From Pseudophaeomoniella oleicola (lineage: Eukaryota > Ascomycota > Eurotiomycetes > Phaeomoniellales > Phaeomoniellaceae), in assembly GCA_003868215.1 (NCBI GenBank), contig QWDQ01000052.1, positions 62,001 to 126,000 of the forward strand: a DNA stretch of 64,000 nucleotides, written 5' to 3'. Shown piece after piece: positions 1-64,000 of this stretch (the stretch's first letter is position 1; the number at the start of each line of letters is the position of its first letter). Under the pieces are notes generated by a model that had not been told where the DNA came from, ran no database searches, and saw only the letters and a list, made by a program, of their open reading frames with translations. The position numbers and the translations under genes are program-made.

Positions 1-638
1 GTTGTTTTTATTATATTTATGTGCAGTAGTATATTATTGTATTTATCCTGTTGATGTCCTCTTCGGCCGAAATTTCTCCATGTCGATATCGGAGATAATC
101 CGGGAATACGGCACATAGAATTTCGGGTTTCCTTTGCTTCTTCTTCTTCTCCTCAATCGCAACGGTGAAGGATATCGATGGCCCGGTCTTACTCCCGGAT
201 TTCCAGTCACTGCCACTGTCACTGTCAGTGTAGGTGACCAGGTTCATTGATATCCTCATCGTCTGCTCACCGTCCAAGCTCTTTTTCTTCCTATTCTTAT
301 ATCATCCTCCGTTAATGTGGTTAATATACTCTGGGCAGCCTTCCTCCACTCGTCCTTCCATGCTATCGGAGGGTTTATCACTGATCCAGTCTAGCTTCTT
401 AGGCTGAACGATCTGAACTTTGATTTTCTATTGTTCATGGAAGCGTAGACATCGGCGCTACTGCACCATTGAGGCTTGTTTCTACCTCAAGTCGTGGCCA
501 GAATTGCATGCTCCGGGCAGCCATTGCAATACTCCACACCGCAGTTGTTCATACATTTCTCTATCCGAGGAGATTAAGGTCTCCTCTACTGGAAATCCGT
601 CGTGGTTTTGTGTTTTGGTATAAGGATTTCTTGCGAGT
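1..638. other. Left edge and leader of the first MFS gene
   Basis: No well-supported gene lies here. A minus-strand frame with its first ATG at 259 runs to a stop at 17 and would give about 80 residues with a Ser/Asp-rich start and a Lys-rich middle. It resembles nothing I recognise and could be chance or the end of a spliced gene. The last few hundred bases are probably promoter and 5' leader of the transporter that starts at 639. Confidence 0.3.
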
Positions 639-2558
639 ATGGCCTACCTGGAACCACCATCGCGTCCACTGTCCGAAGCAAATACAATGACCCTCGATGA
701 TGTGCAGCAACCACCTCAGTCTCCCGGCACATCTGTTGCCCATGCGATAAACGAGGGAATTTATCTTCACTCGAATGCCACCCCAGATCCCGAAGGATTG
801 GCAGAGAAGTCCTATCTCGACGATGCCAAGTCCCTTGATACGCAAAATGAAGACTCTGAATTCCATTGGATAGAGCTGACATTTGACACCGAGATCCCTG
901 AATTACCCACATTACATCGCACGCAAAGCGGCTTGGCATCCGTAAAATCAGCAGTCACCGGACACGGCCCTCCTGACCTCAAGCATTATGCATCTCCGTT
1001 CGGCTGGTCACGGCTGCGGAAAGGCTTCGTTTTGACGGTTGCATGTATAGCGTCCGGGCTTGCTGCTTACGCTGCAGGCTCATACTCTATGGCAACGAGC
1101 CACCTGAGGGAGATGTGGGGTCTCTCTCAGGTTGCAGCCAATGTTGGCACTACCATGTTCGTTCTCGGATTTGGTTTCGCTCCTTTGATCCTCGCACCTT
1201 ACAGTGAAGTAAAAGGAAGATACTGGACTTTTGTGCTTGCAGGAGTAGTCTTCTTTCTAGGAACCATGGGCTGCGCAGTGACGCAGTCGTTTGCAGGAAT
1301 GCTCGTATCTCGCTTTATCGTTGGTAGCGGTGCCTCCGTGTACGCCACCTTAGTCGGCGGCGTCGTCAGCGACATATACCACAAAGAGGAGAGAAACATG
1401 CCCATGGCACTGTACTCCCTGTCTGTGTTTATCGGAACCGGATTAGGACCTCTCGTCAGCGGCGCCATCTCGGACCACATTTCCTGGAGATGGATCTTCT
1501 ACATCCAGATGATCTTGGTTGGTGCGAACACGGCCATGATCTTCTTCGTCTTCCAGGAGACACGCGGCAACGTTCTGCTGCACCAGAAAGCGACCGCTCT
1601 CAACAAGTACGTTGAATCGCTAGAGAAACAAGGTCACGCAGGCATCGTCTGGCCCGCAGATTCCCAAGACCCGGAAAAGGAGACCGGACCGCAACGAGTC
1701 CGATTTCGAGCTCCCACGGAGAAGCGACGATCCTTTCCAAAGATGATCTATTTCAGCTTCAAATTCCCGCTCAAACTGCTCGCGACCGAGTCCGTCGTAT
1801 TCTGGTTCTCGCTCTGGGTTTCTTTCGCCTGGGCCATCCTCTATATGCAGTTCAGTTCGATCGCGCTCGTCTTCAGGACCAACCACGGTTTCAACAACAC
1901 CGAAATCGGTGCCGTGTTTTCCTCCATCGTCGTCGCCGCCATCATTTTCTGCACGGTCAGCGTATACCAAGAAAAGCTCGCGCTCCGCTACATGCCCAAA
2001 ATCGCCGCCAGCCCCGAGGGAAGGCTGTACTTCGCCTGTGTCGAAAGCGCCTTCCTCCCCATCGGCCTCTTCTGGTTCGGCTGGACCTCCTTCAGCTCGA
2101 TCCACTGGATCGCACCGACGCTCGCGATCGCCTCGTGCACCATCGGCATCTTCTCCATCTACCTCGCCGTCTTCAACTACCTGGCCGACACATACCACCG
2201 GTACGCGTCGAGCGCGCTCGCCGCCCAGAGCATGTGCCGCAACCTCCTCGCCGGCGTCTTCCCGCTCGTCACGAACCAGATGTTCACGAACCTGACGTAC
2301 TCGGGTGCCGGCAGCCTGTTGGGCGGCATCGGCGTGCTGCTCACCGCCGTACCCTGGGTGCTCGTTTTCTACGGCGAGAGGATCCGTCGGCGGAGCCCGT
2401 TCGCGGGAGAGGTCATGGAGGAACAGCATGACGGGGTGGATTATGAGGAGCCGGATGAATATGTTGAGAGTCGTCGTGGGAGCGAACTTCATCCCCATCA
2501 CCATCATCATCATCATCATCAAAACGACGAAGAAGTACAGCAGCAGCAGCAATCATGA
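639..2558 (+). CDS. MFS transporter, DHA1-like drug/polyamine type
   Basis: The 639-residue product is a major facilitator superfamily permease of the plasma membrane, probably a proton antiporter; its substrate cannot be read from sequence. A polar cytosolic N-terminus of about 125 residues precedes the first hydrophobic helix (residues 127-147). The A-type loop (APYSEVKGRYW) and a short HKEERN loop after helix 4 place it with fungal DHA1 multidrug and polyamine transporters. A charged central loop (about residues 325-370) separates two helix bundles. It reads as one uninterrupted exon from the ATG at 639. The C-terminal tail is odd: after the last helix come an acidic stretch, a run of eight histidines broken from an earlier HPH, and a Gln run. 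GC content and codon bias rise sharply in the last third of the gene. Confidence 0.88.
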   Translation: MAYLEPPSRPLSEANTMTLDDVQQPPQSPGTSVAHAINEGIYLHSNATPDPEGLAEKSYLDDAKSLDTQNEDSEFHWIELTFDTEIPELPTLHRTQSGLASVKSAVTGHGPPDLKHYASPFGWSRLRKGFVLTVACIASGLAAYAAGSYSMATSHLREMWGLSQVAANVGTTMFVLGFGFAPLILAPYSEVKGRYWTFVLAGVVFFLGTMGCAVTQSFAGMLVSRFIVGSGASVYATLVGGVVSDIYHKEERNMPMALYSLSVFIGTGLGPLVSGAISDHISWRWIFYIQMILVGANTAMIFFVFQETRGNVLLHQKATALNKYVESLEKQGHAGIVWPADSQDPEKETGPQRVRFRAPTEKRRSFPKMIYFSFKFPLKLLATESVVFWFSLWVSFAWAILYMQFSSIALVFRTNHGFNNTEIGAVFSSIVVAAIIFCTVSVYQEKLALRYMPKIAASPEGRLYFACVESAFLPIGLFWFGWTSFSSIHWIAPTLAIASCTIGIFSIYLAVFNYLADTYHRYASSALAAQSMCRNLLAGVFPLVTNQMFTNLTYSGAGSLLGGIGVLLTAVPWVLVFYGERIRRRSPFAGEVMEEQHDGVDYEEPDEYVESRRGSELHPHHHHHHHHQNDEEVQQQQQS

Positions 2559-3096
2559 TCCATGCCATCTGACATATTAATACAGCTATTCCAGAACATA
2601 ACAAGACATAAAAAATAAAAAAGAATCCTCCTAAACAGCCAAGAAACAATTGCAAGACCCAAAAATCCCCGTGCACGACCCACCATGGCATGAAAACGTG
2701 ATATAGGCTAGACAGGACCCAAGAATTTTTCCTGATTGATTTCTTTCTACCTTTCTCTTCTTCTTCTTCTTTTTCTTTTTTTAACTTCATTTTGTTTCCT
2801 TGTCTGTTTACAAATTCTATACTGTACTGTACTGTAGTACACTGTAGTATACATATTTAGTGAAAAGGCGCGCGCCGAGTAAGGTAGGCTAGCTAGGCTA
2901 GCTACTTTGGATAGAAAGGTAGGTAGACTTGATGAGAAGATAGATGTCTACGAAAGTATGATAAGAAAACCGAAAGAGGGAGAGAGAGAGCGTGCCATGT
3001 GTATATGGTATTTCGTATAGAAAAAAAGAAATTTTCAGAACCTCACTCACTCCCATCCCACCCTCTAATCCTATTTACTCAAACCGAAAGCGAAAC
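2559..3096. other. Convergent intergenic region with simple repeats
   Basis: Both flanking genes end here. The stretch holds a pyrimidine-rich tract near 2757-2780, repeated CTGTA/TAGTA words near 2820-2850, a tandem GGCTAGCTA motif near 2886-2903 and a GA run near 2975-2990. I see no gene; it is probably two overlapping 3' UTRs. Confidence 0.6.
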
Positions 3097-4611
3097 CTAC
3101 AAAATAGCCGAATCACTCATCCCAGCCCCTTCGCCATCACCATCGACGATATCTTCGCGATAGAAGCCGGCGACCAAAAAGGCCAGTTCGAGCGCCTGCT
3201 TCTCGTTTAACCGCGGATCGCAAAACGTCGTATAATTCGAGCCGAGGTGCTCTTCGGTCAGACCCTCGGCGCCACCGATGCATTCCGTGACGGCTTCGCC
3301 GGTGAGTTCGAGGTGCACACCGCCGAGGTAGGAGCCCATGCGGCGGTGGATTTCAAGGGCCTGTTGAACTTCAGAGAGGATGTCAGCAAAGCGGCGGGTT
3401 TTGAATTTTTCGCCAGAGGTCGAGAGCTCGGCCGTGATGCCGTTGCCGTGCATCGGGTCGCATTGCCAGACGGGGATGTGGCCGGATTTTTGGACTGCTT
3501 CGATGTGCGCGGGAAGGTGGGCGGCGACTTTCGAGGCGCCGTAGCGGGTTATGAGTGTGACTTTGCCAATTTCGCGGTCGGGGTTTAGGATGTCGAGGAT
3601 TCGAGGAATTTCTTCTGGGGCCATGGATGGACCGACTTTGACACCGATAGGGTTGGAGATCCCGCGGAAGAACTCGACGTGGCCATTTGTTAGTTGGCGA
3701 GTTCTGTCACCAATCCAGATGAAATGGGCGGAGGTATTATAATAGCCTTGGGTCGCAGGAGCCGGGTGCAGGCGAGTGGGTAGGGATGTCTTTCGTTGGC
3801 CGAGGGAAATGATGGGTTTGGTAGTCTCGGATTTAAAGGTGTTGGAAGGATGCTTGAAGAGTCGGGTGAAGGCCTGCTCATACTCAAGGATGAGGCCTTC
3901 ATGTGACGTGAATAGATCTACTGTTTCGAGGCCGCCACCTGTATTCACTCCTATCGTTCTCATCATGTCAAGCGTGTCCGTGATGCGATCAACAATGCGT
4001 TGATAACGAGTTTTCAGTTCTGGGTCAACGACATGTCCCAGGCCCCAGTCAAGAGGGGAATGTAGATCAGCGAGGCCAGAGGATAGAGCTGCTCGAAGAT
4101 AATTTAAGGTGGCAGCAGAATGGAAATAGGCATCCACCAGACGGGAAGGGTTTGGCTTCCTCGTCTCGGCTGTTGGAGCAAACCCGTTGATGTTATCTCC
4201 ACGGAAAGAAGGCATCTCGACTCCGTTGATGACTTCCATAGGAGATGATCTCGGCTTCGCGAACTGCCCGGCCATCCTTGCGACACGGACAACCTTCTTC
4301 TTGGCGCCATAAATCAGAACAAGTGACATTTGAAGCATTAATTTGACTTTGGCCTCGATCATTGGCTGGTTGCAATAGTCAAACAGCTCAGCACAATCGC
4401 CCCCCTGGAGAAGAAATGCATTTCCTAGAGCGACTTCCTTCAAGCTGTTCTTGAGCCTGACGATCTCTTGAGGTGTGACAAGTGGTGGCAGCCTCTCGAG
4501 CTTTTCGATGGCAGCCTTGAAAGCAGTCTGGTCTTCGTATGTGACATCCTGTTTGACTGGTCGGCTTGTCCAGCTCGAGGGAGACCACTGAGGAAGGCTG
4601 TTGTCGCCCAT
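3097..4611 (-). CDS. aro-8: 3-deoxy-7-phosphoheptulonate synthase, class II
   Basis: This enzyme condenses phosphoenolpyruvate and erythrose 4-phosphate in the first committed step of the shikimate pathway (Phe, Tyr, Trp), probably in the cytosol. The 504-residue product carries class II (plant-like) signatures: LLQGGDCAE (about 67-75) with the metal-binding Cys, FAKPRSS, the FRGDNING loop, FIWIGDRTRQL, NPIGVKVGP, and CDPMHGNG with the metal-binding His. The DPRLNEKQALELAF tail is also typical. It is longer than the roughly 470 residues I associate with the family, mainly because of about 38 polar residues between the EQAFTR helix and GYYNTSAHF (about residues 255-292). No GT-AG pair would remove that segment, so I read it as coding. 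One exon. The neighbour at 5075 is divergent. Confidence 0.93.
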   Translation of the reverse strand: MGDNSLPQWSPSSWTSRPVKQDVTYEDQTAFKAAIEKLERLPPLVTPQEIVRLKNSLKEVALGNAFLLQGGDCAELFDYCNQPMIEAKVKLMLQMSLVLIYGAKKKVVRVARMAGQFAKPRSSPMEVINGVEMPSFRGDNINGFAPTAETRKPNPSRLVDAYFHSAATLNYLRAALSSGLADLHSPLDWGLGHVVDPELKTRYQRIVDRITDTLDMMRTIGVNTGGGLETVDLFTSHEGLILEYEQAFTRLFKHPSNTFKSETTKPIISLGQRKTSLPTRLHPAPATQGYYNTSAHFIWIGDRTRQLTNGHVEFFRGISNPIGVKVGPSMAPEEIPRILDILNPDREIGKVTLITRYGASKVAAHLPAHIEAVQKSGHIPVWQCDPMHGNGITAELSTSGEKFKTRRFADILSEVQQALEIHRRMGSYLGGVHLELTGEAVTECIGGAEGLTEEHLGSNYTTFCDPRLNEKQALELAFLVAGFYREDIVDGDGEGAGMSDSAIL

Positions 4612-5074
4612 AGCCCACAGACTTCAAGGATGGATAAAATGTCTCAAATTATTTGTGATTGAGGACTTTGATTCTGGAATATTGCTTGAGTCACGAAGTT
4701 GTCCTGGGTTCCTGCCCCTTCCTGTACTCCTACCACTGACCACTGTTCAACGTTAACGGACTGGCTCTCTCTAGGACGATATTGCTCTCCCGAATAGCTC
4801 TACGATGAACTCTGCAACTGGGAGATATTTCAAGCGCTGTGTCTCAAATGCCACCGACGATAACCGACTGACGTTCACTCTAAGCCGATTGGAGCAATAT
4901 TCGAGATAATTTGATCTCCGCTTTTTTCAGGGCAAAGCGCAGGTACCATTCCTCGGCCATTTACGACAGCTCCGTCATAGCTTCAATATCAAAATCATCA
5001 ACTACGATTCGAATCTAGCTACGGAAGTCAGCTACCTTTTTGTTCACTGTCTATAACACAATATCAGACTCGAT
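4612..5074. other. Divergent promoter between DAHP synthase and the HYPK-like gene
   Basis: These 463 bases lie head to head between two housekeeping genes and must hold both promoters. No TATA box stands out, and I see no reading frame worth keeping. Confidence 0.6.
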
Positions 5075-5521
5075 ATGGCTGAACCGGTTCCTTCTGCTGC
5101 GAACGAAGGTGCCGACAATGCTAGTAACGCCCCCGCCAACGCAGAAGACCGCCGAGCAGCTGCAGCTCTCGACGCCCTCGACAGCAAAGCCATAGCCTCT
5201 GACTCACCCCAGCAAGGGGCGAAGCAAGAAGACCAAGATGCGCTCGGCAAAGCCATGAACAGACTAGAGATTGCCGCGGGAACAGCGAAGAAGGACGACG
5301 CCACGGAAAAGAAGCCATCGAAATGGGAGGAGAAGAAGCGACTGGAAGAGGAAGAAGCGAAGCGAAAGAGAGCGGTGAAGGTTTCAGCCGAGGATGTGAC
5401 CTTCCTGGTTAATGAGTTGGATTTGACCAAAGCGAAAGCAACGGATCTGTTGAAATCATACGAAGGGAATCCGACGAAAGCCGTTCGAGCTTTCATTGCA
5501 CCCCGAGCAATCAAGGCGTGA
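5075..5521 (+). CDS. HYPK-like UBA protein, NatA regulator
   Basis: The 148-residue product resembles HYPK, the small protein that binds the ribosome-associated N-terminal acetyltransferase NatA and tunes it. The N-terminal half is disordered and Ala-rich. A basic/acidic helix follows (KKPSKWEEKKRLEEEEAKRK, about 88-107). The last 45 residues form a UBA fold of the NAC-alpha/HYPK kind, with VSAEDVTFLVNELDLTK, KATDLLKSYEGN and KAVRAFI. A full NAC-alpha would carry a NAC domain, which is absent here, so HYPK is the better call. One exon. It is divergent from the DAHP synthase and convergent with the PIG-S gene. Confidence 0.82.
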   Translation: MAEPVPSAANEGADNASNAPANAEDRRAAAALDALDSKAIASDSPQQGAKQEDQDALGKAMNRLEIAAGTAKKDDATEKKPSKWEEKKRLEEEEAKRKRAVKVSAEDVTFLVNELDLTKAKATDLLKSYEGNPTKAVRAFIAPRAIKA

Positions 5522-5868
5522 ACGATAAAAGTAATAATGGTGTGGACTGTTTATGAGAGAAGACACACAGCAGTGCTCATCTGAGGAGCCACATAGAGGC
5601 AATATCCTCTGCCTGGAGTTGAGAAGCTGCCACTGAGCGTAATACCTACCACTATATCGTGAGTACTTCGGCTGAGAGCACTCATTGGCCGCATCGTAAG
5701 GACTCGGATACCGCTTCGATTGTTTACTCGACGAACCTGCAAGCTTGGAAGAATGAGGAGAGGCAGCAGGCTGCTACGTGGACTACGAAGATCCCTACAG
5801 TAGCATAGGAGAAGAGGATCACGGTGGCTTTTTTGATGTCATGATTCATGAATAGAACAATACAATTA
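5522..5868. other. Convergent 3' region
   Basis: This is the tail-to-tail spacer between the HYPK-like gene and PIG-S. I see no reading frame or repeat of note. Confidence 0.6.
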
Positions 5869-7722
5869 CTACTTTTGCGATTTCCCTTTTCTGCTGCTCA
5901 GGAATCGTTTCAACTCCCTCACTAGTCCTAAGATCAGGGGAAAAGAGACCGGTCCCAGTAGAGGCAGATACACTGCTATTTTGTGCTCATCGGGGAAATA
6001 GACCTGTCCAACCATGCTCTTCTCAAAGAAGGCCTGCTCCGCTTGCACCTCAGCCTGTCTGACATGCTGCAGTGCCTCGTCGAATCTACCAGACGTCAGC
6101 GCCGCACATGCACCTTTCAGAGAAGATATAGTAGCTTCAACGCTCCGAGAAACCGACAGCGGAATTGGAATCGATGGCAGAGACTGAGTCAATCGTGCGA
6201 GAGACCCCAAGGTAGAGCTTGCCGAGAGATAAAGGGAAGTGGTCTGAAGGCGTTTGAGTGACTGGATTCTCAGCGGCAAGGAAACCTCGTTATCGCCCGG
6301 AAGACCAAGCAAAGATAGTAGTTGAGACCGGAAGGTTGTGAAAGCTGGAGCCATATCTAGGGGTTCGAGATGTTTCGGTACCGACAACGCTCCAGTGTCT
6401 GTAATTACAGGGTTGTAAATGGCGACACCACCCCACTGTGGGATTAGCCATTCGGTGGCCCCGTTGGTACCAGCAATCGTGAGCGGACTTTGAGAGACCG
6501 ATGGAATATAAAGGACGAAGTTGATAGTGGGACCATGTGATCCAATAGAGGGTGAGAGAGGCCACTCTGCCGCATTCACGAACGCAGAGAGGTCAGCCTG
6601 GGCGATATGTGTCTCGTTTGTGACCATGTCTTTTGATAGATGTACGGAAGGGGCGAAGCGTGAGTATAGTTGAATCTGACTATTGATCGTAAAATGACTG
6701 ATAGTGGATAGAGCATCTACCCAGGGTCTGATATGGTCGTCAAGAGCGTCGGCGATATCCCACGACGACGGTGTCGCCTCAGCAGAGAAGAGCGAGAAGG
6801 TTAAGTGATAGGTGTCAGAATATTTGAAGCTCCGAGTATCACGGGTTGAAATCTTTTCCTGAAGATCTTTCGGTAGGCTCCGAACGAAGGTACCAGGGTT
6901 GCCATTGGTCTTAGTGGTGGGTCGTGAGCTAGGTCCTGGGGAGTGGCTAGTACCTTGGGTCACGAATCTATAGGCTATGCTGGCTTGCTCTTCTTGGAAA
7001 AGGCTATGCAGCTGGTTGGCGAGAAACGTCGAAAGTTGCGGAGTTGAAGATGAATAAGATGGTAGATGAGTGGATGGATAGTACAAGACAGCCTCCGTCG
7101 AGAACGTTTGCAACTGTAACTCCGGAGGTTGCTCGTCTCGAGGTACGAGCTTGACCGTCAATGCAGCCTCTGCATCATGTATGCCTGTCTCTTCTGTGTC
7201 GCATTCAGCGTCTCCAGCAACGGAACTTGCTGACTTTGCGTCGACCAAGCGTAGCCTAAGGTGATGTGGCGAGAACTCATTAAGATCGTCGAGGGCGTGT
7301 TGTGTCGTCTGTAGAAATTGCTTTGCGCTTGTGCAAGGAATGGTTGGCGCAGCTATCTTAATTTCAAGGGGGAAACTGGGTAAGCAGACCTGAGAAGCCA
7401 CAGTTAGTCTCCAATACTGCCAGGGTTCTTTGGCCGGGGTATCTGAGCTTACGCTGCCCTGATCCCATTCTAACATATCCTCAAATGGTAGCTCTGCCCG
7501 GTATATCGATGTTGTCTTCCACCACATGGGTAGCCCCAGACACAAGATGACGACCCAAAAAGACAACACAACCCACGTCCGCGTCCTTATCGACTGCGGC
7601 TTCTCTGGTGGGGGTTGCTTTACGGCGTTGACATGCGTCGGTGCTGTCGTTGCATGCGCCTCTCCCTCGGTTGCGGCCACATGGCTGTCATTGACAGCAG
7701 AGGTGGTGACTTCCTCCACCAT
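5869..7722 (-). CDS. GPI17: GPI transamidase subunit PIG-S/Gpi17
   Basis: PIG-S is a subunit of the ER-membrane GPI transamidase, which swaps C-terminal signal peptides for GPI anchors. I take the start at the first in-frame ATG (7722), giving 617 residues; the frame is open slightly further upstream, but without an ATG. A polar N-terminus is followed by a membrane helix (TWVVLSFWVVILCLGLPMWW, about 49-68). After it comes the family-typical IYRAELPF. The large lumenal domain holds NFVLYIP and the TEWLIPQWGGVAIYNP block (about 415-435), the most recognisable part of the family. A second hydrophobic segment (AVYLPLLGPVSFPLILGL) and a short basic tail close the protein, which is the expected two-TM topology. 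No intron is needed. Confidence 0.92.
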   Translation of the reverse strand: MVEEVTTSAVNDSHVAATEGEAHATTAPTHVNAVKQPPPEKPQSIRTRTWVVLSFWVVILCLGLPMWWKTTSIYRAELPFEDMLEWDQGSVSSDTPAKEPWQYWRLTVASQVCLPSFPLEIKIAAPTIPCTSAKQFLQTTQHALDDLNEFSPHHLRLRLVDAKSASSVAGDAECDTEETGIHDAEAALTVKLVPRDEQPPELQLQTFSTEAVLYYPSTHLPSYSSSTPQLSTFLANQLHSLFQEEQASIAYRFVTQGTSHSPGPSSRPTTKTNGNPGTFVRSLPKDLQEKISTRDTRSFKYSDTYHLTFSLFSAEATPSSWDIADALDDHIRPWVDALSTISHFTINSQIQLYSRFAPSVHLSKDMVTNETHIAQADLSAFVNAAEWPLSPSIGSHGPTINFVLYIPSVSQSPLTIAGTNGATEWLIPQWGGVAIYNPVITDTGALSVPKHLEPLDMAPAFTTFRSQLLSLLGLPGDNEVSLPLRIQSLKRLQTTSLYLSASSTLGSLARLTQSLPSIPIPLSVSRSVEATISSLKGACAALTSGRFDEALQHVRQAEVQAEQAFFEKSMVGQVYFPDEHKIAVYLPLLGPVSFPLILGLVRELKRFLSSRKGKSQK

Positions 7723-8233
7723 CACCACATGTCCACCCAGACCGTAGCTATTATCCACGCACAGGTGAACACAGGGGAAATAAATCCAACCAGAGGAGTG
7801 CCTTAACTACTGATCAAGGGAATTGTCACTGAGAGCGTGGTCCAATTAGATGCGACTTTCCTGATGAGGAAGTTCGTATTCGTACGGGAGTGTGGGGAGC
7901 AATATATTGGGGCAGTAGTGTATCGTAATAACCGTATATTTGGCACAGTTGTAGGCATCGACGAGGTCAGAATAAGCATTAACGTTTTATAACCGAAATG
8001 GATCATTTATAACACTTTACGACTTTGTTTGGTTTGTGCTCTCTAAAGACCAATATGCACATAGATGGACATTGGACGACATATGATAGACACAGGTAAA
8101 CGCCGTTGTCGTATTACAAGGAATCGATTCTCTGTTATATGTACTCCATGTTACACGCATGCTAGCCACCAAATCAGTCCCTCCCCATGGGCTATACTAA
8201 TAGTGAACACTTTCTTTGACAGATTAGTCAGTC
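7723..8233. other. Spacer between PIG-S promoter and MFS 3' end
   Basis: This stretch contains the PIG-S promoter and the 3' flank of the next minus-strand gene. It is AT-rich around 7900-8050. I see no gene. Confidence 0.55.
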
Positions 8234-9937
8234 CTACCCCGCTGCGTATGTGCTTTTCTTTCGTAGGGTTGGCCCGTAGATCCAGAGTAAGAAAGGGATA
8301 GGCAACCCGATGACCAAAGCAACAAGGGCCAACACGGAGTTGCCCCAGCCGTATCCAAGGCTCTGGTAGAGATATGGTGCGAACAATGGAAACGTAAATC
8401 CAGCAAGCGACCGCAGAAACATAGAGGCAGCACTGGCCGAGGCAGCATATGTTGGGTATACATCCAAGGCGTAGAGTTGTACGCATTGCATCCCGTACTT
8501 GACCCCAGCGGCAAAAATGGCAGCTCCGATGTCAGGCATTATCCACGGTAAGTGTTTCTCCGCACTCCAGCCATACCACACGAGGCCGATAGGCACCAAG
8601 AGTGACCCGGGCACCAGAAGTGGGAGGCGGTATTCTGGATATCCAGTTCCTTTGCCTCGTGTAGACTTCAAACGCTTATACAGTCTGTCAAGCAACCTTG
8701 TACAGGACTGGGTGCCAATGATGTAGCCGAACGCAAGGGCTAGATAGTTGAGGCCTGCAATACCGATTGACTCGCCATAAAAGCCCCTCCACAATGTCGG
8801 AAACGTCGTCAACGCAAGGTAGACGAGACCGAACAGGTACGCAACGTAGAGCGTGAGGCACTGGACTATTGGCTGAGTACAGAGGAGACGAACAGGACGA
8901 GCTAGGCCAGCCGCGGCCATCTTCGAAATTGTGCGATCAGCACTCTCCCACTTCGTGTGTAGCGCATGATTGCCCGTCTCTTCTCGCAATCGCTTGGCCT
9001 TCTGTCCGAGGATCACAGGCGCAAAAGTTTCACGGAAGAACAGTGTTGCGCTTAACTGGATACACGCATCCGTAATGCTGATGGCCCAGAAAGTCCATCT
9101 CCATGAGCTATATTGAGTGATGAATCCCCCGAGAAGAGGTCCAAGGGTGGGACTGAGCAATGTAATCAAGGTATATATGCTGACGGACAACCCACGTTCT
9201 TCAGGCCTCCAGACATCTCCCAAGATGCCGGCTCCTATTGCAGTAGCAGCGCTAAAAATGCACGTCAACACAGTTCATGATAGGTGACAAGCATGAGAAA
9301 AAGACCGCCAGTGACAAAGCCACACGTACCTGCCGCCAAAGCCGGCAAAAAAGCGACAGATTATCAGCTGTGGGCCCGTTTTCGCAAAACCACATGCCGT
9401 GTTAAATGCCAGATAAATCAGGTTGAAGAGCTGCAGGACAATACGGCGGCCATACATCTCAGATAGAGGGCCGGAAAGAAAGGGTCCGAATGCGTAAGCA
9501 AGAACAAAGATGGAAAGAGTTAAGGATCTTTCGAAAGGTTGATGTATATTGAGATCTCTGCCAATTGTCTCCAAGGCGGGTGCCGTCATGGATGTCGAGA
9601 CAGGAGATATAAAGGTAAACGAAGATGCTATGGCGGTCACTCGCCAGCGAGCAGCAAATGACCAGTTCTTCGGATTCTCAGCATCATCCGGTCCCTCCCA
9701 GCTTACCTTGAATTGCATTGCCACCTCAGTCAAGTGAACCATTGGCATAGAAGGGGGACTTACCAGATTCCTGTCCGGGTCTTCCTGCGGTTCAGAGCAG
9801 AGAGCTTGGGTTCCGTTGCCTTTCACGCCTGGGTCATTGGGGCATTTCTCCGACGTTTCAGGGCCGCCAATTCTTGATATGGTGTCGTGATCCTTCTGGG
9901 GGCCACGATGGACTAACTGTCCTGTGGTAGTTTCCAT
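8234..9937 (-). CDS. MFS transporter, DHA1-like, one intron
   Basis: This is a second major facilitator permease, about 541 residues, with exons 9937-9330 and 9251-8234. The 78-bp intron has a GTACGT donor and a TTTTTAG acceptor, and joining restores FAGFGGSAATAIGAGILGD. The N-terminal 95 residues are polar and end in the ENPKNWS motif that typically precedes helix 1 in fungal DHA1 drug:H+ antiporters. Other marks are SGPLSEMYGRR after helix 2, a DVWRPEERG loop, and LGPLLGGFI (motif C) before SSWRWTFW. It is probably a plasma-membrane exporter of toxic or secondary compounds; the substrate is unknown. It is divergent from the amidase gene at 10701. Confidence 0.88.
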
Positions 9938-10700
9938 GTCTATGGTAGACAATGATGTCTACGATAGCACAGGAGGCATTGTGAAGAAGGACGGGGGAAA
10001 CCCCATGGCACAGGCAGGCATTATCTATACATACTGACTCAAATAGTCAGGAAGGATACAACAGATGCATTTAACGTATAAATCGCAAGGTCTTAACGCC
10101 GGAGGTTGGATGTATATGGTATTGCTTGGCGGCTATCCGGCACCTTCGTACCGATTCGGGGTCCGAATACTCCATTTCTTATCTTACACGTCTTACCGAG
10201 GCTACTACCATGTCCTGCCCTATACGCAGCTTATCTGTATACGATGCTCCTAGACGATGCATGGTGCCTCTCTCTCTCTCTCTTTTTTTTTCCAAGAGAG
10301 AAGGCCCAAAGAGTGCAAGTCACAGCATCTTTCAACATTTACCTCCTCTCGTTCCTTGTCGTCGGGTGTCTTGGGAAAGTGGCTTGTCAGAATTTCGGAA
10401 CTGCAATCAGTAATCAATTATATTGTGAGTGCCTATTACCTGTCCGGGTGCCTATTACCTACTATCAACGCCTTGACGAGGCCGCCATGTGTACTCAAGA
10501 CTTACTGGTAGAGATTTGGCACCTTTCAATTCTATGTACCTATCTAAATAATGCTGTAATTGCTGCAGAACCAAGTATCGAAGCTAATATCAGCTAACCT
10601 GCTGTTGCTCGATAGTATTTCATGTATCAAAGATCGTGAAGAGGCCATAGTAGTTTCTTGATGAAAGCTATTTTACATCACTCCCCCAGATCCTGGCCAG
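9938..10700. other. Divergent region between MFS transporter and amidase
   Basis: These 763 bases hold both promoters. A CT run followed by a T run sits at about 10267-10292. Small frames on the plus strand look like chance. The sequence CCTATTACCT occurs twice (about 10433 and 10450), a short direct repeat that could be regulatory. Confidence 0.5.
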
Positions 10701-12631
10701 ATGAAGCAGCTAGACGGGTCTCAGCCAGACGCTGAACCATCATCACTGGGTGTATATCCTCGAAAATCCCCATGGATATCCTGGCTGTATGCTCCGGCTC
10801 TTCTGTAAGTTGTTGTCCGACTTTGGTCTGATGTGGCTCGTCTGATATTCCTCAGCATCACATTTTATGCTCTGCTTCATTTTCCATTCTATAAGCCTTC
10901 CGCCGTAGGCCATGGTTGTGGAAACAACCTTGGTTTCAATGCCCAATCCTTTCCGAAGCTCCTCGAGGCCACGACTGAGGACCTGACTACCGGTCTTGAA
11001 GCTGGTCTGTTCAGCAGCGTAGATCTCGTCAATGTATGGCCTGCTGGACGTTTAACACCCTGAAACTGACCGTCATAGGCGTATGTGGCACGTATCACAG
11101 AAGTCAACCCAATCTTACATGCGGTGACCGAGTTGAACCCCGACGCGCTTTCAATTGCTGCAACCTTGGATGCTGAGCGGATTAATGGAACGACTCGAGG
11201 TCCGCTTCATGGAATCCCGATTCTAATCAAAGACAACATTGCGACAATGGACCAGATGAACAATACCGCTGGGTCTTACGCTTTGTTGGGCTCTAAAGTG
11301 CCCGCCGATTCAACAGTCGCAGCGAAATTACGGAAAGCTGGCGCGGTGATACTGGGAAAGACCGTAAGCGTACCCTTCCCGTTGATTCGGTCGATGCTTG
11401 CTAAAAGAATGAATAGAACTTGAGCCAATGGGCCAATTTCCGTAGCCTCAACGGTTCTAGTGGGTGGTCGGCCTACGGTGGCCAGGTCTACGGGGCTTAC
11501 TACCCAGGACAGGATCCTTCGGGCTCCAGCTCTGGTTCTGGGGTGGCCTCATCGTTAGGTCTTGCTCTTGCATCACTGGGGACAGAGACAGCGGGCTCGA
11601 TCGTCAGTCCATCGCATGCAAATAATCTTGTTGGTATCAAGCCCACCGTTGGTCTGACGTCGCGTTATCTGGTCATACCGATCAGCGAGCGGCAGGATAC
11701 CGTAGGCCCTATGGCCAGAACCGTCAAAGATGCAGCATATCTCCTTCAAGCGATTGTTGGCATTGATGCAAATGACAACTACACATCGACCATTCCTTTC
11801 AAGGACATCCCAGATTACGTGGGGGCTTGTCAATTCTCGGCTCTCAAAGGTAAACGGATCGGCGTGCCTCGAAACGCACTCGAGGTTTCAAACGCGGAAC
11901 AGCCGGCGGTCAACGCTTTCAATGCTGCGCTTGACGTCCTCAGAGCAGCCGGAGCAACCATAGTGGAAAACACCAACTACACGGCATATCCTGAGTTTAA
12001 GTCAGACAACACTACCTTCCGTGTTGCGGGAGTGGACTTTTTAGCTAATCTTCCCGCCTACACTTCCAAACTTACCAATGTCCCAATCGAGATCACCGAC
12101 CTACCCTCCCTCCGGAACTTCACCATCTCCTATGCACCCGAGGACTACCCGGACCGCGATGTCGGCCAATGGGACCTCGCCCTCTCCCTCAACGTCAACA
12201 ACACCTCCCCTGAATTCTGGACCGCATACCAAGCGAACCTCCGTATCGGTGGCCCCGACGGTGTCACCGGCGCCATCCGCGACCACTCCCTCTCCGCCCT
12301 CGTCCTTCCCACATCTTCGAGGTCCGCGTACGGTCTTCCCGCCCTCATCGGCTCCCCCGTCATCACCGTCCCGCTCGGCTCGTATCCGCCAGACACCCCT
12401 GTCCGTACCAACGACCGGGGCAATCTCAATGCGACTGCCCCGAATGTGCCGTTCGGGATCAGTTTCATCGGCGAGAGGTTCAGTGAGGAATTGCTGGTAG
12501 GGTTGGCGTATGCGTTCGAACAGAGGACGAGAGTGAGAGATACGATTCGGCCTTATATCGAACCAATGACGGAATTGGTGGACGTCGTGGCGAAGAGAAA
12601 GGCAGAGCCAGAGAACAAGAAACACTCGTGA
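10701..12631 (+). CDS. Amidase-signature hydrolase with N-terminal membrane anchor
   Basis: This is an amidase-signature-family hydrolase that cleaves C-N bonds in amides with a Ser-cisSer-Lys triad; its substrate is unknown. Exons are 10701-10804, 10856-11033, 11079-11363 and 11417-12631, giving 593 residues. The three introns of 51, 45 and 53 bp have donors GTAAGT, GTATGG and GTAAGC. The catalytic Lys is in ILIKDN (about K145). The cis-Ser lies in the SGSSSGSG loop (about 224-231), and the nucleophile is Ser of TETAGSI (about S250). A hydrophobic stretch after WISWLYAPALLITFYALLH (about residues 26-46) looks like a signal anchor, so the enzyme may face the cell exterior or a lumen. Several N-x-S/T sites in the body fit that. 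It sits head to head with an MFS gene. Confidence 0.86.
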
Positions 12632-12896
12632 TGGTCTAACGGCTGCATCGCATCATTGTGAATGTAATTTGGGGTATCTTTCAAAAGAGATATAGAAGAA
12701 GCTCTCACCGTCTCCACGAGTTCACGTGTCCGTGTGTAGAAATTCCGAAGCTTTGAACCCACGAACTCCAAGCCAAAACTTTTCAGCCTCTTGCCCATTT
12801 CATCCAAATGGATCAAGTACAAAACGACAACGCCACGCCATCAACCAGTGATTCATCTATCCTTAGAACGGTTTCCTCTGACGATTCTCTCTAACT

Positions 12897-13753
12897 TCAC
12901 TCATACTCCTTTTCCAAAACCTCCATGATGCCCTTTGCCTCCTCCAGGAATCTCTCCATCTTCTCGTCCAGCTTCTTCAGATCATCTTTCCTCCGCCCAT
13001 TCTCTGCGACCAGCTCGGCCTTTTTCTTCAGTAGCTGCTGCCGCTCCCCTTCGAGTGCTTCGCGTTCCGACTTTTCGTGTTGGATCCGGTGCGGCATCAG
13101 TTCGGTTTCGGGGAGGGAGGCATGGGAGGGGAAGAGGGTGAGATAATCCTCGAGGGGAAGTAGAGGAAGATGGGTGTATGCGTGGCTGGAGGAGAGGAGA
13201 ATGATGGTTAGCTATGTCCCCTTGAGAGGGTTGATATGGAACTCTGTGGGAGGTGGGGAAGGACTCGCAGTATGCGCCGTGATGGTATATAATGGAGGAG
13301 GAGGAGGAAGAGGAAGAGGAGGAGGAAAACATACTCATAACCTTCACAGGCCTCGATCTCGCCCATCAGATGTCTCTGTTCGTACAGCAGATTCTGTAGC
13401 TGTAGATGAAGCCTATCAACCTCCTGCCTGGCCTCGGCCGTCTGCGCCTTCGTTTCCCGCACGTCCAGTATGGCAGCTCTATTCTGGCCCCGTAATATCG
13501 ACAGCTGGGAGTTAAGCTGTTTCTGCGCCAGGAGTAGCGATCGGGTATGCGAGTCTAAAGGTGGCGCCACTCCCGGTTCCGCGGACGCACTCGTGGTTTC
13601 GTCGCCATTTACCGGGTTTGATTCTGGTTTGCTCGGTGGTTGTGGAGCTTGCGATGTGAGGTCTATGAGTTGCTGTGCGGATTTGAGGGTGTCGCGCGAA
13701 GTTTGTAGAAGTGGAATAAGGCTAGGGTCTGTGACGAGGTTGCTGACCGTCAT
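12897..13753 (-). CDS. THO complex subunit 5-like protein
   Basis: This resembles THOC5 (FMIP), a coiled-coil subunit of the nuclear THO complex that couples transcription to mRNA export. Exons 13753-13335 and 13185-12897 give 235 residues. The 149-bp intron has a GTATGT donor and a CTCCAG acceptor, and joining yields CEGYDHAYTHLPLLPLEDYL. The family-typical core is LQNLLYEQRHLMGEI-ACEGYD, then PLLPLEDYLTLFP, followed by a C-terminal charged coiled coil (RIQHEKSEREALE onwards). An Ala/Pro/Ser-rich loop lies around residues 30-60. The gene converges on the amidase and is divergent from the tRNA methyltransferase gene. Confidence 0.82.
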
Positions 13754-14048
13754 CCTCTCCTTTCTCTTGTATCTCTACTAGATTCGTTCTTGATACTAGG
13801 TGACTGACTACTAGTTGTACTCTTCGTAAGGGTTTGGGGGTGTTGTCATAACTCGGCTCTGTTTGGGATGCTGTTGTAGAGGTGAGAGGTGACGGAAGTC
13901 TGAACCAGACGGGGATTGTAAATTACCCACCTCCGCATTGGAGATCACCCCTCCAAAAAATGGGATGTGCCTACCTAATTAACAAATTATTTTTGTGACA
14001 TGGGGACACTACTATTTTCTTGCTGCCACTCACTCAACGACCGACGCA

Positions 14049-15176
14049 ATGGTTGTCGAGATGGCAGAGGTACCAGCTCAAGCGGTGCAGCCAGACGGCG
14101 AGACACAGCATTCTGAACCTCCCAATCGACCGGCCACCCCGCCTCACCTTTCCCTCGACCCAGAGCGCAATGCGAAGCGAACCGATCCTTTTCAGTTTGG
14201 ACAACGGTATCTGAATGAGGAGGACGATCCATTTTCCTATAATGCCTGGGACCATGTCGATCCGGATGAGGAGCATTTGCAGTATTGCGAGACTCAATTT
14301 GCAATGCAGCGGGCGGCTCCTGTGTCAGAATTTGATTATAAACGCTTCAATGACAACCCGGAGAAATGGTGGAACCTGTTCTACAAGCAGAAGCAAAACA
14401 CCTTCTTCAAGGACAGAAAGTGGCTGCGACAAGAGTTTCCGGTGCTGGGCGAAGTCACGCAGAAGGACGCCGGTAAGAAGAGGATCCTTGAGGTGGGCGC
14501 CGGGGCAGGAAATACGGCCTTCCCTGTGTTACGAAACAACGAAAATGAGGAATTGATGGTATACGCCTACGACTTTTCCAAGACGGCCGTACAAACCATG
14601 AGAGATGATCAGGGCTATGATGAAAAGCACGTGCGGGCCGAAGTCTGGGATGTTGCCAGCGAAGAGAATGGCGGTCTGCCCCCTGGTATCGAACCAGAGA
14701 GCTTGGATGTGGTGGTCACGATCTTCATTTTCTCAGCATTGAATCCAGATCAGTGGGCACGAGCAGTGAGGAACATATATCAGGTCCTAAAGCCCGGAGG
14801 GCAAGTACTTTTTCGAGACTACGGAAGAGGTGACCTCGCGCAAGTGAGGTTCAAGGCTGGAAGATGGATGCAAGAGAATTTCTATGTCAGGGGCGATGGG
14901 ACGCGGGTATATTTCTTTGAAAAGGAAGAACTGGAGAAGATCTGGGGACGCCGAACTCCTACAATCACGGAGATGTCTGGCGAAACGGACGGAGATACCG
15001 CTGTGGCTCCGAGCAATCCTGGATTTGAGATTGCCAATCTTGATGTGGATAGGAGGATGATAGTGAATCGACAGAGACGCATTAAGATGTACCGCTGCTG
15101 GATTCAAGGGCGGTTTGTGAAGCCGCTGGACGTCGAGGTGAATGGTGGCATTACGGTGACCCACGCAGAGAGATGA
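14049..15176 (+). CDS. TRM140: tRNA N3-methylcytidine methyltransferase (Trm140/METTL2 type)
   Basis: This SAM-dependent enzyme makes 3-methylcytidine at position 32 of the anticodon loop of certain tRNAs. The frame is open from 13995, but the first ATG is at 14049, giving 375 residues. The entry block has FGQRYL and DPFSYNAWDHV (about 42-62), then WWNLFYKQ and FFKDRKWL. SAM motif I is ILEVGAGAGNTAFPVL (about 147-162). DFSKTAVQ, FIFSALNPDQW and LKPGGQVLFRDYGRGDLAQ are characteristic of METTL2/6/8 and Trm140. The YFF-EEL and NRQRRIKMYR-WIQGRF segments complete the fold. Unlike budding-yeast Abp140/Trm140 there is no actin-binding N-terminal extension. One exon. Confidence 0.9.
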   Translation: MVVEMAEVPAQAVQPDGETQHSEPPNRPATPPHLSLDPERNAKRTDPFQFGQRYLNEEDDPFSYNAWDHVDPDEEHLQYCETQFAMQRAAPVSEFDYKRFNDNPEKWWNLFYKQKQNTFFKDRKWLRQEFPVLGEVTQKDAGKKRILEVGAGAGNTAFPVLRNNENEELMVYAYDFSKTAVQTMRDDQGYDEKHVRAEVWDVASEENGGLPPGIEPESLDVVVTIFIFSALNPDQWARAVRNIYQVLKPGGQVLFRDYGRGDLAQVRFKAGRWMQENFYVRGDGTRVYFFEKEELEKIWGRRTPTITEMSGETDGDTAVAPSNPGFEIANLDVDRRMIVNRQRRIKMYRCWIQGRFVKPLDVEVNGGITVTHAER

Positions 15177-15507
15177 AGATTAACTTTCGGCACGTAACGA
15201 TCTTCGGGGGTATCATCATTTGTTATATTTTTTGAAAAAATCAGGAGCTCCAAATCTCGCGTCAGACACGCAGCCTCATATCAGCTGTCGTGATTTGAGC
15301 CAGCAATCTTGGTCGTTTTCGCCAAGAGGGAACAATTGGACGCGCGTGGCTGTCACCGGATCTAATCTCTCACGACACATGGCTAGAGGCGATACCGTTG
15401 ACTGCCTGTGTTTTGATAGCCTACTCGTAAGAATGCTTCTTCTGCTTCAGCGAGTGGATGAAGAAATCTGAGTCTGACCGCACGAGCACCACAAAGGCGA
15501 CCAACAT
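15177..15507. other. Convergent 3' region
   Basis: Tail-to-tail spacer between the tRNA methyltransferase and the next minus-strand gene. No gene or repeat seen. Confidence 0.55.
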
Positions 15508-16636
15508 TTATATGGTGGTTCGTAAATAAGGCAACACTTCTGCCGTTGAGAACGAGAATGGGCCATTTCCAACGGCCGGTGTACGTGGACTCAGAGCTTT
15601 GGCGAACAATTCGTCCGTTGAATCCGAGCTCTTCTGCCGTGTTAGAGGCTCACCATAATCCACAGGCCGAAGACTCTGTTTCTGATTCAGGTACAGGTCG
15701 GTCTGCGGCGTTGGCGCTCTCCCTGGGGCCTTTTTCAAGGAAGGAGCGGGATTTGGAGGCTCACGATCAAATGATCTAAAGAATGAGACCGCAACGTCCT
15801 GAGATTCTGGCGACAGAGGATGGAATTCGTGGGTTGGCGTATTGACTGTCACAACTTGTTAATTAGGCAAGATGTCCCAATGCTAATAGTCACTCACCTG
15901 CAACATTCCTGCTGAGCTCCTTCTCGCCGGTTCCCAGACTGAGACCCTTCAACTTTTCATTCAATCTAGAGCCGCCAGGCGTTCTCGGACTCGAAACACT
16001 AAGCAAACTTTCAGACCTCATCGCATACTCTACGCTATGCGATTGCTGTACGGAAACGCCGAAATTCGTTTCTATCCAATCTCTCTCAGACAAGGCCATT
16101 TCCAACGCGATACCTTCAAGATTGAACTCTTGTTCCCGTTGTATTTCTTTCTCGAGGGCTTGTAGACGCTTCTTTGCCCAGATTGTATGCAGCACGCCTT
16201 TCCTTCCGCTCTGGCGCGCCGACTCTCCGAGCTGTGGCGGGAAAATGGCAGGTAGCGGGGTCATCGTAAGTCGTTTCGGCTCTTTGGCCGTCGCCGCAGA
16301 GGCGGGGGGAGGCTCGTATGTAAGAGTAATGGTCGGTGGGACGGTCTCGCCTGGACCCATCAGGAAGTAGGCTCGGTGCAGGTCATCCGCTTCTCTGTCA
16401 TCGGCATGGAGTTGTGTGGATTTGCCTAGCCACGATACCTGCCAGGCGCCTACTGTATGTCGGGATACATCCTCATCCTCCCACTCCACCATCAGCACTT
16501 TTGTCCCGTCATTTCCTTTACCGGGTTCGAATTCGAAGCGGGCGAATGCGGTGACCGACTCGAGCTGCGTAGGACTGGTGGGAGATGCAGCAGAGAGATT
16601 CTCGAGATCAGACGGGTCGGCCGTGAAGACTGACAT
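15508..16636 (-). CDS. Uncharacterised fungal protein
   Basis: I do not recognise this family. Exons 16636-15898 and 15845-15508 give 358 residues; the 52-bp intron has a GTGAGT donor and a TGACAG acceptor. The N-terminal 110 residues look like a small beta-rich domain (TAFARFEFEPGKGNDGTKVL, VEWEDED, GAWQVSWLGKS). The middle is helical and charged (TIWAKKRLQALEKEIQREQE, about 165-184) and carries an Asn-Phe-Gly-Val segment. The C-terminal third is Ser/Pro-rich with repeated SPRTPG and SPRTPA words that look like proline-directed phosphorylation sites. There is no signal peptide or membrane helix, so it is probably cytosolic or nuclear. A scaffold or kinase-substrate role is only a guess. Confidence 0.7.
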
Positions 16637-17142
16637 CTCGAAGTCGAGGGAAGGGAGGGAGGGAAAGCGGAATGGATCGATGAAACGGTCGTCAACTCTG
16701 GAAGTAACGCTGCACGTTATCTATTTGAACAGCCTATTCCCGTGCAAGGAGCCCTTTCCTTCGGGCTACTCCAAAGGCTCCCAAGGCTCCAAATATCACA
16801 AGTCAGTCAGCCTTATGATCCTACCCCGAAAACGACTCTATCAAATCAGCACCTTATCGAACCAAAAAGCTTCATCGCGGGAGTTCTATCCATGCTTTTT
16901 TATTCTTCTCGTAGGTATCATAAATGCATCATAAGATTGGACAACGAAGGGGGGTGGGTTGTGGGTGGTGGTATCTTTCTCTCTTAACTACCCCTCTCCC
17001 CGTTCCAATAATAATTTTTCTAATCTTTTTGCTGTAGTATGTAGAGCTAATAGTTCACCAATATCATATCTTTGTAAGCAAGCGAGCAGAATTTCCCCTC
17101 CTACCATCAATTACAGTAATAATTACGGCAGGTTAGGTCAAA

Positions 17143-17180
17143 TGCATGCATGCATGTATGCGTGTGTGTGTGTGTGTGTG
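17143..17180. repeat. ATGC/GT microsatellite
   Basis: A short run of alternating GCAT words passes directly into about nine GT dinucleotides (17162-17180). Alternating purine-pyrimidine DNA of this kind can adopt Z-form, and its length is likely to vary between strains. Confidence 0.85.
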
Positions 17181-17426
17181 CCGATGACCGATGTGCGAAT
17201 GTGCGATGTGATGTGATCAAGTCGGGGCGGACTGAGGTTGAAGGTGGGTTGGATCGGGTCGAGGGTGTGCTATAAATAGTACAGTCGCTTGTAGAGGAGG
17301 GTAGGATAGGGTAGGGTACTTTGTTTAAGCGAAGAAGTCTAGCAGATACATGCTTGCAACGCATGGATGGATGGACGGGATTGGTTGAGAGATGGTTTGT
17401 GATAGATTGGTGGGTTGAGTGGATGT

Positions 17427-17445
17427 AGGCAGGCAGGCAGGCAGG
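17427..17445. repeat. AGGC tetranucleotide repeat
   Basis: Nearly five tandem copies of AGGC occur in a noncoding stretch. Confidence 0.8.
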
Positions 17446-17994
17446 TGTGAGGGAGGGTGGTTTATTTGTATATATATATATATTTGTGAACTTATTAGTA
17501 GGTACCTGGGTAAGTGTCTGGCAGTATATGATATATTATATTATTATTATTGTCATCTCTGAGAACTTATGCTCTGTGACCATCGTAGTCCATATTTTTG
17601 CATGGAGATCTATTATACATAGGTACGTAGTAGTATAGGTAGTGTAGATAACGTTACAGACATGTTTCCCTGGTTCCGCAAGGTTTGCAGGTGTTACTGC
17701 GTCCTCATAGCTTTTATGCATTCGTCCTTCGTTTTGCACCCTGGTCATGCATCACTGTTGCCCTCGATCCACCCCGCCCGAGCAGTCATCATCACCGTGG
17801 GCATATAGCAAACGTCTCCAAAGTTCCATGTTGCAACAGTAGATGTTGATGGTCATATCACCCACGAGCAGTAAGACTAATACACCTCGATCACCTGAGC
17901 CATCTCCACACGAGTCCTCATACGTCGTTGACTGCGGTTGAATGAGGATAGCAGCGACCTTGAACGAGAAAGTGAGATCTCTGTTGGTAGCCTG

Positions 17995-18546
17995 CTAATC
18001 GATTCGGACCTTCGACAGCCCCCACTCCTCGCCTCGCTCGTGGCCGACCAACGAGAGCTCTACGAGATCCTCCTTCAGAGCCCCGTTGATGTAGTACCAG
18101 ATGACGAATTCCACAAAACACGCCGTGAACAGTGTTCGATCCACGAGCACCGATAACGGTCCTTCGACTCCAAGTTGAGATAGTCCATAGATCGGTAAGG
18201 TCGCCAATCCAAACGTGCCAGTCAGTGCGCTGGCGAGAGCTCTCCAAGCAGCCGTGCCGGTGTGAGCAGCACTAAAAGTAAACACGTTGTACTTCGAAGG
18301 TGCTTTCACCGATTGAGGCCGTAGCATGATGTGAGTTGCAGCTGCGAGAACTAGGACCAGGAAGATGATGGGTGATGGCCCGTCGGCCTCTGCAGTACGG
18401 TCGGGAAGTTGCAAGGCTTCTCCTATGGCCCAGACAGGGGTCGTTGTCGAGATGAAATCCGGTGCAAAAATATAGCTGTAGGCGAGAGGGAGAAGGACAA
18501 ACAGAGCGTGCAGCCTGATCAAGGTTGAAGCTTCTAGTATCGCCAT
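17995..18546 (-). CDS. Ilm1-like integral membrane protein
   Basis: The 183-residue product resembles the fungal family named after yeast Ilm1 (increased loss of mitochondrial DNA), a poorly understood ER-associated membrane protein. Four hydrophobic segments are visible: about residues 9-28 (RLHALFVLLPLAYSYIF), 58-75 (SPIIFLVLVLAAATHIML), 95-122 and 138-158 (FTACFVEFVIWYYI). The opening TLIRLHALFVL is the most family-like part. The C-terminus is polar. One exon. The start lies 241 bp from the divergent Dph4 gene, so the two probably share a promoter. Function in this organism is inferred by resemblance only. Confidence 0.68.
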   Translation of the reverse strand: MAILEASTLIRLHALFVLLPLAYSYIFAPDFISTTTPVWAIGEALQLPDRTAEADGPSPIIFLVLVLAAATHIMLRPQSVKAPSKYNVFTFSAAHTGTAAWRALASALTGTFGLATLPIYGLSQLGVEGPLSVLVDRTLFTACFVEFVIWYYINGALKEDLVELSLVGHERGEEWGLSKVRID

Positions 18547-18787
18547 TGCTATTATTCCTGAGGGGGGTAATCGTTGGATGTATCTTTTTTATCCCCTTGA
18601 GAAGCACAGATTTTGTAGATGTTCTTCTATGATACACGCTGTTCATGCCATGACTGAGAAAGTTGAATAAGTTTGCGGAACTCTTTCCGCGGGCAGTATA
18701 GAAACTTCGGGGATCAGCCTCCGTTACATTACCTTTTTGTCGACGATATCGAAGAGGGAGGCTGGCCGTGATGAACGGGACATCACG
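18547..18787. promoter_or_regulatory. Short divergent promoter, Ilm1-like and DPH4
   Basis: Only 241 bases separate two divergent start codons, so both promoters and leaders must fit here. No TATA box is obvious. Confidence 0.55.
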
Positions 18788-19315
18788 ATGAACCTGAATC
18801 ATTATGAAGTTCTCAAATTGAAAACCCGGAGCTCGGTCACGCCACCAGAAGTCAAATCGGCATATCACAAGGCGTTACTACAACATCACCCGGACAAAGC
18901 TCCTAGGGCAGATACTCTGAAAAACAATCATAGTCTCCAGAGCCAGAAAGACTCAACCGTTTCCATTGACAGCCTATCGCTTGCCTATCAGACTCTATCA
19001 GACCCGAAACTGAAAGCTGAGTACGACCGGTTACTGGTCGTCAGTGACCCGTCGATCAAGGCCGGCTTACTAGACAAAGTCCATCATGCTGGAGTCGAAA
19101 CCGTGGATCTGGAAGACATGGACTATGACGATAGTCGCGGTTTGTGGCGAAGGGCTTGTCGATGTGGTGATGCCCGTGCCTACGAAGTTACGGAAGATGA
19201 GCTGGAAAGAGAGCAGAGCCATGGAGAAATCTATGTCGGCTGCAAAGGGTGCAGCTTATTTATGAAGGTCTTGTTTGAAGTCATGGATGAAGACGTTAAT
19301 GAGGCTGCTGGCTGA
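18788..19315 (+). CDS. DPH4: Dph4-type J protein, diphthamide biosynthesis
   Basis: Dph4 is a cytosolic J-domain protein with a CSL zinc finger that supports the first step of diphthamide formation on elongation factor 2 and can carry iron. The frame is open upstream, but the first ATG is at 18788, giving 175 residues. The J domain (about 3-80) has NHYEVL at its start, the HPDK signature (about 34-37), and LAYQTLSDPKLKAEYDRLL at its end. The zinc finger follows with C-x-C in RACRCGD (about 120) and C-x2-C in VGCKGCSL (about 158), matching the DPH-type metal site. One exon. It is divergent from the Ilm1-like gene and converges on the prenyltransferase gene, with 50 bp between stop codons. Confidence 0.9.
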   Translation: MNLNHYEVLKLKTRSSVTPPEVKSAYHKALLQHHPDKAPRADTLKNNHSLQSQKDSTVSIDSLSLAYQTLSDPKLKAEYDRLLVVSDPSIKAGLLDKVHHAGVETVDLEDMDYDDSRGLWRRACRCGDARAYEVTEDELEREQSHGEIYVGCKGCSLFMKVLFEVMDEDVNEAAG

Positions 19316-19365
19316 AGTAGTTCGGTTCATGTCAAGATTTGCGAGTCTTGACATTAAACCATTAC

Positions 19366-20928
19366 CTATGACTTGGACGAGTCTCTCCACCATGAGACAT
19401 TTTCCAGTCTATTTCGAGCCTCAACACTGATGCAAAATGCAGGGTCTAACGCTCGAATTTCCGGTTCATTATATATGCTCAATGCTGCTAGGCCGAGGTG
19501 TGCATGCATGATATCTGCAGAGGTTAATGTGTCAGCTCGAACGAGAGACGTTGCAAAATGCCGCCGAAGATGGCACCAAGACGGCTTGAGCAGTCTTACC
19601 TGGAGTAGCACCAACTCCTTTTCCAAACCCACCTACGATATGCTGAGTCTTTTCGAGCAAATACCGACGCATGGCAGTCACGTCGACCAAATGCTCTCTG
19701 TGTAGCATCTACAGTCTTCGTTAGCTCGCGACCCTTAACATATGCCTTCGCAACTCACAGCCAGTGCACCAGTGTTCCAGAAGCAGTAACACGTGTCCGC
19801 GATTTTATTGGGCCTTCCAGAAAATCCGGCAAATTGCAAGTCTTGCTCATCGAGCTCGAGCACGGGTGGGTCTACAGACTGATCATCGGCGCCGTCAACT
19901 TTCAGCATCTGCATCTCAGCTACAGGAACATCTGATGACCTGTCGGTTCCCGCTTCACTGGCTGTTTCTTCGTCTTCGGACTCGCCATCCGCACCCTCAT
20001 CCTCCTCCTCTTCAAGCAGGGTTGTCTGCCGATCTAATATCCACACTACGCATCTCTCAAGAGATATGCCATCCACATCAGGAAGAGGGGATGTTCTGCT
20101 GGGATTGAAAGGTAGCTTCCCGAGGAAGTATAGTGCACTGATGGCGGTGTATATAAGTCCGGCTATGAGCGGTTAGACAAGTTTAGTCAAGTATAAGAGA
20201 GCGCAATGTAGAATCTATACGTACAATGCGATTCATGTCCTGGTCCTCCAGCAAACCCACCATCATAACCCTGATAGACACGTCTGTTAGCGATGGACGG
20301 ACGTCAGTGTAGAATGGAGAGAAGAGAATGTACGAACCTGGCTACTCTTGATAAACCGTACCAATGCCTCGGTATCGATATCCCTCATCCCTTCCAGATC
20401 TGGTTGCCTGCTCTGCGGTCCCCGTAGAATATATCTAACCCCAGCAGCACAACAACAAGGTCTCATGTCCCTGCCGCCTTCAACCGTTCCGCCTATCCCC
20501 AGCACTTCCCCAAAACTCCCATCTTCTCTCTGCAAATTCGGCAACCATGCTAGACACTCCTTTCTCCTCACCCTCGCCAAGTCATCCCCAAGCACGAGCA
20601 GAGTCACCAACGCAAAGAACGTCGCCGGCACATTCGCCGGATCCCAGACCTCGTTCTCCGGACACCGAGCTTCTCCCAGATCCGTCCCCGTGAACGCCCT
20701 GAAGCCACCGGTCGGTACCTGGCACTTGTAGATCCAGTCCACGAAACCCGAGCGGTCCTCCGCCGTCACCTTTTTGGGGTCATCGAGCACCGAGAGCAGA
20801 TCTAGACCGGCGATGGTGAAGAAACCGAGGAGCATGCGGGAGGCGTCGGATGAGGTGTACGGTCGTGGAAGCAGGGTGAGGGCATGACGGAGGAAGAACG
20901 TCTTCTGTCGGGACGTGAGCAGAGACAT
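19366..20928 (-). CDS. CDC43: Geranylgeranyltransferase type I beta subunit
   Basis: This subunit, with the shared alpha subunit, attaches geranylgeranyl to CaaX proteins such as Rho GTPases. Five exons were traced: 20928-20338, 20270-20225, 20162-19759, 19708-19600 and 19514-19366, giving 432 residues. Introns of 67, 62, 50 and 85 bp have donors GTTCGT, GTACGT, GTGAGT and GTAAGA. Exon 2 is only 46 bp and supplies GYDGGFAGGPGHESH, the typical prenyltransferase QGG-like repeat. Further repeats are VPTGGFRAF and HIVGGFGKG. Zinc ligands expected from the family are visible: Asp and Cys of DTCYCFWN, and His of MHAHLGL. An acidic insert of about 60 residues rich in Glu, Asp and Ser lies between exon 3 repeats and is longer than I would expect for the human protein. 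Confidence 0.9.
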
Positions 20929-21762
20929 GCTCCCCTCTAAAACGGGACTTCGACAGCTGAAGAGGACGGGAATGTGAAATTGGAGACTGAAACTTTCTGC
21001 CTTGACTGGATCACTTGATGGATTGGTGAGTGACGAGACGCTTGTGTACGTTCTTAGAATGAATCAGAATACCGCCCAGTCGTACTCCGTGACAAAGAGA
21101 TACCAGTCTAAGTTGATGTACGCTGAGTTCCTTGTAATGACTTTCACAATTAATTGGCCATCTATCTTCAAATTCGCCCACAGCCACTTGGTGTAGATTT
21201 TGGGAGGCGGACTAGATACTCCCAGCAGTCCTTGAGAGCAGTAGTGTTATGACCTTTCCGTCCGTCAGCTGGGCGTCCGATTGCTGGTTATTTCGATTCT
21301 CATCACGCCCGAGTTAACAAGAAGTTCGTTGACTAAACGATGTGGCTCTATGCACGTTACATAGGAAGATACTATCTGGACAATCTCTGGATCCAAGCCA
21401 GCGGCCGAGTTCTACATAAAGCGCACTAGTTTCTAAGGCAAGCGGTTTATGAGAGGAGATCGTCTGGTGCCATGAAAAGCCTTGACAAAATGCATTTTAC
21501 ATCGGGATGGGTTTGACTTCCCTATCACATAAAACCTGAGCATCATCGAACGTCCACTTTTGCTCCATCTGTGAAGGCCGTTATACAAATCAATTGCTCT
21601 AAAACATGTCTATGGAAATAGATGAAGCGAGCCAGTAGCCCAGAGAGTGAAAATGAAAGACGTATACAGTCCCAAATTCCACTGTTGTACTAAAAGAAAA
21701 ATCAAAACCCATGCGTGCTATGCCGAAACCAGATACCCATTTCCCATCGAGGTTTTGAATCC
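20929..21762. other. Intergenic, no gene seen
   Basis: These 834 bases contain the CDC43 promoter side and the 3' flank of the eIF3j gene. Small frames are unconvincing. Confidence 0.55.
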
Positions 21763-22741
21763 TTACATGAAATCGCCGTCGTCCAGGCCATCGTCATCAT
21801 ACGCTGTCGTGTCAGCAACACCTCTGCCAACGTCTCTACCTGCGGCAAGAACTGCTTTCTTTGCACCCTTGGTCTTCTTTGCACCTTTGTCTTGAGCTTT
21901 CTCCTCCTTCAACTTCTCGTTACTCAGAGTAGTCAGGCCACTTGCAGCCTTCTTGATTTCTGACGAGGGTAGGTCGGCACATATCTTCTTGACAAAGTCT
22001 TGAGCCCATAACGAGTAATGTGGTTTAGAGGAAGAAGTTGTGAGGAGGGGGACAAGAGCTGCGGACAACGCATCAAATTGCGTCTTGGTGGTAGGTCTAA
22101 ATAGAGCCATCTGGGACAGATCGATCGCTTGACCCGGGTTTTCATTGTCTTCAATTACAACAGCTTTGTTCGCAGTTCGTTTCTTGGGCCCAAGACCGAC
22201 GCTATCGAAAAGGTCTTGAGCGTGTTTCAGGTCAGCCTCTTGTTCAGTCTGTCGTAGTCTTGCGCGTCGCGATGCCTCGTCTTCGTCCTCTGAGCTCTCG
22301 TCACCCTCTTCCGCTGCTCGCCTTCTCCTTGCAGCTTCTCTGTGTTCCTCTATTCTCTGCGATTTCGGTTTCTTGTTTGCCGCAGCCTCAGCATCTGCCT
22401 TGGCCTTTGCCGCCGCCGCCTTTGCCACCTTCTGTCGTTCTTCTTCTGAATCTTCCGCATCCCAGGAATCGACGACCTGATTTCCGGTATTAGAATCACG
22501 CTGATCTTTGTATACATTCGTGGTCATACCTCATCAGAATCTTCTTCGTCATCAAACTTTCTGCGAACAGGAGCAACAACTGGACGTAAGGATTCTTCGG
22601 AGCTGGAGGAGGTCTCCTCTTCTTCGTCATCTACGATCAAGAATGTGTGAGTATACAGCCATACCATATCCTTCACGCGAAGGGAAGGGCAGAAAATCAG
22701 GAGTAGAGTGCGCATCACATACCCCACTTTGAAGGAGCCAT
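21763..22741 (-). CDS. HCR1: Translation initiation factor eIF3 subunit J
   Basis: eIF3j is a loosely bound eIF3 subunit that acts at the 40S decoding centre during initiation and in termination/recycling. Exons 22741-22723, 22630-22530 and 22476-21763 give 277 residues. Exon 1 is only 19 bp and encodes MAPSKWG/D; introns are 92 bp (GTATGT) and 53 bp (GTATGA). The family marks are MAPSKWDDEEEE, RKFDDEEDSDEVVDSWD and WDAEDSEEE near the N-terminus. A long Ala/Lys/Glu helix follows, then the DLFDSVGLGPKKR block and a C-terminal domain with FVKKICADL. The tail ends in YDDDGLDDGDFM, matching the acidic end of fungal eIF3j. The final segment contains an extra Lys/Gly/Ala stretch. Confidence 0.92.
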
Positions 22742-23468
22742 ATTGGCGGCGATATTTGGAAAAAGAAAAATCTAACGATGCGCGCTGTTGATAGAGACTG
22801 TCGATGTGCTCAGACAGATGGATAGCCCAAAGAAAGTAGATGAACAGTGCGCGCAAGGGGACGACTGAGTTGAGTAGAAGGGAGAATAGTGGGAGAAATT
22901 TGAGGGGCACACAGGCGACAATTATGTTGCGGAACCCACGCGCACGATAAAGTGAGATCACCTTGTCACATCAGTTCTTAACTAACCCGCTTTCAGGGCT
23001 TGGGGTTTTCCCCTAATTTACCTTGGTTCTACAATAACACTACGTTACCATGGCGGCCCATGTCGGCCCATGTGATATCAGTTTTCTTTGAATCCCGGTC
23101 GTTATTCTTCATCCTCTAATGTGTTGTTACTACCTGCAATCTGATTGACCTTTCGAGCAAACCCGGTAGCCTTGTTGATTGACAAGCACCGTTACACAAC
23201 GAATGCTTGCTCCAATCGCGCAGTTGAGAGTGAATTTCCGGTGTTGACGGGTTTTGGACCGCTTGTGCAATATACGGTATTCTACCTTCTGCTAGAAATC
23301 CGAACGAGGCCATCCATCAAGTTTAAAACATTTTTATTTCTTGTGATATGCTACGAAGCACGTCGGCTAAGGCTATCATAAAATTTCGTGGTTCATACAT
23401 GCATCGTGTCCCTGGCCCGCCATATTGCAGAGACTACCCTTTATTTCCGATCAAAAAACAACCGCACC
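22742..23468. other. Intergenic, eIF3j promoter and enolase 3' flank
   Basis: No gene is supported here. A short direct repeat, ATGGCGGCCCATGT / TCGGCCCATGT, occurs near 23050-23075. Confidence 0.55.
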
Positions 23469-25147
<1,679 letters not shown>

Positions 25148-26295
25148 AGTTTAGGATTCGATGATGATAGTTCTTCTTCAAAAAGTGAGTCAGACTGCGT
25201 AGGGTATTTGAACAGTCAAAAAGTCGCTGATTACGAGAGACCAGAGCGTTGAGGAGTGAGAATCAGTATTTATGGTGGAAGGATGAGGAGAAGAATGACC
25301 GAAATGTTGACAGTTGCTTTTGTTTTTATGGTGGGGTGAATGATTTTTTCTCAGAGCAGGTGAGCTCGTAACGTAAAGTACGACACTAAATCTTAGGGGC
25401 CAGATAAGGTGCGGTAAGGCGGTAAGATAGTAACGCCCCTCACTCAATTCACGTCGGGTACCTTGCGAGACTTGGTATCAAATTCTCTCGCTCTCCTTAC
25501 TGCTGTCCCTGTAGTCCCTGTAGCCCCTGTAATCCCTCTAGCGTTATAACTTTCAGCCCTTTCTCCAGGGAGTCTTTAAGTAGATCTGTTATATCTAGGT
25601 ACCTTCATGCTCCCAATCCGTCCCTAAGGATTTACCAACTAGGGTACCTGCCTGTACAGTTGTGTCTACAGACTTTCCTAGCCGACGATCTCATCACCTC
25701 CAAGGATGGCTCAATGTGAGTTTCACGTCGAATCGAATTTACATGATCGTACATCCAACGTGCTCCAAATACCCATAATATCTCACCTGACCTGACTATG
25801 AAAGTACCCTGACCAGAAGGTGATGCATTGAGAAAGGCAAAGGGCGATAGTTTCGGCCCTTCTGGAATTGCTGAAACTCGCCGAAGAAGATGCGTTACTG
25901 TACTCCGTCGAGCCGTAGTGTGTAGGGTGTAATGTCACGTTAGATATGCGCGGCAGGTCTACAGGAACATCCGTATCCAAACTACATGCTTACTAAGATA
26001 TAATGGCACAGAGCAACCTTCTGGGCAGCCGTACCGGAATTGGAGTAAGTTACCGAACTGAGATGCGAGAGCATCATCGCCTGTCGGCCTGGTAAGCTAG
26101 AATGTACGTATCTACCAAGAGAGGACTGACCTCCTCATAGCAACAACTTTTTAATCAACGCCCAGTTCGACGCTTTTACCAGCACATAACCTCTCGCCCG
26201 AAATACCCTTTCTCTGTCTTCGAGACCCATCTTAATATCCGCAGGCACAAACATCTCGTTGGCCAGTGGGATCTTTGTTGACACAAGCGCTCAAG
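25148..26295. other. Divergent promoter region, enolase and RPT4
   Basis: No gene is supported. A cluster of near-tandem CCCTGTAG words lies at about 25505-25540. The enolase side would be the stronger promoter. A short frame beginning with ATG at 25705 meets a GTGAGT donor almost at once and could be a leader exon, but no partner is clear. Confidence 0.5.
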
Positions 26296-27581
26296 ATGGA
26301 CGGTGGAGGTGACCCGGAGAGGCAGCAGGCCCTTGAACAATACAAACAAAGAATGCTCGAAGTGCGCGAGTTCGAAGCCAAAGTAAAAACACTGAGGATG
26401 GGCATCAAAGGCCTGCAAAAAGACTTTGAAACCAGTGAGGACAACATTAAGGCATTACAAAGTGTTGGACAGATAATAGGCGAGGTGTTGAAGCAACTCG
26501 ATGAAGAAAGATGTACGTTACAAGCCTCTTTCCTGAGCCTCGAGAATCAAATTAACAGTTTTTCTAGTCATCGTGAAGGCATCCTCAGGCCCTCGTTACG
26601 TTGTTGGTTGCAGATCGAAGGTTGACAGGTCCAAATTGAAGCAAGGCACCCGCGTTGCTCTCGACATGACCACTCTTACAATCATGCGCATGCTACCCAG
26701 AGAAGTTGATCCACTTGTCTACAACATGTCCTTGGAAGACCCCGGTCAAGTCAGCTTTGGCGGTATTGGTGGTCTAAATGAACAAATCCGCGAGCTGCGG
26801 GAAGTCATCGAGCTCCCTCTCAAAAACCCCGAACTCTTCCTTCGGGTGGGCATCAAACCCCCCAAAGGTGTCCTGCTCTATGGCCCCCCTGGGACAGGAA
26901 AGACACTGCTCGCTCGTGCAGTGGCAAGCGGCCTGGAGACAAACTTCTTGAAAGGTAAAGTAGCCAAGGTCGATAATGTTCCTTCTGCTGACATGTCCTG
27001 CAGTTGTGTCTTCTGCTATCGTTGACAAATACATTGGTGAATCTGCACGACTTATTCGGGAGATGTTCGGGTATGCTAAGGAGCATGAGCCCTGCATCAT
27101 CTTTATGGACGAGATTGATGCGATCGGTGGAAGAAGATTTTCGGAAGGAACATCAGCCGATCGGGAAATCCAACGAACATTGATGGAATTGCTAAATCAA
27201 CTTGATGGTTTCGACTACCTCGGAAAGACCAAAATTATAATGGCCACGAATCGACCTGATACACTTGACCCGGCCCTATTAAGAGCAGGTCGGTTGGACA
27301 GAAAGATCGAAATCCCCCTACCCAACGAGGTCGGAAGGCTCGAGATTCTTAAGATTCACGCTGCCAGTGTTGCCCTGGATGGAGAAGTTGACTTTGAAAG
27401 TGTTGTTAAGATGAGCGATGGTCTCAACGGCGCAGATTTGAGGAACGTTGTCACAGAAGCTGGGCTGTTTGCTATCAAGGACTACAGGGAAGCTGTCAAC
27501 CAGGATGATTTCAACAAGGCAGTCAGAAAGGTGGCTGAGGCGAAGAAGCTCGAAGGCAAGTTGGAATACCAGAAACTGTAA
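26296..27581 (+). CDS. RPT4: 26S proteasome regulatory ATPase Rpt4
   Basis: Rpt4 (PSMC6) is one of six AAA ATPases in the base of the 19S particle, which unfolds ubiquitylated substrates. Exons 26296-26512, 26568-26954 and 27004-27581 give 393 residues. Introns are 55 and 49 bp with GTACGT and GTAAAG donors. An N-terminal coiled coil precedes the OB region ([20 protein letters not shown]). The sequence [22 protein letters not shown] is specific to Rpt4 among the six paralogues. Walker A is GPPGTGKT, Walker B is IIFMDEID, and [23 protein letters not shown] follows with the arginine-finger helix. The C-terminus ends KLEYQKL. It is divergent from enolase. Confidence 0.96.
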
Positions 27582-29559
27582 ATTACTTTTCCTTTCACGG
27601 TCAGGGGACAGTCCAGATGGATGGGGCAGGTTGAGCTTTGTCTTCGCCAATGGTAGGCATGTGCTCGTACGCTCGACATAAAGGAGTGACTCGAGAGTAT
27701 TCACTTGGGGCTTTTATGAAAGCACAATGGCTCAGCGCTATAGTATAGATACGACCCTGCTGCAATAAAAGTGCAGACGAAGAGTGAAGCTGAAACACGA
27801 TTTTGGGTTTAAGAACAGTGAAGCGCTTTCCTGCATTATATGTGGCTTTGCTGTAGGTATAACCTCTGCTATATACCTTGATAGATGTGTAGTACCTACG
27901 ATGTCTAAACTCCTCTGTTGTGAAATCCAATGGCAAACAGTGAGCAATCCAAGGTTTGGCTGCATATTCAGTCTGAGATGATAAGGACCGTGGAACGAAT
28001 CGTCACAGTCAGCCATCCGACATGCTCGGCGAAACCCTAGATGGACAACATCCATTCTCCGATGCTCCCTGACCGACACCATCTTTTTAAGCCTCAAGAT
28101 TTGTACAGACAGCAGTAGTTGTCACTTGCACTCAAGAAGCGAGCAATCGAGGGATTCTGGACTCTTTGATCATCTGCCAACTGATTGATGGATTAGTTTG
28201 TAACGATATTCGACGCCACCCTCAGATGCCAAGCGTCCTCCGTCTTCGGTACACACATCAATGTCAGCATCCAGACAACTTCCTCATTTTCATCATCAGC
28301 GGCATTTCATTTGGGCATCACAGCGCCGTGTCAGGACTGCCCAATCGCCAGCCAAAGTGATGCTGATGAAATTGTCAATAAAGGCCAATAGCTGGGAGCC
28401 GGTGGCGGTTTGCTCTACTGCTACTTGCTCATAATGTTAGCGTTGATGATACCGGCTCCCTGTCGTCTCAAGGCAGGTGCCTACCGAGTATGTATATTGG
28501 ACTTCGCGATGAGAACTGTGGACTATTTTTAGTTGGATACTTGTCGGATAACTCATCCGCCTGTCAGATACCACCTATTCAAGCATTTTTGGCACACAGA
28601 GACCAAAAACGACGCAAAGGTCATCAGTTCGCCGTTGCCAACGGGATTCCCTGGTCCATTCAAGCACCCTCGTGACAAGTAATGGACTAATGTCTCTCAG
28701 GCCCTCTGACTGGAGGTAGATCTTGTCTCGGGTGGCGGGAGGCATTGATGATGGGCCGAGGCAAGGCTACCGCAACCAGAACAGCGTCTCTTTCTTGCGC
28801 ATGAGAGCGTGAAAGGAAGAAAGCCGTGGAAGCGAGGGTGATTTGTGCCTGAGAGATATCAAGAGGTGCTGATATTCGGGTTCTGAGAAGATATCTCTTC
28901 AACACGCTTTGGGGAGGCTTTCTACTGTGGACATGTCCTACTTGGCACTTTTGAAGAGCGCAACCTGGCGAATTTCACACTGATAGACTCGATGTTCCTC
29001 AGTTGGCCAACTGCTCGGCTTGGGCTCACCCAGGATGCACCTGTCCAACTAAATAACCCCCTGTTCACCTTCCGGGCGAGTCAGAACAGGAGCAAGTCGA
29101 AGTCCGGACGGCCCCAGGAATCCGCATTTCTATCTCTTGTGAAAATCTCACGCGGCGGGTGTCCATGAGGACTTTTCCGAGAAGAAGCCAGTGGGGAACC
29201 AAGGGGAGCCGCAGCCTGATTACTCCTCCTAAACGTTCATGAACAGCGATTTAAGTAGAAGTTCCACCGCAAATGTATTTCCGGCCCTTTACAACCAATC
29301 ACATTAAGCCAACCCAGGGCTAGTTCAGCGAGGGCTACAGTAAAGGCTTGGGCTCTCAAGGCCTGCTGCAAGTCTTGTTATGGAAGCTGATCGCTCAGAA
29401 AATTTTCGGGTGTACTTCAATCACCTAACAGTTGCCTAAGCCTATGATGGTTGCAAGTTTCTTTTCGACAACAAGCCAAGGTTGATCGAATGGCCTATCT
29501 TCGAATTAGAGGACCTGCCTATTAGCCGAAAAGCCCGAATAACATCGTGGAAGGACGTC
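27582..29559. other. Two-kilobase stretch without a supported gene
   Basis: Only short frames occur on either strand (the longest is about 119 residues, minus strand, 27738-28097) and none has a recognisable motif or convincing splice partners. Base composition is unremarkable, and there are no obvious repeats or transposon ends. Confidence 0.5.
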
Positions 29560-30443
29560 ATGTCTCGGTCACAGGGGCGTCGAGGTGAGTCGTTGCGCTC
29601 GCAGCACGGTCGACGTCCACGACGCTCCGAAGGCCAACGAATGCGATCCCTACAAGGCTCATCATCATCAAGATCATCACCATCATCATCGCCATCACCA
29701 CCAACGTCGTCCTCGAACCGGGAATTACCTGGTAGAGAAAGCGCGGGCCCGGGAGTAATTGAACACCGTTGCACGCACATCGCGTTTTGGGGATTGACCG
29801 CTCACGTAACAAGCAGTATATTGCACCGAATCTGACAACAGACTTACCTACCGCCGCCGGCAGCCTACCCTCGGCGAACCCTAACCCCCTCATATTCAAT
29901 CCAGAAAACCCATCCACGATGCTAGCAGATCTCATTCTCGCTATATATTCTACTCCAGAGCCCAATCTAAGCCATCTTGTGGCCGAGATCCGCAATGCGA
30001 GGACAGCAGAGGAGGTATCGAGAGCGGTCGAAAGGACCCTAAGACACGGACGCGGAAACCAACCCCCAGCTCGCCTAGAAGGGGCTGGATCTGTGGCCTA
30101 TCAACAGATAATGGCCGGGTTAAGACAAGAGATCAACCCGAGCGGAGCAGCAGATGTCGACTTGGAAGAGACCTTGGCACAAGCGAGGAGCAACGATACC
30201 AGCATTGAAGAAAACGGCAACGGTCACAGCAGCAACGGCAATAGCAACGGGAATGGCAGCAGCAGCAACGGCGCCGCAGAATTCAGCAACGGATCTGATC
30301 CGTCGTTGGCATCCCCTCCATCGACCGCCCCCAGTATCTCTCACGTGACCAACGGTGGTGGCGAAAACGGTTCGAGCTCGAGACCAATACCTGGGAGACG
30401 GCGTAACGGCAGCAGCAGCAGCAGCAGCAGCGATGACGGTTAG
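29560..30443 (+). CDS. Ser/Asn-rich low-complexity protein
   Basis: I do not recognise the family. My best model has exon 29560-29584 (MSRSQGRR) and exon 29842-30443, giving 208 residues. The intron of 257 bp has a GTGAGT donor and an ACAACAG acceptor and contains an imperfect ATC/CAT repeat. A single-exon alternative would start at ATG 29919. The conserved-looking part is short: MLADLILAIYSTPEPNLSHL, then AEEVSRAVERTLRHGRG (about residues 36-75) and YQQIMAGLRQEI. The rest is Asn/Ser/Gly-rich and ends in a run of seven serines before Asp-Asp-Gly. It is probably intrinsically disordered; no function is proposed. Confidence 0.55.
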
Positions 30444-30463
30444 CATGTGTAAATGATAGGGTT

Positions 30464-30532
30464 GGATAGGACAGGATAGGACAGGATAGGACAGGATAGG
30501 ACAGGACAGGACAGGTCAGGAACAGGAACAGG
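30464..30532. repeat. GGACA/GGATA pentamer minisatellite
   Basis: About 14 tandem pentamers of the type AGGAT and AGGAC follow the stop codon of the Ser/Asn-rich gene, first alternating as GGATAGGACA decamers and then as plain GGACA. The array lies in the probable 3' UTR. Confidence 0.88.
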
Positions 30533-30744
30533 ATATGGGGTATTATTACATGTCAACGTTCAGTGAAATGGACATATGTTCATCACTTAAGGCAGTTATG
30601 CATGACAGGACATGACATGACATGGAATGGAGCATCGGATTAAAAACAATCAATCAATGAATAATCATTTACAAACATTTAACCCAAACGGTACTTCCTC
30701 CTCCTCCTACCTCTTATCCAAACCCGGTAAATTATAAAAGGGCC

Positions 30745-30766
30745 AAAAAAAAAAAAAAAAAAAAAA
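30745..30766. repeat. Homopolymer A run
   Basis: Twenty-two consecutive A residues occur in noncoding DNA. A retroposed poly-A tail was considered, but no coding or SINE-like sequence precedes it. Confidence 0.85.
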
Positions 30767-31373
30767 TTGGCGGAAGGGAGTGAGTGAGAGACGAGATCTA
30801 AACATTTTTTATTATATATATCTTCTTTATTTATCTGATCTCTAATTACAATTCCTAACCCTTTACTAAGTTATTTGGCCTTGTCCTTTTGAAGTACGTT
30901 ATTATAATCAGGTACATGGTTCAAAGCTACCTACCTAGGTATCTACCTCATGCTTCCCATCCTATTCTTATTTTCCCTTCTTTGGCTTTGTCCGTTGCTG
31001 TTCCTACTTTATACTACGGCTAAAGCGAACAGGAATAAATGACAGACGAAATGCAACAGAAATCGGATCACGGGAGACCTCTGTGATGCATGTTACGTTG
31101 TGTTTAAGAGAGGAAAACTTGAGGGAAGAATTTCTAATAAAATAATTTTTTGACGTGGTTTATTTACTTTCGTGACTTGATTCATGTTTCCGTCTCGCTA
31201 CGAAACGTTAGGAGCTGATCGTTCATCTTTCGTGGGTTATGTTGGGACGATCAGTGTCTCCTTTTGGTTGGTGACGTGCCATTTGCATTCCCATGCGATG
31301 ATCCGATGGTCAACTTTCTCTTCGTTGGAGCAGCTGATGCTTCTTCTTCTTCTTCGTTCTCCCGACCATGTAG
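30767..31373. other. Intergenic, 3' flank of pyruvate kinase
   Basis: AT-rich sequence with no gene. A CTACCTACCTAGGTATCTACCT palindrome-like tract lies near 30929-30949. Confidence 0.5.
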
Positions 31374-33287
31374 TCAAGTAGCCTTCAAACCAAGGGTGAC
31401 CGGCTCTGCAGGAACAACACGGATGGTGTTGGTGTGGCCTTGACCGCCTCTCCAGCCTTGAACGCAGACGACGCTGTCCCCTTGGTTGAGAACACCAAGC
31501 TTCATGGCATTGGAAATACCCCACTTGAGACGCTGGTCAACATCCTCTTGCCAGTCAACATCTGGCTTGCTGAAGTCTGGCTTGGTCTCTGGGTAATGGA
31601 ATGGCCAAACACCACGGTAGAGGTGAGAATATCTCGAAGCGCGAGCATTGCGGGTGACCATGATGATGGGGCACATCGGGCGGTATTTCGAGAGAAGACG
31701 AGCGGTAGAACCACTGTCATATGCTGTCAGAATGGCTCAGTCAAACAGGGGTAGGGGATCTCTTACCTGGTGGTCAAGACGAGGATGGCGCCGGCATTCA
31801 GTTCCAAGCTGGTTGCAACGGCAGACATGGCAATAGATTCAACAGTGTCAGTTGGACGAGGGGCAAGACCTCGAAGCTCATCATAGACGTTGACATATGG
31901 AATGGCAACTTCAGCCAACAAGCAGGTATCGTTCATCATAGTAACAGCCTCCTTCGGGTAGCTACCTTTGGCAGTCTCACCAGACAACATGACACAGTCA
32001 GCACCATCAAGGACAGCGTTGGCAACATCGGAAACTTCGGCACGAGTTGGTCGTGGATTGTTCGTCATAGACTCGAGCATTTGAGTAGCGCAAATGACTG
32101 GCTTGCCCTTGATATTGCACTTGGCAATCATCATCTTCTGAGCAATAAAGACCTTCGCAGCTGGAATTTCGATACCGAGATCACCACGAGCAACCATGAC
32201 ACCGTCGGTTTGCTCGAGAATTTCATCAAAGTTGTTCATCCCTTGTTGATTCTCGATCTTTGCGATGATTTGAATCTCCTTGCCTGCTTCACCGAGAACT
32301 TCACGGATGGCCTTGATGTCATCACCACGTCGGATGAATGAAGCGAAAACCATATCGACGTTGTTCTTCACACCGAATTGAAGATCGGCAATATCCTTCT
32401 TTGAGAGAGCTGGAAGGTCGACATCGGTACCTGGCAGATTGACTCCTTTCTTTGAGGAGACGGCGCCATTGTTCAGACACTTGGCTCGGAGGGTCTTGTC
32501 ATCGACGACATCGAGAACTTCGAATGAGAGAATACCATCATCAACGTAGATGAGCTTGCCCTTGCTGATCACTTTGGTGATGTTCTTGTAATCGACGTAG
32601 CTGTGAAAGAGATCAGTACTAGCGACGCCGAGAATTCAAAGCCACTCACAGGTTCTTGTCATCAGATGCAGTAGCATACTTGTCATCAGTAGTGATGTTC
32701 AATTCAGTGCCAGCCTTGATTGGGATGTCCTGGTCACCTGGAGTGTTTCCGGTTCTAATTTCTGGACCTTTCTATTTCATTGTTAGATCGCTTGACGGAA
32801 CGCGGGTTCAAGATTATGTTCTTACGGTATCAAGGGCGATCGCCAATGGGCGACCGGGGTATTCCTTCGCTGATGCACGAGCATTGTCAATCACAGATTG
32901 GTGGTACTTGGAAACTAAGTCAGGACCATTCGTGCTTCAAGTTGCATCTTGACGAGCCAATTCTTACCTCGTAAGCGCCGTGAGAGAAGTTCATGCGAAC
33001 AACATTGAGACCAGCTAATTTGAATCAGTATATGCTCTACCCATCAGTGTAAGCATCGCAGCGTACCTTTGCGCAAAGTGGTAATTCTCTCGACGGAGTT
33101 AGTTTTCGGACCTGCATGATGTCCGTCAGCCATCTGTACCCCGTCAAGGACATCTCAATCGCTGCTTACCAATTGTGCAAATGATGGATGTGCGACGGAA
33201 GTTCTTTGGTGGATGGTACTCAATGTTGAGCCCAGAAGTCCATTCCAACTTTGTCCTGACGGACAGATGGCTCAATGCGTTGGCCAT
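31374..33287 (-). CDS. pki: Pyruvate kinase
   Basis: Pyruvate kinase makes pyruvate and ATP from phosphoenolpyruvate in the last step of glycolysis. Seven exons were traced: 33287-33170, 33111-33067, 33014-32968, 32906-32826, 32771-32650, 32600-31767 and 31713-31374. They give 528 residues, the normal fungal length. The six introns are 49-61 bp with GTAAGC, GTACGC, GTAAGA, GTAAGA, GTGAGT and GTAAGA donors. Family marks are [48 protein letters not shown], the catalytic-Lys signature [29 protein letters not shown], and [28 protein letters not shown]. The effector-binding C-domain keeps [15 protein letters not shown]. Sequence upstream of this ATG stays open in frame through further splice sites (see findings), so an extended isoform is possible. 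Confidence 0.96.
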
Positions 33288-34251
33288 TATTTGATTGTTG
33301 TTGCTCGGTTCTTCCGGAGCTTGTTGTTCAACGTCTTCGGTGGATGGAGAGAATAAGAGATACCGATCACCACGGATATCAGGGAGGATATCGGGATAGA
33401 TAGCTCTGAGAAGGACGTCTTCAAGAGCGAGAGCGGCTCTGTCGTAGTTTCATGTCAGTAATTGCGCAGATCGTAGGATACCTTATCAATTCGAGCTGTC
33501 AAGGAGCAGTAACTTACTGGTGGGGTTCGTCGATCGAATTCCTGGCTTCAGTATCTACTGATCATTAGGTCCGTGTGCTCACGAAGGCTGTGTGTTACTT
33601 CTGGACAGTATCAAACTCACCTTGACGTGCGTTCAAGAAGGATTTCGTCTGTGTATAAAAAGCAAAGAGGTCAGCGATGAGAAGACTGAATTGAAGGATT
33701 CGGGTCCCGAAATTTTGTTTGTTGGAGGAGGTCCGTTGCGGTATGGCGGAACAGCTTCCCACTATCTCGAGGGCCCCACTGATGTAACTAAAGATTGAAA
33801 CCAAAAAAGAATTTGTCCCGGTCCTTTCAATGCCTGAGAAATGAACGAACCTATGAGATTCGCAGATTCATAGACGTGCCCATAAAACATAAGGTACAGA
33901 GTGGGATGTCCAGCGATAGCCGCACCGTAGAAACAAGATAAGATACATACGGTACAGTACAGGCAGATGCATAGGGCCGACCATCTGAGCCTAGGTAATC
34001 CACTTCTCGGTGATACAAGATATAATACAGGGGTCCGCGTGTTTGGCCGAGACCGTTCACACCACTGACAAGGCCGCCAACACCTAGTAACGTGACATAC
34101 CAGCGCTCACGAGAGGGGGGCAAAAATGGCAAAAATGAACGGAAAATAATGAAAGGTGAGGAGGACTGACCTTGCCGCTGATGCGGCGAATGCCGGCGAC
34201 AGCTTTCTTTACTGCCGCCTTTGCGGCGTCCCCTACCTTGGGGAGGGGCAT
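33288..34251 (-). other. Spliced leader of pyruvate kinase, possibly coding
   Basis: Upstream of the pyruvate kinase ATG the minus strand shows clean splice signals: a CGACAG acceptor opening a segment at 33438, a 24-nt mini-exon at 33541-33518 (GTAAGT donor), a 28-nt exon at 33648-33621 (GTGAGT donor) and an ATG-led block at 34251 to about 34171 with a GTCAGT donor. The segment 33438-33288 is open in frame with pyruvate kinase and contains [18 protein letters not shown]. With the GTCAGT donor the leading ATG gives a short upstream frame that stops inside the leader; with a GC donor five bases earlier it joins pyruvate kinase in frame. Either way this is a multi-exon leader. Confidence 0.45.
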
Positions 34252-34583
34252 GATGAGTGTTTTGGTGGGATGGAAAAAGATGGAAAGTGAACCGAGAATC
34301 TCGGAATAATAGCTTCTCCGGAACGCCGAGCCTGCAGGCAGTCAGCTCGTCAGGCAGATTTCAGGGTGGACCCTGGATTATCGGTGAATGACGGGGACGC
34401 TGTGTTGACCCGTTATTCACTCGACTTAGTCAAAGGCAGGCGCCGATTGTTGTTTGATCTCCATCATACCAGCTCACCTGATTACGAACGAGGAGTGAAA
34501 GAAGCATTGTAGCTGAGATTCCGCCGATCGCGCACTCTTTGCTGTCTCTATCAAACAACGACTGATCTTACCGTTCAGTCACG
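34252..34583. promoter_or_regulatory. Divergent promoter, pyruvate kinase and DUF1748 gene
   Basis: Head-to-head spacer of 332 bp. No TATA box or operator could be identified. Confidence 0.4.
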
Positions 34584-35020
34584 ATGGTGGTCCGTAACAC
34601 TCCAACCTCGACTTCTGCATCTGCTGTTATCCTGAACTGACACGTCGAATTGCTCTAGCTTGGCCGCTTAACTCACTACGCATTTGATGCCATCCTCCTC
34701 TCTGCTTTTCTTGCTGGTGTGAAGCGAAGCACAGGCCTCACGTGAGTCTCCTCCAGCCGACTATGCTCTTATCTTCTCCTATGAGCGGTATCCTATCAGA
34801 TCAGCGTCCTTCAGCGTTCGATCTCATAAGCTTGCCTCATCATTTGTTGAATGCCTCACCTGACTAACGTACCAGGCCGGTCAGTGTTAACTCGGAGAAA
34901 GTCTCTGAGAGCAAGGAGCTCAAAAAATGGGTGGACAACTATCTTGGGGTTGGTGAATGGGTTATGGATCAGAGCGTTGCAATCATGGGTGCGAGCCCGT
35001 TCTTTGAACGAAAAAGATGA
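34584..35020 (+). CDS. DUF1748 small fungal protein
   Basis: The 77-residue product belongs to the fungus-specific DUF1748 family of small proteins of unknown function, with a homologue in budding yeast. Exons are 34584-34589, 34659-34741 and 34876-35020. The first holds only ATG-GTG before a GTCCGT donor. The introns are 69 and 134 bp; the second has a GTGAGT donor. The sequence opens MVLGRLTHYAFDAILLSAFL, which could form a short amphipathic or membrane helix, continues AGVKRSTGLTP, and ends GEWVMDQSVAIMGASPFFERKR. The conserved start and the FERKR end both match the family, so the gene looks whole. The tiny first exon would be missed by a plain ORF search. Confidence 0.88.
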
Positions 35021-35828
35021 TGCCTACAAGTGCAGGCCATGCCATTTATCCAGTCAAGATCAGCATATAGGCGTTATGGGCGCAGGTCACAACTTCCGTG
35101 GTGGTTCACTTGTTCAGCAAAGGAGGTAGAAATCTCTCGTCGGTGAAAGTTTGGGAAGCCTTTCCTTTCTGCAATTCATTTATTCCATATCACATGAACT
35201 CATCCTCACGTTGGTCCATATCCCGCCACAATATGAGACTGACGTTCTCAGGAGCCATCAAAGTAGGCTTCCCATGTCAGGGAGCATTATATGGTTTTCT
35301 ATTTGCCTTCATCAATGCGAGACAGAGCCTATACATATGACTATCGTAGTGAGTAGGCTCCATCTACTGCATCGATCGCAATCCTGCCCTCCAGTTCGTG
35401 CCCCGAAATAGTGTCCCGCTTGGACTTTTGGGTCGAAGAGTCCAATGAGGTCTATACAGCTCCACCTCGATTCTCGCACTGTGGGTCAATGCTTGATCAT
35501 GTCCCTATGCTGTGCTAATACGATAGCCTGGGTCACCTGCAAAGTGAAGAGAGCAAAGGTCACCACACGGAATGCGAGGCTAGCGTGGGTAGCCCGCCTC
35601 TCGGGACTTAGTCGTAGGAAGGGCCACGAAATTGGCTGTGCGGTAGGCAGCTGTGGTCACAGAAAGGTGCGAAAGTCCTTGTACAGTGAAGCCGTAGAAA
35701 TACATTGTATTGTCTTAGCGACCATTGGTATCCGTAGCAAACAGCTCCCTCGAGGGAATATCGAACCCTTAGAGATTGTGATGCTCTGCACGATGTTTCG
35801 CACCTCGGGAAGACGTTCATTTACACGT
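35021..35828. other. Convergent region, no supported gene
   Basis: A plus-strand frame of 131 residues (35445-35840) is the longest, but it has no motif and overlaps the last exon of the F-box gene on the other strand, so I leave it out. The rest is 3' flank of both neighbours. Confidence 0.5.
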
Positions 35829-37422
35829 TCAAGATCGTAGAAGCTGCTCTATGTTAACACGTTCATAAAATGATATGTGGCCAAAAGGGACCCAGTACTG
35901 GGCCAGTCTATCTGGTGATATCATGATGAGCTGAGAAGGCAAAAATTCGTCTGTTGACCAATTAGTAAAATTTGGCGGTGGGCGGAAGACGCAGGGGCCA
36001 CTTACCATTCATAAATCCCCTGGCTGCAACATGACCCCTACTTTTAACAATCCGGGCACCATGGAACCATTCCCCGTCGGCAGTCCGAATGAATCCCTTC
36101 GGTCCAATATCGTCAGCGATAAACGTGTATTCTCCACGTGGCACATTCGGATCTCCCGTCAACTTGATTGCCTCCAGTCGACCAGAGTACATATGGTCAG
36201 AGGCGGAGGGTTGTGAAGGGGTTGGTATGTTCTCCATCCTGATACGCAATGATTCCTCATCCTGGGGTCTCTCTGGAGCTCTCCAAGCGGTATCCGCATC
36301 CATGATACCTCCGTAGACTCCGGAAGATTCTGGGCGCTGGATTTCGACTGCATCCCTCTGGATGATAACTAAGAACTCACACCCGTGACCACCGTAATCA
36401 CCGACCCAAATACCCTGAAAAGGCCTCTCTTTCGTAGGCGTGTATAAGTCTGGCGAAAGTGTCGCATAAGTTTGTACCTCTTCCCCCATTCTTACACCAA
36501 AAGCTGAGCCTCCGACGGCGAACTGCATCCATTTTCGTATTCTAAATGTCTCCTGCGATATCTCGCTCAGTTTCTGGGGCTTGTGACTCCGACTTGAATA
36601 ACTCTCATGACTCTCCGACCTTACCCTAACGTTTGCTGGAATCGTAAATGGTGGCCACAATTCCATGCTCTTATGCTGCAAAGCCGGTGCTAAGGGTTTG
36701 CTCAAAAAGAATGTAGAGTAGATGGATTGAGCTTCAGAAGCTGTCGACATACGAACTTCTCCTTCCCACCACCCTTGTTTACCAGGGGAAGCAGAGGCGT
36801 CAAACCCGTCCAGCTTCAACAATGGATCATCAATGAACAAGCCGACCTTCGGCTGGAGCGTATGTATCGTGACATCTCGATTCCAGCTCCATGTGTGAAA
36901 AGTATGACCACTGTGTTCTGCGACCAGCCTATACCCTTCTATGCATCCCCGTCGAGGGTCGTATCTCGCCATGATGAGTCTGCCAGTATGCGCCGTATTG
37001 CAGAACCAGATGATGTTACGAGTAAGAAACCAGTAAGGATGATGCGACATGTACAGGAGTTTCCAGGAATCGAACGGACGAGGGCTGTCAATGCCTTGTG
37101 GGAGGTTTCTTTGGGCGAGTCCGGCCCAAAGCAAATCGTTCGAAGAACATTCGTTCAGCCGCCGACATGTTTGAAGTAGGGCTACGAGTGACGCACAGTC
37201 AAGATGGCTCAGTATCTGGTCCAAGATCTCGGTTGGGAGCTGTAGGAGAGTGCGCTGCGGTGCCGGTAGCGTATCCATAACACTGTCGGCCATGGTGGAG
37301 GCCTGCGACATCGGTGAGCTTGACCGATCGGAATCCTCAGGAGTGGGAGCGAAAGTAATTGATTCAATGTCAGCGGAGCCCCATGGCTTCACTAATTCCC
37401 AGAGCTTTGAAGCCGGCGGCAT
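35829..37422 (-). CDS. F-box protein with FBXO31-like C-terminus
   Basis: F-box proteins recruit substrates to SCF ubiquitin ligases through Skp1. Exons 37422-36006 and 35950-35829 give 512 residues. The F-box is LLQLPTEILDQILSHLDCA (about 57-75), continuing through LLQTCRRLNECSSNDLLWAGL. A large beta-rich region follows with GIWVGDYGGHGCEFLVIIQ (about 345-363), GEYTFIADDIG and EWFHGARIVKSRGHVAARGF, as in the FBXO31-type substrate domain. The GTAAGT donor at 36005 interrupts the frame after GFMN. The 55-bp intron ends CAACAG, and the second exon supplies EFLPSQLIMISPDRLAQYW and GHISFYERV, which match the expected family ending. Reading straight through would give a short unrelated tail, so splicing is preferred. 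Confidence 0.87.
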
Positions 37423-39697
37423 GTAGTCAGTCGGCGCAGATCATGCTCAAGGCTCGTAGACGCTTTGGCGATTTCTGTGGCGTGCCTTGTCCGGAGAAGT
37501 GCACAACCATCGGACAGGAACGATAACCGGGAGAAGGAGATAAAAGGCAAGGACTGATGTTAGCCAATTACATGCCCGCTCTCTTTATCTGTGTCCGTGA
37601 CACAATTTATATACCTAGATGTATAGTATCCGCATGCACGCTCATAACTGCACCTGAAGGATCGTAGGTCTGAGATATCACAGGGCGATGGAGGCTTATG
37701 ATGGGCTTGCGGGGCGATAGGGACTCGTTGCGGAGAAGACCTTTGGCTAAGGCTCGAAGGGCATTGAAGTTGTGCGGAAGTCTTACGACGAGACGAGTGC
37801 CTAAACCCGAATGATCCTCAGGCATCTCGCTTGTTCCGAGCTTCCTCCTTAGGCATTAGAGGGTCGAAGGATGTCTGATGCAGTGCATACCTACCTGGTA
37901 CCTAAGGTGCCGAGGGGTGCCTAGGGACATACCTACAGCTATATAGCACCAAGTTAGCCACCTTCGTGATTAGTATTAGCTCTCTCTGTGAGATCAGACG
38001 AGTTGCCCCGTTGCTGTCCGTAGCATACTACGTAGTCCTAAGAAAATGGATAGAAGGCCATTGTACGTACGTACTATGTGGAAGGGCATTTTATGGCGCC
38101 GATCTACCAAATTACACTAAGTCGTATGCCTGAGGTGAGGAGAATCACAGAGGTATCTTCATCCTCCTCTTCTTCTTCTACTTGTACGTAGTGAGAGCTC
38201 GTAAATGAATCGTAAGACTTGCCCTTAAGACCTTGGGACAATGAACTTGGCGGCCGACCTTCCCCTGACTTGGGCATTGGTCGCTGTGATGGCTTCGGTG
38301 TCGCCGATATTTCGTGCGTTAGACAGACTCGTAGTGGTCGGATCGACATCGCTCATGCAGTCAAGCCATCATCTACATGACTCTTATGTGCTGTCACTTT
38401 CCCGGATTGAAGTCGGCGATGCCGAATCTGTTCGACGTGCTCGCGGTCCAATCTCTCTGTGAGGCAGTTCAACTTCCTCCTTGGGGCTATAAGCAGGTGA
38501 ATGTAGATCTATCCAATCCCGCCTTTCGGAAAGCTTCCTCCAGACTTTCCCTTGCTTTTGTCATACCCTCACTCGCCGTAAAGCTCGGAAACGATGAGTG
38601 GAGCAGGCCATCTTGCCTTGCTCGGTATATCTTAATAGAGCTCACAGAATACTTGTTAAAGACTATATAAACGTATCAATACTTGCCGTTGTCGTCCCTC
38701 CAGATACACTTCTGCCTCTTCCTTATGCTGATCATGGCATCCCTTTTTGGTTAGGGAATCGCCAACTTCTTCGTTTCCAATGGAGGCTACCCCAGATAGA
38801 CAGGTCACCAAATCGTACAATGCTGTTAGACAGGATGGTGACAATGTGTTCTACTGAAGCGAATGAACTGCACTCCATCACAAATACAATTCTTCGAGAT
38901 ACAAGCGGCCTTACCTTTCATTACAAGGGATCTGTCGAGCTGTACTTAGGCACTCACCTCACAGGCATATAGTACGTAGGTACGTCGTAAGTTATTAATT
39001 ACTGTAGTACCTTATTAAGCAAAGAAGCAGAAGAAGATCGATAAGAAGCCGATAAAGGAACTGAGTTGCGGGGCGGATTCAGCGGTCTCAAGCGCAGTTG
39101 GAGACAGTCGATAATTCTGGTTTAGCCTCAATCACGTCATCTCCATTTTTGAGGTTTTTCCTTTACAAATCGATGAAATTGATTATCTGCCTGATCCATT
39201 CATCTTGGGGGCTGTCAATACCGTAGTAGATTGCGGGCACCTTTTCATGTCATGACAAATGAAATACCAAAACGCATGATGTCGGAATGATCAAGCTGAT
39301 TGGTCTCATTGGGTATATATGCACTTATGCACCAATCAAGATGGAGTGCTTGGTACTATTTGCGGTAACACAAACTGACAACTGACAATACCAATCCAAC
39401 TGTCACCGTCCTTACCTCCATGCACCGTCCCCAGGCTGTCCTACTACTACGTACAGTCGTCTTTGATGGAGGGGATAACTAATCGATCCGGTGGAAAATG
39501 TTATTGTTGACCCCGCGGACTTGACTTCCATAGAGCTCGCCATCGTGAGGCGAATATCTTGAATAAATTCTCTTTCTTTTTTCTCCCCATCCCCCCCTCA
39601 ATCCTATACATCTTGTGCTGTTGCTCTGCCATTTAAGAGTGTTCCTGTATCCAAAAGCTTCCTTCAGTCCTTGCTCATAGCAGACCGTACCACCATC
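37423..39697. other. Gene-poor stretch with a small acidic minus-strand frame
   Basis: No gene is firmly supported over 2.3 kb. On the minus strand an ATG at 38349 opens an 81-residue frame to 38104 with a run of Glu/Asp (VEEEEEDEDTS); a second ATG at 38356 opens an overlapping 43-residue frame (MSDVDPTTTSLSNARNIGD) that stops at 38225. Either might be part of a small spliced gene. The remainder includes the F-box promoter (near 37430-37600) and the peroxiredoxin promoter. Confidence 0.35.
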
Positions 39698-40468
39698 ATG
39701 TCTGACCAACGTCCAGCTCCGTAAGACCTTCTTCCCCAGCAAACAGCAACAGCTGGTCATGCTCGTGACAGTCGTGGAAAGACTAACTCTTTCTTCTTTC
39801 ACAGATTGCGCCTCGGCAGCGTTGCCCCCAACTTCAAGGCCGAGACCACAAAGGGTCCAATTGATTTCCACGAATTCATCGGCGACAATTGGGTCGTGCT
39901 GTTCTCCCACCCAGAAGACTACACCCCCGTCTGCACTACCGAGCTTGGTGCATTCGCAAAACTTGAGCCAGAATTCGCCAAGCGTGGTGTCAAGTTGATC
40001 GGTCTCTCAGCCAACACTATCGAGAGTCATGGCGGATGGATCCAAGATATCAACGAGATCTCCGGTGTCAACCTGCAATTCCCTATCATCGGCGACAAGC
40101 AACGTCAGGTCGCTCTCCTTTACGACATGTTGGACCACCAAGATGCCACCAACGTGGACTCGAAGGGTATCGCCTTTACCATCCGCTCTGTCTTCGTCAT
40201 CGACCCCAACAAGAAGATCCGTACGATCCTCTCCTACCCAGCGTCTACTGGTCGTAACTCTGCCGAGGTTCTGCGTATTGTCGACTCTCTACAAACCGGT
40301 GACAAGCACAGAATCACGACCCCAATCAACTGGGTCCCAGGTGATGATGTGATCGTCGCACCCAGTGTTAGCAACGACCAGGCCAAGGAGCTCTTCCCCA
40401 ACTTCAAGATCATCAAGCCTTACCTCCGAACTACTCCTCTACCAAAGGATAAGACGACCGCCGCATGA
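39698..40468 (+). CDS. 1-Cys peroxiredoxin (Prx6 type)
   Basis: This thiol peroxidase reduces hydrogen peroxide, alkyl hydroperoxides and possibly peroxynitrite. Exons 39698-39720 and 39805-40468 give 228 residues, with an 84-bp intron (GTAAGA donor, TTTCACAG acceptor). The peroxidatic Cys is in HPEDYTPVCTTELGAF (about C51). No other cysteine occurs in the product, which makes it a true 1-Cys enzyme needing an outside reductant. Further family marks are LIGLSANTIESHGGWI, FPIIGDKQRQVALLYDMLD, SVFVIDPNKKIR, YPASTGRN and TTPINWVPGDDVIV. No obvious mitochondrial presequence is present, so a cytosolic location is likely. The short first exon encodes only MSDQRPAP. Confidence 0.94.
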
Positions 40469-42480
40469 ACGTGACAACAAGAAAGGGGCTATAGGGACTG
40501 TTGGGACGCGGGAAAAGTACGATATAGGTCTAACTACTGTTGATATGATACCAATGCGAATATATGTCCAAGATTAAAATAGCGATCTGCTGTGACTCTG
40601 CAAGCCAGTGAGTGATCTTTGGTATTATCCCTGCAACAGCTTTGTATCGTAGTAAGTCACCTAGGTTGTGACGGACCGGCCAATCCTGACTCCGGTGGAT
40701 GGTTTTGCTCGATCATGGGGACCCGGCCAGTCTGATTCGCGTGTTGGGAGATGCAGGGGTCTTCGTCTCACCTCTCGCCGCCTACGGTAATTAATATAAA
40801 TAATATGTACTACGTAGTAGACGTTATACGATCGCATCACAGATGTTGCATGAAACGAGCCAGCTAACCAGAGAGTAGAAATGATCTCATCAGACCTGGT
40901 TGGTGGACTTGCCGTTCCTTTAAATGTCTCGTCAGCCAATTTGCGTTGTGCTCTTCCTGCCTTTGATCCAGGTTATTTATTCTGACATTGACCATTAAAG
41001 CGGGTGTCAGAGTAGATCTTATTCACATCCAGTCCACTCGCCAGGTAGCGAGTCGCTTGCCTGGGGGGATAGTGAACAGCCAGCGCCACACGAAAGACTG
41101 GAGCGCTTCCAACAACCAACAAGCCAACCAAAAGAACCCTGCACTCGCATATTGAGATTGTGTTAGACGCCCACTTTTCCCATGTTCTCGGGTCTTTGCC
41201 AAACGTACTGTAGCTCAAGAACCAGCGCGTCAGACATAACACAATTACCTTACTTTATTCCGATATTACTGGATGTTTTTATAGCCTTACCCCTTGGAGA
41301 TGTGAGAAGAACAGGAGCAAAGGATGAAGGATAGTAAGAAAGTGACAGAAAGCCACCGAGGCTAGGTACATGGACGGCGAGCAAATAGCAGCTATGTCCA
41401 GCCCAGAATGTGTCATCTCATTGATTTGAAGACATACACGAAGGCGGTAGATCACCTCTTATCTCACATCTGCCGTTCATATGGCCAGTATACGTAGTCG
41501 AACTCCCTGTCTAGCGAGAAGTGACAGACCTATTTACCCCTTTGACCTAGGTGATAGATGGAAAGGCGCCTTCTGTTATATTTTCCGGTAGCAGAAAAGG
41601 AGACATGATCGCGCCTCATCCCCCGTTCTTCCTCTGGCCGATCAAGATTTCGGTAAATACAGAAGAAGAGGAGGCAACAGACGAGTCCTCTGTTTACCGA
41701 AACCGAAGATTGCTAGAGTTCTTAGAGCTTAGATTTGATGGAGACTCACTGATTCTGGAATACGACCTTAACTCACTACGGTACACGGTACACACGCCTT
41801 GGCCACTTTACTCCATAACTTCCATGATTATTACCTTACCTAATTGTCTCAACTGTATCAGCATCCCAGCAAAGCCTCCCAATGCTGAAACAATCAATTA
41901 TTCCAATCTCAACTCCAAGACAAGTCTTGGTCTACGCTATAGCAATTCGTTTCTCGTCGACGGCAGGCATTAGACCGTTCATCGCATTGCCAGAGCATCA
42001 CAGGCCGGAAAGGAAATAGTCCGACGGCAGCACACGATCTGCATTGGTTCTTTTCCTTTTCTTCTCTTCTCTTCGCCTCGTCCCGCATTTTCTCCTGTGG
42101 TGCGAGATTGTGCAGGTACTTCCGATTCAGCACACCGTATATTGTTTCTCAACTGCTTGCAAGCAAAGCATTGGTTGATGAGATAGGTGTCAATTGGATG
42201 AGACAATCCTGCACCTATCCTTGTATATCACCACTTTTTGCAATATCTGTCGACAACGGAAATTTTCACGTCTTTGCTTGGATTGGGGGCCTATCACTGT
42301 CCGTCTGGAACGGAAAGTTGCCTTTGCGTGACACATCCTCACTGTTGCACGACGCTCGTCCTACAAGTAAGGCCTCAAGACCATCTTGAAGGTGAGCTTC
42401 CTTCTTCTTCTCATGTTTTCCAAATTTGATTTCTCGCTCCATGTGCCCAATCCTGCATCGTGTCGTGGCATCATCGTGAA
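40469..42480. other. Long upstream region of the kelch gene
   Basis: Two kilobases without a supported gene. Part is likely to be a long leader of the kelch gene, as is common for fungal regulators. Short frames on both strands lack motifs. Confidence 0.5.
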
Positions 42481-45400
42481 ATGCCTGGCTTTCGAAAACG
42501 TGACATGATGTTGGGACGATCCGCTAACTCGGCCTTGCAGCCCTTGCAGCCTGCAGGTCAGACATCACATTCCTCGAGTCTTTCTACCCAAAGACAGCAG
42601 CGGTCGTGCCAATTAAGACAAGTTGCCCTTGTAGAGCCTGCAGGATATCAGTCAATCACAGACCAACTCCAGAGCCCAAGGCCGCCGTATACTGCCAGGA
42701 ACAGCGGATATCTCAGACGCAGGCACATCCCCATTGATATTTCCCATTTGCTTGCTCAAGAGGAGAGCGGACGCTCCCGTGGCCCTTCCGGAGACTACAC
42801 TCGAACCGAAAATAAGCCGGTGCTGAAGCAATACAGCCATGAAATTCTTGCCTCTGACGAACAGACCCGCGGTATTGATGATCCCTTCGTGATTCCAGAC
42901 TCTAAGTTTCGGCAACACCACTTACTTTATTTGAGCTCCGAAAGCCCCGAAGAGCTAGAATCTTCACGGCATCTTACTCCCAAATCTCCTCAACGGGGGA
43001 AAATCACCTCGACAACACTCAACCCAACGATCCCCAGACGTATTATCGGCGACAAACCCTTACCTCATTCTACAATGAACGGGAGCCAGACCAACCTTCC
43101 TAGTCAGGATGGCTACACGGACGGCATTACTCAGCAGCGGCCCAGCAATGCCGGCTCTGGAAGTGGGGTGTCGCCAGCCGTGGGAACGCAGGGTAATATA
43201 CCCGTAGGAGGCGCTGGACCTACTAGTCTCTCCGGACTCGTATGCAATGTTCATAGGACCACCGGACGTGAACCACACGCCCTCGTTGGAGCGACGACAA
43301 CGATCCTAGGGGACAAGCTCTACGTATTTGGGGGCAAGATCTTGTCTAGGTCACGGCCACAGCTCACCTCTGATCTCTACGAGCTGGACTTGATTCGGAG
43401 ACATTGGACAAAGCTCGATACCACGGGCGATATCCCTCCGCCGCGCTATTTCCACAGCGTCTGTCCACTTGGTGACACGAAGTTGGTTTGTTACGGCGGC
43501 ATGTCGCCAGTTTCCGTACCGTCTAACCAGTCCGCAAGCAGTGCAGCAACAGCGAGCTCAGAACAACAGCCCGAAGTCGTGGTGATGTCTGACATACACA
43601 TCTACGATGTACCAACCCGGACGTGGACAAAGATACATACTACGGACACTCCACAAGGTCGCTATGCACATTGCGCAACTATTCTTCCTTCGTCCGGTGT
43701 CTTCACTTCCGCGAGTGCACCGCTTGCGGCCATACATAACAATCCCTCGTCTTCTAACCCTCACCAAGGACAAATAGGCGTGGGTATTGATGGCTCGGGT
43801 GGCGCAGAAATGGTGATCGTGGGCGGTCAAGATAGCTCCAATCACTATATCGAGCAAATCAGCGTCTTCAACCTCCGCAGTTTGAAATGGACAACTACTA
43901 CGCCTTTAGGGAGACAATGTGGCGCCTATCGAAGCGTCGTGGCTCCCTTAACGGAAATGCCGATGTCGACGATCGGTGCAGGCTCCAGTTACGACGCCCA
44001 GAAGAGCCCAACTTTCGAGGAGAGCTCGTCAATGCTGATTTATTCCAATTACAATTTTCTAGATGTCAAGCTCGAGCTGCAAATAAGATCGTCTGACGGC
44101 AGATTGACCGAGAAAGCCATGTCTGGCTCCGTAAACCCTCCGGGATTGCGCTTCCCTAATGGTGGTGTCATCAACCGGCATTTTGTCGTTAGTGGAACTT
44201 ATCTTACCTCGTCAAAGCAGGAATATGCACTCTGGGCCTTGGACCTACGGAATCTGACTTGGGCTCGTATAGATGCTGGAGGGGCGGTATTCAGCCAGGG
44301 AAGTTGGAATCGAGGAGTCCTTTGGAATAGAAGGAACACGTTTGTAATCCTCGGTCATCGAAAGCGAAGTCTTGTAGAAGACTATAATCATCGTCGCATC
44401 AATTTTTCACATGTGTGTTTGGTAGAGTTGGAAGCCTTTGGATTGTACGACAATCCCAGGAAAACGGAGCCAACATCCGCATATGTTTCTGTCTCTTCGC
44501 CTCCGATTCCAGTCTCACTACAGTCGAAACTTTCAGGTGCCACGGCAGGTGGAAGGCCTTTCGCTTCTGCGGCGGAACAGCTGGGTCATGCGGCCTTCTC
44601 TATGCGTGAGATGGCTGACATGGACCTTCTTGCGCTAGGTGGTGAACGGATACCGGTCAATTCACACATACTAGCTCGCAGATGGGGCCCTTATTTTAAC
44701 CAGCTGCTGAAGGATTCCACAATGTCTAACGACACGATTTCGGATGCTGCCACTTTACGGCCTCAGATGGCTTCGCAAGCATCTCGAAATTCCAGCATCA
44801 CGATAACCCCTTCATTAGGCGGAGCTTCTTCAGCATACTCAATGGCGACGACCTTGACTGCTAACAATGCTTTGGGCGGCCATAACAGAAGACCGTCGGG
44901 AGTCTCGATTGATCCCGCTGATCCCCAGTCTCTAGTCCCCGGCTCTCGCCCACGAACGCTTTACCTTCCACACACACATCAAACGCTCGAACTCCTGGTC
45001 CGCTACCTTTACACGTCAGCGCTTCCTCCAGTGACATCACAGTTATGTACATGTCAGACGTTATGCTCTCTTCTCCAGCTTGCAAGGCCGTACCAGATCG
45101 ACGGGCTGCTCGAAGTTACCGTTGAACGTCTGCACCAAGTCCTTGATGGCCGTAACGCTGCTGCCATATTCAATGCAACGGCAATGGCAGCCGGGGGTGG
45201 TAGAGGAACAGGCATGAACTCGGGCGCTGGTGGAACTCTGCAAACTCTGAATGAACAAGCACGAGGTTCTGACGACGCAGCGCTGGGTGGACTGAGCGCT
45301 AAAGCTGCTGGGCTTCGGATCAACACGGCTGTTGGGGCAAATGGGACACATGGTCACAAAAAGGGCGATTCTCTCGATTCTGCTTCTACATCAACCTCGA

Positions 45401-45663
45401 TGAGTTCAAGAACCGATTTCTCTATGACCACAGCAAGCGACTCAGAAAGCGGTGTAAGACAAGGTGACGGCGGTGCCAGGGAAGTGTGGACAGGCGATAT
45501 GAGCTCTGTCGTTGGCTTACAGAAACGAGGACTCCGAGGTCTGATGGAAGGGAGGAGGTTGAGGGAACGCAATGCTACAACAGGACTTTCAGGTGCTGGA
45601 CGGAGCGGCTCACAAGGAGGTGAAGCAATTGCTGCAGGAAGCCGAGGGTTGGGCATCGCTTAA
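42481..45663 (+). CDS. Kelch-repeat regulator, Mds3/Pmd1/Ral2-like
   Basis: The 1,060-residue product resembles the fungal kelch/BTB-like proteins Mds3 and Pmd1 (negative regulators of sporulation and pH/TOR signalling in yeasts) and fission-yeast Ral2, which acts with Ras. The start is the first in-frame ATG (42481); the frame is open slightly upstream. A disordered Ser/Pro/Gln-rich N-terminus of about 250 residues precedes the kelch blades: HALVGATTTILGDKLYVFGG (about 265-284), PPPRYFHSVCPLGDTKLVCYGG, and GRYAHCATI with MVIVGGQDSSNH. A later GGVINRHFVVSGTY blade follows. A BTB-like half (about 715-890) has RIPVNSHILARRWGPYFNQLL and TLELLVRYLYTSALPP, split by a disordered insert. The C-terminus is Gly/Ser/Ala-rich. 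It reads as a single long exon. Confidence 0.85.
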   Translation: MPGFRKRDMMLGRSANSALQPLQPAGQTSHSSSLSTQRQQRSCQLRQVALVEPAGYQSITDQLQSPRPPYTARNSGYLRRRHIPIDISHLLAQEESGRSRGPSGDYTRTENKPVLKQYSHEILASDEQTRGIDDPFVIPDSKFRQHHLLYLSSESPEELESSRHLTPKSPQRGKITSTTLNPTIPRRIIGDKPLPHSTMNGSQTNLPSQDGYTDGITQQRPSNAGSGSGVSPAVGTQGNIPVGGAGPTSLSGLVCNVHRTTGREPHALVGATTTILGDKLYVFGGKILSRSRPQLTSDLYELDLIRRHWTKLDTTGDIPPPRYFHSVCPLGDTKLVCYGGMSPVSVPSNQSASSAATASSEQQPEVVVMSDIHIYDVPTRTWTKIHTTDTPQGRYAHCATILPSSGVFTSASAPLAAIHNNPSSSNPHQGQIGVGIDGSGGAEMVIVGGQDSSNHYIEQISVFNLRSLKWTTTTPLGRQCGAYRSVVAPLTEMPMSTIGAGSSYDAQKSPTFEESSSMLIYSNYNFLDVKLELQIRSSDGRLTEKAMSGSVNPPGLRFPNGGVINRHFVVSGTYLTSSKQEYALWALDLRNLTWARIDAGGAVFSQGSWNRGVLWNRRNTFVILGHRKRSLVEDYNHRRINFSHVCLVELEAFGLYDNPRKTEPTSAYVSVSSPPIPVSLQSKLSGATAGGRPFASAAEQLGHAAFSMREMADMDLLALGGERIPVNSHILARRWGPYFNQLLKDSTMSNDTISDAATLRPQMASQASRNSSITITPSLGGASSAYSMATTLTANNALGGHNRRPSGVSIDPADPQSLVPGSRPRTLYLPHTHQTLELLVRYLYTSALPPVTSQLCTCQTLCSLLQLARPYQIDGLLEVTVERLHQVLDGRNAAAIFNATAMAAGGGRGTGMNSGAGGTLQTLNEQARGSDDAALGGLSAKAAGLRINTAVGANGTHGHKKGDSLDSASTSTSMSSRTDFSMTTASDSESGVRQGDGGAREVWTGDMSSVVGLQKRGLRGLMEGRRLRERNATTGLSGAGRSGSQGGEAIAAGSRGLGIA

Positions 45664-46104
45664 ACACTGCGTCGGCCTTGGCCAATCGAAATGAGGATTC
45701 TTCTTTTTCTTTCGGCGAGATCACGGTTTAGAAGGACACGCATCTTCATTGACGGCCGCCAGTTTCGTTTCACATGGTCAATATTTTTTTTTTTTTTTCT
45801 CTTCTAGACGTTCAGGAATGCCAATGAAGGGTTATTGCACTAAGAGTGTTATGTGATTGCCAGAAATTTGTGATTTAGATCTTTCGTGATAGCACCATTG
45901 GGATATAAGTATAACAGGAGAGGGGGGAATCTTAATTGTAGTCATAGAGTCGTATTTCTAGAGAAGCATCGGCACAATTATCTAGTGTACCTAAGTCTAC
46001 AAATTAAAGATTATTTACCCCTCCTTTCTCACCTCACCGATCCTCATCCACCCGAAGAGAGCTGAACAAAGAAGATAATAATAAAAAATGAACAAAAAAA
46101 CAAC
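45664..46104. other. 3' flank of kelch gene and tRNA 3' flank
   Basis: A run of 15 T lies near 45784-45798. No gene is seen. The right end carries the oligo-A (oligo-T on the minus strand) that terminates the tRNA gene. Confidence 0.55.
46094..46100 (-). terminator. RNA polymerase III oligo-T terminator
   Basis: Seven T residues on the minus strand begin four bases beyond the discriminator base of the tRNA-Gln gene, the standard stop signal for Pol III. Confidence 0.85.
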
Positions 46105-46139
46105 AGCTCCGCCCAGGATTCGAACCTGGGTTGCCGGAA

Positions 46140-46158
46140 GATCAGAAATGAAAGGGAA
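46140..46158 (-). other. Canonical tRNA intron at position 37/38
   Basis: A 19-nt insert follows the A immediately 3' of the CTG anticodon, the normal place for introns cut by the tRNA splicing endonuclease. The heptamer TTCTGAT occurs both at the loop and near the end of the insert, so the exact boundaries could slide; the 37/38 rule fixes them as given. Confidence 0.75.
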
Positions 46159-46172
46159 TCAGAATCCGGAGT

Positions 46173-46232
46173 CTGATGAAAACCGTTAGTATTGTTCATA
46201 AGAGGTTCTTCTTGGGATCTCTTTGCACGTAC
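46173..46232 (-). other. Spliceosomal-type intron inside the tRNA-Gln gene
   Basis: The 60-nt insert begins GTACGT directly after the D-loop (TTATC), contains TACTAAC with its branch adenosine 13 nt before the end, and closes with TTTTCATCAG. Length, donor, branch site and acceptor are all like the neighbouring protein-gene introns (compare the GTACGT donors of RPT4, CDC43 and the MFS gene at 8234). Precise GT-AG removal restores the TTATCAC D-arm usual for tRNA-Gln, whereas shifting the cut by a few bases does not. Confidence 0.85.
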
Positions 46233-46255
46233 GATAACCACTACACTAGCAGAGC

Positions 46256-46698
46256 AGAACTGTGTCATTGATTTGTGAGGTAAAAATTGCCCATACGAAA
46301 ATATATTCTTATCAAATGTCGTTTCTCCGCAATTTTTCGAAGGATAAAGTGAAACTATGACAACATCGATGGTGATTGAAAGACAACATATTAGAAATAG
46401 CATCTCTTCCCACGGCAGTACCGGCACTATCTATATATTTGTGAGCTCTGTTTTTCTTCTCTGAGACGGGCTCTCATTGAAAAGGATCAAGCAGGCCTCA
46501 CGAAACCAGAATCATTGTTGCTTCCGAGGTGTAATATAAAATTAATCATCTTTTCAATTCATCCTCGGGAATATATTTCTATATCCCCCCGTGAACATCC
46601 AACAAGCATAGTATTTCCAGTTACAGCATCAACCAACGCAACTCTTACCTTAAGACCCCCTCCACCCTCTTCCTAAAACAACAACACCGCTCGCTGCT
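46256..46698. other. Spacer between tRNA and ankyrin gene
   Basis: Contains the 5' flank of the minus-strand tRNA and the promoter of the plus-strand ankyrin gene. AT-rich, no gene seen. Confidence 0.5.
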
Positions 46699-47700
46699 AT
46701 GGACCCAACAAACCCCTCAAACTCCTCGTCCGTTCCCAATCCACCACAGACGGCCGCCGACCTCCCCCCGGAAGCTCTGGCCTTGGCGCAGAGACTGTTC
46801 CAGGCGGCGAGGGAGGGCCAGACGGAGATCTTCGAACATGTTCTGGCGAGGAGCGATAGGATTGCGAATTTGACTAATGAGAAGGGGGATAGTCTGGTGA
46901 GTGTTTTTCGGTTTTTTCATATGTCTGCTTGATGATATCTTGTTTTGGCGTTTTTGTTCTAGACTGTGGACTTCGCGAAAATTGAGAGAGGAGGGGGAGC
47001 GGAAAGAGCTGGTGAGAAGAGGACGATCTTGAAGCTTGGGTAATACTACCCGAAGTAGCCAAGTGACCAGGAACGTCTCCAAAGATCGAATATGGCTTTC
47101 GTCACTTGGTCACATCACTACTTCCCAAGAGGAATCGGTGTTATACAAAGTCTTCCCTGAAGCCTCTTCGTTCCACAACCAACTCGCTGTCTCATCCCTC
47201 TTTCTCGAACTCGCAGATCACGACCATATCTCTTCTGTCTTTCTCTGCAAATCCGTTTTTCGATCTCTTCCCCCTTTCCCTCAAATCAATCAATCCAATA
47301 AATCAAACACTAATACTCCCCTCAGATAATGCTAGCATCCTACCACGGCCACCTCCCCCTCACCCAACTCCTCCTCCGCCACTCCGCCGACCCCAACCGC
47401 CTCAACGACCGCCTCCAATCCCCCCTCGCCGGCGCCATCTTCAAAGCCGAAGACGCCGTCGTCGAAGCCCTGCTCGCAGGCGGCGCGGACCCACGCATCG
47501 GCCAGCCCAGCGCCGTCGACGCCGTTCAGATCTTCGGGCAGCAGGCGAAGTGGGCGGAGCGCATGGACAGGGCCGTCAGGGAGATGGACGAGCGGGAGGA
47601 GGGCGGACGAGAGGCGACGAGGAGCGAAGGGAAGGAGGAGGGAGGGGAGAAGGGTGATGCTTTACATCAGGAATCAGCCAAAGTCGAATCCTCAGAGTAA
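46699..47700 (+). CDS. Small ankyrin-repeat protein
   Basis: Exons 46699-46896 and 47326-47700 give 190 residues. The GTGAGT donor at 46897 and the CCCTCAG acceptor at 47325 join the frame as NEKGDSLIMLASYHGHLPLTQLLL, a textbook ankyrin repeat broken by the intron. A partial first repeat (LAQRLFQAAREGQTEIFEHVL, about 29-49) precedes it. Two further repeats follow (ADPNRLNDRLQSPLAGAIFK and VVEALLAGGADPRIG). A Gln/Lys helix and a Glu/Gly/Arg-rich charged tail end the protein. Its binding partner is unknown. The intron is 429 bp, far longer than others in the window, and may hold an unrecognised alternative exon. Confidence 0.82.
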
Positions 47701-48193
47701 GAATTTGTATCTTTGATTCGAGAAAAAAAAAAACCAAGAAGCAAAAGAAAGCAGGAATCAAAAAAAGGGGAACCTTGTCACTATGGATTGCACAGGCGTA
47801 TAAGTTATGATTATGATTTGTGTGAATATTCTTATGTATCTCGTTCAATTTTTATTCTTTTTCAAGGCAAAGGAATATACCTACCTTCACTCACATCCTA
47901 TACTCTAATCCATTAATCTATCCACGATACATATACTAGGTACCTACATAAACAGTTTGTCAAATTTGAATTGCCTCGATTTATTCTCACGATAGTCATT
48001 CCCCCTGATGTACCTCTCAAAGAGGAAGATGTTGATATAATTCCGAAAAAATGGGAAGGCCGCCTACAGAGATGCAAAGTATAGCAAGCATATATCAGTT
48101 GGATATATCAGTTACGGGCTTCCTTAAATTAAACGACAAACACCGCGACCACTAGCAGGTCGGTTTCTCCTCCTCCACTTCGCGTTTGCTCTC
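47701..48193. other. Convergent 3' region
   Basis: AT-rich tail-to-tail spacer between the ankyrin and aldehyde dehydrogenase genes; no gene seen. Confidence 0.55.
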
Positions 48194-49750
48194 TTACAGA
48201 TATGTCCCCAGATTTACATGTACCGCTTTCGTCTGCGAATATGAGGCCAAAGCCGCCTCGCCTAGCTCGCGGCCCATGCCGGACTGCTTGACGCCGCCGA
48301 ACGGGATGCGATAGTCGCAGTCGTTGCTGCTGTTGATCCAGATCATGCCGGCCTCGAGGCGGGCGGCGACGCGGTGCGCCTTTTCGATGTCCTTGGTGAA
48401 CAAGCCGGCGCCGAGGCCGTAGGTCGTGTCGTTGGCTTTCTCGAGCGCTTCTTCTTCCGTGCGGAAGGAGATGATGCTGGCGAAGGGGCCGAAGACTTCT
48501 TCTTGGTAGATCTTCATGCTAGGCGTCACGTCGGTGAAGATCGTGGGTTCGACGTAGTAGCCTTTGCCGTTGCCGGCTTTGAGGTCCGGGTTGCCGCCCA
48601 GGGCGAGTTTCGCGCCTTCGGATTTGCCGGCCTCGATGTAGCTAAGGACGCGTTCATATTGCTGTTTCGTCACTTGCGGTCCTTGGAATGTCTTTTCTTC
48701 CCATGGGTCGCCGACGACGGATAACTCTTTAGTGACGGCTTTGAATTCTTCAATGAACTTATCGTAAATGCCTTCTTGGACAAAAATGCGGGATGTTGCA
48801 GAGCAAACTTGTCCCTGGTTGTACATAATGCCGATATGTGCCCACTTGGCCGCCTGTTCGATGTTGGCATCATCAAAGATGACCAGTGGAGACTTGCCAC
48901 CTGTCTCGAGTGTGATATTCTTCAGGTTAGTAGCTGCCGCCTTTTGAACCATTTTACCTGTCATGGTGGAACCGGTGAAAGCAATCTTGTCAATATCCAG
49001 ATGAGACGCAATTGCATGACCCGCAGTCTTGCCATAGCCATTAACAATGTTGACAACACCTGGAGGGAACCCAGCTTTTTCGAGTATGCCAGCGAAGTAA
49101 AGAGCTGATATTGGCGTTTGCTCAGCCGGTTTTAAGACCACTGTGTTACCGCACGCAATTGCTGGACCAAGCTTCCATGCAATCATGCTCAAGGGGAAGT
49201 TCCAGGGAATGATCTGTCCGCACACCCCAACTGGCTGTTTTAATGTGTAGGCAAACTTCGTGGAGCTCGACGGTATGGTCTGACCGTGAATCTTATCGGC
49301 ATAACCTCCATAGTAGCGCAGGACATTGATGACCTCAAGCATATCGTCATTGTAAGCAATCGAATATGGCTTGCCGTTATCCCATGTATCTAGTGTAGCA
49401 AAGATGTCTCGTTCTTCTTCTATAAGATCTGCGACCTTGAGCAGTAATCGCCCCTTGTCCGTCGAGTCCATGTCCCTCCATTCTGGCGAATTGAGAGCTT
49501 TGCGTGCGGCAGCGACAGCCAGGTCTATATCATCAGGACCTGCTGCTTCCACAGTACAGATCTCCTTCTCGGTCCTGCAGTCTGTCTGTTAGCGGAACCA
49601 GAATCATTTGGGTTATTGATCTACTAACGCTGGATCAATGCTGACGATGGTCTCCCCCGACTTTGCTTTCACGAATTTGTTATTGATAAACAGGCCGGTG
49701 TTCAAGGTAATCTTCTTGCCATTTGGCGCTTCAAGGTTGACTGTCGACAT
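48194..49750 (-). CDS. NAD(P)-dependent aldehyde dehydrogenase
   Basis: This enzyme oxidises aldehydes such as acetaldehyde to acids (the ethanol-utilisation aldA type in moulds is the closest functional match). Exons 49750-49629 and 49574-48194 give 500 residues; the 54-bp intron has a GTTAGT donor and a CTGCAG acceptor. Active-site marks are PWNFPLSM, KPAEQTPISAL, FTGSTMTGK (cofactor loop), LETGGKSPLVIFDDAN with the general-base Glu (about 270), GQVCSATSRIF with the nucleophilic Cys (about 304), and EVFGPFASI. The C-terminus carries PFGGVKQSGMGRELGE. The frame continues in phase upstream of the ATG to another ATG at 49840, adding a 30-residue Ser/Arg-rich leader without acidic residues, which looks like a mitochondrial presequence (see findings). 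Confidence 0.94.
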
Positions 49751-49840
49751 TTTGCGAGAATGTCTTGATATCAGTTGCTTCGGTGTTATGCTTGCAATAC
49801 GAGGACTTGAGGTACAGAGAGCCCGAAGGAAGCTTGACAT

Positions 49841-50552
49841 ACAGGAAGAGGGAGAAAGAATGGAAGTCACAGCGAACGCAGAGGAAAGAAAAGTGTATAC
49901 TGGCCGAGCTACTGTACTTCGTCCGCTGCACCAGGCCACTAACATGAAAGCGAATCCTTCAACGCAGAAGTCCAGCTCAGCTATCAATGTGCTCTCCAGG
50001 CGGGGGGTTTGTATCTTGAAGTAAATATTACAAAGCAGAACACATATCTCGGTGCTAACAATCATCCTGTAAGGGTCCTTATACAGACAAGATACCGTAA
50101 TCTACTCCGAAGTCGCGCTGATAAGGATAAACTGCCTAAAGTTTCGTTAGTTGTAAGGAGGGGCAGCTCCTCGGCAGGTCAGTTCATTGTACTTGTACCG
50201 TAGTAATTAGGCCTGGGACGCATATACTTGCCAATCAGGGTAAAGACAATGATGGTTGGGGGGTCCTCTAAGCGTGTATATCGACGCCAAACCCGCAGTA
50301 TCAGCATACCATCAACAAGGGATAGACCGCCCGTGACGCCCTTTGCCGTGCCACCAGCAATTGTACAATAGCGGTACTCTTCAGGAGCAGCAGTTACAGC
50401 AACGTATCCGTATGCAGGCAGATCGCTGATACCTACCTAAAATATCTATCTTTTGGTAGCAAGCGACATCCCTCACCGAGAAAAGAAACCGCTAGCTTTG
50501 CACCTATCACGAATTCGGTGTCACCTCTTCCGCATCCCTTTTCCCCTCGCCA
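49841..50552. promoter_or_regulatory. Divergent promoter, aldehyde dehydrogenase and N-methyltransferase
   Basis: These 712 bases lie between two divergent genes. A GGTACC-like element and several CCGTAG/TACGGTA words are present, but no regulator site can be named with confidence. Confidence 0.4.
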
Positions 50553-51367
50553 ATGGCTGACAACGCCAATGGGGAGGATGACGCAGGCGCGGACGGAATT
50601 CATTCTGCACCGGACAGCTTCATTGATCATGCATCATCAATCAAGTATTGGAACTCAGTGACGCCGGACGTATGGACATCTCCAAACTAGAGGTACCTTG
50701 AGAAGCTAACTGACAATTACGACAGGTCAATGGAATGCTCGGTGGCTTTCCTCAGATATCCCGCATCGATCTACGTGGTTCTGCAAATTTCATTGCCAAG
50801 TTACGAAGGGCGCAGTCCGGTTCGGTCACACCGGTGCAAGGAAAATTACCGCTCGCTGTGGACTGCGGTGCTGGTATAGGCCGTGTGACAGAAGGCTTCC
50901 TCGCAAAGGTCTGTCAAGTCATCGACATTGTTGAGCCAGTCACCAAGTTTGCCGATGTCATTAAGGAGAAAAAGGAGACTGGAACACTGAAGTCAGACAC
51001 CAAGTCGGAGATTGGCGACATCTACATCACTGGTCTGGAGTTGTGGGAGCCGGCTAAGAAATACAATCTCGTTTGGAACCAGTGGTGTCTGGGACATCTC
51101 ACAGATGTGCAAGTCGTGGATTATTTACGAAGATGCGCTACGGCCCTGGCAGATGGAGGATGGATCGCAATCAAAGAAAACCTATCCACTGATCCTGTCG
51201 AAGATATCTATGATGAACTGGACAGCTCTGTGACAAGATCAGACTACAAGTTTCTGACCCTCTTCGACAAAGCTGGTTTGAAGTTGCTCAGGGGAGAGCT
51301 ACAATCGGGATTTCCGAAATCTCTGGGCCTGTACCCAGTGAAGATGTATGCTCTGCGACCAAAATGA
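50553..51367 (+). CDS. TAE1: Protein N-terminal (Xaa-Pro-Lys) methyltransferase
   Basis: The NTM1/Tae1 family methylates the exposed alpha-amino group of proteins starting Xaa-Pro-Lys after Met removal, including ribosomal proteins. Exons 50553-50669 and 50726-51367 give 252 residues; the 56-bp intron has a GTATGG donor and a CGACAG acceptor. SAM motif I is LAVDCGAGIGRVTEGFL (about 71-87), and the acidic motif II lies in VIDIVEPV. The family-specific WNQWCLGHLTD (about 145-155) and GGWIAIKEN (with the substrate-binding Asn region) are clear. The end VKMYALRP is also typical. The N-terminal exon supplies SFIDHASSIKYWNSV, again family-like. Likely cytosolic. Confidence 0.92.
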
Positions 51368-51508
51368 ATGCACTTAATTATGTCATGCATGAGGATAGCT
51401 CTATGCCTCATACATTAGCTACCGTCTTGTAGCTATACCTCACTTCCGGATCCGCTGTTGCTGATGGCTGTCGGCTATCTCCATTCGAGACACCGTTGGT
51501 GATCACTC

Positions 51509-52639
51509 TTACTCTTTGGTGGGTGATTTTCGATTTTCGGTTTCCTCGGATTCGACCTGATCTTCGTCCTTAACGAAGCCCATGATAAAATTCCATTCCT
51601 TAGGGCGTACGGCGGAAACACTCAAACGTGACTGAACCAACACCTGCATTTCCTCAAGGGCGCCTCCCGGTTTCGCGAATGTACGAAGTCTCTGGAGAGT
51701 AAACTGCTCTGGAAATTTCCGAACGAATTGAACATGAACAACGTCCCATTTTGGTTTATCTCTGGACGACTTCGGGTCGTAGTAAGGGTCGGAGGGATCG
51801 AATGCAGATTCGTCGACCGAATGCTCCTGTACGATCTCCATAATACCGACGATACCAGGCGTTTTACAATTGGAATGATAAAAGAAGGCCAGGTCGCCCT
51901 TCTTCATTGAGCGCATATTGTTTCGAGCGGCGAAGTTTCGAACTCCTAGATGGTGTTAGACTATGCGTTGTTCAAGGCTGCTAGGGAAGATATTCTTACC
52001 ATTCCAAGGTTCCGGCTCTGAACAGTTTCGGAGATCGTCAATGGAAAATTTCACATCTTTACCCTTCTCAATTCGTGATTCTGGTTCTGCTTTCATCAGC
52101 CAAAATTGTGAGCCATCCTCGTCATATTCGTCTTCCTCCATTGCACCGGTAGTATTTGTCGCATCTGTTACGACGCTGATATCGGCATTATTGACAGGGT
52201 TTGAAGTTGCTTTATGTTTCTTTGCACCTGTCTGGGTGTTGGAGTTCGACGTGGTGAGTGGTGCTGGAGTGGATGATTTCGGTGGTCGCCCTCGACGCGC
52301 AGGCGGAATTGCATTGGTGATAACAGGTGCTGGAGGGGGTGATTTCGGTGGTCTGCCCCGACGGGCAGGTGGACTCGCCTTGAAAATAGCAGGCGCTGGA
52401 GTGGGCGACTTCGCCGGTCTTCCTCGACGGGCAGGTGGACTCCCCTTGAGTAGAGGAGTTGGTTTTGCTTGATCGTTAGTCGCTTTCTTGATATTGTAAG
52501 TAGGCGGATTCTCTTGCGTAGTAGCACGCTGTGGTCTTCCAGTAGGTGAAATCGCAGTAGGCGAAGCTGCTGTACGTGAACGTTTGGCTGGAGGAGCCAT
52601 TTTGCTGGAGGCCGGCGGACGGCCTCTCTTTTTTGGCAT
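51509..52639 (-). CDS. AT-hook plus EVE-domain protein (THYN1-like)
   Basis: Exons 52639-52000 and 51945-51509 give 358 residues; the 54-bp intron has a GTAAGA donor. The C-terminal half is an EVE/thymocyte nuclear protein 1 domain, a PUA-like fold thought to read modified bases. It opens with FWLMKAEPESRIEKGKDVKF (about 179-198), then WNGVRNFAARNNMR, GDLAFFYHSNC and GIVGIMEIVQE, and ends RPKEWNFIMGF. The N-terminal half is basic and disordered. It carries a KKRGRPP AT-hook at residues 3-9 and three tandem 22- to 23-residue repeats (about 66-132), each with the AT-hook core PPARRGRP. A minor-groove-binding tail is thus attached to a reader domain, suggesting a nuclear chromatin role. The first ATG in frame was chosen; the frame is open upstream. 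Confidence 0.88.
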
Positions 52640-53966
52640 GTTCAATGACCACAGGAAGGTTGCGTTGTGAGGACCGTGATATTGATCGCAATGACAGTTC
52701 GCAAGCTCGTACAATGCTGGGTAACGGACAACGTGATCAGGAAAAATTACAAGGATCCGTGAGCTTGATCATTTACAAGCAAAGGAAAAATTGTAAGAGG
52801 ATCTAGCCCGACAGTACTTGTAGATTGACTAAGGCAATTCAAACGCGCCCGTTGAGAGAAGGCAACGTGGAGAGCTTCCAGAAATAATTCTGCCGCGCCT
52901 GGCCTTATCTGGTTCGCGATAAGCAGCACTTACCGCTTCTTACCAGGGCCGATCGCTTGAAGAACCGAGATAAGAAGGCCGAGTAGATGCTTACGAAAAC
53001 TTCACATTATGATTTCTAAATTGCGGTTGATCTTAATCTACGTAGTTGGATTTTCACGATCACTGACTACGGAATACACACATACTAGATGTTTATGTAT
53101 CGAGGAGGACAGGCCATGCAAAGGGGACGAGAGCACCTCGTTGAATTCCTCAGCTACCTTACCTACCCAGGTACAGGGTGAGATAAACAAAGTAGAGCTT
53201 CTTCCTAAGGATGTGATCTCCTCAATGGGATTCCTATGAGCGTTCTCTAAATGCTGTTAAGTCAACACCAATCTTCAGTCTCCTTGAAAAGTGAGGCCAG
53301 AAGTAATGAAGCCTGGTCATCAAGGAAAGACGGCCCGGCAGCCGCGTCTCACTTACGAAAGCCATTGAACTCAGCTACTGCCTTGGTTTCTGAGTGTCGC
53401 TTCAGAGTTGCCTTTTTCATGGGTCTTTTTCACTTCCTCTCACGGATTCTCCACCGTTGTGACGGCTGGTTTTCTTTACGAGAAGCCCAATGAATCCGGA
53501 AGGAAGCAAGTGCTCCTCAAGCTTGAAGCTGACCTCATGCTTCCAAGTCGGGTTGACAGCCACCGAGGGATTTGTCGGCTGAGCAGCTGAGAGTGAGGTG
53601 TGATGCATAGGTATGCAGGCTAGCTCAAGTCCCTAGTAAGCTGAGTCAATCATCAAGCGAGTATGGCTGGAAGTAGACCGGGATTTGAGTCTTTCGTCAG
53701 GCTAAGGCGAACAACTGCTCTTACACAACAGGATTGATATGGGAGGTGGTGTTGATCCTATGAAAAATGAATACGGTACAGTGGTTTTACGGGATGAAGC
53801 TCTCCATATAGTGGCCGTTAATTGGGTAGACATCGTGTGACAGTGTCAGGATCACAGTTCAATATGATTTCTATGTACCCGTGCGCCGAAACTGTATTAA
53901 CGCTCGTACAGTCGCCTCAATGCTTCAAAGGTGAAATGGCATTTTGTGAATTTCTAATTATACAAA
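52640..53966. other. Intergenic, no gene seen
   Basis: This 1.3-kb stretch contains only short frames without motifs. It holds the promoter of the EVE gene and the 3' flank of the mitoribosomal gene. Confidence 0.5.
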
Positions 53967-55019
53967 TCAACTGAAGTAGCTCTGCCCGATTGGCCTTCTG
54001 AAGGCCGGGTTTATCGCGCTGAACGAGTTGCCGGTGCTGACGTCGAGTGTTCTCTGATAGACGTGTTCCCAATCTATTGCCTGCCACCACCTCTCCAGAT
54101 ATAGTGATTTGCTTCTCGGCTCGAAACCGTAGTCGTAAAGCCAGGCATGCTCCCATACCTTTACGCAAAGGATAGGGGTTATGTTCTTTTGCATACCAGG
54201 CGCAAGTTGTGAACCCTCACTAGCACCGCGAGAATAAGGCCCGAAGGATCCGACGTTGTTCTGTATCTCACTCATCCTTCGGTTGTGATCTCCCACAGTG
54301 AGATTACGGCCGCCTATGACGTTGGTTGTCACGGTGTTCATATCAACGGGTTGTCTCCGAGCGTGAGCTGCTGGGAAGGGCGATCCCGCAATATACGTTG
54401 TCAACAGCCGCAACAACCCGGTATCCTGTTCCTTCACAATCCAAACGAACCCAGGCCCGAACATGGCATTAGCGGTCTTGAGCATCTCTTCTTTTAGCGT
54501 ATCGAGAGATGAGAATGAGTTGCAAATATCCGCATGCAACTCCTTGTTCATGATATCCTCCTTTTCCTGACCGGCCTTAGGCTGAGGTGCATTAGGGTGT
54601 AGACTGTCGAAGTAAAAATGATTGTTGAATGCCATAGAGGCATAATTGAAAGTTGCCGCTTTGTCTGACCATCTGGATGTGTGAATGAGAAGCTCTTTGG
54701 GACCCATAGACTCTTCAGGAGTGTCGACGGTCAACCGATTCAGGTTCTGAATTAAGGTGTTCTGATACTTGAGCCAGGAGAACTGGTACCCTTGAGGAGA
54801 CAGGAAACCAGTAACGCCTTTCTCATCGAACTCTGCATGGTGTCGTAACTGTGGCACTTGGTGTAAAGATCGAGTCTGTGTTCGCTGAGCTATCGTTCGG
54901 GAAGTTTTCTAACGAGCGCGATTAGTGAATGTGGCAGCTTGAACATCGAGGAACCTCACAATTGGCCCAAGAGTAGCTTGCAAACCAGCCTGCTGCCGCG
55001 GTAGGCGTCTTAATATCAT
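53967..55019 (-). CDS. Mitochondrial small ribosomal subunit mS42/mS43-like
   Basis: These mitoribosome subunits (Rsm26 and Mrp1 in yeast) derive from iron/manganese superoxide dismutase but have lost catalysis. Exons 55019-54960 and 54908-53967 give 333 residues; the 51-bp intron has a GTGAGG donor, an ACTAAT branch and a CGTTAG acceptor. Exon 1 and the start of exon 2 encode a basic presequence (MILRRLPRQQAGLQATLGP onward, Arg-rich, no acids). SOD-like features are LHHAE-type RHHAEFDEKG, AATFNYASMAFNNHFYF (the helix that would hold a metal His), MFGPGFVWIV, and KVWEHAWLYDYGF near the end. A polar insert of about 60 residues lies between these blocks. Whether it is mS42 or mS43 cannot be settled by eye; I lean to Rsm26/mS42. 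Confidence 0.8.
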
Positions 55020-55639
55020 ATTGAGTGGCTATGCAGATGAAGCATCTTTGTGCAGCGTGTACTTTTCTTTGAACCTCAGTCTCGAATGATTTTCTCCGAT
55101 CCATCATGGAGGTGTCTATTTTGGGGATAGCGCGTTTGTTTCCGCGGCTTCTATCGACCAACCACTTCTTACGCCTCAGATTATGTCAAACATCTTGATG
55201 ACCAGAGGCTCTAAGCGGCTCCTCGCTCACTTTTTTTCACACCGATTCCTCTCAGATGCCTGTCAATCCAGATGCGACTGCGTTGGATAGCCGTTGTTGA
55301 AACACTGATTGATCAGCGACCCTGCGGTCTCCATTGGGCCTCGTTGACCTGATGCAAACCGTGATCATGTCCCTTTAGCGAGCCCATTTCCTCGCAGCTT
55401 CTAGAGCGACGATATGCTCTCGCTACGTCTGCGTCTCGTGTCCTTTGATGAGCTGGCTTCGGTTTTCGTGTCATATGTCTTTCATCTATGTTCGCATCTG
55501 CTCGTCTTTGGTCGTCTTTGTCTGAATTCTTTTCCTTGTTCTGTCAATCACGCTTCTACAACTCATCTGATTTTATCTCATATATTCCTTCTTCCTCTCA
55601 TCATATCCCCTCGTGCGACCTGGCAAATCCTGGGTCAAG
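55020..55639. promoter_or_regulatory. Divergent region, mitoribosomal gene and Cys-rich membrane gene
   Basis: The 620-bp head-to-head spacer becomes strongly pyrimidine-rich on the plus strand from about 55410 to 55620, as is common just upstream of start codons in filamentous fungi. No gene is supported. Confidence 0.5.
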
Positions 55640-56920
55640 ATGGGTTGCCGATCTAAATCCACATGGAAATTCGTAGTATTTTGTTTCTATTTTTCACGAA
55701 CCACAGCTATCGATCCTGCGTTACAATCCCGAGAAGTACTCGAGATTCTCGAGCGGCGAGATGCCTCTTGCGGCAACACCACCTTCATACAATGCGCCGA
55801 CTCGAATCTACCCGCGAACTTCTGCTGTGCTCCTCACGCAACATGCATCACGCTTGACAATGCATCGACCGCCCTCTGTTGTCCTAGTGGTGCTAACTGT
55901 ACAACCATTCAACCCATTCCATGCGACGTCCAACAACAGAACGTTACAGCACATCCAGGGACCTCGATCATGACGACGAAATTTAACGGAAAGCTGCAGC
56001 CATGTGGAAGCTCGTCATGCTGTCCATATGGGTATGACTGTAAGAAAGATGTATGCGTGATTAATGAATCCAGCAGCTCGCTGGGAAACACCGCTTCCTC
56101 TACGTCCGCTAGTGCTACTTCGACCAGGAGTCCAACGGCCGCAATCCCCAATTCGGCTTGCACTACCACGGCTGCGAATGACCCAGCCGCTTCTGGTATT
56201 GACTCTACTGCACCTAGAGTTGCCCATTGCAATCGCTTTCCAGCAGGGGCAGTGGTGGCGGGGTTCTTCCCTGGCATGTTTGTCGGTGCTTTGCTATGCG
56301 TCCTCGGGGTCATTTTCATTGGCCGAAACTCTTCCCGTCCAACGTCCTCCAGCACCAACCAGTCTTTCCAGAAACCGTCCCATTTTCGCGGACGAAGTGC
56401 AGACGGAAAAATTGTGGGCGTCAGCGATCCAATACCCCATCAACAAGCAGCAAGAACCGATTTCCTTCGTAGAGAACAGCTCCCTATAGCTGCGAACCAA
56501 TCACGCTTGCAGCGGACTGGTAGTCGTGTGAAGAGCTGGTTCAGCATTCGCGGCAATCGACCGGGTTCCTACGATATGTCCGATTATCCGTACAGTCCTG
56601 ACCATTATACAATGCAGACTCCGACCATACCGGGGAACACACCGACAACTCCACCACAGCAGACTCGTCCTGGAGTGGCAAGAGAACCAAGCACAGAAAG
56701 CATCAAGGTCTATTCGCCGCCGAGTATGCTTAACAGGAATAACCAACAGATGCGCAGCGGCCAACACTTGTCTTATGCGGTCCCACCGCCACCACCAGTC
56801 CCTGCGTCGGAGTTAACAGCAGGCAACACAAATGAGCAATCACGCCCCACGACTACTTTTACCGATATCATGCAAAGATCGGGGTTTGAGCCAGGTCCAC
56901 CACGGTACCATGGACGATGA
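55640..56920 (+). CDS. Cys-rich single-pass membrane protein
   Basis: I do not recognise a named family. The 426-residue product starts at the first in-frame ATG. A hydrophobic segment near the start (FVVFCFYF, about 11-18) may be a short signal peptide. The ectodomain (about 30-195) has 16 or so cysteines, some in CC pairs (NFCCAPHATC, ALCCPSGANC, SSCCPYGYDC), and several N-x-S/T sites. A Ser/Thr/Ala-rich stalk follows, then one membrane helix (AGAVVAGFFPGMFVGALLCVLGVIFI region, about 203-227). The cytosolic tail of 200 residues is disordered with a poly-Pro stretch (PPPPPVPA) and several S/T-P sites. This layout resembles fungal cell-wall sensors and receptor-like proteins. One exon. Confidence 0.78.
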   Translation: MGCRSKSTWKFVVFCFYFSRTTAIDPALQSREVLEILERRDASCGNTTFIQCADSNLPANFCCAPHATCITLDNASTALCCPSGANCTTIQPIPCDVQQQNVTAHPGTSIMTTKFNGKLQPCGSSSCCPYGYDCKKDVCVINESSSSLGNTASSTSASATSTRSPTAAIPNSACTTTAANDPAASGIDSTAPRVAHCNRFPAGAVVAGFFPGMFVGALLCVLGVIFIGRNSSRPTSSSTNQSFQKPSHFRGRSADGKIVGVSDPIPHQQAARTDFLRREQLPIAANQSRLQRTGSRVKSWFSIRGNRPGSYDMSDYPYSPDHYTMQTPTIPGNTPTTPPQQTRPGVAREPSTESIKVYSPPSMLNRNNQQMRSGQHLSYAVPPPPPVPASELTAGNTNEQSRPTTTFTDIMQRSGFEPGPPRYHGR

Positions 56921-58049
56921 CCTGTCTCTCGATAGGATGATGGCTCTTTGAAATATTCTTCTTCTCGTACTATATTGTGTCAGGTTTATTGATGTTGTTT
57001 TACTATAGTTGCTTCTATCATAAGTTAACCATGGTCAAAATCTACAGTATCACGTTGATCGAGAATTCGAAAGCATTCTGATTATATCCCTTTTCCTTCT
57101 AAATGATGACCGGTCACGTGTCATGCAGGTGCAGGTCTTGGTCTCCTGCAATCGACATTGGTCCTGGCTGTCGAGTAGGGGACTGTGCTCCCGGGAGTTT
57201 GAGCAGAACCGAGTTTACCTGATCATCGTAGTGCTCCCTGCATATACGCGCAAGCGCACGTAGCAAGTCATGCACAGGTCCCGTCACATGGTACAATCTT
57301 GATATGTCACCGCGGCTAGCACCGTGATACAACGTGCCGTGCCGCATGTCACCTTGCATACACCCATGTCACATGAATGGCCACTCTATCTTAGTTTACA
57401 AGGATCCTGGATCTATAGAGACCTACCTTACATACAGTAGATAGATATATATCGGAGAATTACAAGTATTACGGTAGTAGGTCTTTAGCTGTGCGTCAGG
57501 AGAGGAATGATCTGGCAAGTCTCCCTGGTAGAATGGATGAGGGCATTGCCAGTGAGCTGGACTTTTTTTCGGTATGTATCTCTTGAGGATCGAAATCAAG
57601 GATGATCGTTCTGGCGTTCTCTAATAAAGTACGTACCAATGTTCTTATGGCACAACTAGATCCCATCGACTACGTATGCGCCTAACAGACCACACCATAC
57701 CACAAGTGTCGAGACGGCTTCAGATGCCCGGAGGTTAGGTACTGGATCTGAAAGAACATCTTTATCTCTTAAGATGTTGGGATGGAGTCGATAGCTTCGC
57801 AATTCCGCACTTTGGTGGGGCTCGTTGACGCTCGACGGAGTATCGCGCTCCCAATTGTCTGCTGCAAAACTGTTGGATTGTGTGTTGTTCTCCTTCCTAT
57901 AAGTTTTGTATGAAGACTCTTGATACTAGTCAAGACGACAAGGCCTTTCCCTTGGACGCTGCTACTATCGTTGAGAGGGACGGCAAGAGTGAGCTGAGCT
58001 CTTTGGCCTATACGGACATTGGAAGGCCATAGCGTCAACGCAGGTAGTG
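56921..58049. other. Intergenic, no gene seen
   Basis: About 1.1 kb containing the 3' flank of the Cys-rich gene and the promoter of the lactonase gene. Short frames lack motifs. Confidence 0.5.
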
Positions 58050-59141
58050 ATGGGGTTACAGCAATGGACGGTCACAGAGGTAACCTGTCTTCTCCGCCAG
58101 ACTCCTCGGTGTGACCATAATGACCCTGTCAACAGCCTTTTCTCGATTTGAAATGTAGACTCGGAGAAGGCCCGATCTACGTTCCTGAAAGGAATGAACT
58201 ACGTTTCTTGGTATGTCATGTAGAAAGACGGGGATTGCAGTCCTACGAGAGCTCATATGACTGCTTAGGATATTTGGAATGAGAAGCTCTATGTGGTCGA
58301 TCTGGCAAAGGGGCCTGCATCATTGAAGGAATACGATACCGGAAAACCATTTGGAGTCACCGCCGACATTGAAGGTTCGGAGTACGAGATCGTTGCCGCT
58401 GCAAAGGATGGATTTGTCAAGTTTGATCTCACAACCGGCAAGCAAGAATATCTGGCAAAGCTGTGGACCGAAGCCGATGGCCCAGATAAAGAACGAATGT
58501 AGGCTGACTTTTCCATGTGTCATCCAATATTGCTAATACACAGGGGCAGAATGAGAATGAATGACGGCGCATGTGATTCCAGTGGACGTTTCTGGGCCGG
58601 AGCGTGCAGTGATCCTAAAGTCATCCCCTTTACAGATCATGGCATCTTGTTTCGACTTGACCCCGACGGCAGTCTTCATCGGATGTGGGACAAGATCACC
58701 ATCCCCAATGGCATCCAATGGAACGCTAAGGAGGATACGATGTATATGGTCGACGGGCCGACCGAGAAGATCTGGCAGTGGTCAATCGATCAAAAGACTG
58801 GCGACATCAGAGACAGGAAAGTGTTCTTTCATCAAAACAAATACCCTGGAGAGCTTGACGGTTCGGCGTTTGATGAGGAGGGGTATCTATGGAACGCGAT
58901 ATATGGAGCAGGAAAGGTCATCCGCATTGCTCCCAACGGAGAAGTAGTTGGCGAGATATCGTTGCCGACTAGAAACATCACCTGTCCAACCTTCGCAGGG
59001 ACTGTGATGTATATCACAACAGCTGCTGAGCATGAGGCCGAGAAATATCCCGAGTCTGCCAAGTATGGAGGTTATGTATTCAAGGTAGATGTTGGGGTGA
59101 AAGGGATGAAGAAGAACAAGTTCAAATGGACTAAGGCTTAG
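58050..59141 (+). CDS. SMP-30/regucalcin-like lactonase
   Basis: SMP-30 proteins are six-bladed beta-propeller, metal-dependent lactonases (gluconolactonase-like). Exons 58050-58079, 58136-58210, 58269-58498 and 58544-59141 give about 310 residues, close to the family norm. Donors are GTAACC, GTATGT and GTAGGC. The last acceptor is ambiguous (AG at 58543 or 58549, both in frame), changing two residues. The metal-site Glu is in CRLGEGPIYV (about 18-20). Other marks are LRFLDIWNEKLY, RMNDGACDSSGRFWAG with the metal-binding Asn, IPNGIQWN with the second Asn region, MYMVDGPTEKIW with Asp, and PGELDGSAFDEEGYLWNA. It is probably cytosolic; the natural lactone is unknown. Confidence 0.85.
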
Positions 59142-62100
59142 GAGATACCAAGCCATAGATGAGTATCTCGCTTTAGCGTTCATCGTAATGAGCAATAGAA
59201 AAAGTTCCATCTCGTGTGACTCCAGTATCCATTCTGACTTGAGGTTGAATCTTTGGAATCATCTTTCCCCCTTGGCTTTCGAAGGCAGTCGATACGATCA
59301 TGACCATCTACAGCTAGGTGATCGTACCTTTAGTAAGATCGTTTTATTATCGATGCCCAAATGATCGGCGCCACTTCAGGCCAGTGCGCATCCTCTTGTC
59401 GACATTGCAAAAATAGGAGATAGTGTGGATAAGAAGGAGGACTTAGGGTCATTAAGACGGAGCAAATAAAGGCGACTGACCTGATCAAGGCGAGAAGGGA
59501 AAGCGAGATGGATGTCTGACCACATGCAAATCATTATACGGTCAAGAACCTCTTCTCCTGCCTCCAGAAAGAGTTTCGGCCGACGGCGAACTCTCTCAAG
59601 GTCGCTTTGTTGTCTCCTGACATAAAATGCGCACTTTCCTTGTCAAACTACGAGTAGTCTAGACATGTCAAACAATCACTTATAGGTGCTTGTATTGCTG
59701 ATCGTAGTTCCGGATGGAGTGTTTTCCCTGTCATCGATCCAGACTATTGAAGCGGCAGGAAATTGCATCTTGTAGACCGTTATTTGGTAACAGGTAACAG
59801 GTACACGGTAAGGTATACTCGTATGTACTAAGGTAATCAAGATAAGAAGAATAAAAAGAAGAAGAATGGAGAAACACCAGGTAACTTACCATCGAATTGT
59901 TGTTCACCTCGCTGCACAAAAAGTAAATTGACGGATTAAGTCAGTTCGGACGTGAAGTGAATGTAAGAGCCTACGCTTTCCACTGTTGACGGATGGGGTA
60001 TCACTATTATCAAAAGACTCACTTGGAGAGTAATGCAGGCAGTTTTATCATCTGCATCATCTAAACAAACTCCTCTGTGAGTGATTAATGGTTCACTAAT
60101 TACCTAAGTGCTGCCTATGTACAAAGTGCCGTGAGATCAGGCCTTGATGCAAGTCTTTCCAAGAATGTCACGACTCGCTGCAACCCATATCCTACCATCC
60201 CAACCAGTTCGATTACGACGATGGGGATGTTCTACAGTATGCAAGTCGCTTAAGACTCGAACCTCCTTGCAGCAGGAAACCTTGCAACAGCACATGACTT
60301 GGCCTGCATGAGGCAAGGATCTATGTGCATGGGCCAACTCATCCGTGTCGCCAGAATCGACGACCTCAACGCTGCCCAACCTTTATCTCCTTCCGCATTC
60401 GTCTGTATCAGCATTGATCCGTCCTCCTTTCGTCCAAGTCGCAATGAAACGTGATTCAAAGTATGACGGGCATAGCCATCAGTTGTGGAAGCAAGCCAGC
60501 ACACAGTTTCCGACCAGCATTGGATCAGAGTAGCCATAACTCATTGGTTGTTTGTGACCGAAGAGTGCCGGTCAGAAACTGGTTCTAGAGGCGCAGGGAT
60601 ATCGTAAGGTCCTTGGCCATCTGAAGTATCGATCCTCGAATCCAGTTGAACCCCTCACCGCCATACTAAAGAGAGTGAACAATGGTTGTGCTTTGTACAT
60701 TACGGTGAGTGGACGACAGGGACTATCTGGAGGTCTCTACCCTTCAATATTCACACGTACTACCTCTCCTCGTCTACGTCTAGTGGCAGGCATCCACAGC
60801 TGGATCTCATGCCGTTGTTACGACATTGCTCCTGCGGACACGCAAACAATCCTCCCGGTTTCCACGTTCCTGGGGAACGCCAAAGCCAAAACACACATGA
60901 ACCCCCTTACCGACATCGATTGTGGTCGAAAGTCGGCCAGTCATCCTTGCCTGTCTGTATTGCAAGAATCTCCTAATCCGTACCATGCTATGACTTGTGG
61001 CACTTGATCATAATCACAATTTGTCATAGAGTAGGCGAATTGCGTATAAAATCGCCAAAGATTCCACTCATCGAAGGGTCCACCTGGTTTGAGGATGTTT
61101 CTATCAACATGTATCTAGTTTATCTTGGATGGCTTTGTGGTCAATCATCGTCCTGCACCCAAGTGACTGTTCCCGTACTATTGACTGCTTAGAGCGTTTT
61201 TGCTTTTCTTCATTGTCAGCACTGTTGAGCGTTCGTCTCGGTGCTTCTCTATGATATCAGTGAAATCCTCTACGATTGAACATTGGGTGTATACACCCAA
61301 ACGTTTTGTGGCCTAGCGACACCTCAGTTCCAGGGCCCACTGCAGGCGGCTACTCGTGTCGCCGTTGTAGATGTCTCTTACGAAATGCCGCACGTCCGAT
61401 GGGGGCCATATATTAGTGGCACAGTCCACAGGAGATGCTGAGCTTGTACAATGCCGTACTAGAGGTGCCGTTTGACGCCAAGAGCAGGCAGTTGTTGGCT
61501 CTTTCGGAGGGGTCGTGTGTCTTCATCCATTCAGCTCACCGGCAAGGGGGTCTGGGAACGACAAGATCTTTGGATTTCCATGTCACGCCTTGGATCGTTC
61601 ATGGAGCTGGTCGATGGTCGTTAGCTCTGCAAACGATCCTTCAAACGCGCCTTGACATCATATCTCTGCCTGGTCTGCGAGTACCGTATGAACACGTCTT
61701 TTTGGTCACAGCGTGACGATACTGAGTGTTCCAAGGCCCGAAATTTCCAGCCACAGGTATGAAAGAACTTAGCGTCAGCGACTAAACAGGGATTATCGTG
61801 TCCCTGGGAGGCGCTAATGGTGCTTGGGCTGGGACCAGACTAAAATTTGGTCGGGCCCCAAAGTGTCGGTTGCTTCCCTCCTGCTAGCTCGAGGCTCCAC
61901 CTTCATATACCTCGCAGTATACACTAATCGGTGCTAGGCAAAACCTCGAATGAGAGGAGACAGGGGAAGGAATCATTTCGAAATGATGCAGCCCACAAGA
62001 GAGTGGTATCCAACCATTTCACCCTCGTCCCACGCTGACGGTCGCCCGTGAGATCACATTTCCCAGGCTTGGGAGTTAGCTGGTTTTCCAGATGCACACT

Positions 62101-62977
62101 TGTTACGTCTGTCACCCTCCTTGAACTGCTTTACGGCGGCCCTGGCAGATTTAGCCGTATTCCGTGCTGCGCGGCACTGCAGCGGTGGTCAGGCCCGAAG
62201 CGAGTGCGTTGCGGACGCTCGTGAAAAGCCAACACACGGTGTTGATCTCTTGACCTTCGCCAATGCTCATCTTGATCACCCCCCCGGAAGAACCTTTGTA
62301 AATACATAGCTACAGCCGCTATATCACAAAGACCCACCTCCCTAGCTCAGTCGCTCTCGTGGGTCCTGAACCTGTGTCCACTTTGGGTACCGAACGGTGT
62401 CTCGCTTGATGGGCAATATGCTAGTGTTGAATGTTGCAATCAACAGGCTCTGCTTTCCCAGCCCGTGACTGCGGACGAAATCGTTCAAACTGAGATCGCG
62501 GTCTACTATAGTGTTACCGCTCACGAGTGTCGGCTCTCTGATAGGTTACCAACGTATGCAGCTCAGGTTCCAGTTAATAGCTTCCGTCACTTCCCCGTGG
62601 CATTCGCCTCGTTCTTCAGATGTTCTCTGACCGGTGAAGCTTGCCTACAGTTTGCGACCAAGACTCCATAAACAGCTCCCCTACATGGTAAGTCATTCGT
62701 TCTATTCTTCCATTACATGCATTATCTCTGCGCTAGCTTCGCCATTTGTCTGCCAACCATCTACATCCAGCACTCCAGTAATCATTGGTCATTGCTGCTC
62801 TTACACAGGAACTTTGTTTTTTTCTACAGGTCATTGGGCGCATGGCGCGTACCCAATATCACCATACACGCTTGCCATCAAGTCCCTTCAGAAGTTAATA
62901 CCCAGCGTAGAGAGCTCGTTTTCGTGCATTTTGTTTGTTGTCATCGCGCAGACGGCCTCAGAGATGTACTAATTGTC
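59142..62977. other. 3.8-kb gene-poor stretch
   Basis: This is the longest part without a supported gene. The largest frames are a 95-residue minus frame with an ATG at 60537 (to 60250) and a 110-residue plus frame at 60675; neither has a recognised motif. Composition is balanced and no terminal repeats or transposon frames are evident. It lies directly upstream of a regulator-like gene and may hold its distal control region or a noncoding transcript. Confidence 0.5.
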
Positions 62978-64000
62978 ATGGCAGGCTCGACTCTAGATTC
63001 AGTTGTGGCTTCAGCACAGCTACGCGCAATCTCCGCCACTACGTATCCAAGAGACTTTCTGTCTTTCCAGCCCTTCGACCCTCGGTGGGTCTCACACAAA
63101 GTATCGCCGATTCCCGTAGGATCGGGAGCCAGCGAAGAGGCAAAGTCTTCGGGGATAGAGTGGCGGAGGGAATGCGAAAAGCCGTATTCATGGGAGCGAG
63201 AGGGCGCAGAGATACCCAGTCATATGTCGCAGTATCCGTCAGCCGTAAATCGTCGAGCCGAGGATGTTCGAAATGTCGAAAGTGGCACGAGCAGGGCGAG
63301 CAGCACCCCTTCCCCTCCTTCTATACAGAATACTCGAACCGAGAGAAACAGGACGACGGGGTATGATATGGGGAGGACGTACGATGATAGACCCGAAGCT
63401 GGAGAGATACCGAAAAGGTCGTTCGGCATGCAGAGCATTTTAAACCCCCAACAGGAGGTGATGGAACCCGGTCAACGTCAACCCCAACCTACACAAATGG
63501 AACCTCTGACTAGACCCAGCCCTCGAGTGCGTTCACCAACGCATGCGCCTGGTCCACGTTCGCCTCCCACTTATGCACGACATTCACCAAGCTCCAACAT
63601 AGGCGGAAGGAAGATGATAACACCACGTTCACCCAGCCTCCGAGCGAGTAATTTCGGCATTCCCAGAGGCATCAATGCAGCTGCAGAGAGCTCAGCAGGC
63701 ACTTCGACAAGAGTGTGGGCCAGCGATCCACAACATACAACAAGCTCCGAAGCAGCCACATCTCCGAGAGACATTCCTCCGCGGCAATCGTTTGCATTTT
63801 CACACTTGTCGTCGAAGCGGCCTTCTAGTCCTAATACGACCAATATTACGCTTCCACAACTCCATCCTCCATCAGAAACATACAGATTTGGAGGAGGCAC
63901 ACAGCAAGCACAGTTTGCTCCTTCTTTTCCTCCTTCTTTTGGTCCAATTCCCGGAGTCTCAGGTCAACATCATCATTCGGATAACGCCCCAGACGTAGGA
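62978..64000 (+). CDS. 5' part of a large Ser/Pro-rich regulator-like protein, cut by window end
   Basis: An ATG at 62978 opens a frame that stays open for 341 codons to the last base of the window. It begins MAGSTLDSVVASAQLRAIS, followed by FQPFDPRWVSHKV and an acidic/aromatic stretch. The rest is disordered: many S/T-P pairs (RPSPRVRSPTHAPGPRSPP), polar runs, and a motif IPKRSFGMQSILNPQ (about residues 141-155). Short SILNP motifs of this kind recur at the N-termini of fungal zinc-finger transcription factors, so a DNA-binding domain may lie past the window edge. That is inference; no finger is visible here. Introns inside the stretch are not needed. Confidence 0.68.
   Translation, partial: MAGSTLDSVVASAQLRAISATTYPRDFLSFQPFDPRWVSHKVSPIPVGSGASEEAKSSGIEWRRECEKPYSWEREGAEIPSHMSQYPSAVNRRAEDVRNVESGTSRASSTPSPPSIQNTRTERNRTTGYDMGRTYDDRPEAGEIPKRSFGMQSILNPQQEVMEPGQRQPQPTQMEPLTRPSPRVRSPTHAPGPRSPPTYARHSPSSNIGGRKMITPRSPSLRASNFGIPRGINAAAESSAGTSTRVWASDPQHTTSSEAATSPRDIPPRQSFAFSHLSSKRPSSPNTTNITLPQLHPPSETYRFGGGTQQAQFAPSFPPSFGPIPGVSGQHHHSDNAPDVG

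Follow-up and report, generated by a model that had tools for sequence, protein, structure and literature searches.

What removes a segment resembling an mRNA intron from the D stem of a nuclear tRNA is the question raised by one locus in the window, a stretch of 64,000 nucleotides from the fungus Pseudophaeomoniella oleicola (C61:62001-126000 of an assembly of 26.1 Mb in 112 contigs). An initial annotation had described there a minus-strand tRNA-Gln(CUG) gene with intact A box, B box and T run, split in its D stem by 60 nt that begin GTACGT, contain TACTAAC and end in CAG; the gene was recovered base for base and the insert at the same place (Table 1). By textbook accounts, tRNA splicing in the nucleus and the splicing of mRNA are separate systems, each with its own enzymes and polymerase. 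We posit, with a probability of roughly 0.9, that these 60 nt form a spliceosomal intron of the U2 type within a nuclear tRNA gene transcribed by polymerase III (Pol III), and that this intron is one of at least eight of its kind in this genome. The initial annotation concerned a single gene; the set found here is larger and includes the only tRNA-Phe and tRNA-Tyr genes found.

Left unspliced, the Gln gene was not recognised as a tRNA by ARAGORN, nor by Rfam at the gathering score. With the 60 nt removed, ARAGORN called tRNA-Gln(ctg) with a 19-nt anticodon intron, and with both introns removed it again called Gln(ctg). The proposal that GT-AG removal restores the D arm stood up to a systematic trial of 3440 excisions, 11 of which restored a strict D arm and anticodon arm, exactly one of them being GT-AG. 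The restored D arm shares TAGTGTAGTGGTTATCA with an unsplit tRNA-Gly(TCC) gene (L044). Located between tRNA positions 23 and 24, the insert does not occupy the 37/38 position of canonical tRNA-endonuclease introns. The A box was placed with the help of tRNA positions 8-19, as given in a published account (PMC3978253). The cloverleaf, both promoter boxes and the terminator expected of a nuclear tRNA-Gln(CUG) gene are all present in the sequence, and the locus is thus predicted to be functional.

Table 1. Features of the tRNA-Gln(CUG) gene (positions in the window) and the split tRNA genes of the genome; insert sites follow our own tRNA numbering.
Feature	Coordinates	Strand	Insert site	Basis or detail
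tRNA-Gln(CUG) gene, interrupted twice	46255-46105	-		cloverleaf; ARAGORN Gln(ctg) once insert removed
GT-AG insert, 60 nt (spliceosomal-type intron)	46232-46173	-	23/24	GTACGT...CATCAG
Branch-site-like TACTAAC, branch A 14 nt from intron end	46191-46185	-		sequence
Anticodon-loop intron, 19 nt, ordinary tRNA intron of 37/38 class	46157-46139	-		placed by ARAGORN
Anticodon CTG	46162-46160	-		ARAGORN and sequence
A box TAGTGTAGTGG, intact	46248-46238	-		box consensus
B box GGTTCGAATCC, intact	46126-46116	-		B-box pattern search
T7 run, Pol III terminator-like	46100-46094	-		longest T run within gene is 4
TATA-like AATATATTTT, 43-52 nt upstream of gene	46307-46298	-		sequence
L009, Gln(CUG)			23/24	11 restoring excisions, exactly one GT-AG
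L092, Leu(AAG)			15/16	21 restoring excisions, exactly one GT-AG
L098, Pro(UGG)			24/25	39 restoring excisions, exactly one GT-AG
L099, Pro(UGG)			24/25, same site as L098	32 restoring excisions, exactly one GT-AG
L106, Phe(GAA)			16/17	81-nt insert; 24 restoring excisions, exactly one GT-AG
L134, Tyr(GUA)			26/27	88-nt insert; 4 restoring excisions, exactly one GT-AG
L169, Arg(ACG)	C29:232940-233420		32/33	16 restoring excisions, exactly one GT-AG
L194, Val(AAC)			17/18	17 restoring excisions, exactly one GT-AG

A tRNA family search of the genome, in which 63 of 781 candidates were scored, gave 46 matches among the candidates scored, 15 of them on contig C110, which is probably mitochondrial, and 31 nuclear. 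ARAGORN called a single Gln gene among the 31, with anticodon TTG, and an anticodon-loop intron in 21 of its 31 nuclear calls (L021-L051). Genes missed by the family search were sought with B-box patterns, both with and without a following T run; one search covered 100 of 170 places, with two more searches after it, and the pattern GGTTCRANYCC, for which no T run was required, covered 100 of 200 places. The loci fetched comprised 12 new ones, 40 regions picked by eye and 86 listed places. These were passed to a finder that paired the T arm and acceptor with an upstream 7-mer and then looked for the usual letters of positions 8-11; it required no GT, AG or branch site, and cannot detect an insert located in the T arm or the acceptor stem. 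The finder yielded eight interrupted genes plus ordinary ones, so that at least eight of at least 50 nuclear tRNA genes are split, the other 42 being ordinary by ARAGORN (43 calls minus the doubtful L088). No other intact tRNA-Gln(CUG) gene, which would have spoken against the initial annotation, was found in this incomplete survey, nor were the tRNA-Asp and tRNA-Trp genes that must exist. A tRNA-Lys(UUU) gene was likewise not seen unless the ARAGORN call of Lys(ttt) for L050, which we read by eye as Ile(UAU), is right.

Several candidates were set aside. A perfect D-arm match (L010/L019) is not a tRNA, and the pairs L107/L112 and L108/L109 look like tRNA-derived repeats rather than clean tRNAs. 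The finder matches L093, L094, L107, L128, L139, L191 and L219 were excluded by eye for their poorer stems, weak Rfam matches far below the gathering score were disregarded, and L088, which has an intact D arm and a long unexplained insert, was left out of the eight.

All eight genes behave as the Gln gene does when excisions of at least 20 nt starting in the 5' half are tested for a restored strict D arm and anticodon arm, with the 3' side of the anticodon stem fixed by hand. Each has 3 to 38 further restoring excisions, none of them GT-AG; GT-AG occurs among the restoring excisions in 7/7 isotypes, and the next most frequent end pair, GT-CA, in 4/7. For Leu and Tyr, excisions shifted by 1-2 bases give an identical product, and the product alone therefore cannot fix the ends. 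The Arg insert lies in the anticodon loop beside position 37/38, and its GT-AG excision is the sole one there that leaves a standard 7-nt loop. The claim of a GT-AG insert with a branch site in a nuclear tRNA gene is thus strengthened by recurrence in eight genes of seven isotypes. An unsplit Leu(AAG) paralogue (L043) holds the very D arm that GT-AG removal predicts for L092, and may be regarded as in effect an empty site within the same genome.

With inserts and anticodon introns removed (the ends of the Tyr and Val anticodon introns being set by eye), ARAGORN named the mature forms Gln(ctg), Leu(aag), Pro(tgg), Phe(gaa), Tyr(gta), Arg(acg) and Val(aac). When the GT-AG insert alone was taken out, Tyr and Val were misnamed because the second intron remains. 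Submitted unspliced and singly, the Phe, Tyr, Leu, Gln and Val genes gave no ARAGORN call, the Pro genes received wrong names, and Arg was named correctly, its insert being taken for an anticodon-loop intron; allowing longer introns turned Phe into Trp and Tyr into Lys. ARAGORN thus missed or misnamed 7/8 split genes. Of six of them submitted to Rfam, one attained the gathering score across the whole tRNA model (29 bits) and one further gene did so by a part only. Finders built for anticodon-loop introns can therefore miss essential fungal tRNAs.

The inserts, 51-88 nt long, carry the signals of spliceosomal introns. Donors are GTACGT, GTTCGT, GTGAGC (twice), GTAAGT (twice), GTAGGT and GTCAGT, and the 3' ends are CAG or TAG, giving an extended GT donor and a YAG end in 8/8 genes. 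In 6/7 isotypes there is a CTAAC whose branch A lies 13-21 nt ahead of the end of the intron, Tyr having the most distant branch site (21 nt); the two Pro inserts, which lack CTRAY, have CTTAC at -12. Random insertions that happen to carry GT, TACTAAC and AG would be thinkable for one gene taken alone, but eight genes each with one GT-AG among their restoring excisions, and a CTAAC result with a probability of ~1e-8 in shuffled inserts (~2e-5 for the looser CTRAY), leave chance a negligible share of the probability.

The window offers mRNA introns for comparison, in genes that we recognised by eye and take to encode enolase, a proteasome ATPase and pyruvate kinase. Nine exon junctions were tried, of which five were used, three gave no intron and one, in an aldehyde dehydrogenase gene, was dropped for having seven candidates; two of the five had two candidate introns each, and the better one was taken. 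The five introns, for which GT and AG were a condition of the reading, measure 49-55 nt, so that the Phe (81 nt) and Tyr (88 nt) inserts are longer. They begin GTTAGT, GTAAGT, GTACGT, GTAAAG and GTAAGA, one of them sharing GTACGT with the Gln insert, and 4/5 have CTRAY with a branch A 11-13 nt from the end. The tRNA inserts thus appear to be of the same make as the mRNA introns of the window. Adjoining the Gln gene is a gene for a kelch-type protein, named regulatory protein Ral2 in several sources; its identity is 55-69% in 119 of the 120 matches listed, the remaining one being a short piece, and the highest-ranked match with an organism is from Pyrenula (68%), followed by Arachnomyces, Thermoascus, Aspergillus and others. 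These matches would suggest a fungus within or close to Eurotiomycetes.

The inserts might instead be tRNA introns of a non-canonical kind, excised by the tRNA endonuclease where a bulge-helix-bulge forms, and their GT-AG ends would then be incidental. Canonical 37/38 introns also interrupt nuclear tRNA genes, the Gln gene among them, and anticodon-loop introns are widespread in this genome, as the ARAGORN calls above attest. Introns outside 37/38, D arms included, exist in other lineages (PMC4090602, PMC3978253), and a review names red algae (Cyanidioschyzon), nucleomorphs and archaea (Crenarchaeota) (PMC4090602). The inserts described here nevertheless differ from canonical tRNA introns in position, ends, branch site and inferred enzyme. 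Whereas the archaeal and red-algal introns are tied to the bulge-helix-bulge, in the eight genes that motif is incomplete and GT-AG and CTAAC are present: using a strict motif of 3-nt bulges and a 4-bp helix at the GT-AG boundaries, a complete bulge-helix-bulge was found at none of the eight, the best central helix having 1-3 pairs of 4. Cutting by the endonuclease would also leave GT-AG in 7/7 isotypes and CTAAC in 6/7 unexplained, and we consider it extremely unlikely.

Transcription by Pol III is likely for the split genes, as they have boxes, T runs and TATA-like motifs. In the six genes examined for terminators, the first 30 nt downstream include a T run of at least 5 and internal T runs do not exceed 4, four inserts containing T4 runs; in Arg and Val, a T7 starts ~22 and ~29 nt downstream and no internal T run exceeds 2. 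A TATA-like motif was seen by eye upstream of 7/8 split genes, Leu being the exception, and upstream of 33/43 ordinary tRNA calls (the doubtful L088 among them). In Leu, Phe and Val the insert breaks up the A box, an arrangement expected to be unfavourable for Pol III. This last feature would suit pseudogenes or silent copies, in which introns sit in dispensable genes and need no removal, as would the unsplit genes of the same isotype for Leu(AAG) (L043) and Val(AAC) (L028, with a different D arm). Decay would, however, erase splice signals, and these are kept; the stems and anticodon loops are preserved, as are the B boxes and T runs; and Phe and Tyr were found at one locus each, neither being among the 31 nuclear family matches. 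Silent copies are therefore a very unlikely account of the set.

The Phe and Tyr genes bear most directly on whether splicing of these inserts would be needed by the cell. The spliced Phe and Tyr sequences were each found at one locus, the split one, and neither isotype occurs among the 31 nuclear family matches as named by ARAGORN. To our knowledge, eukaryotic nuclei have no other anticodon for Phe or for Tyr. Removal of these two inserts should therefore be essential, with the reservation that the incomplete survey could have missed an unsplit Phe or Tyr gene. We regard it as likely, though somewhat less so than the spliceosomal nature of the inserts, that the spliceosome is an obligatory tRNA-maturation enzyme in this fungus: the only Phe(GAA) and Tyr(GUA) genes found, together with genes for Gln, Leu, Pro, Arg and Val, would need splicing, and in doubly split genes the spliceosome would act before the tRNA endonuclease.

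As a mechanism we propose that the boxes and the TATA-like element would direct Pol III transcription of each gene, ending at the T run, and that intron definition would let snRNPs assemble across the short intron. Removal of the inserts by the spliceosome, as their sequences suggest, would proceed by lariat excision and rebuild the D arm or, in Arg, the anticodon loop. The cloverleaf would fold only after lariat excision, and the tRNA endonuclease would then cut the separate 37/38 intron where one is present. For Phe and Tyr, the spliceosomal step should be essential.

The inserts occupy seven different sites, and were thus probably gained separately. They most likely arose when introns inserted into RNA genes, for instance through reverse splicing, a route that has been proposed for intron gain in other fungal RNA genes. 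Several separate insertions in one gene class could also reflect the recent spread of one mobile introner-like family, with tRNA genes as chance targets. This alternative concerns origin only; splicing would still be spliceosomal, and it is compatible with the reading of the inserts as spliceosomal introns. It appears unlikely, firstly because the inserts are mutually dissimilar except for the two Pro inserts and an 11-nt match between Leu and Val, and secondly because the entire Gln gene with its insert has a single match genome-wide, namely itself, the Gln insert being the only one searched across the genome.

Spliceosomal introns in a gene transcribed by Pol III have a precedent in U6 snRNA: mRNA-type introns are known in U6 genes of fission yeast and other fungi (Tani and Ohshima 1989 and Canzler 2016, as referenced in PMC5832005). 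The parallel with U6 drawn by the initial annotation extends to this genome, whose sole U6 match found (L018:1656-1501 on the minus strand; C32:203080-203235) carries a 56-nt GT-AG insert with TGCTAAT (CTAAT) directly after ACAGAGAAGATTAG. U6 introns resemble the tRNA inserts in having GT-AG and a branch site in a Pol III gene, the polymerase being inferred for the tRNA genes here. Unlike U6, the hosts here are tRNAs with internal promoters, several genes are concerned, and the D arm, A box or anticodon loop is broken. There are other parallels. The rDNA of lichen fungi contains spliceosomal introns, and an intron of this kind was taken out of Pol I rRNA by yeast (PMC8527467); these are also spliceosomal introns in non-Pol II RNA, but in Pol I-transcribed rRNA rather than Pol III-transcribed tRNA. 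Fungal U3 snoRNA genes have spliceosomal introns likewise located in a small stable RNA gene, in an abstract that describes U3 as polymerase III-transcribed (PMC5832005); the host is not a tRNA.

The initial annotation knew of no described case of such an intron in a nuclear tRNA gene, and our search of the open-access literature, outside which most subscription papers lie, likewise listed none. In the main text of the tRNA-intron review, 'spliceosom' and 'GT-AG' do not appear (PMC4090602). What was known is thus the presence of spliceosomal introns in Pol III transcripts, as in U6; what would be new is the joining of two supposedly separate splicing systems, which by sequence meet in one transcript. 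If this is true, the ability to translate Phe and Tyr codons would hinge directly on the capacity for pre-mRNA splicing. The genes also open several questions to direct testing: whether recognition of an intron by the spliceosome requires Pol II or a cap, how a tRNA gene withstands an intron within its A box, which of two splicing systems acts first on a shared RNA, and by what route spliceosomal introns come to lie in RNA genes.

Some further RNA-gene features were noted in the genome. Two tRNA-Ala(AGC) genes lie ~390 nt apart at L117 (C42:130550-131450), only one of them with an anticodon-loop intron. L088 (C21:299800-300300) is tRNA-like with good acceptor, D and T arms, and is called SeC with an 88-nt intron by ARAGORN. 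L107 (C38) and L112 (C63) are two almost identical tRNA-like elements whose halves are separated by a long stretch and whose flanks are similar; they are perhaps a SINE. One 31-nt B-box-like string is found four times (C47:7633, C48:178939, C57:105751 and C60:107062), and the tRNA-like repeats L108 and L109 are at sites of this string. A full-length 5S rRNA match, in which no insert was seen, is located at L055:637-518 on the minus strand.
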